Part shown: positions 1 through 51,155 of the stretch, in pieces
How the letters are laid out: each line of letters opens with the position of its first letter
How positions within the stretch are numbered: position 1 is the stretch's first letter
Source: an uncultured Eubacteriales bacterium
GTDB taxonomy: Bacteria; Bacillota; Clostridia; Peptostreptococcales; Anaerovoracaceae
Length of the DNA stretch: 51,155 bases
Direction: 5' to 3'
Assembly: GCA_949289445.1 (NCBI GenBank)
Contig: CASEOD010000159.1
Span: 1-51,155 of the forward strand
The notes under the pieces: generated by a model
Database searches by the model: none
What the model saw: the letters and a program-made list of their open reading frames with translations, nothing else
Told to the model about the DNA's origin: nothing
Position numbers and translations under genes: made by a program

Positions 1-1055
1 AATTAGAAGATAACCTGAATGCGTGTGCAGCAATTACAAAGAGAGGCGGCTGCAGCCTGATGATCGTTACAAAAGGGCTGTGTGCGGATCCTGAAATGGT
101 AAAGATGGTGGCTGAAAATCCGTCTGTAGATTTTATTGCTGACTCCAGAGTGAAAAACATTGCCACCTTTGCAGATGTAGCTCATAAAAACGGAAAAAAG
201 ACAGTACTTCTGCGTATTCCTATGCACTGCGAAGTGGCAGAGGTGGTAAAGTATGTAGATCTTTCTTTTAACTCCGAGCTTTCTACAATCAGACTGCTTA
301 ATGAAGAAGCAGGCAAAGCAGGAAAAGTTCATGATATTCTGCTGATGATTGATCTGGGCGATTTAAGAGAAGGAATTTTCTTCCAGAATGAGGAACTGAT
401 TTGGGAAGCTGTAGAAGAAATTCTGAAGATGGATCATATCAACCTTTATGGTATCGGCGTAAATCTGACTTGCTACGGTGCAATTATTCCGAAGAATGAC
501 AACCTGTCTCAGCTTGTGGAAATCGCAGATAAAATTCGCGAAAAATACGGCGTGAAACTGGAAATGGTATCAGGCGGAAACTCCAGCTCTATCTATCTTA
601 TCGACAAAGGTGAACTGCCGGAGGGTATCAATAACCTCAGACTGGGTGAATCTTTCCTGCTGGGTAATGATACTGCCTATGAAACTAAATTACCTGGAAC
701 TGTGGGAGATGGACTGATTCTGCAGGCTCAGATTATTGAGCTGAAGGAAAAACCGTCTCTGCCAATCGGTGAGGTAGGCGTAGATGCTTTTGGTGAAAAG
801 CCTTATTATGAGGATAGAGGAATCATGAAAAGGGCTATTATCGGTATCGGTAAACAGGATACCGATCTGGGCAGCATGACTCCGGTTGATCCACAGGTGG
901 AAATCATGGGAGGCAGCTCCGACCACATTATTCTGGATGTGACTCACTGCGATAAAGAATACAAAGTAGGCGATATCGTAGAATTTGAACTGGGATACGG
1001 CGGTATGCTGAAGACAGCGACCAGTGCCTATGTGGAAAGAGAGTATATCAGATAA
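1..1055 (+). CDS. orr: Ornithine/alanine racemase-family PLP enzyme (5' end outside window)
   Basis: The reading frame is open from base 3 at the window edge and ends in TAA at 1053-1055, giving 350 visible residues. The family (COG3457, Clostridium sticklandii ornithine racemase Orr) is about 350-360 residues, so only a few N-terminal residues are missing. It is an Alr-type TIM barrel followed by a small beta domain. The motif IVTKGLCADPEMVK holds the expected PLP lysine, and the glycine-rich SGGNSSS is a probable phosphate-binding loop. The expected reaction is interconversion of L- and D-ornithine (or alanine/lysine), the entry to oxidative ornithine fermentation. Substrate cannot be decided from sequence. 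An ATG at 60 is internal: the conserved lysine region already starts before it. A bidirectional terminator follows 30 bases after the stop. Confidence 0.8.
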   Translation, partial: LEDNLNACAAITKRGGCSLMIVTKGLCADPEMVKMVAENPSVDFIADSRVKNIATFADVAHKNGKKTVLLRIPMHCEVAEVVKYVDLSFNSELSTIRLLNEEAGKAGKVHDILLMIDLGDLREGIFFQNEELIWEAVEEILKMDHINLYGIGVNLTCYGAIIPKNDNLSQLVEIADKIREKYGVKLEMVSGGNSSSIYLIDKGELPEGINNLRLGESFLLGNDTAYETKLPGTVGDGLILQAQIIELKEKPSLPIGEVGVDAFGEKPYYEDRGIMKRAIIGIGKQDTDLGSMTPVDPQVEIMGGSSDHIILDVTHCDKEYKVGDIVEFELGYGGMLKTATSAYVEREYIR

Positions 1056-1086
1056 AAGAAGTCGGCATAAATTGGATTTTGTAAAT

Positions 1087-1121
1087 AAAAGGCAGGGCAG
1101 AAATTTTTCTGCCCTGCTTTT
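1087..1121. terminator. Bidirectional intrinsic terminator between convergent genes
   Basis: A 12-bp perfect stem (GCAGGGCAGAAA at 1092-1103 with its complement at 1106-1117) is flanked by AAAA on the left and TTTT on the right. It lies between the racemase stop (1055) and the M55 peptidase stop (1126, minus strand), so it can end both transcripts. Confidence 0.85.
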
Positions 1122-1125
1122 CCAC

Positions 1126-1920
1126 TTACAGCATAAACATTCGGGCAGTCATCATTTCCTGAATATTTTTTGCAGAATATTTTACTGTGCGAGAATCAAT
1201 TTGAGTGGCACCGGGATAAAAAGAAGCACGGAGTGCTTTAACGCATTCTTTGAAGTTAATTTCCATTTCAAAGGTTTCCGGCTGCAATGGCAATGTATGG
1301 TGGTTTTGTGCCAGTGCATTATGCACTTTTTCTTCAATTTGTTTGCATGCCACCTTACCGCTCATATTAAAAGTAGCGTTTCCTATACCATGCTTTACTG
1401 AAAGTGTTTCAATGGATGGTACAAGCTCTTTTGCATGCAAACACAGCTCATGATCACCACTGACAAAGATGACGGGGACACCATAGTAAGCAGCTACATA
1501 GGTGTTCATATCAAATTCTGCGCTCATTCTGCCATTGATGCGTACATAATTATTGTCTGTGTTCATGGTATGAGAAAGTGGATTCCCGTTAAAACCTGAT
1601 CCACTGTGATATCCTATGAATATAGCAGCATCAAAGGTGGAGTCAATTCCTGCTACCATAGACTCTGGCGTATTTGTCCAACCACGAATCAGTGTTACTT
1701 CTTCAGGAATATTGTCTGTTAAAATGTTTCTGGCACTATCATGTGCATCTTTTACATAAATTTCGTCGGCACCAGCGGCGATAGCTCCCCTGCATGCGGC
1801 AAGAACTTCGTCTGTCATTTGTTGTGCGGCGCGATGATGTTCCTGGTGAGATAACTCAGTTTCATTCCAGTTTGTCACATAAGATATGCCCTCAATATCG
1901 GCGCTGATATATACTTTCAT
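1126..1920 (-). CDS. M55-family D-aminopeptidase (DppA-like)
   Basis: The 264-residue protein matches peptidase family M55, the zinc D-aminopeptidases typified by Bacillus DppA, which form ring-shaped decamers and release N-terminal D-amino acids from peptides. The N-terminus MKVYISADIEG gives the metal residues D8 and E10. H60 (KDAH), H105 (IGYHS) and H117 (LSHTMN) fit the remaining ligands and the nucleophile position. Length is normal (about 265-275). The start is set by an AAGGAGG site 6-7 bases upstream. No signal peptide, so cytoplasmic. It is transcribed divergently from a YfcC-type carrier and has its own consensus sigma-54 promoter, which ties it to the activator at 3734. Likely role: hydrolysis of imported D-residue peptides, possibly from cell wall. 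The exact substrate is inference. Confidence 0.85.
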   Translation of the reverse strand: MKVYISADIEGISYVTNWNETELSHQEHHRAAQQMTDEVLAACRGAIAAGADEIYVKDAHDSARNILTDNIPEEVTLIRGWTNTPESMVAGIDSTFDAAIFIGYHSGSGFNGNPLSHTMNTDNNYVRINGRMSAEFDMNTYVAAYYGVPVIFVSGDHELCLHAKELVPSIETLSVKHGIGNATFNMSGKVACKQIEEKVHNALAQNHHTLPLQPETFEMEINFKECVKALRASFYPGATQIDSRTVKYSAKNIQEMMTARMFML

Positions 1921-1954
1921 TTTAAACCTCCTTATATACAGTATCTATATAATC

Positions 1955-1970
1955 AGCAAAATTCGTGCCA
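1955..1970 (-). promoter_or_regulatory. Sigma-54 (-24/-12) promoter for the M55 peptidase
   Basis: On the minus strand the sequence reads TGGCAC-GAATT-TTGCT, an exact match to the sigma-54 consensus TGGCAC-N5-TTGCW, with GG and GC correctly spaced. The predicted start is near 1944, leaving a 24-base leader carrying the AAGGAGG ribosome site. Confidence 0.85.
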
Positions 1971-2039
1971 CGATATTTCTTGACAAAATGGGCAAAGAAT
2001 TGTTAAAAAATAATAAAAAAGGGTGAAATAAGAAGAAGA

Positions 2040-2054
2040 TTAAACTTTGTTTAA
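2040..2054. promoter_or_regulatory. Candidate activator binding site (inverted repeat)
   Basis: TTAAAC-TTT-GTTTAA is a perfect 6-bp inverted repeat with a 3-base spacer. It lies between the two divergent sigma-54 promoters, about 70 bases behind one and about 100 behind the other. That is the usual place for an enhancer-binding-protein site. Assignment to the regulator at 3734 is inference. Confidence 0.4.
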
Positions 2055-2148
2055 CCCATTTATAAATAAAAAATAAATAAAAAAGAGATTTTCTCTGATA
2101 GATTTCCAAAATTTCAGTAAAAAATGTAAAAAAACTAAGGGGTTTCCT

Positions 2149-2166
2149 TTGGCATAGATTTTGCTT
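2149..2166 (+). promoter_or_regulatory. Sigma-54 (-24/-12) promoter for the YfcC-type carrier
   Basis: TTGGCA-TAGATT-TTGCTT has GG at 2151-2152 and GC at 2163-2164, exactly the 12-base separation sigma-54 needs. One base differs from TTGGCAC-N5-TTGC. Predicted start is near 2176, 32 bases before the ATG. Confidence 0.8.
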
Positions 2167-2207
2167 CTTTAAAGAAATAACAAGAGATAAATTGAAAGGA
2201 GCAAAAC

Positions 2208-3632
2208 ATGGCACAGATGGAGAAGAAAAAAAGAAAATTACTGGATACCAGTAAAATACCACATACTTATGTTATTATTTCTATGGTGATAGTTATTGCA
2301 TGTATTTTGACCTGGGTGGTTCCGTCGGGATCATTTGACTATGAGACTGTGGTGATCAACGGAGTGGAACGGGAGGTACCAGTAGAGAATTCTTTCCACT
2401 TTATTGAAAAAACTGGGGAACATAGGGTCGGACTGATGGGGTTTCTTACCTCTTTTCAGAATGGAATAATTTATAATTCGGATTTGATTGGCCTGATCTT
2501 CATTGTCAGCGGCGCATTTTATGTCATTGTAAAAACCGGAGCATTTCATGCGCTGATTGCTGCTACATTGCGGAAATTCAATAATCAGGACAAATTGCTT
2601 TTAATTATTTGCTTCGCTATTTTTGCAGCAGGCGGAACCTTCTTCGGTATGCTCAATGAATTTAACGGGTTTTATCCTCTATTTGTGGGCTTAGGAATTG
2701 CGCTGGGTTATGATGCTATCTTTGGAATGGCTATTATGACTTTGGGTATGGATATCGGATTTGCAGTAGGGATTATGAACCCATATACGGTAGTTATCGG
2801 GCAGAGTATTGCCGGTCTTCCTATTTATTCAGGAGGTTGGTACAGGGCTGTCTGTCTCATTGTGCTAAGTACATTGGCGTTAATATACATTTTCCGATAT
2901 GGAAATCGAATTAAAAGCGATCCATCCAAGAGTATTATGTTGGGCGTTCCGTCTAAATATGCCTTTGATAAATCGGAACTGGAGCAATATGTAATGACAG
3001 GAAAGAATAAATTGATCATTGCAGAAGTTGCAATAGGGATTGCAATACTTATGTACGGCTTTTTAAAGTTAGGATGGGGAACTACAGAATTAACAGGGGT
3101 ATTTATTCTGCTCGCATTTATTGCTGCCTTAATTGATAGAAAAAAGCCAAGTGATTTCTGTGATGAATTCTTGACTGGCTGCGAAAATGTCGTGTTTGGA
3201 GCATTGATTGTTGGCGTTGCAGCTGCAATTCTGCTGGTAATGCAGCAGGGGATGATTGTTGATACGATCATTTATTATGCCGGCAATTCTATGAAACAGA
3301 TTCCGACAGCCTTCGCGGCGGAAGCTATGCTGATTCTTCAGACTTTCCTCAACTTCTTTATTCCTTCCGGATCCGGTCAGGCAGCTACCATTATGCCAAT
3401 TATGGCGCCAATTGCCGATATGGTGGGTCTCAGCCGCCAGGTGGCAGTGCTGGCATATCAGTTTGGAGACGGTTTATCTAACACATTGTGGCCGACCTGT
3501 GGAATTATGGTATCCTGTGGTCTTGCAGGAATACCGATTGATCGCTGGTGGAAATTTTTTGTTCCTCTGTTTGGCCTGATGTTTGTTACTGTATCTGTTC
3601 TTCTTGCCATTGCAGTGGCGATCGGTCTTTAA
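2208..3632 (+). CDS. YfcC-family membrane carrier (C4-dicarboxylate/peptide-type)
   Basis: A 474-residue, very hydrophobic protein with about 11-12 membrane spans. It fits the YfcC/COG1288 family of the ion-transporter superfamily, judged by the N-terminal PHTYVIISMVIV segment, the PSGSFDYE turn, a mid-protein GMLNEFNGFYPLF and the conserved FIPSGSGQA re-entrant loop near the C-terminus. Members are annotated as anaerobic C4-dicarboxylate or arginine/ornithine-type carriers, but few have a known substrate. ATG 2208 has an AAAGGAG site upstream. It is divergent from the M55 D-aminopeptidase, with a shared regulatory region, so it probably imports a peptide or amino acid handled by that enzyme. 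The sigma-54 activator lies directly downstream after a terminator. Confidence 0.75.
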   Translation: MAQMEKKKRKLLDTSKIPHTYVIISMVIVIACILTWVVPSGSFDYETVVINGVEREVPVENSFHFIEKTGEHRVGLMGFLTSFQNGIIYNSDLIGLIFIVSGAFYVIVKTGAFHALIAATLRKFNNQDKLLLIICFAIFAAGGTFFGMLNEFNGFYPLFVGLGIALGYDAIFGMAIMTLGMDIGFAVGIMNPYTVVIGQSIAGLPIYSGGWYRAVCLIVLSTLALIYIFRYGNRIKSDPSKSIMLGVPSKYAFDKSELEQYVMTGKNKLIIAEVAIGIAILMYGFLKLGWGTTELTGVFILLAFIAALIDRKKPSDFCDEFLTGCENVVFGALIVGVAAAILLVMQQGMIVDTIIYYAGNSMKQIPTAFAAEAMLILQTFLNFFIPSGSGQAATIMPIMAPIADMVGLSRQVAVLAYQFGDGLSNTLWPTCGIMVSCGLAGIPIDRWWKFFVPLFGLMFVTVSVLLAIAVAIGL

Positions 3633-3652
3633 AGTTAAAGTGAAAGAATTTG

Positions 3653-3688
3653 ACAGAAGGGATTCCTTAGGACCCTTCTGTTGTTTTA
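3653..3688 (+). terminator. Intrinsic terminator after the YfcC-type carrier
   Basis: ACAGAAGGG (3653-3661) pairs with CCCTTCTGT (3673-3681) across an 11-base loop and is followed by TGTTTTAC. Confidence 0.75.
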
Positions 3689-3700
3689 CATAAAAAAGAA

Positions 3701-3709
3701 TGATATAAT
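3701..3709 (+). promoter_or_regulatory. Extended -10 promoter of the sigma-54 activator gene
   Basis: TGATATAAT is an extended -10 (TGN plus TATAAT at 3704-3709). Initiation would fall near 3716, just ahead of the GGGAGG ribosome site at 3723-3728. Confidence 0.6.
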
Positions 3710-3733
3710 TTTTCTATAATGAGGGAGGATACT

Positions 3734-5767
3734 GTGAAAAAAATTGTGGTCATATCCATGAGTCCGAGAGCAGCGGAGGGATATAGGAATACTTTGCTGG
3801 ATATATTTGGAAGCAGGAATATCGTGATTGAGAATGTAATTATTGGACAAGATGAAGTCCCTCAGGACGGAAATTTGTATCTGGTATCCAAGGGTCATAT
3901 TGAGAACCGGTTATGTTCAGATTTGAAAGAGTGGGTTGATTTTCCATTGGGAATGCCAGTAGTTGATATTATTACTGAATTTCGCAAGGATGACATCATT
4001 CCGCTGTACAGTCTTGAAAAAGGAACCCGATGTCTTCTTGTTAATTCAACTGAGATGCTGGCCATGGAGTGTATATCGGATTTGCACAACATGATGGGTG
4101 TATATCATCTGATCTTAGTGCCTTATTGTGGTAAAAAAAGTGTATGGAGTGTGTGGAATGAAGAGATAGACACTGCAGTGACTGTTGATGAGCCGGAATT
4201 GGTTCCCGATAATCTTCGAAGAGTTATTAATCTGAATCCAAGGAGCATTTCACCTCAGACAATTGCAGAAATTGCAGTCAACCTTAAAATGGAGGAGATT
4301 CTGGACAGCAGGGTTTTCCATCAGTACCAGCAACAGTTTGCAGGAACAGGGATTTCAGTAAGCGATCTGGCTTTTCACTCTGCATATTATAAAAATTTCC
4401 TCAATATGATGATCGAGTGTCTGGATGATGGTATAATCGGCATCAATGCCAGGAATAAAATTTTTTGCGTTAATCAGAAAGCGGCAGAGATACTGGGTAT
4501 GGAGCAGAGACAGCTGACAGGTGAAGATGCGGAAAAAGCGCTTTCCTTTTTACCGATAGATAGAATTTCTGCAGGAGATACTTCCAGAAACTTTTTTCTG
4601 AAGTACAACAGTGTACAGTTGAATATCTTTCTAAATCCTATCATCGCAAGAGGAAAAAGCAGAGGAATTCTGCTGGTGATGCAACCGTTTTATGAGCAGG
4701 AAATTAAGCAGAACAAGGCACGACTTAAGCTGTATGAAAAAGGATATAGAGCAAAGTATACTTTTGATGACATTATAGGAGTTAGTTCCCAGATTAGGGA
4801 AACTTGCACACTGGCCAAGAAAATGGCTATGTCCGATTCTACTGTACTGATTATGGGAGAAACGGGAACAGGAAAAGAACTGCTGGCAAGTGCAATTCAT
4901 AATGCGTCTCCGAGAAGTGAGGAACCATATATTGCGATTAATTGCTCTGCTATTGCTGACAATCTGCTAGAAAGTGAACTGTTTGGATATGAAGCGGGTG
5001 CTTTCACCGGTGCAAAGAAATCAGGAAAACCTGGTCTGTTTGAGTATGCTCATAGAGGAACACTGTTTCTGGATGAAATAGAGGATATGAGCCCTGCACT
5101 GCAGTTGAAACTTCTCAGGGTGCTGCAGGAAAAGGAAATTATGCATATTGGTGGAGATAAAATCATCAAGGTAGATGTGAGAATTATTGCTGCTACAAAT
5201 CAGGATATTGAAGAGCTGGTTTTCGCTGGAAAGATTAGAAAAGATCTGTATTATCGTCTTAATACCCTTCAACTGGAGTTGCCTCCTCTTAGAAAGCGCC
5301 GAGAAGATATCCTTCCATTGCTGGATTATATGATGAAACGCAGTCATGTTTCATTTTGTTTGGATTTTTCAGCTGAAGAGGCATTGAAAAATCATCAGTG
5401 GGATGGAAACATCAGAGAACTTCAAAATTATGTTGAATATTTCAATTGTCTGCAGAAAGAGGTAATCAGCTATGAAGATTTACCTAAGGCTGTGCGAAAC
5501 GGCAGGATGGAAAAACAAGAAAAACCTGAAAATTTACAGATTCTCAGGATATTGTTTGAATATTATCAGAAAAAAGAACATATTGGTCGAAGAAAAATTT
5601 ATGAGGAACTGTGTGATATAAATGTGTTTTTTTCTGAACAGCAGATTAGAGCAAGTCTCCAGGAACTGGAAAAACGAGGACTGGTTATTATTTCTAAAGG
5701 GAGAGGTGGAAGTAAACTTACCATAGAGGGAGCAGAATATTGCCGACAATTGAACAGAGGGGATTAG
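3734..5767 (+). CDS. Sigma-54-dependent transcriptional activator with PAS domain
   Basis: A 677-residue enhancer-binding protein. An N-terminal sensory region (1-210, not recognised) is followed by a PAS-like domain (about 222-318), the AAA+ sigma-54 activation domain (about 342-565; Walker A GETGTGKE at 375-382, GAFTGA loop at 422-427, Walker B LFLDE at 444-448), and a C-terminal winged-helix-like segment instead of the usual Fis helix. The intact GAFTGA loop means it can remodel sigma-54 holoenzyme. GTG 3734 is preferred over ATG 3719 because GGGAGG lies 5 bases before it, while ATG 3719 falls almost on the predicted transcription start. Two consensus sigma-54 promoters sit just upstream, driving the M55 peptidase and the YfcC carrier, so these are its likely targets. 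The inducer is unknown. Confidence 0.88.
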   Translation: MKKIVVISMSPRAAEGYRNTLLDIFGSRNIVIENVIIGQDEVPQDGNLYLVSKGHIENRLCSDLKEWVDFPLGMPVVDIITEFRKDDIIPLYSLEKGTRCLLVNSTEMLAMECISDLHNMMGVYHLILVPYCGKKSVWSVWNEEIDTAVTVDEPELVPDNLRRVINLNPRSISPQTIAEIAVNLKMEEILDSRVFHQYQQQFAGTGISVSDLAFHSAYYKNFLNMMIECLDDGIIGINARNKIFCVNQKAAEILGMEQRQLTGEDAEKALSFLPIDRISAGDTSRNFFLKYNSVQLNIFLNPIIARGKSRGILLVMQPFYEQEIKQNKARLKLYEKGYRAKYTFDDIIGVSSQIRETCTLAKKMAMSDSTVLIMGETGTGKELLASAIHNASPRSEEPYIAINCSAIADNLLESELFGYEAGAFTGAKKSGKPGLFEYAHRGTLFLDEIEDMSPALQLKLLRVLQEKEIMHIGGDKIIKVDVRIIAATNQDIEELVFAGKIRKDLYYRLNTLQLELPPLRKRREDILPLLDYMMKRSHVSFCLDFSAEEALKNHQWDGNIRELQNYVEYFNCLQKEVISYEDLPKAVRNGRMEKQEKPENLQILRILFEYYQKKEHIGRRKIYEELCDINVFFSEQQIRASLQELEKRGLVIISKGRGGSKLTIEGAEYCRQLNRGD

Positions 5768-5804
5768 GAAGAATTGCAGCTATTTATATTTGTTATACCG
5801 GCTC

Positions 5805-5833
5805 TTGACATTCCCGCGATACGAAGCTAAAAT
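5805..5833 (+). promoter_or_regulatory. Sigma-A promoter upstream of a short leader and thiS
   Basis: TTGACA (5805-5810), a 17-base spacer and TAAAAT (5828-5833) make a near-consensus promoter. Transcription would start near 5840, only about 17 bases before a strong terminator hairpin. Confidence 0.7.
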
Positions 5834-5856
5834 AATAGACAGAGTGTGACGATATG

Positions 5857-5908
5857 CCGCACGAAGGGGCGCACCACCGCGGGTGCGAATCTTCGTGCGG
5901 TTTTTTTT
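5857..5908 (+). terminator. Strong two-storey hairpin with U8: terminator, attenuator or small-RNA end
   Basis: Outer 10-bp stem CCGCACGAAG (5857-5866) pairs perfectly with 5891-5900. A 3x3 internal loop (GGG/AAT) separates it from an inner 6-bp stem CGCACC/GGTGCG with loop ACCGCG. Eight T follow at 5901-5908. With the promoter at 5805 this would yield a transcript of about 65-70 nt. It may end read-through from the activator gene, attenuate the thi operon, or define a small RNA. It does not match the TPP riboswitch. Confidence 0.75.
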
Positions 5909-5986
5909 GTTTTCTGTGAAGAAAAATCATGACGGAGACAGAACTTATCATCAATATGTCACAAGGACAAATAGAGGAGGAAACGT

Positions 5987-6181
5987 ATGGTAAAGATCAA
6001 TGGAAAGGAGACTGCTGCTGACGGAAAGACACTGCAGACTTATCTGGATGAAGCAGGATATCCTGTGAAACGAATTGCGGTGGAACGTAATGGAGAAATC
6101 ATACCCAAATCAAAATATGAGGAAACTGTACTCTGCGATGGAGATAAAATAGAAATTGTCAGTTTCGTAGGAGGCGGCTGA
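5987..6181 (+). CDS. thiS: Sulfur carrier protein ThiS
   Basis: A 64-residue beta-grasp (ubiquitin-like) protein ending in GGG. ThiS carries sulfur as a C-terminal thiocarboxylate to the thiazole synthase. The sequence begins VKINGKE and ends EIVSFVGGG, both typical, and the length matches the family (about 65). A GAGGAGG site precedes the ATG. It opens a five-gene thiazole operon: the thiF start lies 5 bases after its stop. The leader contains a promoter and terminator hairpin (5805-5908) but no recognisable TPP riboswitch. Confidence 0.92.
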   Translation: MVKINGKETAADGKTLQTYLDEAGYPVKRIAVERNGEIIPKSKYEETVLCDGDKIEIVSFVGGG

Positions 6182-6186
6182 GAAAT

Positions 6187-6831
6187 ATGGAATGGAAGAA
6201 AATGCCTTCAGAAATGGAACTGAAGGAGGCGTTAGCCAATCGTCACGGCAGAGAGATTCAGCAGAAATTATCTGCAGCAGGAGCTGCTGTTTGTGGACTG
6301 GGCGGTCTCGGATCAGCTGTTGCCATCGCTTTGGCAAGAGCGGGCGTGGGGAGGCTTCATCTCATTGACTTTGACAGGGTGGATCTGTCCAATCTTAACA
6401 GACAGCAGTATGCGCTGAATCAGATTGGAATGCCCAAGCCCCAGGCGCTGGCTGAAGAAATCAGGCGTTTCGCACCTTACTGCAGTATTCGCCAAAGCTT
6501 TGTAAAACTGACTGAAGAGAATATTCCTCAGATCTTGGCAGAGGAAGCTTATATCTGCGAAGCCTTTGACGATGCAGAAGAAAAAGCCATGCTGACCAAT
6601 TGCGTTTTAGAGAGCTTTCCGGGGAAATATCTTGTAGGAGCTTCAGGAATGGCTGGATTTGGCGGAAGTAATGAAATCGTTACAAGAAAAATTCTGTCCA
6701 ACTATTACTTATGTGGAGACGGTGTTTCCGAAGTGGGAACAGTAAAAGGAAACTGCCTTATGGCACCGCGGGTAATGTTGTGTGCCGCGCATCAGGCCAA
6801 CGTACTACTGCAGTTGATGATAGAAAATTAA
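6187..6831 (+). CDS. thiF: ThiS adenylyltransferase ThiF
   Basis: A 214-residue E1-like enzyme that adenylates the C-terminal glycine of ThiS so sulfur can be loaded. The nucleotide-binding signature [10 protein letters not shown] lies near residues 37-46, followed by the acidic strand [17 protein letters not shown]. This is the short clostridial form of about 200-215 residues. It lacks the obvious pair of zinc CxxC motifs of the longer E. coli type, so its sulfur chemistry may differ. It lies between thiS and thiG. Confidence 0.88.
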
Positions 6832-6860
6832 GCAGAAATAAAAGAAAGGATAGCACAAAA

Positions 6861-7640
6861 ATGGATAACAAAGAAAAGGATGTACTTGTACTGGGTGGAA
6901 AAGAGTTTTCTTCCCGTTTTATTCTAGGTTCCGGAAAGTATTCCATGGAACTGATTAAGGCGGCTGTGGAGCAGGCAGGCGCTGAAATTATCACCTTGGC
7001 GGTACGCCGGACTAACACCAGGCAGAGTGAAAATATTCTGGACTATATCCCTGACCATGTGACTCTTCTGCCTAACACTTCCGGAGCCAGAAATGCTGAA
7101 GAGGCAGTTCGAATTGCCAGAATGTCAAGAGAGCTGGGCTGCGGAGATTTCGTAAAAATAGAAATTATGCGAGACAGTAAATACCTGCTTCCTGACAACG
7201 CCGAGACCGTGAGGGCAACAGAAATACTGGCTAATGAAGGTTTTACAGTACTGCCGTACATGTATCCTGATCTGTATACGGCAAGAGATCTGGTCAACGC
7301 CGGGGCTGCTGCTGTCATGCCGCTGGCAGCACCCATCGGTTCTAATAAAGGACTTGCCACAAAAGAATTTCTGCAAATCCTCATTGACGAGATAGATCTT
7401 CCCATTATTGTGGATGCGGGAATCGGCAAGCCTTCTCAGGCCTGTGAAGTTATGGAGATGGGAGCTGCGGCAGTGATGGCAAATACTGCCATTGCAACTG
7501 CCGGGGATATTCCGGCCATGGCTTCGGCCTTCCGTAAAGCCATTGAAGCAGGTCGCGGCGCTTATTTGTCAGGTCTTGGAAGAGTTCTGGAAAGAGGTGC
7601 GGCACCATCTGATCCGCTGACAGGATTTTTAAGAGATTAG
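6861..7640 (+). CDS. thiG: Thiazole synthase ThiG
   Basis: A 259-residue TIM-barrel enzyme that condenses 1-deoxy-xylulose 5-phosphate, dehydroglycine and ThiS thiocarboxylate into thiazole phosphate. Family motifs seen: [11 protein letters not shown] at the N-terminus, FVKIEIM with the Schiff-base lysine K99, [21 protein letters not shown] and [12 protein letters not shown]. The frame is open upstream to 6711 inside thiF, but ATG 6861 with AAAGAAAGGA at 6841-6850 gives the normal length and N-terminus. Confidence 0.93.
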
Positions 7641-7649
7641 GAGGTAGTG

Positions 7650-8903
7650 ATGGCAGAAAATCAATTTTTTGTAGATTCAAATAAACTATCTGTATCGGCA
7701 CTTGAGAAAAAACATCGGCTTGAAAGAGATCCATCTGCAAGAACAAATCATATGGAGTATATGGAAGGGATGGAGCAGATTTCTTCCGATGTAATGGAAA
7801 AAGTGCTGTCTCAGATGAATGCCTACGATTATGAGCGTTATACGGAAGAAGATGTAAAGCGCGCTCTTGTAAAAGAAACCTGCGGAATTGAGGAATTCAA
7901 AGCTCTTCTTTCTCCTGCAGCAGAACCTTTTCTGGAAGAAATGGCAGTCAGAGCAAAACGTGAGACCAGCAGGCATTTCGGCAATACGGTATATATGTTT
8001 ACTCCTTTATATATTGCGAATTATTGCGAAAACTACTGCATTTACTGCGGATTCAACTGTTACAATGACATCAGCCGCAAGAAGCTTACCTTTGAGGAAA
8101 TTGAGAAAGAAATGAAAATTATTTCTGATTCAGGTATGGAAGAAATTCTGATTCTGACAGGTGAAAGCCGCAGCGTGAGCAGTGTGGAATACATCGGTCA
8201 GGCCTGCAGAATCGCCCGCAGATATTTCCGTAATATCGGCGTTGAAATTTATCCTGTCAATGTGGATGAGTATCATTTTCTGCATGAATGCGGCGTTGAT
8301 TATGTTACTGTATTTCAGGAGACATATAACGCAGATAAATATGAGAAGCTCCATCTGATGGGACATAAAAGGATTTTTCCTTATCGCTTTGATGCACAGG
8401 AACGGGCTCTGATGGGAGGCGTAAGAGGCGTGGCTTTTTCTGCGCTGCTGGGACTTGCAGACTTTAGAAAGGATGCTCTGGCTACTGGACTTCACGCATA
8501 TTATCTGCAGAGAAAGTATCCTCACGGAGAGTTTTCTCTTTCGTGTCCGAGACTCAGACCGATTGTAAATAACGATAAGATTAATCCTCTGGATGTGGGA
8601 GAAAAGCAGCTTTGTCAGGTACTGTGCGCCTACAGAATTTTTCTTCCTTATGTGGGTATCACTGTATCTTCAAGAGAAGAGAAACATTTTCGTGATGGCA
8701 TTGTAAAAATCGCTGCTACTAAAATTTCCGCAGGAGTTTCCACAGGTATTGGAGATCACGAAAGCAAATATACGGGGAAAGAAGCAGAAGACAGTGGTGA
8801 TGAACAGTTTGAAATTGCAGATGATCGCAGTTTTGCACAGGTATATCAGGATATAGAGGAGGAAGGACTGCAGCCTGTAGTCAATGATTATATCTATGTA
8901 TAA
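7650..8903 (+). CDS. thiH: 2-iminoacetate synthase ThiH (radical SAM tyrosine lyase)
   Basis: A 417-residue radical SAM enzyme that cleaves tyrosine to p-cresol and dehydroglycine for ThiG. The [4Fe-4S] motif CxxxCxxC is C126-C130-C133. It lacks the extra C-terminal cysteine cluster of the related HydG, which together with the thi context supports ThiH. ATG 7650 sits 5 bases after GGAGG; a GTG at 7647 is too close. Dependence on ThiH rather than the oxygen-using glycine oxidase ThiO fits an anaerobe. The last 8-20 bases overlap the next gene. Confidence 0.92.
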   Translation: MAENQFFVDSNKLSVSALEKKHRLERDPSARTNHMEYMEGMEQISSDVMEKVLSQMNAYDYERYTEEDVKRALVKETCGIEEFKALLSPAAEPFLEEMAVRAKRETSRHFGNTVYMFTPLYIANYCENYCIYCGFNCYNDISRKKLTFEEIEKEMKIISDSGMEEILILTGESRSVSSVEYIGQACRIARRYFRNIGVEIYPVNVDEYHFLHECGVDYVTVFQETYNADKYEKLHLMGHKRIFPYRFDAQERALMGGVRGVAFSALLGLADFRKDALATGLHAYYLQRKYPHGEFSLSCPRLRPIVNNDKINPLDVGEKQLCQVLCAYRIFLPYVGITVSSREEKHFRDGIVKIAATKISAGVSTGIGDHESKYTGKEAEDSGDEQFEIADDRSFAQVYQDIEEEGLQPVVNDYIYV

Positions 8904-9492
8904 GAGGATTTGTATTACCAGTCGTCATCTGACGGAAAGAGGGGACTGCAGCGGGCTGATCAGACAGCTGGGGAAAGTGCTGCAGGATAAAAAGCTGCGG
9001 CCTGACATGGTGATCCTGAGGGAAAAAGATTTGAACAGGGAGGAATATGCTCATCTGGCAGCGGAAGTTCTGGCGTTGTGCCGTGTAGCAGATATTCCTT
9101 GTTATTTCAATAGTTACGGTGATCTTGCAAAAGAACTTTGCGCAGATGGAGTGCAGTTTGCCTTTTCCACATATATGGAAACACCTGTGGATAACTTTTT
9201 GCCGGGAGAACAGATCGGCGTTTCTGTTCACAGCACTGAGGAAGCGGTATCTGCTGCAGAACGAGGTGCTGATTTCCTGATTTTTGGACATATTTTTGAA
9301 ACGGACTGTAAAAAAGGTCTGCCGGGTCGAGGACTGGAAGCTCTGGCAGAGGTATGCCGGAAAACCGCCGCCGTTTCAGATATCCCTGTATATGCCATCG
9401 GAGGAATCAATGAGAATAATGCATCTTGTTGCATCACAGCAGGTGCCTCGGGGGTCTGTATGATGAGCAGCTATATGAAAGTTTCAATTTAG
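8896..9492 (+). CDS. Thiamine-phosphate synthase/TenI-like protein
   Basis: A roughly 198-residue ThiE/TenI TIM barrel. ILREKDL, GVSVHSTEEA, ADFLIFGHIFETDCKKG, GLPGRGLEAL and VYAIGGINENNA follow the family pattern. ThiE joins thiazole phosphate to HMP pyrophosphate; TenI is the thiazole tautomerase that acts just after ThiG. The two cannot be separated with certainty here. TenI is favoured because the gene ends a pure thiazole operon. The start is uncertain: ATG 8884 and ATG 8896 both overlap thiH and neither has a good ribosome site, suggesting coupling to thiH translation. thiC, thiD and thiM are not in the window. Confidence 0.78.
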   Translation: MYKRICITSRHLTERGDCSGLIRQLGKVLQDKKLRPDMVILREKDLNREEYAHLAAEVLALCRVADIPCYFNSYGDLAKELCADGVQFAFSTYMETPVDNFLPGEQIGVSVHSTEEAVSAAERGADFLIFGHIFETDCKKGLPGRGLEALAEVCRKTAAVSDIPVYAIGGINENNASCCITAGASGVCMMSSYMKVSI

Positions 9493-9706
9493 TTTTGTAT
9501 ACAGATTATTCGGGCTTAAATATAGGAAAATTTGTGCAGTCATGAATTGTGGGAGAAGTTCTTTTGGGAAATATTAAATTTATGTTAAATTTGCGTGACA
9601 AATCTGATAAAGTGGTATAGAATGATCCTGTATGAATAATATGCTGGACTGCTTCCGCCGAAGCGGCCTCAATTGTTATAAAAAAGGAGAAAAGGAGAAA
9701 AAATTT

Positions 9707-11470
9707 ATGACAATGATCACAAACCAGTCTGTATGCGACTGGGTCAAGGAAATGGCGGAATTAACCAAACCGGAAGAGATCGTATGGATAGACGGCAGTA
9801 AAGAGCAGCTCGAGGAGATTAAGCAGCTGTCACTGGCTACCGGTGAGATGATCGAACTGAATAGTGAGAAGCTTCCGGGTTGTCTGTATTACCGTACCAA
9901 TCCGAAAGATGTTGCAAGAGATGAGAAGAGAACCGTAATCTGTACCAGCAGAAAAGAAGATGCAGGCCCTACCAATAACTGGGTGCAGCCTGAAGAAATG
10001 TACGCAAAGCTGCGCGGCCTTTTTGACGGAGCCATGAGGGGAAGAACCATGTACGCTATTCCGTTTTCCATGGGTGTGCCGGGAACAGAATTCTCTAAGA
10101 TCGGAATTGAACTGACCGACTCCATCTATGTTGTACTGAGTATGGCGATCATGACGCATGTAGGCGGAAAGGTTATTGATCTGCTCAATGAGGGCGCTGA
10201 CTTTACGAAGTGTCTGCATTCTAAAGCACAGATCAATGAGCAGGAAAAATATATTGCGCATTTTCCTGAAGACAATACCATCTGGTCCATCAATTCTGCT
10301 TATGGCGGAAACGTACTTCTGGGCAAGAAATGTCTGGCGTTGCGTATCGGTTCTTATCTGGGCAGAGAGGAAGGCTGGATGGCAGAGCATATGCTGATTC
10401 TGAAGATAGAAAACAGCAAAGGAGAAGCGAAATATGTCTGCGGCGCATTCCCAAGCGCCTGCGGCAAGACCAACCTGGCAATGCTGACGCCGCCGGATTA
10501 TTTCAAGAAACTCGGCTATAAGATTTCTACCATCGGTGATGATATTGCCTGGCTGAGAATCGGAAGTGACGGCAGACTCTATGCGGTAAATCCTGAAAAC
10601 GGATTCTTCGGTGTAGCGCCGGGAACCAATGAGAAATCCAATCCGAATGCACTGAGAACCACTCATAAGAACACCATCTTTACCAATGTTGCCAGAAATC
10701 TGGATGATAATACGGTATGGTGGGAAAAGCTGGATAAGAATCCGCCTGAAAACGGAGAGGACTGGCTGGGCAATCCATGGAACGGAAAGACTTCCACAGA
10801 AAAAGGTGCGCATCCGAATTCCAGATTTACAGCACCGGCAGAGAACTGCCCTACCATTGCTGACGAGTTTAAGACCGGAGAAGGTGTTCCGATCTCTGCT
10901 ATCATCTTTGGCGGCAGAAGAGCTAAGGCTGAACCACTTGTTTATCAGGCCAGAGACTGGAATCACGGCGTATTTATCGGTTCTGCCATGGCTTCCGAAA
11001 CCACTGCGGCTGCCAATGGAAAAGTGGGGGTAGTCAGACACGACCCGATGGCAATGCTGCCGTTCTGCGGCTACAATATGGCTGAGTATTTCCAGCATTG
11101 GATTAACATGGGCAAGAAAATGACGAACCCGCCTGAGATATTCCACGTAAACTGGTTCAGAACAGGTGACAATGACGAATTTTTATGGCCGGGATTCGGA
11201 GACAATCTGAGAGTGATCCTCTGGATGCTGCATCGCTGCAAGCATACAGTTGATGCGGTTGAAACACCTTTGGGCTATGAACCGAAACCGGGAGATATTG
11301 ATACTGAAGGACTGGATATTTCCGAAGAAACCATGGAAAAACTTCTGAGCGTGGATAAGGAAGTTTGGAAAGAAGAGATCAAAGGCATAGAGGAATTCTA
11401 CAGTCAGTTCTCATGGCTTCCGAAAGAGATCATCGAAAATTTTGATAAGTTGAAAGAACAGATCCTGTAA
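9707..11470 (+). CDS. pckG: Phosphoenolpyruvate carboxykinase (GTP)
   Basis: A 587-residue enzyme interconverting oxaloacetate plus GTP with PEP, CO2 and GDP. The signature FPSACGKTNLAM with the reactive cysteine C252 and P-loop lysine K254 marks the GTP-dependent family, not the ATP form commoner in Clostridia. Length is close to the family's 590-620. ATG 9707 has two AAGGAG sites just upstream; an in-frame ATG at 9632 would add 25 residues without a ribosome site. The upstream 214 bases hold a weak -10 (TATAGA, 9616-9621), a TTAAATTT direct repeat (9574 and 9585) and a small GCTTC/GAAGC hairpin near 9651-9664. It may supply PEP from amino-acid-derived oxaloacetate, or fix CO2 in the reverse direction. 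Confidence 0.95.
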   Translation: MTMITNQSVCDWVKEMAELTKPEEIVWIDGSKEQLEEIKQLSLATGEMIELNSEKLPGCLYYRTNPKDVARDEKRTVICTSRKEDAGPTNNWVQPEEMYAKLRGLFDGAMRGRTMYAIPFSMGVPGTEFSKIGIELTDSIYVVLSMAIMTHVGGKVIDLLNEGADFTKCLHSKAQINEQEKYIAHFPEDNTIWSINSAYGGNVLLGKKCLALRIGSYLGREEGWMAEHMLILKIENSKGEAKYVCGAFPSACGKTNLAMLTPPDYFKKLGYKISTIGDDIAWLRIGSDGRLYAVNPENGFFGVAPGTNEKSNPNALRTTHKNTIFTNVARNLDDNTVWWEKLDKNPPENGEDWLGNPWNGKTSTEKGAHPNSRFTAPAENCPTIADEFKTGEGVPISAIIFGGRRAKAEPLVYQARDWNHGVFIGSAMASETTAAANGKVGVVRHDPMAMLPFCGYNMAEYFQHWINMGKKMTNPPEIFHVNWFRTGDNDEFLWPGFGDNLRVILWMLHRCKHTVDAVETPLGYEPKPGDIDTEGLDISEETMEKLLSVDKEVWKEEIKGIEEFYSQFSWLPKEIIENFDKLKEQIL

Positions 11471-11483
11471 TGAATGGAATTTG

Positions 11484-11516
11484 AGCCCTGCAATGCCGCA
11501 GGGCTTCTGTTTTTTC
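11484..11516 (+). terminator. Intrinsic terminator after pckG
   Basis: GCCCTGC and GCAGGGC form a 7-bp stem with a 6-base loop, followed by TTCTGTTTTTTC. It overlaps the upstream in-frame extension of the next gene, supporting the later start of that gene at 11538. Confidence 0.85.
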
Positions 11517-11537
11517 GTTACAGAGAAAGGAACTCCT

Positions 11538-12698
11538 ATGGCATTAAAAGTAAGAGATGTTTTGCAGCTGCAGAGTCTGAAAGGGATGAAACTGCTTGCC
11601 GGAAAAAATGGTCTGGACAGATCTGTCTGCTCTGCCGGCATAGCCGATTATGAGTTTGTTCCCGGTGTCGAATATCACAACGATACACCTTTTGAAAAAG
11701 AGAGCTTTGTGATTTCAAGCCTCCTCTTTGCACAGCAGGATGAGGCCAGAATTCTTAAAGCTGTTAAAGACCTGTATGAAGCGGGAACGGCGGCTCTTGC
11801 CTTCAAAAATATCATCTATGAAAAGCTGCCGCAGGAGGTAATCGACTTTTCTGATGAGCATGGATTCCCGATTTTTATGTTCGGGCAGGAAGTGTATTTC
11901 GAAAATATCATCTATGAGATTATGGATGCTGTGCAGCAGGATGACAGCCGCATTCTCACTGATCAGAACATTAAACTGATGATTGAAAACAAACTGCCCA
12001 AGGATGAAGTCCTGCAGATTAGTAAGGGAATTTCACTGTTATTTCGCCAGTATGCAAGAGGTGTCTATCTGAAAGAGAAGGACAGAACACGGCCTGTAAA
12101 CATGGAGCGAATCCTTCGCAATTATTATCTGAGCAAGACTTTGAAGGACAAATGTATACTTTGCCGATATGATAAGGGGATTTTTATTCTTATGACCGGC
12201 TCCTATGGTGAAGAAAGCAAGTTTGAGGTAATTCTGAAGGAAATAACAGAAAGTCTGTCAATTCCCGCCGGGCAGTTGTATATCTGCAGGAGTCGTATCT
12301 ATCGGCCTTATGAGAAGCTGGACAGCTGTTTCCGCGAGAGTTATCACACCTGCTCAGCCTGCATTGCAGATAAAAAAGATTATGCTCAATACACTGATAT
12401 CGGAACGTTTCAGTATCTGGTTCCGCTGCAGGACAGCCATGCTCTGAATCAGTTTGCCACATCTCTTCTGGCGCCGATTCTGGACAAGGAAGAATTTATG
12501 AATACTCTCAAAATTTTTGTCATTAACAACGGAGATATTACTGCTACTGCCATTGACTGCGGTTGTCATCAGAATACGGTGCGATACCGGCTGTCTAAGA
12601 TCAAGGAGCTGACCGGGTTGACAAAGAAAACCGAGCTTGAATTCTACGCTGAAGTTTCTGCGGCGATACGGATTTATCTGCTGAGAGGGAGTATTTAA
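11538..12698 (+). CDS. PucR-family transcriptional regulator
   Basis: A 386-residue protein with an N-terminal PucR domain (about 1-130: VRDVLQLQSLKGMKLLAG, then a segment rich in SFVISSLL) and a C-terminal PucR/CdaR helix-turn-helix (about 330-385: NNGDITATAIDCGCHQNTVRYRL). Such regulators control purine, amino-acid or sugar-acid catabolism in Gram-positive bacteria. ATG 11538 with GAAAGGA upstream is chosen; a TTG at 11481 would run through the pckG terminator. It lies 67 bases after pckG on the same strand, so pckG is a possible target. The ligand is unknown. Confidence 0.82.
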   Translation: MALKVRDVLQLQSLKGMKLLAGKNGLDRSVCSAGIADYEFVPGVEYHNDTPFEKESFVISSLLFAQQDEARILKAVKDLYEAGTAALAFKNIIYEKLPQEVIDFSDEHGFPIFMFGQEVYFENIIYEIMDAVQQDDSRILTDQNIKLMIENKLPKDEVLQISKGISLLFRQYARGVYLKEKDRTRPVNMERILRNYYLSKTLKDKCILCRYDKGIFILMTGSYGEESKFEVILKEITESLSIPAGQLYICRSRIYRPYEKLDSCFRESYHTCSACIADKKDYAQYTDIGTFQYLVPLQDSHALNQFATSLLAPILDKEEFMNTLKIFVINNGDITATAIDCGCHQNTVRYRLSKIKELTGLTKKTELEFYAEVSAAIRIYLLRGSI

Positions 12699-12757
12699 GC
12701 TCAGGCTGATATAAATGACCGGGATTCTGCCCATTGATATGAAAAATATCGGAAAAC

Positions 12758-12790
12758 AAACTTGCAAAAATTATCAGAAAAAACTTGCAA
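12758..12790 (+). promoter_or_regulatory. Direct repeats AAACTTGCAA: candidate operator
   Basis: Two exact copies of AAACTTGCAA start at 12758 and 12781, 23 bases apart (about two helical turns). The second overlaps the -35 box of the following promoter. A regulator bound here could block initiation. The RpiR protein encoded second in this operon is the obvious candidate, by inference. Confidence 0.45.
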
Positions 12791-12813
12791 TTCATATGCT
12801 GCTGCAGTATAAT
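12785..12813 (+). promoter_or_regulatory. Promoter of the peptide-catabolism operon
   Basis: TTGCAA (12785-12790), a 17-base spacer and a perfect TATAAT (12808-12813). Transcription would start near 12820 and could run through the genes to 21932, since no terminator was seen until 22001. Confidence 0.75.
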
Positions 12814-12843
12814 GTGATAAAAATATAGTAAATACATTAAAAA

Positions 12844-13683
12844 ATGATAAAAAATGGAGTATATACTTTGAATATGAAACAAAAACAACAAGGAAGAGCC
12901 ACTTGTGCGACACAAGTTTACCGGCAGCTATATGATTTTTTTCAGCCGGAAAAATTCAACGATATGGCAGCCAATGGTTTGCTCCTTGACAATGCCGAGA
13001 GTCTGGAAACGGTGTATACTGCTACATTTACCAGCAAGGAAGTGATTGCGGGCCTGCGAAAGGCAGATGCAAAGAACGCTCTCCTGTTTACTCATCATCC
13101 GGGACCTCAGCGGAGAACAGATTCATCGGTACTGGCTCAGGAAGATTATGATTTTTTAAAAGAAAGAAACATCAGTCATTTTAATTTTCATTTACCTTTG
13201 GATCATAGAAATCCTTATTCACCCAGTGTGAGCCTTGCCAGAGAGATTGATGCAGTACCTTATGGGAATTTCTTTGAAGAGGGAGGAGCTGTAATGGGGC
13301 TGTTTTGCACGGGTAGCTGGAAAAATTCAGAACAGGTGAAATCAGCAGTTGAAGCAGCAGTAGGACATTCCTGCAGATTATATTCCTATGGGAATACAGA
13401 ACTTCTCGATGGAAAGCTGGCTATCAGCGCAGGGGGAGCTGAAGGTACAGAGATTTATGAAGAACTGGAGAAAGAAGGAATCCGATTGTTTTTAACCGGA
13501 GTCGGGACTGCAGACTGGTTCAAGCCATCTCATGAAGCTGCCAGAATGCATGGAATCAGTATTTTATCTGCGGGGCATTACTCAACCGAAAAGTTTGCTT
13601 TAATCTCTATGTGCAGATTTTTTAGAGAGCGGGGACTGCTTTCTGAATATATTGGTGAAGCGCCGGACCTGTCAGATTTATAA
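12844..13683 (+). CDS. Nif3-like (YbgI/YqfO) metal-binding protein
   Basis: A 279-residue Nif3-family protein (the 'GTP cyclohydrolase type 2' label of databases). The metal-site patterns are THHPG (H84, H85) in the N-terminal half and AGHYSTEK near the C-terminus. The family forms hexameric toroids with a di-metal centre and has no settled physiological function. Its presence at the head of a peptide-transport operon is unusual, since family members are generally encoded elsewhere. The ribosome site of ATG 12844 is poor; ATG 12874 (MKQKQQ) is also possible. The next gene starts 19 bases after the stop. Confidence 0.72.
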   Translation: MIKNGVYTLNMKQKQQGRATCATQVYRQLYDFFQPEKFNDMAANGLLLDNAESLETVYTATFTSKEVIAGLRKADAKNALLFTHHPGPQRRTDSSVLAQEDYDFLKERNISHFNFHLPLDHRNPYSPSVSLAREIDAVPYGNFFEEGGAVMGLFCTGSWKNSEQVKSAVEAAVGHSCRLYSYGNTELLDGKLAISAGGAEGTEIYEELEKEGIRLFLTGVGTADWFKPSHEAARMHGISILSAGHYSTEKFALISMCRFFRERGLLSEYIGEAPDLSDL

Positions 13684-13702
13684 ATTACGGAGGAGAACTA
13701 AT

Positions 13703-14587
13703 ATGAATATCATGAAACATATACAGGAATTGATGCCGGAATTGACGCAGACGCAGGCAAAGATAGCCAGCTATATATTAGAGAACCCCGATGTGGTATG
13801 TTTCTCATCACTGAAAAATCTGGCTGCGGAAATAGGTGTAACAGAAACAACTATTTTAAATTTTTGCAAAAGAACAGAGTATGAAAGCTTTGCCGGAATG
13901 AAAAAGGCACTGAGCAGTTATGTTCAGGAGCGGATGTTCTGGAATTCAAAGATGGAAAAGACTCCGGCAAGGTATACTGCCGATGAGGAAATGATTAAAA
14001 ATCTGAAAGAGAATCAGAGTGATGTACTTATGTCCACTTTTGATAATTTGGACAGTGAAGAAGTGTTTCAGTGTGTTGAAACCATGAGTCAGGCAAAAGT
14101 GATTTATATCTGTGCACATTCGGCTTCGTTGCTGCCTGCCAAAAACCTGTATGATAAGTTGAGAACTATGGGGGCTGATGCAAGACTGGTTGACACCAAT
14201 GATTATACGGATGTATTGAATATGCTGACAAAGCATGAGAAAACAGATATGTTTATCTTAATCACTCTTCCGTATTATTCAGTACAGACAGTTGCTATTT
14301 CTGATTATCTTGCAAGTACGGATGCTACAGTTCTTGCCGTGACAGATAAAATGACCTCTCCAATTGCTGAAAACGCAAAACACGTGTTATTATGCAATTC
14401 TCAGCATCTGGTTTTTCATAATACTGCCACTGCGCTGATTGCGCTTGGAGATATGATTGCGGGACTTTATTTCCTGAGAAATAAGGAACAGTTTAACGAG
14501 TATAACGAAAAAGTGAAGGTGATAGAAGAATTCTTCCAGACCTCAACAGTTCCGGCATATGACAATGAATATTTCTACCAGCAGTAG
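13703..14587 (+). CDS. RpiR/MurR-family transcriptional regulator
   Basis: A 294-residue regulator with an N-terminal RpiR helix-turn-helix (about 1-75: LTQTQAKIASYILENPD, then AAEIGVTETTILNFCKR) and a C-terminal SIS domain (about 120-260: VIYICAHSASLLPAKNLYDKL). SIS domains usually bind phosphosugars, but several RpiR proteins control peptide or amino-acid use. ATG 13703 is chosen because of GGAGGAG at 13690-13696. It is the second gene of the operon and probably regulates it through the AAACTTGCAA repeats upstream. Confidence 0.85.
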   Translation: MNIMKHIQELMPELTQTQAKIASYILENPDVVCFSSLKNLAAEIGVTETTILNFCKRTEYESFAGMKKALSSYVQERMFWNSKMEKTPARYTADEEMIKNLKENQSDVLMSTFDNLDSEEVFQCVETMSQAKVIYICAHSASLLPAKNLYDKLRTMGADARLVDTNDYTDVLNMLTKHEKTDMFILITLPYYSVQTVAISDYLASTDATVLAVTDKMTSPIAENAKHVLLCNSQHLVFHNTATALIALGDMIAGLYFLRNKEQFNEYNEKVKVIEEFFQTSTVPAYDNEYFYQQ

Positions 14588-14618
14588 CATCTGTAGATAA
14601 TTAAAAGGAGGAAAGTAA

Positions 14619-15779
14619 ATGTATTTAATTAGAAATGTCAACATTTTTGCGCCTGAGCCGAAAGGGATTATGGATATACTGGTAGCCAATGATCGCATAT
14701 GTGCAATGGGCAAAGAGCTTGATCCGGAACTTCCCGGTATTGAAATCATTGATGGGACAGGGAAAACTGCCGTTCCGGGATTCATTGATCAGCATGTTCA
14801 TATTTTAGGAGGCGGTGGAGAAGGAGGGTTTCATTCCAGACCGCCGGAACTGATGCTTTCAGAAATAGTCAGAGCAGGTGTGACTACCGTGGTAGGGCTT
14901 TTGGGAACAGACGGACATACAAGAAGTGTAGAAAATCTTGTAGCGAAGACAAAAGCTTTGAAAAATGAAGGAATTACGGCATATTGTCTGACGGGTTCTT
15001 ATGAGTATCCTCCGATTAACATTACAGGTTCAGCTGCAAAGGATATCGTATACATAGATGAGATTATCGGTTGTAAGCTGGCCATTTCAGATCACAGATG
15101 TTCCAGACCAACCAGAGAAGAAATTACCAGACTGGTATCGGAGGTACGGATTGCCGGCCTGATATCGGGAAAAGTTGGAGAAGTTCATCTTCATGTAGGC
15201 GCCATAGGAAATGCCATAAGAGAAATTATGGAGATTGTAAAAGAAGAATCTGTTCCGGTTACTCACTTCAGACCTACGCATATGGAAAATCATCCAGAAC
15301 AGGCGATTGAATTTGTGAATATGGGAGGCTATGCGGACTTTACCACCGAACCTCATGATATGGACAGCTTATGTCAGGTGATAGAAGCTGTGGGAACTGA
15401 GAAACTTACAGTAAGTTCCGATGCAGGCGGAAGCATCCCGGTATGGGATCAAAAACGAGAAAGAATAACCGGCATGGCCGTTGGACGAATGGATCCTCTG
15501 TTTCAAGTAATTAAGAAACTGCATCTTGAGCATGATCTGCCTTTGGAAAAGGCATTGTCACTGATTACATCTAATCCGGCCAAAGCATTGAATTTTTATC
15601 CGGATAAAGGGACACTGCTCCCAGGCAGTCATGCAGATTTAGTGCTTTTGGACAATGAACTTCAAATTGATACAGTGATGGCCAGAGGGAAAATCATGAT
15701 ACGTGATAAAAAACTGTCTGCAAAAGGTACCTTTGAAGAGATTCCCGTATATAAAGAGGAGGCGTCGATGAATGCATAG
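14619..15779 (+). CDS. iadA: Isoaspartyl dipeptidase (beta-aspartyl peptidase)
   Basis: A 386-residue amidohydrolase-superfamily enzyme matching IadA, which hydrolyses beta-aspartyl (isoaspartyl) dipeptides. Visible motifs: metal-binding HVH in PGFIDQHVHILGGGGEGGF, LAISDHRCSRP in the conserved loop, HLHVG, RPTHM, the catalytic aspartate in SSDAGGSIPVWD, and the C-terminal LLPGSHADLVLL. Length equals that of E. coli IadA (390). An AAAGGAGG site precedes the ATG. It overlaps the ABC permease gene by 8 bases, so it is co-translated with the importer. This suggests import and cleavage of isoaspartyl dipeptides from damaged proteins or cyanophycin-like polymers. Confidence 0.88.
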   Translation: MYLIRNVNIFAPEPKGIMDILVANDRICAMGKELDPELPGIEIIDGTGKTAVPGFIDQHVHILGGGGEGGFHSRPPELMLSEIVRAGVTTVVGLLGTDGHTRSVENLVAKTKALKNEGITAYCLTGSYEYPPINITGSAAKDIVYIDEIIGCKLAISDHRCSRPTREEITRLVSEVRIAGLISGKVGEVHLHVGAIGNAIREIMEIVKEESVPVTHFRPTHMENHPEQAIEFVNMGGYADFTTEPHDMDSLCQVIEAVGTEKLTVSSDAGGSIPVWDQKRERITGMAVGRMDPLFQVIKKLHLEHDLPLEKALSLITSNPAKALNFYPDKGTLLPGSHADLVLLDNELQIDTVMARGKIMIRDKKLSAKGTFEEIPVYKEEASMNA

Positions 15780-16770
15780 ATATATTGCAAAAAGGTTGTT
15801 GATGATGATACCGGTGTTGATAGGAGTATCATTTCTGGTATTTTTCATTCTTGCGGTTTCCCCGGGGGACCCGACCAGAATGATTCTGGGGCAGCAGGCC
15901 TCTCAGGAAGCCATAGAAGCGATGAGGGAAGAGCTGGGGTTAAATGATAATTTATTTGTACGGTATTTCCATTATATGGCAGATGCTGTGCAGGGAGATT
16001 TCGGAACGTCTTGGAAAACAAAACTTGAAGTACTGCCACAGGTTCTCGGATATTTTCCAAATACTGTGATTCTGTCTTTTGCCGGAATTCTGGTGGCGAT
16101 TCTGATCGGCGTACCGATTGGAATCCTTTCGGCAAAAAAACAGTATACCTGGATTGATAATATAGCTACTGTACTTGGCTTAATCGGAGTGGCTATGCCT
16201 AACTTCTGGCTTGGTCTTCTTCTGGTTATGTTGTTCTCGCTGCAGCTTGGATGGTTGCCGTCATCCGGCATGGGGCAGGGGCTGGAACTTCTTCCTAGCC
16301 TGATTCTTCCTGCAATTACGCTGGGAACAGGGTGCGCAGCAAGTATTATGAGAATGACTCGTTCCAGTATGCTGGAATCCATGCGTCAGGATTATATCGA
16401 TACTGCGAGAGCAAAAGGCTTAAAGGAACGGTATATTACAAGATATCATATGTTTAAAAATGCACTGATCCCGATTGTAACTGTAATCGGTCTGCAGTTC
16501 GGCATGCTTCTCGGCGGAGCTGCATTGACAGAGACAATTTTTTCCTGGCCGGGACTGGGGCGGTTTATGATCGAATCCATCAAAGCAAAAGATATGCCGA
16601 TGGTATTGGGCTCTGCGATGTTTCTTGCGATCATGTATTCAGTGGTAAATCTGCTGGTAGATATCTTGTATGCATATGTGGATCCTAGGATTAAAGCACA
16701 ATATCACAAGATGGGAGGAAAGAAACGTGGCAAAGGGTTTAACTTTAAACAATTCGGCCGTCAAGAGTAG
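15772..16770 (+). CDS. dppB: Peptide ABC transporter permease DppB/OppB
   Basis: A 332-residue inner-membrane permease with about six spans and the binding-protein-dependent transport signature near residues 200-220 (DYIDTARAKGLKERYI). The N-terminus MHRYIAKRLLMMIPVLIGVSFLVF is typical of DppB/OppB/GsiC. It overlaps iadA by 8 bases upstream and dppC by 44 bases downstream. Confidence 0.92.
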   Translation: MHRYIAKRLLMMIPVLIGVSFLVFFILAVSPGDPTRMILGQQASQEAIEAMREELGLNDNLFVRYFHYMADAVQGDFGTSWKTKLEVLPQVLGYFPNTVILSFAGILVAILIGVPIGILSAKKQYTWIDNIATVLGLIGVAMPNFWLGLLLVMLFSLQLGWLPSSGMGQGLELLPSLILPAITLGTGCAASIMRMTRSSMLESMRQDYIDTARAKGLKERYITRYHMFKNALIPIVTVIGLQFGMLLGGAALTETIFSWPGLGRFMIESIKAKDMPMVLGSAMFLAIMYSVVNLLVDILYAYVDPRIKAQYHKMGGKKRGKGFNFKQFGRQE

Positions 16771-17632
16771 AACGCTTTGGGCAGATGCCTGGAGACGTTT
16801 TAAAAAGAATAAAATGGCAGTCATCAGTTTGATTTTTCTTGGACTTCTTGCGCTGATAGGAATTGGAACACTGGTGATTGACTGGGTAACGGATAATCGT
16901 ATCTATGACACTTTGGTAATCAATCAAGATTTAACCCGCAGATTTGTGGAACCCAGTGCAGAGCATCCTCTTGGTTTGGATGAGTTTGGAAGAGATATTC
17001 TGCTAAGAATTCTGTGGGGTACAAGATATTCTCTGTTCATGAGTATTGCGGCAGTATTGGGGGCAGGTATAGTTGGAACTGTTCTTGGAGCTATTGCAGG
17101 TTATTATGGTGGCAGAGTCGATAATATTGTAATGAGAATTATGGACATTGTTTTGTCACTGCCATATATGCTGCTGGCAATTGCTATTGTTGCAGCGCTG
17201 GGACCGGGACTGGTTAACGTTTTGATTTCAATCGCCATCGGCTATGTTCCGGAATTCGCTCGAATTGTCAGGGCTACTGTTATGACGATTCGTGAACGGG
17301 AATTCATTGAGGCTGCCCGAGCTGTAGGCGCATCGGATAAAGCAATTATCTTTGGGCAGATTCTCCCCAATTCCATGGCACCTCTGATTGTTGAATTTAC
17401 TATGGCGATTGCCGGCGCCATTTTGTCAATTGCAGGACTTTCTTTCCTGGGACTGGGGATTCAGCCGCCTTTACCGGAGTGGGGAGCAATGCTGACCAAT
17501 GCTCGGGGATATATCAGAGATGCATGGCATATTACGGTATTCCCGGGACTGATCATTCTGATTACTATTTTGGCATTAAATATTATCGGAGACGGCTTGC
17601 GTGATGCATTGGATCCGAAGCTGAAAAATTAG
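16727..17632 (+). CDS. dppC: Peptide ABC transporter permease DppC/OppC
   Basis: A 301-residue permease with an N-terminal OppC-type leader (RFKKNKMAVISLIFLG), about six spans and the EAA-like motif EFIEAARAVGASDKAI. GTG 16727 follows GGGAGGA at 16714-16720 and overlaps the end of dppB by 44 bases; an in-frame ATG at 16670 lies deeper in dppB without a ribosome site. Confidence 0.9.
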   Translation: MAKGLTLNNSAVKSRTLWADAWRRFKKNKMAVISLIFLGLLALIGIGTLVIDWVTDNRIYDTLVINQDLTRRFVEPSAEHPLGLDEFGRDILLRILWGTRYSLFMSIAAVLGAGIVGTVLGAIAGYYGGRVDNIVMRIMDIVLSLPYMLLAIAIVAALGPGLVNVLISIAIGYVPEFARIVRATVMTIREREFIEAARAVGASDKAIIFGQILPNSMAPLIVEFTMAIAGAILSIAGLSFLGLGIQPPLPEWGAMLTNARGYIRDAWHITVFPGLIILITILALNIIGDGLRDALDPKLKN

Positions 17633-17654
17633 CAAAAAGAAAAAGGGAGCATAT

Positions 17655-18653
17655 ATGGACAATATTTTGGAAATTAAAGATCTTGTGGTCAGATATGAAA
17701 CGGAAGACGGTCTGGTAAAAGCGGTCAACTCAGTAACACTTTCTCTGAAAAAAGGAGCTGCAGTCGGATTGGTCGGAGAAACCGGTGCAGGGAAAACCAC
17801 CCTTGCAAAGTCTATTCTGCGACTGATACAGTGGCCTCCCGGTCGTATTGTCAGTGGAGAAATTTTGTATAACGGTACAGACCTGACAAAAATTACAGAA
17901 GAAGAAATGTGTAAGATTCGCGGTAACGATATATCGATGATTTTTCAGGATCCGATGACAGCTTTGAATCCGGTTTTGACTGTGGGGAAACAGATTGCGG
18001 AAGTAATTCAGGAACACGAATCTATTTCTGCAGCTGAGGCTGAAGAAAAAATGCGGAAAATGCTCGCTGTAGTCGGCATTGATCCAAAACGTGCAGACGA
18101 ATATCCTCACCAGTTTTCCGGAGGAATGAAGCAGCGGGTTGTAATTGCCATTGCGCTGGCATGTAATCCGAGTCTGCTGATTGCTGACGAGCCTACAACA
18201 GCATTGGATGTGACCATTCAGGCACAAGTGCTGGATCTGATCAGAAATCTGCGAGAAGAATCAGGAACCTCCATGTTGCTGATAACGCATGATCTTGGAG
18301 TAGTAGCACAGAATTGTGAATATGTGGCGATTATGTATGCGGGAGAAATTGTAGAATATGGTCAGTTGCGGGCTGTATTTAAAAACGGACTTCATCCATA
18401 TACGCAGGGGCTTTTTGATTCTATTCCTAAATTGAATGAAGAGACAAACAGATTGAAACCGATAGAAGGCCTGATGCCGGATCCTGCCAACTTACCGGAA
18501 GGCTGTAAATTTCACCCGAGATGTAAATATGCGAAAGCTGTCTGTCGTACCAAGAATCCTCAACCGGTAATTACGGAAGAAACACACATGGTTCGCTGTC
18601 ATCGTTATGCAGAAGATAAAGAACTGTGGAAAGGAGATGAAAAATATGTCTGA
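17655..18653 (+). CDS. dppD: Peptide ABC transporter ATPase DppD/OppD
   Basis: A 332-residue ATPase with Walker [11 protein letters not shown]-loop [14 protein letters not shown] signature FSGGMKQRV, Walker [13 protein letters not shown] and switch histidine ITHD. The C-terminal oligopeptide-transporter extension holds the cysteine-rich [12 protein letters not shown], which in several Dpp/Opp ATPases carries an Fe-S cluster. Its last codons overlap the start of dppF. Confidence 0.93.
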
Positions 18654-19617
18654 AGATAGACTGCTGGAAGTAAGACATTTGAAAAAATACTTTTCCACTC
18701 ATAGCGGTATGCTGCACGCGGTGGACGATGTGAGTTTTGAAATCAAAAAAGGAGAAACCCTCGGAGTTGTTGGAGAGTCCGGATGCGGAAAGTCTACACT
18801 AGGCAGATCCGTATTGAGGCTTAACGAACCTACGGCGGGAGAGGTGTTTTATAAAGGAAAAGATATTTTGAAATATGGGAAAAAAGAGATGAAAGAGTTG
18901 AAAAAAGATATGCAGCTGATCTTTCAGGATCCCTTTTCATCTTTAAATCCAAGAATGACGGTCAGTCAGGCAATAGCACTTCCTTTGATAATTCAGAAAG
19001 TCGTAAAGAAAACTGATAAAGCAGAGCTGAATAAACGAGTTTCTGAGTTGATGGATCTGGTAGGGCTTGCACAAAGATTTGTCAATTCTTATCCTCATGA
19101 ACTGGATGGAGGCAGAAGACAGAGAATCGGAATTGCCAGAGCTTTGTCGCTGCATCCGCAGTTTATCGTATGTGATGAGCCTGTGTCTGCATTGGACGTG
19201 TCAATTCAGGCCCAGATACTGAATCTGATGCAGGATTTGCAGACAGAGATGGGGCTGACATACATGTTTATTACTCATGATCTGTCGGTTGTGAAGCATT
19301 TGGCAGATAAAATCATGGTTATGTATTTAGGAACAGTGGTAGAGTACTGTGATGTGAAACAGCTGTTTTCCAGACCGCTGCATCCTTATACAAAAGCATT
19401 ACTGTCAGCAATTCCAATACCTGATCCCGATGTTCAGCTGGAACGAATTATTTTAAAAGGAGAAATCGGTTCGCCGATTGAACCACAGCCGGGATGCAGG
19501 TTTGCCGGTAGATGTATTTATGCTACAGATGCATGCAGAGGTACAGATATTCCATTGTCTGAGTGCGAGCCAGGTCATGCTGTAGCTTGCGTCCGTGTGC
19601 ATGAGATTAATCAATAA
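18646..19617 (+). CDS. dppF: Peptide ABC transporter ATPase DppF/OppF
   Basis: A 323-residue second ATPase of the importer: Walker [11 protein letters not shown]-loop [12 protein letters not shown], Walker [13 protein letters not shown], and the cysteine-bearing C-terminus [12 protein letters not shown]. The ABC signature reads LDGGRRQR rather than the usual LSGGQ; this variant also occurs in other clostridial DppF proteins, so it is not a defect. ATG 18646 overlaps dppD by 8 bases and has AAAGGAG upstream. Confidence 0.92.
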
Positions 19618-19650
19618 CTCATGTTCAAATAGAAAGAGGAGGGAAGTAAC

Positions 19651-21171
19651 ATGAAGAAATTATTAACACTTTCGTTGATTCTTTGTCTGGCATTTACGAT
19701 TGCCGGATGCGGAGGAGACGACAAAGCAGACGGGGAAATGAAAGATACCCTGACTTGGGTACAGGCAGCCGATGTCACATCTCTTGACCCACACGTTGGA
19801 AAAGAAACTCCGGCTGTAGCGGTAACGAGCCAGATTTTTGACACATTGCTGATTATGGATGAGAACAATGAGCCGTCTCCATGTCTGGCAGAAAGCTATG
19901 AACAGATTGATGAGACAACTTGGAAATTTAAGTTGCGCGAGGATGTAAAATTCCATGATGGAGAACCGATGACCGCAGAAGACGTGGTATTTTCCATTAA
20001 CAGGGCAAAGAATTCCAATTATGTATCGTATGTGGTAGATGCGATTAGTGAAATTACAGCAGATGGAGATTATGAAGTGACAATTAAGACAAAAGAACCA
20101 TATTCGCCGTTGCTGGCAAGTTTGACCGTTCCTTTTACAGCCATTGTTCCTAAACATGTGGTTGAAGCAGATGAAGAAGCTTTTCAGCTGAATCCTGTTG
20201 GAACCGGAGCATACAAATTCACCGAATGGAAGCAGGGCGAATACGTAAAGATGGAAGCAAATGCCGATTATTGGCAGGGAGCGCCGAAGACTCAGAATCT
20301 TGTGATGAAAGTTGTTCCTGAAGCAGCACAAAGAGTCATTGCGATTGAAACCGGAGAGGCAGATTTGGCTTATGGCGTTTCTGCAAACGATGCAAAGAGA
20401 GTAGAAGAGGATGAGAATCTTCAGCTGTTCAGAGGTGCATCACAGAGTGTAACCTATCTGACAGTTAACGGAAATAACGATAAATTCTCGGATCCTAAAG
20501 TAAGACAGGCTATCAGATATGCCATTGATAAGAATACTATTGTAGAAACAATGCTCTATGGTTCCGGAGAAGCAGCAGACTCTGTTATTCCTCCAAATGC
20601 ATTTGGTTTTTCTGAAAATGTTGTGAAATATGAATTTGATTTGGAAAAAGCAAAACAGCTGATGAAGGAATCCAAATACCCGAACGGTTTTGACTGTACA
20701 TTATCCGTTACTGATGATTCCCTGAAGAATGAAATCTGTCAGGTAATACAGAGCCAGTTAAAAGAAATTGGAATTAACTGTAGCATTCAGACAAGAGAGT
20801 ATGGCACATGGATCGACGAACTGGGAACCGGCTCTCATGAACTGTCACTCAGTGGCTGGGTTTGTGTAACCGGAGATGCGGACTATACCTACTATTCTCT
20901 GTTCCATTCCACTCAGACCGGTTATCCGGGCAATGATGCGTTTTTAAAGGATGCAGAGGTAGATAAGCTGATAGAAGCAGGAAGGAAAACTGCAGATCCT
21001 GAAAAGAGACAGGAATATTATGATCAGCTGGAAACTTTGTTAGGTGATGTTTGTCCGTATGTACCACTTTATTATGACAGTGTCAATGTCGGTGCAACTC
21101 AGAATGTAAAGAATTTTACTGTGGATCCGAATGGTTATCATCGTCTGCGTAACGTAGAGGTGAGTCAGTAA
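19651..21171 (+). CDS. Peptide-binding lipoprotein (DppA/OppA type, SBP family 5)
   Basis: A 506-residue extracellular solute-binding lipoprotein. The signal peptide MKKLLTLSLILCLAFTIAGC ends in the lipobox TIAGC, giving Cys20 as the acylated N-terminus. The family-5 signature region reads VWSINRAK-like (VVFSINRAKNSNYV), followed by LREDVKFHDGEPMTAEDV-type sequence. It captures peptides for the DppBCDF importer encoded just upstream. GGGAGG precedes the ATG. Its stop shares a base with the start of the next gene (TAATG). Confidence 0.92.
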   Translation: MKKLLTLSLILCLAFTIAGCGGDDKADGEMKDTLTWVQAADVTSLDPHVGKETPAVAVTSQIFDTLLIMDENNEPSPCLAESYEQIDETTWKFKLREDVKFHDGEPMTAEDVVFSINRAKNSNYVSYVVDAISEITADGDYEVTIKTKEPYSPLLASLTVPFTAIVPKHVVEADEEAFQLNPVGTGAYKFTEWKQGEYVKMEANADYWQGAPKTQNLVMKVVPEAAQRVIAIETGEADLAYGVSANDAKRVEEDENLQLFRGASQSVTYLTVNGNNDKFSDPKVRQAIRYAIDKNTIVETMLYGSGEAADSVIPPNAFGFSENVVKYEFDLEKAKQLMKESKYPNGFDCTLSVTDDSLKNEICQVIQSQLKEIGINCSIQTREYGTWIDELGTGSHELSLSGWVCVTGDADYTYYSLFHSTQTGYPGNDAFLKDAEVDKLIEAGRKTADPEKRQEYYDQLETLLGDVCPYVPLYYDSVNVGATQNVKNFTVDPNGYHRLRNVEVSQ

Positions 21172-21932
21172 TGAAACTGAGCAGAATGACCTGCAGAGAA
21201 GCTGAAGTGTACTTTGAGGAAAATGATATTGTGATAATACCCGTGGGATGCCTTGAAAATCACGGGAGTCACAACGTACTTGGGGTAGACACTCTGATTC
21301 CTGAAAAATTGTTGGACATGATAGAAGCAAGGACACACATTGTATCGGCGCCGGGAATTCCTTATGGTGTATGTGAGGATATGGTAAATTATCCGGGTAC
21401 AATTTCCATCGGCGAAGAATGCCTGTATTTGCTTCTGACAGAGATTACAGATGGTTTGATACATCATGGAGCCAGAAAAATTCTGTTTCTAAATGGTCAT
21501 GGAGGAAATATTCCGACACTTAACAAAGTATGCATTGAACTCAGTAAAAAAGGAGCTCTGGGAGTGGAGCTGAACTGGTGGATTTTGGCGGGACAGCTGA
21601 ATTCTAAATGGGCAGGAGGTCATGGAGGTGGTGAAGAAACAGCCGCAATGCTTGCTGTAGATCCTTCTCTCGTACATTTCCAATGTCTTTCTGAACAGAA
21701 ACTGGTAAATGATATCAGTGAGATGTTTCCGACAATGGGGTTTGATAGAATAGAGTTTCAGGGAATTGGAATTCCTGTTCCGAGACTGGTGGATCGGTAT
21801 ACCTCAAATGGCTGGATCGGTCCGGATCATCCAAAAGATGCCTCAGAAAAATGGGGACAAGAAATGCTGACCAGAGTAGCAGACTATATTGGGGAATTTG
21901 TAGATGTTTTCAGGAAAATAGAAGTTGAATAG
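21171..21932 (+). CDS. Creatininase-family amidohydrolase
   Basis: A 253-residue member of the creatininase family (COG1402). The metal site pattern is VGCLENHGSHNVLGVDT, and further ligands lie in LNGHGGN and the glycine-rich GGHGGGEETAAML. Relatives include creatinine amidohydrolase, the formamide hydrolase ArfB and the mycofactocin peptidase MftE, so it could open a cyclic amide or trim a peptide. It is translationally coupled to the binding protein (overlapping TAATG) and is the last gene before a terminator. The context argues for action on the imported peptide. Confidence 0.82.
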   Translation: MKLSRMTCREAEVYFEENDIVIIPVGCLENHGSHNVLGVDTLIPEKLLDMIEARTHIVSAPGIPYGVCEDMVNYPGTISIGEECLYLLLTEITDGLIHHGARKILFLNGHGGNIPTLNKVCIELSKKGALGVELNWWILAGQLNSKWAGGHGGGEETAAMLAVDPSLVHFQCLSEQKLVNDISEMFPTMGFDRIEFQGIGIPVPRLVDRYTSNGWIGPDHPKDASEKWGQEMLTRVADYIGEFVDVFRKIEVE

Positions 21933-22000
21933 ACTGAAAAGAAGATAGTTTTGCCTCAGAACATTAAAAGAAAACAGCTCTTTATTCTACTGAGGATTAA

Positions 22001-22036
22001 ACCGGGATGCAAATATTGTATCCCGGTTTTTATGTT
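22001..22036 (+). terminator. Intrinsic terminator of the peptide-catabolism operon
   Basis: ACCGGGAT (22001-22008) pairs with ATCCCGGT (22020-22027) and is followed by TTTTATGTTTTTG. Confidence 0.85.
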
Positions 22037-22156
22037 TTTGTTTGAAAAGTGATACGAAAAACCCAGTATGATTTTTAAAATATTTCCCCCAAAAAATTTA
22101 AAAAATTAACTTGAACCCTTTGATTTCTTAAAATTTTTAGCAGTTTTTCCAAAGTA

Positions 22157-22185
22157 TTGAAAAGCTTTTTTCCACTGACTAAAAT
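22157..22185 (+). promoter_or_regulatory. Promoter of the decarboxylase cluster
   Basis: TTGAAA (22157-22162), a 17-base spacer and TAAAAT (22180-22185), giving a start near 22192, about 30 bases before the first gene. The rest of 21933-22222 holds the preceding terminator and an AT-rich tract. No sigma-54 box was found here. Confidence 0.65.
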
Positions 22186-22222
22186 AAAATCAAATTTGGA
22201 AAGGTAAGGTGTGCGATAATTT

Positions 22223-23572
22223 ATGGAACGGGAAAAATTGACCCATGCACAGAAGAAAATTCATCAGATTTTAGATAAAGGCAGTTTTATGGAGATGGGG
22301 GAAGAGGTCACCGCAAGACTGACCGATTTCTATGCGCCTGAAGAGCCAAAGCCTTCAGACGGTGTGATTACAGGATATGGAACCATCGACGGTAAACTGG
22401 TCTATATATTCTGCCAGGACGGGGAAATCATGGGTGGTTCATTTGGAGAAATGCACGGACAGAAACTCCGGAGGCTTTACCGGCAGGCTCTTCGTGCAAA
22501 AGCGCCTGTTATCGGGCTTTTGGACTGTCATGGTTTTCGTATTGAAGAGGCACTGGACGGTCTGAATCAGTTTGCCGGACTGTACAGACTGCAGGCCGCG
22601 GCGTGTGAATCCATTCCGCAGCTGATGGCAGTAGTGGGAAGATGCGGAGGCGGAATGTCGATTGCCGCCAATATGGCTGATTTTGTCTTTGTTGAAAAAG
22701 AAAAAGGCAATCTCTTTCTCAACTCAAAAAATCTCATAGATCGGAGCTTTTCGCAGATTGCCGGACAGGAGGATTTTACCGACGGTAAGTTGAGCTGCGA
22801 CGAGATTATCACCTCCGTCAGAACACTTATCGGACTGCTTCCGTCAAATACTGATGCTTTGCCGCAGCAGTCTGTATGTACGGACGATCTCAACCGTCTC
22901 TGTCCGGAAATCGAAAACAGGCTTGGAGACGGAAGAGGTATTCTGAAGGAGATTTCAGACGACAGGTTTTTCTTTGAGACCAGAAGAGAAGCGGGAAAAG
23001 AAATGGTGACGGGGTTTATCCGTCTTAACGGCAATGTAGTGGGAGCGGTGGCAAATCATCGAGGCTCGGACGGCAGCGGGCGGATGAGCGCCGAAGGCTT
23101 TGACAAAGCGGCATATTTTATCCGCCTGTGTGACAGATATCATATTCCCATTCTTACCGTTACCGATACCGAAGGCTTTGACACGTCAGATGAACAGGAA
23201 ATCTATCTGCCGAAGGCAGCAGGCCGTATGATTCGTGCGCTGACCTGTGCCGGGGTTCCGAAAGTCAATCTGATAACCGGAGAGATCTACGGCAGCGCAT
23301 ACAGTATGATGAACAGTAAAGGTCTCGGCGCAGATTATGTGTTCATGTGGGAAAATGCCAACGTAAACATTATCAATCCGAGACAGGCGGTGGAGATTCT
23401 CTATCCAAACGCAGAGGCTGCGGTGCTGGACGAACGGGCACAGTCCTATGCCCGGACTCACTGCAGCGCACAGGCCCTTGCGCGGCACGGCTATGCGGAC
23501 AAAGTGATCAGACCGGAGGAAACCCGCAAATATCTGGTAGGCGCTTTTGAGACTTTCGCCAATCTTTATTAA
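22223..23572 (+). CDS. Carboxyltransferase of the 12S/MmdA (acyl-CoA carboxylase beta) family
   Basis: A 449-residue crotonase-fold carboxyltransferase, shorter than MmdA/PccB (about 510). Two oxyanion regions are recognisable (CGGGMSIAAN near 140 and the C-terminal YGSAYSMMNSKGLGADYVFMWENA). The front part is divergent. In Na+-pumping methylmalonyl-CoA decarboxylase this subunit moves the carboxyl group from the acyl-CoA to biotin. Here it heads a cluster with gamma, biotin carrier and beta subunits and, unusually, a 5S-type subunit as well. The preferred CoA ester is not evident. The ribosome site is weak (AAGGT, 12 bases upstream). Confidence 0.8.
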   Translation: MEREKLTHAQKKIHQILDKGSFMEMGEEVTARLTDFYAPEEPKPSDGVITGYGTIDGKLVYIFCQDGEIMGGSFGEMHGQKLRRLYRQALRAKAPVIGLLDCHGFRIEEALDGLNQFAGLYRLQAAACESIPQLMAVVGRCGGGMSIAANMADFVFVEKEKGNLFLNSKNLIDRSFSQIAGQEDFTDGKLSCDEIITSVRTLIGLLPSNTDALPQQSVCTDDLNRLCPEIENRLGDGRGILKEISDDRFFFETRREAGKEMVTGFIRLNGNVVGAVANHRGSDGSGRMSAEGFDKAAYFIRLCDRYHIPILTVTDTEGFDTSDEQEIYLPKAAGRMIRALTCAGVPKVNLITGEIYGSAYSMMNSKGLGADYVFMWENANVNIINPRQAVEILYPNAEAAVLDERAQSYARTHCSAQALARHGYADKVIRPEETRKYLVGAFETFANLY

Positions 23573-23583
23573 GGAGGCAGCCG

Positions 23584-23910
23584 ATGAGTCTGACAGAAAT
23601 ATTTGCAAAGGCGGGTATGAACACGCTGCTTGGTATGGGTATTGTTTTTCTCATGCTGATTGTAATCAGCTGCATCATATCCCTGTTCCGCTTCATACCG
23701 GAACCGGAGAAAAAGGCAGTGAAGAACATATCGGCGGGAACTGCAGAGCCTGAAAAAGACGGTACAGAGGCAGATGTGATCATTGCAGTCATCACCGCTG
23801 CCATCGCGGCGGCTAAAGCGGAAGAACGGAAAAAAGCCGGCGGCGGTACGGTGCAAGATACAGATACGTATATCGTCCGGTCCGTAAAAAGAATCAGAAA
23901 GGTACAGTAA
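23584..23910 (+). CDS. oadG: Na+-translocating decarboxylase gamma subunit (OadG-like)
   Basis: A 108-residue protein with one membrane helix (about 14-33) followed by a charged linker and an Ala-rich segment (VIIAVITAAIAAAKA) typical of OadG. The subunit anchors the carboxyltransferase to the beta subunit and helps assembly. It starts 11 bases after the carboxyltransferase, with AAGGAGG upstream, and sits 9 bases before the biotin carrier. Confidence 0.82.
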   Translation: MSLTEIFAKAGMNTLLGMGIVFLMLIVISCIISLFRFIPEPEKKAVKNISAGTAEPEKDGTEADVIIAVITAAIAAAKAEERKKAGGGTVQDTDTYIVRSVKRIRKVQ

Positions 23911-23919
23911 GGAGAAATC

Positions 23920-24276
23920 ATGGAAACATATATGATCAAAGTAAACGGTGTCACCTATGAAGTTGAGGTGGAGAAAAAAGGAGAATCTGCAGGAACCGTT
24001 TCTGCGGAACCTGTCAATACACCGGCAGCTTCTCAGCAGCAGAGACCTCAGCAGGGAACCGGAACGCCGGTCACCTCAGGAACTACCGGAAAAGTATGGA
24101 AAATTACGGCCAAAGAGGGAGACTTGTTAAAACGGGGAGACACCATTCTGATCCTGGAAGCGATGAAAATGGAAATTCCTATTGTTGCGCCTGAGGACGG
24201 AAAACTTCTTTCTCTCAGTGTCAGTGAGGGAGACAGTGTTGAAGCGGGACAGACCGTAGCGTCAGTTGCCCAGTAA
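23920..24276 (+). CDS. Biotin carboxyl carrier protein of the decarboxylase
   Basis: A 118-residue protein: short N-terminal beta segment, a Pro/Gln/Thr-rich linker (about 30-55) and a C-terminal biotinyl domain with EAMKMEI, so K83 is the biotin site. It shuttles CO2 as carboxybiotin from the carboxyltransferase(s) to the membrane beta subunit, where decarboxylation drives Na+ export. It is a separate protein, as MmdC/GcdC are, rather than fused to OadA. Confidence 0.93.
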   Translation: METYMIKVNGVTYEVEVEKKGESAGTVSAEPVNTPAASQQQRPQQGTGTPVTSGTTGKVWKITAKEGDLLKRGDTILILEAMKMEIPIVAPEDGKLLSLSVSEGDSVEAGQTVASVAQ

Positions 24277-24286
24277 GAGGTGTCCT

Positions 24287-25411
24287 ATGGATTATATTAT
24301 GACAACCCTCGGAAATCTTGTCCATCAGACCGCTTTTTTCGATCTGACCCTGGGCAATCTGGTGATGATTGCGGTGGCCTGTGGATTCTTATATCTTGCG
24401 ATTGCAAAGCAGTATGAGCCCCTGCTGCTCCTGCCGATTTCTTTCGGTATGCTGCTTGTAAATCTTTATCCTCCCATTATGGAAGAGGGCGGCCTGCTCC
24501 ACTATTTCTACCTTTTGGATGAGTGGACCATTCTGCCGTCCCTTATCTTCCTGGGAGTCGGTGCTTTGACGGACTTCGGACCGCTCATCGCCAACCCGAA
24601 GAGCTTTCTGCTCGGTGCGGCGGCACAGTTCGGGATTTTCGGCGCGTACATATTGGCCATGCTGATTGGTTTCAATGACAAATCAGCAGCAGCCATTGCC
24701 ATTATCGGCGGTGCAGACGGTCCGACTTCCATATTTCTTGCCATGAAGCTGGGGCAGACTGATATCATGGGCCCTATTGCTGTGGCAGCCTATTCCTATA
24801 TGTCTCTGGTACCTATTATCCAGCCTCCGATCATGCGGGCACTGACCACCAGAGAGGAACGTGAAATTAAAATGGAACAGCTTCGGCCTGTTTCCAAGCG
24901 GGAACGAATTCTGTTTCCTGTGGTTGTCACCATTGTAGTCTGCGGTCTTCTGCCATCTACAACACCTCTTGTGGGAATGCTGATGCTGGGAAATCTGTTC
25001 AGAGAGAGTGGTGTGGTTCGTCAGCTGACGGAAACAGCTTCCAATGCACTGATGTATATTGTTGTTATTCTGCTGGGAACTTCTGTGGGAGCTACTACCA
25101 GTGCAGAGGCCTTTCTGAACTGGAGCACACTGAAGATTGTGGCAATCGGCCTGGCGGCATTCTGCTTCGGTACTGCTGCAGGCGTGCTGTTCGGCAAGCT
25201 GATGTGTAAACTCTCCGGAGGAAAGATCAATCCTCTGATCGGTTCTGCAGGGGTGTCTGCCGTACCTATGGCAGCCCGAGTATCACAGAAAGTCGGTGCT
25301 GAGGCAGATCCTGTCAATTTCCTGCTGATGCACGCTATGGGGCCTAATGTAGCAGGCGTGATTGGAACTGCGGTGGTGGCAGGTGTGTTTATGGCCATTT
25401 TCGGAGTATAG
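24287..25411 (+). CDS. oadB: Na+-translocating decarboxylase beta subunit (OadB/MmdB)
   Basis: A 374-residue integral membrane protein with about nine to ten spans. It carries the beta-subunit motifs GVGALTDFGPLIANPK, GGADGPTSIF (the conserved aspartate of the Na+ site) and SAGVSAVPMAARV. It decarboxylates carboxybiotin and exports sodium. ATG 24287 with AAGAGGTG upstream is chosen; a TTG at 24266 would overlap the biotin carrier gene. Confidence 0.93.
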   Translation: MDYIMTTLGNLVHQTAFFDLTLGNLVMIAVACGFLYLAIAKQYEPLLLLPISFGMLLVNLYPPIMEEGGLLHYFYLLDEWTILPSLIFLGVGALTDFGPLIANPKSFLLGAAAQFGIFGAYILAMLIGFNDKSAAAIAIIGGADGPTSIFLAMKLGQTDIMGPIAVAAYSYMSLVPIIQPPIMRALTTREEREIKMEQLRPVSKRERILFPVVVTIVVCGLLPSTTPLVGMLMLGNLFRESGVVRQLTETASNALMYIVVILLGTSVGATTSAEAFLNWSTLKIVAIGLAAFCFGTAAGVLFGKLMCKLSGGKINPLIGSAGVSAVPMAARVSQKVGAEADPVNFLLMHAMGPNVAGVIGTAVVAGVFMAIFGV

Positions 25412-25435
25412 CCTTAAGTTAAAGGAGAAATATAA

Positions 25436-26839
25436 ATGACTGAAAAAAGAGTGAAAATCACAGAAACAGTGCTCAGAGACGGACATCAGTCTCTGATTGC
25501 CACCAGAATGAAGACAGAGGATATGATTCCTATTCTGGAAAAAATGGATTCGGTGGGCTATCATTCTATCGAGTGCTGGGGCGGCGCAACCTTTGACGCG
25601 TCATTGCGATTTTTAAATGAGGACCCGTGGCAGAGGCTCAGGACTCTGCGAAAGAGAATCAGAAATACAAAACTGCAGATGCTGCTGAGGGGGCAAAACT
25701 TACTGGGTTATCGGCATTACGCCGATGATGTGGTAGAATACTTTGTTCAGAAATCTGTGGCAAACGGAATTGATATTCTGCGAATCTTTGATGCTTTCAA
25801 CGATTTGCGCAATGTGGAGACTGCAGTAAAGGCAGCTCGAAAGGAAGGCGCCCATGTGCAGCTTGCCATGTCATACACCACAGGCAGTGCTTACACCATA
25901 GATTACTGGAAATCTCTTGCCTGCGACATGGAAAGTCTGGGCGCAGATTCTATCTGTATTAAAGACATGGCCGGGATTCTGACGCCGGATATGGCAGACA
26001 GGCTGGTCAGGGAGCTGAAAAGCTGCATCAGAATTCCGCTGCAGCTGCACAGTCACTGCACCAGCGGCATCGCCCCTGTTACCTATATGAAAGGTGTTGA
26101 GGCAGGATGCGATGTTATTGACACAGCAATTTCTCCTTTTGCAATGGGAACCAGTCAGCCGGCAACCGAGGTGATGGCAGCGGCTCTTGGGGGGACAGAA
26201 TACGATACAGGACTTGATATGAGTCTGCTGGCCGAAATTGCAGATCATTTCAGACCTATCAGAGATGAAGCCATTGCAAGCGGACTGCTGAATCCCAAAA
26301 TGCTGACAGTGGATGTGAAAACCCTGTTGTATCAGGTGCCCGGCGGTATGCTTTCCAACCTGATGTCTCAGCTGAAAGAGCAAGGAGCAGAAAACAGATT
26401 TTATGAGGTACTGGAGGAGATTCCAAAGGTTCGCGCAGATCTGGGAGAACCTCCGCTGGTGACACCGTCATCTCAGATAGTAGGGACGCAGGCAGTACTC
26501 AATGTGCTGACCGGTCAGCGCTACAAGATTATGTCCAAGGAAACCCGGGCAATTCTTCACGGAGATTATGGAAAGACGGTGAAGCCTTTTAACCCTGAAG
26601 TGCAGAAGATGGCCATCGGTGATGAGGAGCCGATTACCTGCAGACCGGCAGATTTGATGAAGCCTGAGCTTGAAAAACTGGAAAAAGAGATGGAAACTTT
26701 TAAAACGCAGGATGAAGATGTGCTATCTTATGCGCTGTTTCCGAAAGTTGCTGCGGAGTTTTTCAAGTATAGAGATGCGAGAGAAAATAAAATAGATCCG
26801 CTGCAGTACGACCTTGCCAACAAGGCGTACCCGGTATAG
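25436..26839 (+). CDS. oadA: Oxaloacetate decarboxylase alpha / transcarboxylase 5S-type carboxyltransferase
   Basis: A 467-residue TIM-barrel carboxyltransferase of the pyruvate/oxaloacetate family. LRDGHQSLIATRMKTEDM holds the metal aspartate, HSHCTSG the metal histidines, and CIKDMAGILTP the biotin-reactive lysine region. It stops before the biotin domain found in longer OadA proteins, so it depends on the separate carrier at 23920. It takes CO2 from oxaloacetate, leaving pyruvate. Clean AAAGGAG ribosome site. Fourth and last of the genes that follow the 12S-type subunit. Confidence 0.9.
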   Translation: MTEKRVKITETVLRDGHQSLIATRMKTEDMIPILEKMDSVGYHSIECWGGATFDASLRFLNEDPWQRLRTLRKRIRNTKLQMLLRGQNLLGYRHYADDVVEYFVQKSVANGIDILRIFDAFNDLRNVETAVKAARKEGAHVQLAMSYTTGSAYTIDYWKSLACDMESLGADSICIKDMAGILTPDMADRLVRELKSCIRIPLQLHSHCTSGIAPVTYMKGVEAGCDVIDTAISPFAMGTSQPATEVMAAALGGTEYDTGLDMSLLAEIADHFRPIRDEAIASGLLNPKMLTVDVKTLLYQVPGGMLSNLMSQLKEQGAENRFYEVLEEIPKVRADLGEPPLVTPSSQIVGTQAVLNVLTGQRYKIMSKETRAILHGDYGKTVKPFNPEVQKMAIGDEEPITCRPADLMKPELEKLEKEMETFKTQDEDVLSYALFPKVAAEFFKYRDARENKIDPLQYDLANKAYPV

Positions 26840-26858
26840 AAAAGAGAGGTAGATTTAT

Positions 26859-28091
26859 ATGTTTATGGCAAAAGAAAACGGAAGGACAGCCATCGGCGCT
26901 CCCGACAAGCTCTTTGGGGTTTCTTCCAAAGCAAAAGAGAGAATTGCCCAGAAAGGTAAAGATCAGGTTATCGACTCCACCATCGGGGTGCTGCTTGATG
27001 ATGACGGAAAGCTGGTGGTTTTGGAATCTGTCATGGAGTGTATCCGCAGACTGAAGCCGGAGGATTATGCGGCATATGCGCCCATTTTAGGATTGCCGGC
27101 TTATCGTGAGGCAGTAAAAAAAGCAGTATTTATGGATGAAATCCCAGAAGGCATTTTTGTAGAAAGCTGTTACACACCGGGTGGTACCGGGGCTGTCAGA
27201 AACGCCATATCCGGATATACTGAGCCGGGTGATCAGATTCTGGTCAGCGACTGGCACTGGAATCCGTATCAGCTGATCGCTTCTGAGATTGGACGGAAAG
27301 TGACCACCTATCCTCTCTTTGGAAAGGATAATGCCTTCGATGGCGAGGCTTTTGAGAAAGCACTGGGAGATATTCTGAAGGAACAGGAACAGACCCTGGT
27401 GATTATCAATACGCCTGCCCATAATCCTACCGGCTATACCTTTACTGACGAAGACTGGGATAAAGTTCTTGAGATAACCGGACGGTTTTCAGATAAGAAA
27501 ATCGCCTTGCTGGCAGATATTGCCTATCTGGATTTTTCGGGAGATGCGGTCAGCTACAGAACCTTCCTGAAAAAGCTTGCAAAAACGCAGACACATGTGC
27601 TGCCTCTGATTGCTTTCAGTGCATCAAAAGGTTATACGATGTACGGAATGCGCTGCGGAGCAATCCTGTGTATGGCTAAAAGTCCGGAAGTGGCCGGGGA
27701 ATTTCTTGATGTAATGAGTGTGGAGTCCAGAGCCTCCTGGTCCAACGGAAACAGAGCAGCCATGCAGGTGCTGGCGGATATCTTGTCTGATGAAGACTGT
27801 CTGGCAAAGGTGAAAGCTGAGCGGGAACACTATCTTGAGATACTGCGCCGCAGAGGAGCGGCTTTCATGGAGGAAGCTGACAAAGCAGGACTTTCTGTGT
27901 GCCCTTATGACAGCGGATTCTTCATTACGATTCCTTGTGAGAATCCTGAGGCGGCGGGACAGAGACTGCAGGATATGGACATCTTCGTGATTCCGATGGG
28001 AAGAGGACTGCGGGTTTCCGTGGCTTCAAATACGGAAGCAGAATGTAGAGCCATGCCTGCCAGAATCAAAGAAGCGATTCAAAACGCATAA
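26859..28091 (+). CDS. Aspartate/aromatic aminotransferase (class I, PLP)
   Basis: A 410-residue fold-type I aminotransferase. Motifs: INTPAHNPTGYTFTDEDW, ADIAYLDFSG, the PLP lysine in FSASKGYTMYGMRCG, and the substrate-carboxylate arginine in RVSVAS near the C-terminus. The SxSKxxxxYGxRxG layout is that of the aspartate/aromatic subgroup Ialpha. It lies 19 bases after oadA, so it probably makes oxaloacetate from aspartate for the decarboxylase, although aromatic amino acids are also possible. Start ATG 26859 or 26865. Confidence 0.83.
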   Translation: MFMAKENGRTAIGAPDKLFGVSSKAKERIAQKGKDQVIDSTIGVLLDDDGKLVVLESVMECIRRLKPEDYAAYAPILGLPAYREAVKKAVFMDEIPEGIFVESCYTPGGTGAVRNAISGYTEPGDQILVSDWHWNPYQLIASEIGRKVTTYPLFGKDNAFDGEAFEKALGDILKEQEQTLVIINTPAHNPTGYTFTDEDWDKVLEITGRFSDKKIALLADIAYLDFSGDAVSYRTFLKKLAKTQTHVLPLIAFSASKGYTMYGMRCGAILCMAKSPEVAGEFLDVMSVESRASWSNGNRAAMQVLADILSDEDCLAKVKAEREHYLEILRRRGAAFMEEADKAGLSVCPYDSGFFITIPCENPEAAGQRLQDMDIFVIPMGRGLRVSVASNTEAECRAMPARIKEAIQNA

Positions 28092-28114
28092 AGCTTGTGA
28101 TCATACGTGACAGG

Positions 28115-28147
28115 ACCCAAAAGTCTTCGACTTTTGGGTTTTGTTTT
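28115..28147 (+). terminator. Intrinsic terminator of the decarboxylase-aminotransferase operon
   Basis: An 11-bp perfect stem ACCCAAAAGTC/GACTTTTGGGT with loop TTC, followed by TTTGTTTTG. Confidence 0.9.
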
Positions 28148-28158
28148 GCAAAAAGCTG

Positions 28159-28167
28159 TGGTATAGT
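28159..28167 (+). promoter_or_regulatory. Extended -10 promoter of the Lrp-type regulator
   Basis: TGGTATAGT (TGN plus TATAGT at 28162-28167) lies right after the terminator, with no good -35 box. Start would be near 28174, 24 bases before the ATG. Confidence 0.5.
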
Positions 28168-28197
28168 AGTATTGAAAAAAATGAAGGCAGGTTATAG

Positions 28198-28626
28198 ATG
28201 AAAAACTTAGATGAAATTGATATAAAGATTCTCAACAAGCTGAAAACAAATGCCCGCACACCGCTGAAGGAGCTTTCTGCAGAGGTTTATCTGACAACGC
28301 CCGCAGTATCTGCGCGGATAGAAAAACTGGAAAAGGAAGGCTATATCAAAGGGTATCATGCAGATTTGGATCTTGAGAAACTGGGTTTCGGAATCAAGGC
28401 GTTTATCCTGATCACCGTTGAGCCTGAGGACAGTAAGAAATTCTATGAATTTGTGGAAAAACAGGATTCAGTGCTGGAATGCAATCATATTACCGGACCG
28501 TATTCTATGATTCTCAAGGTAGTCTTTTCGTCAACGGGACTTTTGGATGAGTTCCTCGGTAAACTGCAGGTTTTCGGAAAAACCGAGACACAGGTGGTGT
28601 TCTCTACGGTGCTGGAACGGCACTGA
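28198..28626 (+). CDS. Lrp/AsnC-family transcriptional regulator
   Basis: A 142-residue protein with the Lrp N-terminal winged helix (LDEIDIKILNKLKTNARTPLKELS) and a C-terminal RAM ligand-binding domain. The family senses amino acids and often controls adjacent amino-acid transport or catabolism genes. Its own promoter and a terminator on either side make it monocistronic. Placed just after the aminotransferase, it is a reasonable regulator of that cluster. Confidence 0.9.
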   Translation: MKNLDEIDIKILNKLKTNARTPLKELSAEVYLTTPAVSARIEKLEKEGYIKGYHADLDLEKLGFGIKAFILITVEPEDSKKFYEFVEKQDSVLECNHITGPYSMILKVVFSSTGLLDEFLGKLQVFGKTETQVVFSTVLERH

Positions 28627-28682
28627 TACCCGGAGGAGATATTCAGAATAAAACATATTGAAAATGTAACAGGTGTGACAAG

Positions 28683-28716
28683 ATCAGAAAAGTTCCGGAG
28701 GCTTTTCTGATTTTTC
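28683..28716 (+). terminator. Intrinsic terminator after the Lrp-type gene
   Basis: ATCAGAAAAG (28683-28692) pairs with CTTTTCTGAT (28702-28711), followed by TTTTC. Confidence 0.85.
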
Positions 28717-28771
28717 TTTTATCCGGCGTAAAAGACAGATTGACCATAGCTTTGGAGCATTGAAAAGGCCG

Positions 28772-28803
28772 GCCGCTGACCCGGGTCAGCGGCACAGTTT
28801 TTG
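28772..28803. terminator. GC-rich hairpin, likely terminator of the minus-strand regulator
   Basis: GCCGCTGACC (28772-28781) and GGTCAGCGGC (28784-28793) form a 10-bp stem with a 2-base core. A TTTTTG tract on the plus side and a short TTTTC on the minus side allow use in both directions. Confidence 0.7.
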
Positions 28804-28805
28804 TT

Positions 28806-30512
28806 CTATCTGATTTTTCGATTCTCCAGGATCATAATGCCTTTATCCGTCAGAGAAAGACCGTATTTCCCGTGGGTGGATGAAACCAGTCCGGCTTCCG
28901 ACAGTTCCGCCAGTCTTTTTCGGATTTTGTATTCAGAAAGATCGATACCGTTATCTCTCAGGAACCAGTAGATTCTGTTTCTTCCTGCAATCTCGCTTCT
29001 CTGGTTGATTTCGTGTATTGCTGCCAGAATATTCAGGGAGATGGGGTCTGCACAGGCATCTGGGTCCCATACAGCGGATTCGTCAAAAGTCTGAACACTG
29101 CTATATGGCAGGTTATCTGCGGTAATGATATCTTTTTCACTGACGGCAAGCGCAAATCTGATGGTATTCATCAGTTCTCTCACATTTCCCGGCCAGTCCT
29201 TTCGCATCAGTGTCTCCATGGCTGAAGTGCTGATCTCTTTGTAGCTTTTGAATCTGGTACTCAGCCAGTAATCAATGAGCAGAGGAATATCCTCTTTCCT
29301 TTCCGACAGAGGAGGAAGCCGGAGATAACTTTCTTTCAGCCGGTAATACAGATCTTTTCTGAAAAGACGGTCGCTGATCATCTTTTGGAGATCACGGCTG
29401 GTTGAGGCAATGATGCGGATATCTACGGGAATGAGACGGCTGCCTCCCTTTTTTATGATTTCCTTTTCCTGCAGAACATGCAGCAATTTTGCCTGTATTT
29501 TCAGAGACATGTCTCCGATTTCGTTGAGGAAGACCGTTCCGCCTTCTGCCTGCTGAAACAGGCCTGTTCTGCTTTCTCCGCCGAAGAGTTCTGACTCGAT
29601 AAGGTCGTCAGGCAGAGCAGAAAAGTTTATTGTGACAAAAGGGCGGCTTTTTCGCAGGGATGCATTGTGAATTGCACCGGCAAGCAATTCTTTACCGGTA
29701 CCGTTCTCTCCTTCAATGAGAACCGTCAGATCCGTTCTTGCGATTTTTTCTGCAGAGTGTTTTATCTTGATCATGGAAGGATGTCTTCCGATGATGTCAT
29801 CAAAGTGGTATTTGGCATATAATCCTTTTCTCGGCAGTGCAGTTCTGACAGTTTCTGTTATTTCACCGTTTGATTCGGCTGCATCGGCAAGACGGCGAGC
29901 AAAGGAAAACAGTTTCTTTTGACAGAGCTGCGCATAATACTGAATATTCTGCTCCGGAACATGAAAATGGGTCATGATTCGAATGACCGTTCCAAAGTCA
30001 AAGAGAAGAGCGCCCATGATGTATACTTTTTCTATGCCGGGAGGGACAAAGGACAGGTTTCCTGTGGTAACTGCCGGGGTATCTGAAGTAAAAGACGGGC
30101 TGGCACCCGGATAGCAGAGTTTGAAATGAAGATATCCGAATCCCATGTCTCTCAGAATTTCTGCTGTTTCACCGGCTGTTTCTCTGGAATCGGACATCAG
30201 CAGTATTTCCTGATCACGGGGAAGAGTCAGGAGCAGTTCCAGACTTTCGCCGCTGAGGGTAGGGGTACCGGTAATATATTGATCAATGTGATTTTGAAGA
30301 TCTGTATTCTGACATATGCTGCAGATTGCCTGACTTGAAAAAACTGTATAGTAACGCCCTTTCAGAGCAGGTTTACCGGTTTCATTGACGGGATAGGGGA
30401 TGATTACCGTATCGTCCGGAAGGACTTCTCGCAACTGTTCGGACAGTGCTTTCAGTGTATGGGAGTTCTCTGCTGCCAGAAGCAGCTGTTTATCAGACTG
30501 AATGGAAAACAT
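28806..30512 (-). CDS. Sigma-54-type AAA+ regulator lacking the GAFTGA loop
   Basis: A 568-residue protein with an unrecognised N-terminal sensory region (1-230), a sigma-54-activator-type AAA+ domain (about 236-450; Walker A GENGTGKE at 268-275) and a C-terminal winged-helix-like segment resembling that of the activator at 3734. Two departures stand out. The stretch that should contain GAFTGA is about 10 residues shorter (ELFGGESRTGLF, 309-320). Walker B reads VFLNE instead of VFLDE. Without GAFTGA it should not contact sigma-54, so it may act as a sigma-A regulator, as TyrR does. The start at 30512 (MFSIQS) has AAGGAA 8 bases upstream; an upstream in-frame ATG at 30542 lacks one. Targets are unknown; the aminotransferase/decarboxylase cluster is convergent to it. 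Confidence 0.82.
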   Translation of the reverse strand: MFSIQSDKQLLLAAENSHTLKALSEQLREVLPDDTVIIPYPVNETGKPALKGRYYTVFSSQAICSICQNTDLQNHIDQYITGTPTLSGESLELLLTLPRDQEILLMSDSRETAGETAEILRDMGFGYLHFKLCYPGASPSFTSDTPAVTTGNLSFVPPGIEKVYIMGALLFDFGTVIRIMTHFHVPEQNIQYYAQLCQKKLFSFARRLADAAESNGEITETVRTALPRKGLYAKYHFDDIIGRHPSMIKIKHSAEKIARTDLTVLIEGENGTGKELLAGAIHNASLRKSRPFVTINFSALPDDLIESELFGGESRTGLFQQAEGGTVFLNEIGDMSLKIQAKLLHVLQEKEIIKKGGSRLIPVDIRIIASTSRDLQKMISDRLFRKDLYYRLKESYLRLPPLSERKEDIPLLIDYWLSTRFKSYKEISTSAMETLMRKDWPGNVRELMNTIRFALAVSEKDIITADNLPYSSVQTFDESAVWDPDACADPISLNILAAIHEINQRSEIAGRNRIYWFLRDNGIDLSEYKIRKRLAELSEAGLVSSTHGKYGLSLTDKGIMILENRKIR

Positions 30513-30619
30513 AGTGATTCCTTCTTTCTTTGTGGTATTCAAATTGTATCATAAATATCCCGGGAATAAAAGCGCCGGACAGATGATTCTGAGAGGTATA
30601 TGGTGGTATATAGAATAAT

Positions 30620-31492
30620 ATGAATACGAAAGAGATGAAAAAGGAGAAATATATCGGCTGCCATCTTTCTTCCGCGAAAGGTTTTGCGGCCATGGGAAAA
30701 GATGCGGTAAGCATCGGCGCCAACACTTTTGCATTTTTTACGAGAAACCCGCGGGGAGGAAAAGCGAAAGAGATCGACGTGAAAGATGCGGAGAATCTGC
30801 TTGCGATCATGGAGGAATATCAGTTCGGCAAGCTGGTCGCCCATGCGCCTTACACTCTGAATCCCTGTTCAGCAACTGAAAAAACCAGAGAATTTGCCTA
30901 TATGGCTATGAAAGAAGATATGGAAAGAATGGAATATCTACCGGGAAACTACTATAATTTTCATCCCGGAAGTCATGTCGGCCAGGGTGTGGAAAAAGGG
31001 ATCGAGATGATTGCGGATTTACTGAACCGGATCGTTACTCCGGGACAGTCTACTGTGATTCTGCTGGAAACCATGGCAGGTAAAGGCAGTGAAATAGGAG
31101 GCAGTTTCCGGGAGCTTGCGGCTGTTATAGACCGTGTAAAGTATGGTGAAAAGATCGGTGTCTGTCTGGACACCTGTCATGTCAGTGACGGCGGCTATGA
31201 TATTGTTGAAAACCTGGATGGTGTACTGGAAGAATTTGATCGAATCATCGGACTTGACCGGCTGAAGGCGCTTCATGTCAACGACAGCCGGAACCCGAGA
31301 GGAGCCCGCAAGGATCGCCATGCGCCCATCGGGGAGGGATTCATCGGAACAGAGGCTATCCTTCAAGTGGTGAATCATCCCGCGCTCATAGGACTTCCCT
31401 GCATTCTGGAAACACCTCAGCCGGATCTTTCCGGCTATGCCAGAGAAATTGAACTGTTGAGAAATTCTGTTCCCGCTGAGGCACATTTCTGA
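30620..31492 (+). CDS. nfo: Endonuclease IV (apurinic/apyrimidinic endonuclease)
   Basis: A 290-residue TIM-barrel DNA-repair enzyme (AP endonuclease family 2) that cuts 5' of abasic sites using three zinc ions. Motifs: [12 protein letters not shown] at the N-terminus, [54 protein letters not shown] and ILETP. Length is normal (about 280-290). The start is uncertain: ATG 30620 and ATG 30638 both lack a clear ribosome site. The 107-bp region to 30512 carries both divergent promoters. Confidence 0.95.
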
Positions 31493-31528
31493 AGCGGATA
31501 AACCGGTCAGAAGAGATAGAATTAACGG

Positions 31529-31770
31529 AGCGTTAACCAGATAATCAAAGAAACGGATTCAAGAGTATAAATATGAGCTTCTGTTAACCAGAAATTGCAA
31601 AGAACAGAGAAATGAGTATGAAGTCTTTGATGGAATTTATCGTTTTTGGCGGAGTTTTCATACTCAAATCGAAGAGAAATGCGATTTCTGGTTGATTTTT
31701 ATTCGGATTTTTCTTTTCAGCGGCGAATTTTTTATACAGAAAAAGAGTACTTTCATTGTTTCTGGTTAAT
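31529..31770. repeat. Composite repeat R1: four 37-bp units (two forward, two inverted)
   Basis: Each unit is 37 bp, begins AACC(AG) and ends near GAGTATRAA. Forward units are 31535-31571 and 31586-31622 (51-bp period). After a 34-bp centre, inverted units are 31657-31693 and 31731-31767 (74-bp period, twice 37). The inner pair can fold as a long hairpin. R2 (32718-32940) is the same composite in the opposite orientation. The unit at 31586 is identical over 37 of 37 bases to the complement of 32853-32889. This repeat fills most of the gap between nfo and the nuclease-like gene. Confidence 0.85.
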
Positions 31771-31831
31771 CGCAGGGGCAACTGTCCGGGCAGCACCGGA
31801 TAAGACAGCAGAATCAGGGGCTGAACGGCAA

Positions 31832-32620
31832 TCAGAAAAACGGCAGAAGCTGACTGTCAATGATCCTGCTGATAGCTTCTACATTGATACTGCCGTCAGG
31901 TCCGTTCATTGTGATGATTAAATTGTCCGGAACAATAATGCCATGATAATAGTAGTCAGTCAGTTTCGAGAAGAATTTTCCGCGGTAGGAGGGCAGATCC
32001 AGTCTGCCGGCATGTTCCCAGTATACTATGTTTCCTGAAGGTGTAATGATAGTGAAGTCCGGGTAATAGGCGATTGTTTTGCCGTTTTTATCTGATAATT
32101 GCAATGGGGCTTCGTATTGGAAAGGGATGTTTGCTGCGTGAAGCAGTTCAGCGATCAGGGCTTCTGATTTCGAACGGACATACAGTCCAAAAGAAGTTCG
32201 CTCTGTCAGGCCCTGCTGGTAGAATTTGTTTTGTGAACGGCGAAAGCCTGCCTCTATCTGATATGAACAGACAATAGACGCATTGGAATACACGGGCGCC
32301 AGTTTTTTCTCAATAGAAGCAGGATCAAAGTTTTCATATAGTTTCAGCATTTTTTCCTGAGCTTCTATATTTTTTTTCATTACCGCGATGGCGGCTTCCA
32401 TGACGCGACGGTTTTTTAGCTGATAAATCAGTTTTCCGTTCCCTGTGCTGATATAGATCTGTTTCTTGCTCTTGTTCTCGACACGGTAATAATAAACCTT
32501 GCCTCGGATTTTTTTACAGGTCAGCCGTCCCTCGGGCAGGCAGCAGAGTGCAGAGGTAAACTGCTTTATCAGATCTTTCTGCAGTCTGATATTCTGTTTT
32601 GTCAGTTCCTGATAACTCAT
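31832..32620 (-). CDS. Orphan PD-(D/E)XK nuclease-like protein inside inverted repeats
   Basis: A 262-residue protein with no close family name that I can give. The first 110 residues are Lys/Gln-rich with coiled-coil character (LTKQNIRLQKDLIKQF, then MEAAIAVMKKNIEAQEKMLKLYE). The C-terminal half has a PD-(D/E)XK-like layout: RSKSEALIAELL (E153), FQYEAPL (E170), YYPDFTI (D188) and YWEHAG (E202, H203), as in restriction-type endonuclease folds. The usual lysine is replaced by histidine. AAGGAGAGG precedes the ATG. It has its own promoter (32651-32679). The gene sits alone on the minus strand between two inverted composite repeats, hinting at a mobile or repeat-maintaining element. Nuclease fold is inference from motifs; function is unknown. 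Confidence 0.65.
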   Translation of the reverse strand: MSYQELTKQNIRLQKDLIKQFTSALCCLPEGRLTCKKIRGKVYYYRVENKSKKQIYISTGNGKLIYQLKNRRVMEAAIAVMKKNIEAQEKMLKLYENFDPASIEKKLAPVYSNASIVCSYQIEAGFRRSQNKFYQQGLTERTSFGLYVRSKSEALIAELLHAANIPFQYEAPLQLSDKNGKTIAYYPDFTIITPSGNIVYWEHAGRLDLPSYRGKFFSKLTDYYYHGIIVPDNLIITMNGPDGSINVEAISRIIDSQLLPFF

Positions 32621-32650
32621 ATATTTCCTCTCCTTGTCTTTAATGTAATT

Positions 32651-32679
32651 ATTTTACATTTTAGCCGTGGGCTTGTCAA
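32651..32679 (-). promoter_or_regulatory. Promoter of the PD-(D/E)XK-like gene
   Basis: On the minus strand TTGACA (32679-32674), a 17-base spacer and TAAAAT (32656-32651). It lies inside the element, between repeat R2 and the gene. Confidence 0.75.
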
Positions 32680-32714
32680 TAAAAACTTACAGATAATGGA
32701 AATTTTGGCAGGCT

Positions 32715-32946
32715 GTCAACCAAAATGACAAATAAAGCGTTTTATGAGTATAAAAAATTGACCGCCAGTGAGAGAAAATTGGGCAAAAATCAACCAGAAG
32801 TCGCATTTTCCTTCGATTTGAGTATGAAAAAGCCACCGGAAACAGTCGTTCCTTCATACTCATTTCTCTGTTCTTTGCAATTTCTGGTTAACAAGATCTT
32901 ATATTTATACTTTCAAATTCGTTATTCTCGTTTTCCGGTTAACCGC
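32715..32946. repeat. Composite repeat R2: inverted copy of R1
   Basis: Units: forward 32718-32754 and 32792-32828 (74-bp period), 24-bp centre, inverted 32853-32889 and 32904-32940 (51-bp period). Reading its complement gives the same order and spacing as R1, with similarity along the whole length except the centre. It occupies most of the gap between the nuclease-like gene and the phosphohexomutase stop at 32978. Confidence 0.85.
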
Positions 32947-32977
32947 TCTTTCAAAACGGATATCAGAACGATGAAAA

Positions 32978-34501
32978 CTACAGCCGGGATATGTCCAGAC
33001 CATCAAATTTTTCCAGCAGAGGTTTCAGCCTGCGGCGGATTTCATCGCAGCCTCCCTCCACATCGGATTCCACATTCAGAGGCATAATCGGATCGTGGAG
33101 AGATTTTCGCAGAAGCATCCAGCCACTGCAGGACGGATGGGTGAAGTTGATACGGACACCTTCATAGTTGGGCTGTACCGGAACCGCATCTTCTATCTTT
33201 CCGTCGGCGGCCAGTTCTTCCAGATTGTGCAGGATCTCATCGCCGTAAGAGGAAAAATCCTCTTTCAGTATAGGAAATCTGATTTCGACGGCTTCAGCAG
33301 GTACAGTCAGATCGGAGATCAAAGTGGAAATCCCTTTTCCTTCCCGGAAAAGCTGAGCTGCTTTGATGACGATTTTTGTAGCCAGATAAGCGCCGTCATC
33401 GAGGAAGTAATTCTCTTTGTAGGCAGCGTGGCCGGAGGTCTCGATGGCAAGCTGGCTGTCGGTACCGTTATCACATAATTCCTTTGCTTTGTTGATGACA
33501 TTTTTGTAGCCTCGTTTGAAACGCAGATGGGAAAGACCCAGATTGTCTTCCAGAAAAGCAGTCAGCTGTCTGCTGGTGATGCTGTCCGTAACCACAGTGG
33601 TACCCGGGTGCTGATCCGCAATGAGCGCTGCGGCCATAGCAACAATGCCGTTTCGGCTGATTTCTCTGCCATGCTCATCCACTGCGGAGGAGCGGTCTAC
33701 ATCGGTATCAAAGATAATACCCAGATCTGCACCAGATTCTTTAACTCTGCTGCAGATTGCCTCCATGGCTTTTTTATCCTCCGGATTTGGCGCATGATTC
33801 GGGAAGTTTCCGTCAGGTTCCAGAAACTGGCCGGAGGATACATCGGCGCCCAGCGGTTTCAGAACTTTATCGGCATAAAATCCGCCGGCACCGTTTCCCG
33901 CATCTACAGTGATTTTCATACCGGAAAGAGGATGGTCGCTGCCGGCGCCGTTTTTGATCAGGGTTCTGAGGTGAGCGGCATATGTATCGAGAAGCGGAAT
34001 TTCTTCCACTTCTTTTGGCGTGCTTACTCTTACGGAATTGAGAATAGAGTCCGATTCTGCAAAGGTGATGATGTCGGCAATGTCTCCTTTGTCAAGACCA
34101 CCCTTTTCACTGAAAAATTTCATGCCGTTTCGATTCCAGGGAAGGTGGCTCGCAGTGATCATCACTGCGCCGTCACATCGATAATCTTCGAAAATTGTGG
34201 ACATAAACATGGCAGGTGTAGAAGCGATACCTGCGGATAACAGCCTGCATCCGTAAGGTCTTACGGCCTCAAAGAAGGCGTCAGCCAGTGCTTTGCCAGA
34301 AAGCCTCGGATCCCGGCCTACTGAAATCGTCAGCTGAGATGCGTCCTTGCCGGTAGTATGACAGAGCCAGAAAAGAAAGCCTCTGGCCAGACGGCCTGCC
34401 GCCGTTTGATCCAGATTAACCGGTTCTCCAGGAACCCCATCCAGAGCCACACCTCTGATGTCACTGCCGTTCTGCAGCCTGCTGTAATCGTATTTTGCCA
34501 T
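32978..34501 (-). CDS. Phosphohexomutase (phosphomannomutase/phosphoglucomutase)
   Basis: A 507-residue alpha-D-phosphohexomutase. The active-site serine lies in ITASHLPWNRNG (S118), the metal loop is DTDVDRS, the sugar-binding loop ETSGH, and the C-terminal phosphate loop sits near the end. It interconverts hexose 1- and 6-phosphates for cell-wall and surface polysaccharide precursors. Glucose versus mannose preference cannot be read from sequence. The composite repeat R2 lies just beyond its stop. The start at 34501 is preceded by a GGGGG-rich ribosome site. Confidence 0.88.
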   Translation of the reverse strand: MAKYDYSRLQNGSDIRGVALDGVPGEPVNLDQTAAGRLARGFLFWLCHTTGKDASQLTISVGRDPRLSGKALADAFFEAVRPYGCRLLSAGIASTPAMFMSTIFEDYRCDGAVMITASHLPWNRNGMKFFSEKGGLDKGDIADIITFAESDSILNSVRVSTPKEVEEIPLLDTYAAHLRTLIKNGAGSDHPLSGMKITVDAGNGAGGFYADKVLKPLGADVSSGQFLEPDGNFPNHAPNPEDKKAMEAICSRVKESGADLGIIFDTDVDRSSAVDEHGREISRNGIVAMAAALIADQHPGTTVVTDSITSRQLTAFLEDNLGLSHLRFKRGYKNVINKAKELCDNGTDSQLAIETSGHAAYKENYFLDDGAYLATKIVIKAAQLFREGKGISTLISDLTVPAEAVEIRFPILKEDFSSYGDEILHNLEELAADGKIEDAVPVQPNYEGVRINFTHPSCSGWMLLRKSLHDPIMPLNVESDVEGGCDEIRRRLKPLLEKFDGLDISRL

Positions 34502-34532
34502 GATTTTGTCCCCCTATCAGTCACTTGTTTTG

Positions 34533-34901
34533 TCAGAAAAATATAGTTCTATTATATTTTATCAGGGAGAAGAAGGCAAGGCATATTAAAAACCAGTATG
34601 CCGTGTATTTAGGGCAGATCTGTCCCATAATATTGCCCGGAAGCGCCGAATAATCCCAGACGTCCCACTGGAACCACACATTGACAATGAGCCCCATGGA
34701 AAATTCATAAAAAGTGATGATGACAGCTCCTACCAGAGCTGTAGCGAAGACATTCATCTGGAGAAGAAAAGGAGTCATCAGATAAAAGGTAAAGGCCACT
34801 GCACCGCCTGTGAGAATCATGGACCAGTGGGTGCAACCTCGGTAAAGTATTTCCGTAATGCCGTAAAAAACGCCCCCCAATATAAAAACTATCAACTCCA
34901 T
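34533..34901 (-). CDS. Small membrane protein, putative ABC-transporter permease family (PF06541-like)
   Basis: A 122-residue protein with four predicted membrane helices. The motif WDVWDYSALPGNIMGQICPKY and the aromatic C-terminal span match the 'putative ABC transporter permease' family widespread in Clostridia. No ATPase partner is nearby, so the transporter label is weak. It ends 31 bases before the phosphohexomutase start on the same strand and may be co-transcribed with it. Confidence 0.65.
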   Translation of the reverse strand: MELIVFILGGVFYGITEILYRGCTHWSMILTGGAVAFTFYLMTPFLLQMNVFATALVGAVIITFYEFSMGLIVNVWFQWDVWDYSALPGNIMGQICPKYTAYWFLICLAFFSLIKYNRTIFF

Positions 34902-34963
34902 GTTTCTAATATTTGAGGTTAGGCTAATTTTATGCGCTTAAAGATGAAATCGGTATTTTTTTG

Positions 34964-34972
34964 TGATATGAT
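34964..34972 (+). promoter_or_regulatory. Extended -10 promoter of the sortase gene
   Basis: TGATATGAT (TGN plus TATGAT at 34967-34972) precedes the GGGGGAG ribosome site at 34991-34996. Confidence 0.5.
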
Positions 34973-35004
34973 AAAAGATACAATTTAATCGGGGGAGTTT
35001 TGAA

Positions 35005-35736
35005 TTGAAGAAAAAAGAAAGGGAAAAAACTTCATTTTTATATAGAGTGATTATCTGTATGCTGATCGCCGTCATTATTTTTTCTCTGTACAAAATCGGA
35101 GGGATTCTTCTGGAATATCGACAGGGAACGGCGGTCTATGAAGAGCTGAAAACTCTGGCAGGGACTGAGACCGATCCGGAAGGCGCAGACTTCAAAAGAC
35201 TGATGGCGGAAAACAAAGATATAAAAGCCTGGCTCTTTTCTGAAGGAACGGTGATCAACTATCCTGTAGTACAGGGAGAAGATAATGAGTATTATCTGTA
35301 TCACATGGTTAACGGAGAGTGGAACGGCAAAGGCTCGATCTTTATCGATTACCGGTGTGAAAATCCCTTTGAAGACTTTAACACAATCATTTACGGGCAC
35401 AGGATGAAAGACGGCACCATGTTTCATTCGCTCATAGAGTATGAAGACCGGACATATTACGAAGAACACAAAACCATGAGACTGATACTGCCGGAAAAAA
35501 GCTTTGATGTTGAAGTGTTCAGCGTTATGAGAATTCCGGCAGACAGTTCTCTGTATCAGTATGATTTCTCGGGAAAAGGGGAAATAGAAGCCTATCTGGG
35601 CAAGATCACTGAAGAAAGCCTGATTGATACAGAGACAAAGGTTTCGTCAGAAGATAAAATCGTGATGATGAGCACCTGCACCTACGAATTTGAACAGGCT
35701 CGGTTCGTGGTTTTCGGAAAGCTTTCCGAAAGGTAA
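35005..35736 (+). CDS. Class B sortase
   Basis: A 243-residue sortase with an N-terminal signal anchor (about 12-34). The catalytic residues are H132 (YGHRMKDGTMF), C224 (STCTYEFEQAR) and R232. The H-M/KDG-MF pattern and the spacing are those of class B. It would attach a cell-surface protein to the wall from the outer face of the membrane. The start is TTG 35005 with GGGGGAG 8 bases upstream; there is no alternative ATG before the anchor. No protein with a sorting signal is encoded nearby; the small secreted protein at 37304 lacks one. Confidence 0.88.
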   Translation: MKKKEREKTSFLYRVIICMLIAVIIFSLYKIGGILLEYRQGTAVYEELKTLAGTETDPEGADFKRLMAENKDIKAWLFSEGTVINYPVVQGEDNEYYLYHMVNGEWNGKGSIFIDYRCENPFEDFNTIIYGHRMKDGTMFHSLIEYEDRTYYEEHKTMRLILPEKSFDVEVFSVMRIPADSSLYQYDFSGKGEIEAYLGKITEESLIDTETKVSSEDKIVMMSTCTYEFEQARFVVFGKLSER

Positions 35737-35742
35737 AAAACC

Positions 35743-35801
35743 TGACGCCAACAGAAATTACCCTGTCGGTTGTTGCATTATCTCCTGTCAGGTAGTTTTA
35801 T
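35743..35801 (+). terminator. Hairpin after the sortase gene
   Basis: ACCTGAC near 35749 pairs with GTCAGGT near 35787, enclosing an inner CCAACAG/CTGTCGGTTG-type stem, followed by AGTTTTATT. A modest T tract makes termination likely but not certain. Confidence 0.5.
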
Positions 35802-35880
35802 TGACAGGCTGCAGCAAATAAACTATTAGCAGAAGGATCTTTTAAAAGCACTGCTGTTTATAAATGAGGGGAGGAATTTT

Positions 35881-35931
35881 TTGAAGAACTTGCACACACC
35901 GCCGTATACTTTCTTACAGGTTGATTCATGA
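35881..35931 (+). CDS. 16-codon leader ORF coupled to the sigma factor
   Basis: TTG 35881 lies 5 bases after GGGGAGGA (35868-35875), the only good ribosome site before the sigma gene. It opens a 16-residue peptide, (M)KNLHTPPYTFLQVDS, whose TGA stop (35929-35931) overlaps the sigma-factor ATG at 35928 as ATGA. The sigma gene has no clear site of its own. This looks like translational coupling through a leader peptide. The peptide is too short for homology. Confidence 0.5.
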   Translation: MKNLHTPPYTFLQVDS

Positions 35932-36494
35932 TGACTAATTTCGGATTTAAGAAGAAACTCAGCGACGAGGAACTTGCAGAAAGAGTGGAAATACTCTGCG
36001 AGAATTACGGAAATGTCGAATATCTGGTCAAAGTTTTCAATGTGCCAAAGAATGACAGAGAGGATGTGGTACAGGAAATCTTTGTACTGGCATACCGTAA
36101 TATCGGACAGCTGAAAGATATGGATTGTCTGGATTCCTGGCTTTACAAAATTGCGTACAGATATGTTCTGGGAATCAGAAGGAAATATGAGATTAAGGAA
36201 GAGGCGGAATTTTATTATGAGGATTATCCTATAGAACTGGAGGATCTGAGCAGCAGTAAAGAGACATGGGAAATTATGGACAATGACTTTACTGATGAGA
36301 CTCTGGTGGAACTGATCAACAGCCTGAAACCTCCGGCGCCGGAGATTCTGAGGCTTCGCTTTAAAATGGGATTTACACTCAAAGAAATAGCAGTAATTTT
36401 AGATATGAATTATAACTCAGTGAAAACAATTGAGAGCAGAGCTTTGAAAAGATTGAGAGATAAAATTGAGCAGAGGGGCAAAAACGATGAATAA
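35928..36494 (+). CDS. RNA polymerase sigma factor, ECF/sigma-70 type
   Basis: A 188-residue two-domain sigma factor. Region 2 lies at about 25-90 (REDVVQEIFVLAYRNIGQL, then DSWLYKIAYRYVLGI) and region 4 at about 125-185 (LRLRFKMGFTLKEIAVILDMNYNSVKTIESRALKRLR). It overlaps the next gene by 8 bases, a membrane protein that is its likely anti-sigma partner. Translation is probably coupled to the leader ORF at 35881. No matching autoregulatory promoter could be assigned. Confidence 0.85.
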   Translation: MMTNFGFKKKLSDEELAERVEILCENYGNVEYLVKVFNVPKNDREDVVQEIFVLAYRNIGQLKDMDCLDSWLYKIAYRYVLGIRRKYEIKEEAEFYYEDYPIELEDLSSSKETWEIMDNDFTDETLVELINSLKPPAPEILRLRFKMGFTLKEIAVILDMNYNSVKTIESRALKRLRDKIEQRGKNDE

Positions 36495-37287
36495 CGATAG
36501 TAAAGAAAACAGGGATATTCGGAAAGACAAGGAAAACATGGCAGAGTCTGAACCGGTGCGGGCAGAGGCAGATATTCCGGAAGACGAAACTTATTATGAC
36601 GCACTGATTAAAAAGCGTATTGGGGAAGCATTGCGCTCCGAGGCCAGATCCGAAAAACTGGATGTGGAAGTGCTCCACGCCTGGGTGGCAGCAGACAGGA
36701 GAAAACGGGCGATTCGCAGGCGGCGGTATGCCGCCGTCTGTGCCTGCGTTCTTCTGGTGTGCTGTGCGGCTTTCGGCATGAAGACGCTGACCGACAGCGA
36801 TGACTATTATGCTGTTGCAGGCAAGAATGATCCGATCACCAGTGAGGAAGACGGGAATACTGTGATAAAAAGCGGTGATGGCGATATGGATGAAAACCTG
36901 GGCGCGGATGTTGTGGTTGTCAATGATTGGAACATGGTAGAAACTGCGAAAAAAACTTATCCGGATCTGGTAATTCCAAGATATGTGCCGGAAGGATATG
37001 AGTTTGAGGAGTTGAGTATTGAATCAACAGAGTATGTAGAAAGATATACTTATATTTTTATGGAAAAAGACCAAGAGTTAAAATTAGTACAGACTATAGG
37101 TGGTGATGAGAAGGCAATTAAAGACTATAATAGGACAATAGACATGGACAATGGTAAGAAAATTTTAATAAAAAAAGATATTGAGGAAATAGCCTTTTAT
37201 ATTATTTCAGATAATAATATTTTATCTTTAAAAGGAGACATAGATGACAAAGAGTATAGTGAAATAATTAAGAATTTAAAGAGATGA
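36487..37287 (+). CDS. Membrane anti-sigma-like protein with DUF4367-type C-terminus
   Basis: A 266-residue protein: charged cytoplasmic N-terminus (1-80) with an Arg-rich stop (RRKRAIRRRRYA), one membrane span (about 82-100, CACVLLVCCAAFGM), and an extracytoplasmic domain carrying PRYVPEGYEFEEL, which resembles the DUF4367 domain of clostridial sigma-factor partners. It overlaps the sigma gene by 8 bases, so it is probably the sensor that holds the sigma factor inactive. The region coding the last 90 residues (from about 37010) is clearly more AT-rich and uses ATA, TTA and AAA codons unlike the first half. Confidence 0.7.
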   Translation: MNNDSKENRDIRKDKENMAESEPVRAEADIPEDETYYDALIKKRIGEALRSEARSEKLDVEVLHAWVAADRRKRAIRRRRYAAVCACVLLVCCAAFGMKTLTDSDDYYAVAGKNDPITSEEDGNTVIKSGDGDMDENLGADVVVVNDWNMVETAKKTYPDLVIPRYVPEGYEFEELSIESTEYVERYTYIFMEKDQELKLVQTIGGDEKAIKDYNRTIDMDNGKKILIKKDIEEIAFYIISDNNILSLKGDIDDKEYSEIIKNLKR

Positions 37288-37305
37288 TGTGTACATCATC
37301 TCTTT
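37278..37305. terminator. Bidirectional terminator overlapping both stop codons
   Basis: AAAGAGATGATG and its complement CATCATCTCTTT form a perfect 12-bp stem around TGTA. It contains the TGA stop of the plus-strand gene (37285-37287) and the edge of the minus-strand stop (37304-37306). The A/T ends provide U tracts in both directions. Confidence 0.85.
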
Positions 37306-37741
37306 AGAAAGGATCAGAATAAGTAGTAGATGTATAAGTGATACCACTATCATATTTGTCTGTAGATACACATTTGATTCTATATACAACACCGGATTTT
37401 ACGGTCCATTCGTCATATGTAAGAATACCATCTTTATTGGTACCTTGATAGATGATGGTATTGGCTGCAACATCTGTGGCTTTGACCCAGCTGCCGTTAG
37501 ATTTCTTTTGAAGTGTGATGGTAACGGAATATTCATCAGCTGTAGCTGTAAATTCAACATCTACGGAAGCGGCTGCCTTGGTATTGCTGATCCTTCTTGT
37601 TCCAAAAACTACTAATCCAGTACTATACGGCTGTATTGTTGGTGTATCTCCGCCGCCGTTGTCATCAGCATAGGAAAAGACTGCGGTGACGCCCAATGTC
37701 ATAGTCAAAGCCAAAAATAAACACAAAAATTTCTTTCTCAT
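37304..37741 (-). CDS. Small secreted protein of unknown function
   Basis: A 145-residue protein with a clear signal peptide (MRKKFLCLFLALTMTLGVTAVFSYA, cleavage probably after residue 25) and a mature part of about 120 residues rich in Thr, Ser and beta-forming residues (SVTITLQKKSNGSWVKA), suggesting a small Ig-like beta sandwich. There are no cysteines in the mature part and no wall-sorting motif. The gene has its own AAAGGAGA site and converges on the sigma/anti-sigma pair, sharing its terminator. It may be part of that envelope-response system, but no function can be assigned. Confidence 0.7.
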   Translation of the reverse strand: MRKKFLCLFLALTMTLGVTAVFSYADDNGGGDTPTIQPYSTGLVVFGTRRISNTKAAASVDVEFTATADEYSVTITLQKKSNGSWVKATDVAANTIIYQGTNKDGILTYDEWTVKSGVVYRIKCVSTDKYDSGITYTSTTYSDPF

Positions 37742-37890
37742 AAATGATTCTCCTTTCGCACTTTAATGTGAAACTTTCGACGAGGAGTATAATGAAAAAG
37801 ACGGATTCTATCAATTTTATGTTGCGGTATGCTGTGAAATTAGTTGTAATAACAGACGCCAAGAGGTAAAATGATTTCCGGAGGGATTGC

Positions 37891-38961
37891 ATGATGAACA
37901 TTAAAATCGAAAATAAAAACTTTGATTCTTTACAGATAGAACCGCTGAAAAAACGCAGCGGAGCGGCGCTGGATCACCTCTGGAACACAGAGTGGGTAAA
38001 GAATTCCATTGCCAGAAATGACAGGCAGCTTCTGCCGGCATTGCAGGAAGCGGCTGACAAGCTTGCAGAGCAGAGTGACATCGTTCTGACAGTTGCAGCA
38101 GGACAGGCAGGCCGCCTTGTCCGCGGGGCTCTTTCCGCTGCAGAACCTGCAGACAGACGCTGTCGGGTCGTTGTTTTCGGGGACACCTTATCTCCGAAAG
38201 AGTATGCAGAACTTTTACAGGAACTTGAGGGAAAGCGGTTTTCTATCGTGGCAGTGTCTGACGGAGAGGAGCCGGTACAGCTGAAGGGAGCCTACCTTTG
38301 CCTGAAACAGCTGCTGATTCGCCGTCATGGAAAAGAACAGGCAGCAGAACGACTCTATGCCATTGCAGGTAATAAGAGCAGATATTTTACTGCAGAAGCT
38401 GCAGAAGAAGATTTCCCTCTGTTCTCCTGCGGAAACACTTCTTCGCATTTTGGCGCCAATACACCAATGGCGCTGCTGCCTCTTGCGGTTATCGGTACAC
38501 ACGTGTCTTCTTATCTGGACGGATTTTATGATATGCTCGCTTCACCTGCCTGGGATCTGGATGCAGCGGATTATGCCGTGGCAAGAGCCGCTTGCAGGAA
38601 GCATTCCGGAACAGCAGAAATTCTGCAGATCTGGCAGAAACAGCTTGAGGATTTTGGCAAATGGCAGGGCAGCGGCATCTTGATGCCTGCCGGACAGAAC
38701 TATGACGATAAGGCTGCCTTTGTGAGTCAGCTTTTGATTGAAGAGGATTCCGAAGATGTGATGATGCCGTATTTTGAAGAGGGGGACGAGGACGGGTCTC
38801 TGAATCGTCTGATGCTTCGTACTGCCGGTGAGGTTTTTGATGATGAAAAACCGGGAGTCAGACTCTCAATGGAAGTGATGAATGACTATAATCTTGGACA
38901 GCTTTTCGCTTTCACACAGTTGTCAAAAGGTATCACTGAATTTCTGTCGGAAGAAAAATAA
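37891..38961 (+). CDS. Degenerate glucose-6-phosphate-isomerase-like protein
   Basis: A 356-residue protein that resembles phosphoglucose isomerase in layout. The segment GNTSSHFGANTPMALLPLAVIGTHVSSYLDGF matches the region after the catalytic arginine (FSVLTPVGLLPIAVAG-type), and FSIVAVSDGEEPVQ sits where the phosphate-binding SKSGTT loop should be. That loop is lost, and the protein is about 90 residues shorter than bacterial isomerases (about 450). Catalysis is therefore doubtful; it may be a sugar-phosphate sensor or scaffold with an SIS fold. GGAGGG precedes ATG 37891. It is monocistronic, ahead of the hbd promoter. Confidence 0.55.
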   Translation: MMNIKIENKNFDSLQIEPLKKRSGAALDHLWNTEWVKNSIARNDRQLLPALQEAADKLAEQSDIVLTVAAGQAGRLVRGALSAAEPADRRCRVVVFGDTLSPKEYAELLQELEGKRFSIVAVSDGEEPVQLKGAYLCLKQLLIRRHGKEQAAERLYAIAGNKSRYFTAEAAEEDFPLFSCGNTSSHFGANTPMALLPLAVIGTHVSSYLDGFYDMLASPAWDLDAADYAVARAACRKHSGTAEILQIWQKQLEDFGKWQGSGILMPAGQNYDDKAAFVSQLLIEEDSEDVMMPYFEEGDEDGSLNRLMLRTAGEVFDDEKPGVRLSMEVMNDYNLGQLFAFTQLSKGITEFLSEEK

Positions 38962-38993
38962 GACAAGTTACGGCAAATAAAATAAATTTACAC

Positions 38994-39021
38994 TTTACTT
39001 TATTTATGGATATGTTATAAT
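38994..39021 (+). promoter_or_regulatory. Promoter of hbd
   Basis: TTTACT (38994-38999), 16-base spacer and perfect TATAAT (39016-39021). The leader of about 70 bases carries TAGGAGG before the ATG. Confidence 0.65.
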
Positions 39022-39095
39022 AGAGACATGCGAAAAGTTAATTTTTTAACAAAAAGCGAATTGTGACTAACAAAAGTAGGTAGGAGGTTTTCACA

Positions 39096-39944
39096 ATGAA
39101 AAAAGTAGGTGTATTAGGAACAGGTACTATGGGCGCAGGCATTATCCAGGTACTTGCTCAGAATGGTTATGAAGTAGTACTGAGAGCCAGAAGACAGACC
39201 TCTGTAGACAAGGGTATTGCTACAGTAGAAAAGAATCTGGACAGAATGATCAAGAAAGAAAAGATCACAGAAGCTGATAAGGCAGAAATCATGGGAAGAA
39301 TCCACGGTTCCACCGACATCAGCATCGTGAAAGATGCAGACCTGATCATCGAAGCTGCAACAGAAGATATGGAAGCAAAGAAGGCTCTGTTTGCCGAACT
39401 GGATCAGTTGGTTAAACCGGAAGCTATCATCGCAACCAACACTTCTTCCCTGTCCATCACAGAGATCGCAGCTGCAACAGGCAGACCTGACAAAGTAATC
39501 GGTATGCATTTCTTCAATCCTGTTCCTGCTATGAAACTGGTAGAAATCATCCAGGGTCTGACCACTTCCGACGAAACAAAGGCTACTATCGTGGAACTGG
39601 CAGAGAAACTGGGCAAGACTCCTGTAGAAGTTGCAGAAGCTCCGGGATTCGTAGTAAACAGAATTCTGATTCCTATGATCAACGAAGGTATCGGCATCCT
39701 GGCTGACGGTGTTGCTGATGTAAAGGGTATTGACACAGCAATGAAGCTTGGCGCCAACCACCCAATGGGACCTCTTGAATTAGGTGACCTGATCGGTCTC
39801 GATGTTTGTCTGGCTATCATGGATGTACTGTATAAAGAATACGGTGATCCGAAGTACAGAGCACACGTTCTGCTGAGAAAGATGGTAAGAGCAGGCAAGC
39901 TGGGAAGAAAGACCGGTATCGGTTTCTATGACTACAGCAAATAA
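39096..39944 (+). CDS. hbd: 3-hydroxybutyryl-CoA dehydrogenase
   Basis: A 282-residue NAD(P)-dependent enzyme that reduces acetoacetyl-CoA to 3-hydroxybutyryl-CoA in butyrate formation. Motifs: Rossmann [11 protein letters not shown] (residues 5-15), [10 protein letters not shown], catalytic histidine region [25 protein letters not shown] and [15 protein letters not shown]. Length is typical. Codons are strongly biased toward a few forms (CTG, GAA, ATC), consistent with high expression. Thiolase, crotonase and butyryl-CoA dehydrogenase genes are not in the window, and hbd is monocistronic between its own promoter and terminator. Confidence 0.95.
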
Positions 39945-39963
39945 AATATGATACTTATCAGGG

Positions 39964-39995
39964 CCGCTGCATATGCAGCGGTCTTGCTGTTTTTA
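39964..39995 (+). terminator. Intrinsic terminator after hbd
   Basis: CCGCTGC (39964-39970) pairs with GCAGCGG (39975-39981) around ATAT, followed by TCTTGCTGTTTTT. Confidence 0.85.
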
Positions 39996-40356
39996 TCTCG
40001 GATAACTGAGGCAGATTTTCATCTTGCTTTTTGTAAATGATATTGCAGAAGGTTTTTTCGGTTAAAAATGGTCTATGCGACTGCAGAAAAAATCTGACGG
40101 GCAGGGACGAAAACAGGATTTGTGTGCAGGAATAGGGTTACAGAGGGGATATTTTGGTTTTTCCCCGTTTTTCAACAAAAAAAGATCCTTTTATTTTTTA
40201 ATGGACTGTATTATAATGAACTTGGATTTTTATCTAAACGTGTTATTTTCAGCTACAGGTAAGTACCTGTAATCTTGAGGTTTCCAGACGGATATATATT
40301 TTAACAGAAGAATTAACATAGAAAGGAACGGACGTTTTAACGTCCGGAAAAACGGT
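39996..40356 (+). promoter_or_regulatory. Long leader region of rho with hairpin in the initiation zone
   Basis: This 360-base gap holds no convincing gene. A TATAAT at 40212-40217 (weak -35) is the best promoter, implying a leader of about 130 bases. The only ribosome-site-like sequence, GAAAGGA at 40321-40327, is 30 bases before the ATG. Between them lies a perfect palindromic stem CGGACGTT/AACGTCCG (40329-40346). Folding of this stem would bring the site to about 10 bases from the start codon, or it may bind a regulator. Confidence 0.5.
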
Positions 40357-42006
40357 ATGCCAAGAAAAAAGAAAGAAGATTTGACAGAAGAAGTGATGAC
40401 GCAGGAAGAATCTGTGACAACTGAGCCGAAAGAAGACAAACCGACGCCGAAAAAGACTGCGCGGAAAACGTCACGGACGAAAAAGGCTGCGGAAAAAGAG
40501 ATACCTGCTGATGGAGAAGTCACGGAAGAATCGGTGACAGCTGAGCCGAAAGAAGACAAACCGGCTCCGAAAAAGACTGTGAGAAAGACGGCGCGGACAA
40601 AAAAGGCTGCTGAAACCGGAGAGACAGCAAAGACGGCGGAAATATCAGAAACAGCAGATACGGAAGAAACGCCGGAAACAGAAATACCGGCGGAAATATC
40701 TGCAGAAGGCGAATCTTCAGACCCGGAGACTGAGGCCGGTGGAACAGACAGCAGAAAACATGCGGATGAAGCCGGATGCTGCGACGAAGATGCAGACAGT
40801 GAATCTGACGATGACGAGGCTCAGGAGGAAGGGGAGGCAGCAGAAGAAACGAAAGCTGTCCATCATCACGGGCATAATCATGAAAGACCCCGTCCCGAAG
40901 TGGAGGGAATTCTGGAAATTGCCGAGGGCGGTTTTGGATTTCTGCGGTTCAACAACTTTTTAACCAGTGATAAAGACGTATATGTTTCTCCTACTCAGAT
41001 CAGAAGATTTAACCTGAAGACAGGAGATCTGATCAAGGGGATTTCCCGACTTCCCAATGAGGGCGAGCGTTTTGGCGCTCTGCTTTATGTGCTTACCGTA
41101 AATGGAGACGAGCCGGGTGTTGCAATGCGCAGACCTGACTTTGAAGATCTGACGCCGATTTTTCCGAGAGAAAGACTGACATTGGAAGACAGAAGCCGCG
41201 ATCTGTCTACGAGGCTAATCGACCTGATCGCGCCTATCGGAAAGGGGCAGAGAGGTCTGATTGTTGCGCCTCCGAAAGCTGGAAAAACCACTTTGCTCAA
41301 AAATATTGCCAACAGCATTGAGAAAAAGTATCCTGAAGTGGAACTCATCGTACTGCTTATTGATGAGAGACCGGAAGAGGTTACAGATATGAAACGCTCC
41401 CTGAACGGAGGGGAGGTCATCTATTCCACATTTGACGAAATGCCGCAGCATCATGTAAAAGTTGCGGAAATGGTGCTTGCCAGAGCGCAGCGCCTGGTAG
41501 AACACGGGAAGGACGTTGTTATTCTGCTGGACAGCATCACCAGACTGGCAAGGGCATACAATCTGGTCGTACCTGCTTCCGGAAGAACTCTGTCAGGAGG
41601 ACTGGATCCGGGAGCGCTGCATAAGCCGAAAAAGTTTTTCGGCGCTGCCAGAAACATTGAAGAAGGCGGCAGTATTACCATTCTGGCAACTGCGCTGGTA
41701 GAAACGGGAAGCCGCATGGACGATGTTATATTTGAAGAGTTTAAGGGTACAGGTAATATGGAGCTTCATCTGGACAGAAAGCTTTCAGAGAAGAGAATCT
41801 TCCCTGCCATCGACCTGAACAAATCGGGAACCCGAAAGGAAGATCTGCTGATGACTGCTGAGGAGCTGGAAGCTATCTGGGCGATGAGAAGAGCCATGGC
41901 AAACAGCCCGACACAGGATGTCACCGAGACGATCATAGACAATCTGGCCCATACCAGGGACAATGCGAACTTTATTCAGGTCATTAAAAAGATATTTTTA
42001 GGGTAA
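40357..42006 (+). CDS. rho: Transcription termination factor Rho with disordered N-terminal extension
   Basis: A 549-residue hexameric RNA helicase that ends untranslated transcripts. The core (about 185-549) has the cold-shock-like RNA-binding fold ([15 protein letters not shown]), Walker [10 protein letters not shown], Walker [17 protein letters not shown] and the Q/R-loop region. The first 180 residues are a low-complexity Lys/Glu/Thr-rich extension, with a 40-residue-period tandem duplication (17-46 and 57-86), an acidic stretch and HHHGHNH. Such insertions occur in Rho of several phyla and may bind RNA or drive condensation. The gene heads a block with DUF1385 and prmC (15- and 2-base gaps). 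Confidence 0.95.
40405..40614 (+). repeat. Tandem in-frame duplication in the rho extension
   Basis: Codons 17-46 and 57-86 encode near-identical 30-residue segments (EESVTxEPKEDKPxPKK followed by TxRKTxRTKKAAE), 120 bp apart. Copy one is 40405-40494 and copy two 40525-40614. Each copy is rich in basic residues after an acidic lead. Confidence 0.85.
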
Positions 42007-42021
42007 AGACAGAGGTTAAGT

Positions 42022-43059
42022 ATGGATTTAAGCAAGATATTTCTAAAGGATGCCTGCCCGACGCCTGTGGGCGGACAGGCGGTGATGGAGGGCATCATGA
42101 TGCGCGGGCTGCAGCGGACCGCTGTGGCTGTACGTCTCCCGGACGGCAGAATACACATGAAAACTCAGCCCAACAGGAAGATGGGAAAATGGACCACCAT
42201 TCCTCTGCTGCGGGGCGTTGTATCTTTCGTCATGTCTCTGGTACAGGGCACAGGAATCCTCATGTATTCTGCAGACGTGCTGGAAGCCAACTGGACCGGC
42301 GATGAAGAAGAGGAAGAGAGTAAACTGGATCTCTGGATGAAGAAGACCTTCGGAGAAAAGGGTGCATGGAACATCATGATTTATCTTTCGGTTATCATTG
42401 CCCTGGTCATGACCATCGGCATGTTTATTCTGCTTCCCACAGTCATTGCCAATCTGCTGAAACCCGTGATTGAAAGTGATTTTGTGTTCAATCTGGTGGA
42501 AGGCCTGATGAGAATTGTGATTTTTGTCGGATATCTGGCCATAATCAGCCGGATGAAAGATATTAAGACTGTATTTCAGTATCATGGAGCAGAGCACAAG
42601 TGTATCCACTGCTTTGAGAATAATCTGGAACTGACGCCTGCCAATGCACAGCAGTTCTATACCCTGCATCCGAGATGCGGGACCAGTTTTCTGCTGTTTG
42701 TTATGGTGATCAGCTTTGTGCTGCATCTGTTTCTGGGCTGGCCCAATCTGACTTTGCGTATTGTTTCCAGACTGCTTCTGGTGCCTGTTGTGGCAGGTCT
42801 TTCTTATGAGCTGTTAAAATGGGCAGGCAGAAGTGATAACTGGCTGGTGAAAATTCTGAGTCTGCCGGGTCTTTATCTGCAGAAACTGACGACCAATGAG
42901 CCGACCGACGAACAGCTTGAGGTTGCCATTGCTGCCATGAAGGCTGTTATGGTGCCTGAGGATACACCGTATTTTGAAGGGATCTGCGATCTTGACGGAA
43001 ACCTGATAGAAGAAAATATTATTGAAAGAAAGACGAAAAAAGAAGCTGCGGAGGAGTAG
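42022..43059 (+). CDS. DUF1385 family membrane protein
   Basis: A 345-residue protein of the DUF1385 family: GGQAVMEGIMMRG at the N-terminus, about five membrane spans, and the conserved FQYHGAEHKCIHCFE and LHPRCGTSFLLFV motifs, whose His and Cys residues suggest metal binding. Function is unknown. In Firmicutes it is commonly encoded beside rpmE, prmC and prfA, as here between rho and prmC, so it belongs to this conserved housekeeping block rather than being acquired. Confidence 0.88.
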   Translation: MDLSKIFLKDACPTPVGGQAVMEGIMMRGLQRTAVAVRLPDGRIHMKTQPNRKMGKWTTIPLLRGVVSFVMSLVQGTGILMYSADVLEANWTGDEEEEESKLDLWMKKTFGEKGAWNIMIYLSVIIALVMTIGMFILLPTVIANLLKPVIESDFVFNLVEGLMRIVIFVGYLAIISRMKDIKTVFQYHGAEHKCIHCFENNLELTPANAQQFYTLHPRCGTSFLLFVMVISFVLHLFLGWPNLTLRIVSRLLLVPVVAGLSYELLKWAGRSDNWLVKILSLPGLYLQKLTTNEPTDEQLEVAIAAMKAVMVPEDTPYFEGICDLDGNLIEENIIERKTKKEAAEE

Positions 43060-43061
43060 AC

Positions 43062-43979
43062 ATGAGCCTTTCGGTGAAAGAAATCTTGAATATAGGCAGA
43101 AGACATCTTGAAGAAAGCGGAGTTGCCGATGCGGCCATCGACTGCAAACTGCTGTATTGTTATCTGATGAATGTGACGACTGCTCAGCTGATCCTGGAAT
43201 ATCAGAAAATACTTCCTGACAGCCTGTGCGACGAATATTTCAAGCTTCTGGAGCTGCGCGGAAGCGGCGTGCCCCTGCAGCACATCACCGGTTTTCAGGA
43301 GTTTATGGGACTGAATTTCATGGTAAATGATAAAGTGCTGATACCCCGTCAGGATACGGAAACCCTGGTGGAAGACGCCATGGAACTGATTCAGGGAAAC
43401 ACGCTTAGAGGCGAGGCTTTTCTCCGGAAAGGGAAAAAGGACTGGGAAATTCTTGATCTCTGCTGTGGCAGCGGCGCCATCGGTCTGTCTCTGGCTAAGC
43501 TCTGCCGGAACGTAAGGGTATGGTGTTCGGATCTGAGTGAGGATGCCCTTTCCGTAGCAAAAGAAAATGCTGCCGGACTGGGACTTTCCAAAATAACCTT
43601 TCAGCAGGGAAATCTGCTGGAGCCGTTTCAGAAAAGATTCAGACACAGGAAATTTGATTTAATTATTTCCAATCCGCCGTACATAAAGAGCAGTGTTATT
43701 CCCACCTTACAGAGAGAAGTGCGCGATCATGAGCCGATGATGGCTCTGGACGGCGGCGAAAGCGGTCTGGACTTTTACAGAGAGATCATATCCCGGGCAG
43801 CTGACTGCCTGAAAAAAGAGGGTGTGCTCATGTTTGAGATCGGTCATGATCAGAGAGAAGATGTGTGTGGATTGCTGGAAGAAACGGGAAAATTTTTCAA
43901 TATTACTTCTCTGCAGGATCTGGCAAAACGAGACAGAATTGTTGTGGCTGTACTGAAAGGGAAAAAGGAACAGCAGTAA
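43062..43979 (+). CDS. prmC: Release factor glutamine N5-methyltransferase PrmC
   Basis: A 305-residue SAM-dependent enzyme that methylates the glutamine of the GGQ motif in peptide release factors. It has an N-terminal helical release-factor-binding domain, SAM site ILDLCCGSGAIGL, and the catalytic ISNPPYI. Its substrate RF1 is encoded two genes downstream. It starts 2 bases after the DUF1385 stop with GGAGGAG upstream. Confidence 0.93.
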   Translation: MSLSVKEILNIGRRHLEESGVADAAIDCKLLYCYLMNVTTAQLILEYQKILPDSLCDEYFKLLELRGSGVPLQHITGFQEFMGLNFMVNDKVLIPRQDTETLVEDAMELIQGNTLRGEAFLRKGKKDWEILDLCCGSGAIGLSLAKLCRNVRVWCSDLSEDALSVAKENAAGLGLSKITFQQGNLLEPFQKRFRHRKFDLIISNPPYIKSSVIPTLQREVRDHEPMMALDGGESGLDFYREIISRAADCLKKEGVLMFEIGHDQREDVCGLLEETGKFFNITSLQDLAKRDRIVVAVLKGKKEQQ

Positions 43980-44031
43980 ATTGCAGGTAAGCCATTTTGT
44001 GAAAAAATATTGGAAATCCGCAAAAAAACAC

Positions 44032-44060
44032 TTGTTTGCCTGATTCAGTTGTGATATAGT
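44032..44060 (+). promoter_or_regulatory. Promoter and leader of rpmE
   Basis: TTGTTT (44032-44037), 17-base spacer and TATAGT (44055-44060) with an extended TGA. The leader of about 60 bases has a small GCAC-GGG-TGC hairpin. L31 leaders in Firmicutes can bind L31 for autoregulation; whether this is one is not decided. Confidence 0.6.
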
Positions 44061-44127
44061 ATAAAGGCTGTAGTGGATACAGTTAAAATATGCACGGGTG
44101 CGAACCTGAGCAGGAAAGAGGTGTAAC

Positions 44128-44325
44128 ATGAAGGAAGGAATCCATCCTGATTATAAGGAATGTAAAGTAACTTGCGCATGTGGCAACACTTTTGTGACTA
44201 GGTCAACAAAAGAGGAATTGAGACTTGACGTTTGCTCAGCATGTCATCCGTTCTTTACAGGACAGCAGAAGTTCATCAACCGTGGTGGACGTGTTGAAAA
44301 GTTCAAGAACAAGTACAACCTGTAA
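44128..44325 (+). CDS. rpmE: Ribosomal protein bL31
   Basis: A 65-residue large-subunit protein of the zinc-binding C+ type: cysteines in [11 protein letters not shown] and [14 protein letters not shown] form the zinc site. Length and the C-terminal [15 protein letters not shown] are typical. It has its own promoter and is followed by a terminator at 44343. Confidence 0.96.
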
Positions 44326-44342
44326 TAATCAGAAGAATCCAG

Positions 44343-44387
44343 AGAACTGCAGTTCAGATGAACTATCTGCCAATTGCAGTTCTTTTA
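44343..44387 (+). terminator. Intrinsic terminator after rpmE
   Basis: AGAACTGCA (44343-44351) pairs with TGCAGTTCT (44375-44383), followed by TTTATTG. Confidence 0.8.
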
Positions 44388-44489
44388 TTGTGCCGGAAAT
44401 CCCTTTTGCGGTATTCCGGAACAGAAGGACAGCAGGGAGATAATGTTGAGCGAAGACGGAAAGCGGACTGAAAACTGCGGGAGAGAAGG

Positions 44490-44528
44490 CAAAAAAACCG
44501 CTGAAATTAGAGAATTTCGGTTTTTTAT
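44490..44528 (+). terminator. Second hairpin between rpmE and prfA
   Basis: AACCG-CT-GAAATT pairs with AATTTC-GGTT around an AGAG loop, followed by TTTTTTATTG. It ends about 15 bases before the prfA -10 box. It may be a back-up terminator. Confidence 0.7.
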
Positions 44529-44540
44529 TGCGCCTTTCTG

Positions 44541-44549
44541 TGATATAAT
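44541..44549 (+). promoter_or_regulatory. Extended -10 promoter of the prfA operon
   Basis: TGATATAAT, with TATAAT at 44544-44549. The transcript would run prfA, tsaC-like, rpiB, upp with gaps of 5-24 bases. Confidence 0.6.
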
Positions 44550-44597
44550 ATACGATTAGATAAGAATTGAAAATTTTTGAATTTTGAGGAGATATAT

Positions 44598-45662
44598 ATG
44601 TTTGACAAGTTAGATTTTATTGTGGAAAAGTACCAGGAGCTTTCTATGAAGGTTTCTGATCCTGATGTAATCAATGATCAGCCCACCTGGCAGAAGTACA
44701 TCAAGGAGATGGGCGAAATGGAGCCTATTGTAAAGAAGTATGAGGAATACAAGAAAGCAAAAGAAGGACTTCGGGATGCAAAGGACATCGTGGAGACCGA
44801 GAGCGATGAAGAGATGAGAGAGCTGGCAAAGATGGAGATCGGCGAGCTGGAAGAACAGATTGAAAAAAATGAAGAGGAACTGAAGATTCTACTTCTGCCG
44901 AAAGACCCTAACGATGAAAAGAACGTAATTCTGGAAGTCAGAGCCGGTACCGGAGGAGACGAGGCTGCTCTGTTCGGACAGGATCTTCTGAGAATGTATA
45001 TGCGCTATGCAGAAAGACACAGATGGAAGACTGAACTGATGGATGTCAACGATACAGGCATCGGCGGAATCAAAGAGGCGGTTGTTCTGATCAAGGGAAA
45101 GGGCGCATATTCCAGACTGAAATATGAAAGCGGCGTGCACAGAGTGCAGCGCGTACCGGAAACAGAATCAGCGGGTCGTGTGCATACTTCTGCAGCTACC
45201 GTAGCAGTACTTCCTGAAGTTGATGACGTGGAGGTGGATCTGAATCCTAATGATGTAAGAGTAGACGTATACCGTGCTTCAGGAAACGGCGGCCAGTGCG
45301 TAAACACCACCGACTCTGCGGTAAGACTGACCCATGAACCGACAGGGCTTGTGGTAACCTGTCAGGACGAGAAGTCACAGATCAAAAATAAGGAAAAGGC
45401 TTTTAAGGTTCTGAAAGCGAGACTTTACGATTTGAAAGTGCAGGAGCAGAACAAGGAGATTTCCGAGGCCAGAAAGAGTCAGGTAGGATCGGGTGACAGA
45501 AGTGAGAGAATCAGAACTTACAACTTCCCGCAGGGAAGAGTTTCCGAGCACAGAATCGGTCTGACTCTTTACAAGCTCAATTCTATTCTGGACGGCGATC
45601 TGGATGAGATTATTGATGGACTGATCACCAATGATCAGGCAGAAAAGATGAAAAACTTCTAA
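44598..45662 (+). CDS. prfA: Peptide chain release factor 1
   Basis: A 354-residue class I release factor that reads UAA and UAG. The stop-codon-recognition tripeptide region is [14 protein letters not shown] (P-x-T type, as in RF1) and the catalytic loop is [16 protein letters not shown] with the GGQ that PrmC methylates. ATG 44598 with AGGAGAT upstream is preferred over an in-frame ATG at 44577, which lacks a site. Confidence 0.96.
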
Positions 45663-45667
45663 GATTT

Positions 45668-46672
45668 ATGAATACAAAGATACTATCCGATACAACTGAA
45701 GATATTGCGACTGCAGCTGAAATTATCGCAGCGGGCGGACTGGTGGCTTTTCCTACAGAAACGGTTTATGGTCTGGGAGCTGATGCGCTGAATGCGGAGG
45801 CTGTGGGAAAGGTCTATGCAGCAAAGGGGCGGCCGTCGGACAACCCTATGATTGTCCACATATCGTCAAAAGACGATTTACTGAAACTTACCTCTGCTGT
45901 AACGCCGGATATGGAAAAACTCATGGAGGCTTTCTGGCCGGGACCAATGACTATGATTGTGCCGCGGCTTCCGGTGATTCCTGACACAACCACGGGAGGA
46001 CTTTCTACTGTGGGTGTACGGATGCCGGATCATCCCGTAGCGCTGTCTCTGATCAGCGGATCCGGTTGTCCGATTGCGGCTCCAAGCGCCAATCTTTCAG
46101 GGAAACCAAGTCCTACTACGGCAAAGGATGTGGTGGAAGATCTTGACGGAAGAGTTGATGCTGTCATCGAAAGCACTGACTGCCGGGTGGGTATCGAATC
46201 TACAGTGATCGATATGACCTCAGACACCCCCGTGATTCTGCGTCCCGGAATCCTGACTGCCGAGGATTTTGAAAAGGTGCTGGGAAAGACTGTGGAGCTT
46301 GATCCTGCTCTGAATCAGAGGCCTGATCCGTTCAACAACTGTGACTTTAAACCGAAGGCACCGGGCATGAAGTATAAGCATTATGCACCGAAGGCCCCGA
46401 TGGTCGTATTTGAGGGAGAAGAACAGGCAGTACGCAGAGCCATAGCGGAAGAGGCCGCATCATACACAGCAGCGGGGAAAAAGGTCTGCACAATCTGTTT
46501 TGACAGCGGTCAGCAGAGAACGGCGGCCCATCGCTTTTTCGCCATGCTCAGAGAGGCAGACAGGGACGGAGCGGATATCATACTTGCGTCTGCCCTGCCG
46601 GAGGAGGGTATAGGGTTTTCCGTCATGAACAGAATGCTCAAGTCGGCAGGATATAATATCAGGAAAGTATAA
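45668..46672 (+). CDS. tsaC: L-threonylcarbamoyladenylate synthase, Sua5 type
   Basis: A 334-residue protein with an N-terminal YrdC domain (about 1-205: GGLVAFPTETVYGLGADA, AKGRPSDNPMIVHI, PSANLSGKPSPT, STVIDM) and the C-terminal Sua5 domain (about 240-334). It makes threonylcarbamoyl-AMP for the t6A37 modification of ANN-reading tRNAs. The longer Sua5 form (B. subtilis YwlC) is usual in Firmicutes. It starts 5 bases after prfA. Confidence 0.93.
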   Translation: MNTKILSDTTEDIATAAEIIAAGGLVAFPTETVYGLGADALNAEAVGKVYAAKGRPSDNPMIVHISSKDDLLKLTSAVTPDMEKLMEAFWPGPMTMIVPRLPVIPDTTTGGLSTVGVRMPDHPVALSLISGSGCPIAAPSANLSGKPSPTTAKDVVEDLDGRVDAVIESTDCRVGIESTVIDMTSDTPVILRPGILTAEDFEKVLGKTVELDPALNQRPDPFNNCDFKPKAPGMKYKHYAPKAPMVVFEGEEQAVRRAIAEEAASYTAAGKKVCTICFDSGQQRTAAHRFFAMLREADRDGADIILASALPEEGIGFSVMNRMLKSAGYNIRKV

Positions 46673-46696
46673 TGACAGATAACGAGGGGAACACTT

Positions 46697-47128
46697 ATGA
46701 GAATTGCAGTAGCCAGCGACCACGGAGGGTTCGCGCTGAAAGAAATCGTAAAAAGACATTTGCAGGAAAGAGGATATGAAGTACTGGATCTGGGGACCGA
46801 CTCCACGGACTCGGTGGATTATCCGGTATACGGAAAAGCCTGTGGGGAAGCTGTTGCAGGAGGAAAAGCCGATTTGGGCGTTGTGGTGTGCGGTACAGGT
46901 ATCGGCATTTCTATAGCGGCCAACAAAGTAAAGGGAGTGCGCTGCGGTCTCTGTACTTCTGTAGAAATGGCGAAACTGACAAAACAGCACAATAACGCCA
47001 ATATTCTGGCGTTGGGAGGGAGAACCACTGAACCGGATCTTGCCCTTGAAATTACAGATGCATGGCTGGATACCGACTTTGAAGGCGGACGTCATGAGAG
47101 AAGGACAAATATGCTGGACGAAATGTAA
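46697..47128 (+). CDS. rpiB: Ribose-5-phosphate isomerase B
   Basis: A 143-residue RpiB/LacAB enzyme interconverting ribose 5-phosphate and ribulose 5-phosphate. Motifs: ASDHGGFALKE at the N-terminus, VVCGTGIGISIAANK with the catalytic cysteine, and NANILALGGR. Length is normal. It is followed by upp in the nucleotide-related end of the operon. Confidence 0.95.
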   Translation: MRIAVASDHGGFALKEIVKRHLQERGYEVLDLGTDSTDSVDYPVYGKACGEAVAGGKADLGVVVCGTGIGISIAANKVKGVRCGLCTSVEMAKLTKQHNNANILALGGRTTEPDLALEITDAWLDTDFEGGRHERRTNMLDEM

Positions 47129-47149
47129 CAGCAGAAATAAGGAGGTACT

Positions 47150-47779
47150 ATGAGCAAGGTATACGTATTTGACCATCCACTGATTCAGCATAAAGTGGCT
47201 CTGATGAGAAAAAAGGAGACAAGCACCAAGGATTTCAGAGAGCTTGCCAGAGAAATCGCCATGCTGATGGGATTTGAGGCAACCAGAAACCTTCCTCTGG
47301 AAGAAGTGGATATAGAAACACCGATGTGTAAAACAAGAGTGAATATGCTGAAGGGAGAAGATATCGCCATTGTGCCGATTCTGAGAGCGGGACTGGGATT
47401 TGTGGACGGTCTGCTGGCACTGGTGCCTAATGCAAAAGTGGGCCATGTGGGGCTTTACCGCGATGAAAAAACACACGAACCGGTGGAATATTACTGCAAA
47501 CTTCCTTCCGATATTGAAAAACGTCAGATTTTTGTAGTAGATCCTATGCTGGCGACAGGAGGAAGTGCTGTTGCAGCGATTGACTTTATCAAACAGAGAG
47601 GCGGAAAAAATATTATTTTCATGTGTCTTATTGCAGCGCCGGAAGGGATTGCAACACTGCAGGCGGCACATCCCGATGTGGACATTTTTGCGGCAGCGAA
47701 GGATGAAAAACTTAACGAAAATGCCTATATCATTCCGGGACTTGGTGATGCAGGAGATCGCCTGTTCGGAACCAAGTAG
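47150..47779 (+). CDS. upp: Uracil phosphoribosyltransferase
   Basis: A 209-residue enzyme converting uracil and PRPP to UMP (pyrimidine salvage). The PRPP loop is [28 protein letters not shown], the flexible hood region [16 protein letters not shown] and the C-terminal [14 protein letters not shown] are all typical. AAGGAGG precedes the ATG. Confidence 0.97.
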
Positions 47780-47910
47780 GACAAACCTGCAGATTAAAAT
47801 ACATATTGACAATTCACTGTCTTTTGCGGCCCTTCAGGGCGGACTGCAGAGAGACGGTTTATCAGGGCAGAATTTTTAACAATTTCTTTAGAGAAGAGAG
47901 GATTACTTTC

Positions 47911-49239
47911 ATGAAAAATTTTATACCCGACAATGTAAGTCAGTTCGATAATGTGTATGACGTTTTGAAAGAAAGAGGATTTATCGAACAGGTAACAGAT
48001 GAAGAGGCAGTCAGAGAGCTGCTGGGAAAGGAAAAGATTAAATTTTATATCGGATTTGACCCGACTGCAGACTGCCTGCATATCGGACACTTTATGCAGG
48101 TGATTATTTTAATGTATATGCAGAAATACGGACATACACCGGTGGTTCTGCTGGGCGGCGGTACCGGTATGGTAGGCGATCCGTCAGGAAGGCAGGATAT
48201 GCGTCAGATGATGAGCATTGAAACCATTGATGAAAACTGTATGGCTTTCAAGAGACTCTTTGATAAATATCTGGACTTCGATGACGAGTGGAAGTATGAA
48301 GGTAACGAAGGAGTATATGCTCCGGGTCACCAGAACAGAGAGCCGCTGCCGGGAAAAGCTATCAGTGTAAACAACGCTCACTGGCTCAGACCTCTTAACT
48401 ATGTTGAATTTGTAAGAGAAATCGGTACTCACTTTAATGTGAACAACATGCTTAGAGCAGAGTGCTTTAAGCAGAGAATGGAACAGGGACTGTCTTTTTT
48501 CGAGTTCAACTACATGCTGATGCAGGGATATGACTTCATGGTTATGGCAAGAGATATAGACTTGAAGATGCAGTTCGGCGGAAATGACCAGTGGTCTAAT
48601 ATTATCGCTGGCGTGGATCTTTCCAGAAAGGTTTGCGGAAAATCTGTCTACGGCATGACATTCTCGCTTCTGACAAACAGTGAGGGCAAGAAGATGGGAA
48701 AAACTCAGAAAGGCGCTTTGTGGCTGTCTGCTGACAGAACTTCCCCATATGAATTCTATCAGTACTGGAGAAATGTGGCTGACGCTGACGTTGAAAAATG
48801 TCTGAGAATGCTGACATTCCTGCCGATGGACGAGGTAAAACGTCTGGCATCCTTAGAAGGAGCCGAAATCAATCATGCCAAAGAAGTTCTGGCTTACGAA
48901 GTGACCAAACTGGTTCATGGAGAGGAAGAGGCCAAGAAGGCTCAGGAAGGTGCAAGAGCAGCTTTTGGAGGCGGCGGAAACAGTGCCAACATTCCGACTA
49001 CAGAAATGGCGGCTGCCGACTTTGAAGGCGACGGCAGGGGACTGGTATCTCTGATTAAGGAACTGGGACTAGTACCGAGCAATGGTGAAGGTTTCAGAAC
49101 CATTGAGCAGGGCGGACTTTCTTTAAACGGAGAAAAAGTAACAAATCCGAAAATGAATGTGACTATGGAACTGTTTAGGGACGGCGAGCTGCTGATCCAG
49201 AAAGGCAAGAAAAAATTCCACAAAGTAGTCATCAAATAA
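47911..49239 (+). CDS. tyrS: Tyrosyl-tRNA synthetase
   Basis: A 442-residue class Ic synthetase. HIGH signature at residues 57-60 (CLHIGHF), KMGKT as the KMSKS-type loop, tyrosine-binding YMLMQGYDF and [11 protein letters not shown], and a C-terminal S4 RNA-binding domain (about 375-442). ATG 47911 has AGAGAGGA upstream. The 131-base gap after upp shows a TTGACA at 47807 but no good -10, and no T-box leader (no specifier/antiterminator architecture), although Firmicute tyrS genes often have one. Confidence 0.96.
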
Positions 49240-49244
49240 GCGGT

Positions 49245-49316
49245 GAAACTTTACTGATACAAGCTGCCTGCGGCGGTACAAGTGAGTGAGGTACGAAACC
49301 GAACAACGGAAATCAG
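49245..49316 (+). ncRNA. Structured region after tyrS, unassigned
   Basis: Between the tyrS stop and its terminator lie several potential stems: GCTGC/GCGGC, two GGTAC boxes around AAGTGAGTGAG, and ACCG-AACAA-CGG, closed by CTGAT (about 49253) and ATCAG (about 49311). The arrangement looks like a small multi-stem junction. I do not recognise a known RNA family. It may be only a structured 3' UTR. Confidence 0.25.
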
Positions 49317-49317
49317 A

Positions 49318-49374
49318 TATAGGCCGTTGCGTCATAGATAGATCATTATCCGTGACGCAATGGCTCTATTTTTG
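49318..49374 (+). terminator. Long-stem intrinsic terminator after tyrS
   Basis: GCCGTTGCGTCA (49323-49334) pairs with TGACGCAATGGC (49353-49364) with one G-T pair, extended by ATAG/CTAT, and ends in CTATTTTTG. Confidence 0.85.
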
Positions 49375-49480
49375 TCCTATAGCCCGAACCTGAAATTATG
49401 GCCTCGGTTTTTCCATTGGGAGGATTCCCGGAATACGATTCTGAATTTCTCTGAAAGAGGTGAACTTATTTCTTTTTATC

Positions 49481-49690
49481 AACCAGGAATTGAAAAAAAC
49501 ACTGAGATGAGTATAAATATGGGAAGTTGCTAACCAGAGAATTAAATATTCCCGATTTTGAGTATAAATGTTTATACTCTTTTTTTCATTTTAAAATCAT
49601 TTCGGTTAAAACAGGGCTGATTTGTACTCAAAAACTAGATTTTTACCCTGTTTTTTATACTCAGGTTCACTGTAACAGATAATTATGGAT
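49481..49690. repeat. Composite repeat R3: third member of the 37-bp unit family, no gene inside
   Basis: Forward units 49481-49517 and 49532-49568 keep the 37-bp length and 51-bp period of R1. An inverted unit, 49571-49607, follows after only 2 bases. A more decayed inverted unit lies at 49654-49690 (TTTATACTC at its start, ATGGAT where CTGGTT is expected). An extra TTTGTACTC stands at 49621. R3 is more diverged than R1/R2. Confidence 0.75.
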
Positions 49691-50092
49691 AACTGATTCA
49701 GGAATGAAAAACAGACTGTATGGGAAAAGCCTTCGGCAGGTTGGGGGCATCTGCTGTTTATGGGAAGAAATCGCTTCAGGAAAGGACTTGGAAAGTACTG
49801 GACAGTTATAAGGCTGCAGTCCCCTTCTGTGTTCATCACCGGTTCGCTGCAGATATAGCCGGAAAAGCGTCAGAGAACTTGAGCCGTCATTACAGATTCT
49901 TGTCAAATGAGATTTTGATACAAGGAAGTAAGCCGAGATGAAGACCGTCCGGTAGTTTGAAGCTTCTGTGAAGATTGTGTAAAATCATACTTTTTTACTA
50001 TGTTTATCAGGGTGCAGGAGGGCAAATGCTGTTTTCCGCAGGTGTTTTTTGTGGTACAATAAGGTGTATTGAATGGAGGAGATGGATGATTT
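49691..50092. other. Intergenic region without a supported gene
   Basis: About 400 bases between repeat R3 and the P-type ATPase. An open frame of 73 codons (49720-49941, plus) has no ribosome site and no recognisable motif. The composition is ordinary, so a decayed gene fragment is possible. A TACAAT at 50055-50060 is a weak -10 candidate for the ATPase. Confidence 0.4.
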
Positions 50093-51155
50093 ATGTTGGG
50101 ATTAACTAGCAGAGAAGCAAAAGAAAGAATGGCGCAGGGCCTGTCCAATGAACAGGTTGACTCGTCTACAAGAACTGTTAAAGAAATTATTAAAGAAAAT
50201 GTATTTACATATTTCAATCTGATCTTTACGGTGCTGGCAGTGCTGCTCATTGTCGTTGGATCTTTCAAAGATCTGAGTTTTATGCTCATCGTCTTTGCCA
50301 ATACGGCAATCGGTATTTTCCAGGAAATAAAATCCAAAATGACATTGGATAAACTGAAGCTGCTGAAAATGCCTAAGGCACATGTGTTCAGAGACGGGAA
50401 GGAAACTTCCGTGGCCATAGAAGAGCTGGTGCTGGGTGATGTGATTATTCTCGGCGCAGGCAGCCAGATTCCTGCCGATGCAGTGGTGGTGGAAGGCAGT
50501 GTACAGGTCAATGAAGCATTGATAACCGGAGAGTCCGATGAGATTACGAAAACGGCAGATTCAAAGCTGCTGTCCGGAAGTTTTGTTATCTCCGGCAGCT
50601 GTGCAGCCAGACTTACAGCAGTAGGACGTGATTCTTACATCAGTAAGCTGACTATTGAGGCGACAAAAGACAGAAACGGTGAACAGTCTGAAATGATTAA
50701 ATCTCTGGACAGGCTGGTAAAGGCAGTAGGAATCATTATCATTCCTGTAGGCGTTGTTCTCTTTGTACAACAGTGCTTTATTCTTGAGGACGGTTTTTCA
50801 GAAAGTGTAACTTCTATGGTAGCAGCAGTGCTGGGTATGATTCCGGAAGGTCTGTATATGACTGCAAGTATTGCCATGGTTGTCAGTGCCATGAGGCTGG
50901 CAGGACAGGATGTGCTGGTACAGAACATGCGGTGTATTGAAACTCTTGCAAGAGTTAATGTTCTCTGTGTGGACAAGACCGGCACGATTACTGAAAATGA
51001 GATGAAAGTGGCCAATCTGCAGAAAATGGATGATCGGCTCGATCGGGATGAACTTTCCAGAATGCTGGGAGATCTGGTCCACGCGCAGAATGCGGATAAT
51101 ATTACTATGGCGGCAATGCAGAGCTATTTTACAGAACGCTCAGGACGGGCAACCC
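50093..51155 (+). CDS. Cation-translocating P-type ATPase (3' end outside window)
   Basis: The first 354 residues of a P-type ATPase, open to the window edge. Seen: an N-terminal cytoplasmic segment (LTSREAKERMAQGLSNEQV), two spans (about 40-75), the actuator domain with the dephosphorylation loop ITGES, two more spans with the ion-site motif GMIPEGL (P-E-G), and the phosphorylation motif DKTGTIT with D294. The PEGL motif points to the Ca2+/Mg2+-type (CtpE/F-like) pumps rather than heavy-metal CPx ATPases. ATG 50093 follows GGAGGAG (50075-50081). The ion is not determined. Confidence 0.88.
   Translation, partial: MLGLTSREAKERMAQGLSNEQVDSSTRTVKEIIKENVFTYFNLIFTVLAVLLIVVGSFKDLSFMLIVFANTAIGIFQEIKSKMTLDKLKLLKMPKAHVFRDGKETSVAIEELVLGDVIILGAGSQIPADAVVVEGSVQVNEALITGESDEITKTADSKLLSGSFVISGSCAARLTAVGRDSYISKLTIEATKDRNGEQSEMIKSLDRLVKAVGIIIIPVGVVLFVQQCFILEDGFSESVTSMVAAVLGMIPEGLYMTASIAMVVSAMRLAGQDVLVQNMRCIETLARVNVLCVDKTGTITENEMKVANLQKMDDRLDRDELSRMLGDLVHAQNADNITMAAMQSYFTERSGRAT

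Follow-up and report, generated by a model that had tools for sequence, protein, structure and literature searches.

The REP repeats and their RAYT enzymes are the classic example of short repeats in bacteria that have an enzyme of their own. REPtrons combine a gene, inverted repeats and scattered copies of the repeat (PMC2817692, PMC3116915, PMC6006769, PMC8049555), and distinct gene-repeat pairs of the REP/REPIN-RAYT type are present in one genome, with ends that are more conserved than the spacers (PMC2817692, PMC3116915, PMC6006769). REP repeats are suspected to remain after loss of the gene (PMC6006769). The locus analyzed in this study resembles REP/REPIN and RAYT (TnpA-REP) in that one gene is flanked by inverted repeats while the repeat is scattered in intergenic DNA. 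It is likely a member of an undescribed nuclease-and-repeat family, since about half of the homologues that were checked adjoin repeats of other sequence, mostly with whole-turn spacing.

The window, i.e., the whole stretch of DNA that was analyzed, is an entire 51-kb contig (C159) of a genome of 2.14 Mb that is 84.8% complete. The host bacterium is a relative of the genus Emergencia, and the genomes G193 and G197 used below for comparison belong to the same genus. The window contains the following features:

31535..31767, plus strand: R1, element of four units (F1, F2, R, R), located 3' of the gene
31535..31571, plus strand: R1 unit 1 (37 bp)
31586..31622, plus strand: R1 unit 2, 51 bp after unit 1
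31657..31693, minus strand: R1 unit 3
31731..31767, minus strand: R1 unit 4
31832..32620, minus strand: gene of the 262-amino-acid protein, the single ORF between R1 and R2
32651..32679, minus strand: promoter-like site of the gene, TTGACA-17-TAAAAT
32718..32940, minus strand: R2, inverted copy of the four-unit element of R1, on the 5' side of the gene
32718..32754, plus strand: R2 unit 4
32792..32828, plus strand: R2 unit 3
32853..32889, minus strand: R2 unit 2
32904..32940, minus strand: R2 unit 1, with more than three mismatches to the corrected genome-search pattern
49481..49690, plus strand: gene-free copy of the four-unit element, intergenic
49481-49517 (plus), 49532-49568 (plus), 49571-49607 (minus) and 49654-49690 (minus): units of the gene-free copy

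An earlier sequence-only reading of this DNA had located eight units of exactly 37 bp, and all of them are present at the coordinates it claimed. Its measurements of the composites hold as well: the unit steps in R1 and R2 are 51 and 74 bp, the centers span 34 and 24 bp, and unit 31586-31622 is identical over 37 of 37 bases to the complement of 32853-32889. R1 and R2 are indeed inverted composites, with arms (31532-31623 and 32852-32943) that are 84% complementary over 92 nt, and with inner arms (31642-31744 and 32741-32843) that are 76% complementary over 103 nt. Only one gene lies between them, as had been proposed. The promoter-like site of this gene at 32679-32651 matches at 11 of 12 positions, but its region contains 4 such sites versus 3.0 (sd 2.1) in shuffled sequence. 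A TGTAAAATAATTACA-like sequence overlaps the promoter-like site (window 32621-32680) and recurs, weakly, upstream of other homologues. The search string suggested earlier, with an N12 spacer, gives zero matches and had to be corrected, the right spacer being 13 bases. The gene-free composite at 49481-49690 had been overlooked, although it lies within the same window.

With the corrected pattern AACCAGAAAT-N17-TGAGTATRAA, which covers the first ten and the last ten bases of the unit and allows up to three mismatches, the host genome contains 31 sites versus 0 with a reversed control. Seven of the eight known units are among these sites. The window accounts for ten sites, namely the seven known units plus three at 49.5 kb, and the remaining 21 are distributed over ten further contigs. 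Since 24 of the 31 sites fall in 11 gene-free arrays of the same plan, including the one at 49481-49690, R1 and R2 represent two occurrences of one dispersed element. Four units are recognizable in eight of the gene-free arrays and three units in the other three, and all 11 have a 51-bp step between two neighboring units at one end and inverted units toward the other end. Aligned together with R1 and R2, the resulting 13 arrays have a length of 201-264 bp; the unit ends (TTAACC and TGAGTATAAA) are constant, and the middles and linkers vary. The two composites are therefore not the end structures of one element but two copies of an element that has 11 further, gene-free occurrences. A search for the 37-bp unit in another 196 genomes of the family gives 0 to 3 matches per genome, the same as the reversed control; four of the 12 other genus members were included in this search (the remaining eight being G197-G204). 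At the Rfam gathering thresholds, seven array loci yielded one tRNA and otherwise no structured-RNA family.

The 262-amino-acid protein is composed of an N-terminal helical-hairpin/beta domain (residues 1-110) and a predicted PD-(D/E)XK nuclease domain (residues about 136-262). The latter had been guessed from the DNA alone and is now backed by residue conservation and by the predicted fold, which has an alpha-beta core with E, D and E-x-K/H residues and has I-Bth0305I as its best structural match. Residues E153, P187, F189, E202 and G205 are invariant across homologues, and those predicted to be catalytic show little or no variation among 84 homologues. In addition, residues 122-256 match the end of the PADLOC PDC-S68 models (E 2e-30), where only positions 1089-1217 of 1221 are covered. 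The HUH/Y1 family (Pfam Transposase_17) has no match in the window protein or in the table of 84 members, the TnsA-like score of the window protein (12.3) is under the cut-off of 26.5, and the nine neighboring genes (25436 to 36494) have no match to TnsB/TnsC-type or defense-suggesting Pfam families. Up to 13 homologue matches occur in one genome of the family, and carriers of the gene named in record titles are Roseburia faecis M72 and Emergencia timonensis SN18. As a side observation (P0099, P0109), RecD-like helicase proteins (PDC-S68) end in the same nuclease domain, and plasmids carry similar domains within genes for an AAA ATPase or a helicase.

Repeated units of different sequence can be recognized by eye in the flanks of homologues from other genomes, e.g., GCACCAT-N20-ATGGTGC in G193 and TGGCCCGCA-TGCGGGCCA in G157. 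For a systematic flank test, 700-bp flanks were scanned for recurrences of a 6-mer paired with its complement at a distance of 10-30 bases, with the same 6-mer and gap each time. The first set, taken from the best-scoring matches, consists of 64 loci (72 gene places minus two duplicates and six with short flanks), of which 31 have at least two inverted-end units and 17 at least three. At least two units were found in 0 of 320 shuffles and in 1 of 68 control genes, the flanks of which are more often coding than those of homologues, and at least three in none of these controls. The second set, drawn from named genomes and controlled by shuffles as the sole control type, comprises 66 loci, some of them close to each other (80 minus four with short flanks and ten already in use); at least two units are present in 31 and at least three in 23, versus 2 and 0 of 380 shuffles, respectively. 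Core lengths at loci with at least three units are 33-37 bp in 16 of 17 cases in the first set and 32-38 bp in 20 of 23 cases in the second, where 29, 40 and 41 bp occur once each. No repeated inverted-end units were detected by the flank test at 33 of 64 and 35 of 66 loci. The units of the window itself fail the test because their two ends differ, and the test can therefore miss real arrays. Of 115 places, 24 have units on the upstream side alone, 21 on the downstream side alone and ten on both; at the other 60, none were found.

As in the window's own genome, the repeats of other homologues extend beyond the gene. G193 contains 55 palindromic sites versus five in the control. Four units are present in ten of 14 G193 places, with steps of 62/63, 176-179 and 62/63 bp in eight of them and a middle step of 188-189 bp in two (L189, L191); one of the 14 places directly adjoins a nuclease gene. 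At 31 G193/G197 loci, two exact half-sites are separated by 0-60 bases in 67 cases, and the distance is 20 bases in 64 of these. Roseburia faecis M72 has 19 sites versus 0 in the control, three of which adjoin the gene, and its other sites include four-unit arrays with a 51-bp period. Among Treponema MAGs, L318, L339 and L349 carry the gene, and in L349 it is adjoined by five units of its own (TACCTA); the gene may have been transferred out of Clostridia or its presence may reflect a binning error.

An association of repeat and nuclease is thus supported beyond this window as well: the 37-bp unit is at background level in 196 other genomes, and about half of the homologues tested have their own repeats next to them. 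We saw neither an equal frequency of the units in protein-free genomes nor a consistent absence of such repeats beside the homologues, the two outcomes that would make the link coincidental. Unit similarity is hardly predicted by protein similarity (Spearman 0.066, a value reached in 114 of 2000 Mantel permutations), and unrelated units are possible for proteins at 55-60% identity. The pairing therefore rests on adjacency and shared geometry and not on co-variation. A further result against the link comes from G197, a 98% complete genome in which the GCACCAT family is represented by 52 sites: the G193 gene that adjoins this family has no close homologue among the matches found in G197. The best match is 50% identical and is a contig-end piece next to the phosphomannomutase gene (PMM); others are 29-37% identical. 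For the G197 arrays, either the gene has been lost, or it was not assembled, or the arrays are served by another protein.

When three pairs of elements from corresponding loci in G193 and G197 are compared in the correct orientation, they reveal where the sequence is retained: the unit ends changed at 3 of 154 positions, the middles at 51 of 218 and the linkers at 119 of 556, and the conservation of the ends is somewhat overstated because the pairs were found through sites kept in both species. In the flanks of two pairs, which are partly coding, 188 of 1183 positions differ. In one pair, the element has the opposite orientation with respect to its right-hand flank (88% identity inverted versus 69% direct), the left flanks being unmatched, and one pair is short of a unit and a linker (63 alignment columns for a unit step of 62). 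At one locus, a single unit in one species corresponds to four in the other. Six G193 elements were sought in G197, of which two are absent from the matching gaps; the flanks of the other four were not found together. The syntenic comparison called for by the sequence-only reading thus gives elements absent at two matching loci, but neither target duplications nor base-exact empty junctions were seen at these two empty loci, where the intergenic DNA is too diverged. The absent elements could be losses. At non-matching places, identity is 75-79% over the element and ends within about 35 bp of the outer units, and the element in G193 has defined ends and a size of about 336 bp. Consequently, the ends of the units persist while the elements themselves appear or disappear, change orientation and shed units.

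The gap before PMM holds a nuclease gene in five genomes of the genus, namely the window's genome, G193, G165, G199 and G197 (in the latter as pieces at two contig ends), and no nuclease gene was found in this gap of G201, G202, G203, G204 and G130. G198, with PMM beyond the stretch read, and G072 and G200, without an EndoIV match, are outside this count. In the tree, the window gene groups with G193:C43 and metagenome proteins (100/98), the gap genes of G193 and G199 group with two G204 copies located elsewhere (99/97), and the gap gene of G165 falls in a third, less supported group. The gap between EndoIV and PMM (window 31493-32977; L097, L109, L146) is thus occupied by nuclease genes of three lineages in different species, which suggests that the gene itself moves. 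The gene next to EndoIV in some gaps, presumably butyrate kinase, is missing from the window. The gap copies L097 (G193:C11) and L142 (G197:C8) have, by eye, different motifs beside them (GCCAACTT versus GCCATATTC) and present a case where the change of the unit could be followed in detail.

A further shared property is the spacing of the units. Among 134 places scanned (some listed twice), 43 loci have at least three units, with steps between neighboring units that are mostly 41-43, 52-54, 61-64, 71-75, 82-85, 93-94, 104-107 and 124-127 bp. After three near-duplicate loci were dropped and each distinct step was counted once per locus, 65 steps from 40 loci remained, for which the best period in the range of 8 to 14 is 10.5 bp, with a resultant of 0.70 that none of 20,000 random sets attains. 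Of the 59 steps of up to 130 bp, 88% deviate from a multiple of 10.5 by no more than 2 bp, where about 38% is expected. The arrays of the window's own genome, which are separate from this set, have a resultant of 0.73 over all 30 steps and of 0.64 over 15 distinct steps (9 of 10,000 random sets as high), with an offset of about -2 bp; their units are asymmetric, and therefore steps between opposite units need not share the same phase. Families of different sequence thus follow one rule, with units on about the same face of the helix, and this helical phasing, as read from the spacing, favors cooperative binding to duplex DNA. As single-stranded DNA, two window units fold no better than shuffles (z 0.61 and -0.83). 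Three of four units from other families do fold as DNA hairpins, so that hairpins may still apply to those families; overall, three of six units have a z below -3.

We consider it fairly probable that the window locus is one member of a repeat-plus-nuclease family in which the protein binds the unit ends as duplex DNA in helical phase and cuts, with the elements spreading by break repair. A putative nuclease dimer would recognize both ends of a unit in duplex DNA, and neighboring dimers would stack in phase with the helix. Cleavage within or next to an array may then trigger repair in which arrays are copied, shortened, inverted or inserted at another place; repair by copying from another array would explain the dispersal as well as the gain and loss of units. 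In line with the earlier suggestion, we infer that the protein recognizes or moves the repeats, i.e., that it binds the adjacent repeat, cuts, and moves elements in trans in a REPIN-like manner. The chances are about even that these loci represent a new class of mobile DNA, in which homing-type PD-(D/E)XK nucleases spread and maintain in trans their own helix-phased palindromic double-strand arrays, with a specificity that changes fast.

Other explanations draw on parts of the same evidence. The arrays could be sites that benefit the host, with the protein as an array-binding regulator or chromosome organizer whose nuclease activity is secondary or rarely used, and with phased cooperative binding and conserved ends selected by the host at each locus. 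The ends are conserved at matching loci across species divergence, the spacing is strict and none of the 22 G193/G197 elements is enclosed by an ORF of at least 300 nt (some overlap an ORF end), all of which agrees with such a role. We nevertheless regard it as rather unlikely, given predicted catalytic residues that are invariant or nearly so in 84 homologues, matching loci at which elements are absent, have the opposite orientation or are shorter by a unit, as many as 13 homologue matches in a genome, and neighboring genes of the 22 elements that are in tandem (11), convergent (8) or divergent (3) orientation. An anti-phage or anti-plasmid system, in which the nuclease is directed against invaders and is kept or restrained on the host chromosome by the arrays, would fit the match of residues 122-256 to the end of PDC-S68 (E 2e-30) and the several homologues per genome. 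This is improbable, however, as the helicase part of PDC-S68 is absent, none of the nine neighbors has a defense-suggesting Pfam match, and arrays at many loci are left unexplained.

The system might also be of the REP/RAYT type in all but the enzyme, with units that form single-stranded hairpins during replication and are processed by the protein. The layout matches that of REPtrons (PMC2817692, PMC3116915, PMC6006769), and three of the six tested units fold with a z below -3. The 10.5-bp spacing between units would be needless for single strands, the two window units fold no better than shuffles and no HUH/Y1 match was found, which makes this model distinctly improbable. The parallel with REP/BIME repeats and RAYT drawn in the sequence-only reading is retained for the layout, but helical phasing and the poor folding of the two window units point to double-stranded DNA rather than hairpins. 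Almost no weight is given to the idea that the nuclease gene is a passenger and that the arrays are MITEs of the ordinary kind, served by an unrelated transposase: the defined ends of the elements and their lengths of 201-264 bp in the window's own genome and about 336 bp in G193 are compatible with it, but homologues of many genera adjoin arrays of the same design and different sequence, and terminal target duplication was not seen at the two empty loci, with their diverged intergenic DNA.

If the model of a duplex-binding nuclease that spreads its own arrays is true, partnerships between a nuclease and a repeat arose more than once, based on an unrelated fold and another way of reading DNA. 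It would provide the duplex-DNA counterpart of REPIN-RAYT, with a nuclease domain shared with helicase-nucleases, and would account for numerous intergenic arrays of Clostridia that lack annotation; by record title, many of these stem from gut samples. The fast change of unit sequence would imply many natural specificities in a compact protein of about 260 residues, and the spacing rule makes the system directly testable.

In comparison to known systems, the window locus shares with REP/REPIN and RAYT the distinct gene-repeat pairs and the ends that are conserved more than the spacers. REP/RAYT is of the HUH/Y1 type, whereas a PD-(D/E)XK fold is predicted here; the system thus works like a REPtron but is not one, because no HUH/Y1 domain was matched. 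In addition, its units of about 32-38 bp have unpaired middles of about 20 bp and are helically phased, with four-unit elements in Emergencia genomes. From the Vsr-like (EDxHD) homing endonuclease I-Bth0305I, Vsr and TnsA, the window protein differs in its pairing with a repeat array, and Tn7-like elements have TnsB/TnsC next to TnsA, unlike the nine neighboring genes in the window. A homing endonuclease cuts alleles without its own gene and is thereby copied into them; in this regard, the gap before PMM is occupied by genes of three lineages in different species. The candidate defense helicase-nuclease PDC-S68 of PADLOC has a homologous C-terminal nuclease domain but is a protein of about 1220 amino acids with a RecD-like helicase, whereas the window protein consists of this domain and a 110-residue N-terminal domain and is adjoined by repeats. 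Phased operator or iteron arrays are repeated protein sites on one face of the helix; unlike those, the arrays described here occur in many dispersed copies and adjoin a predicted nuclease gene.
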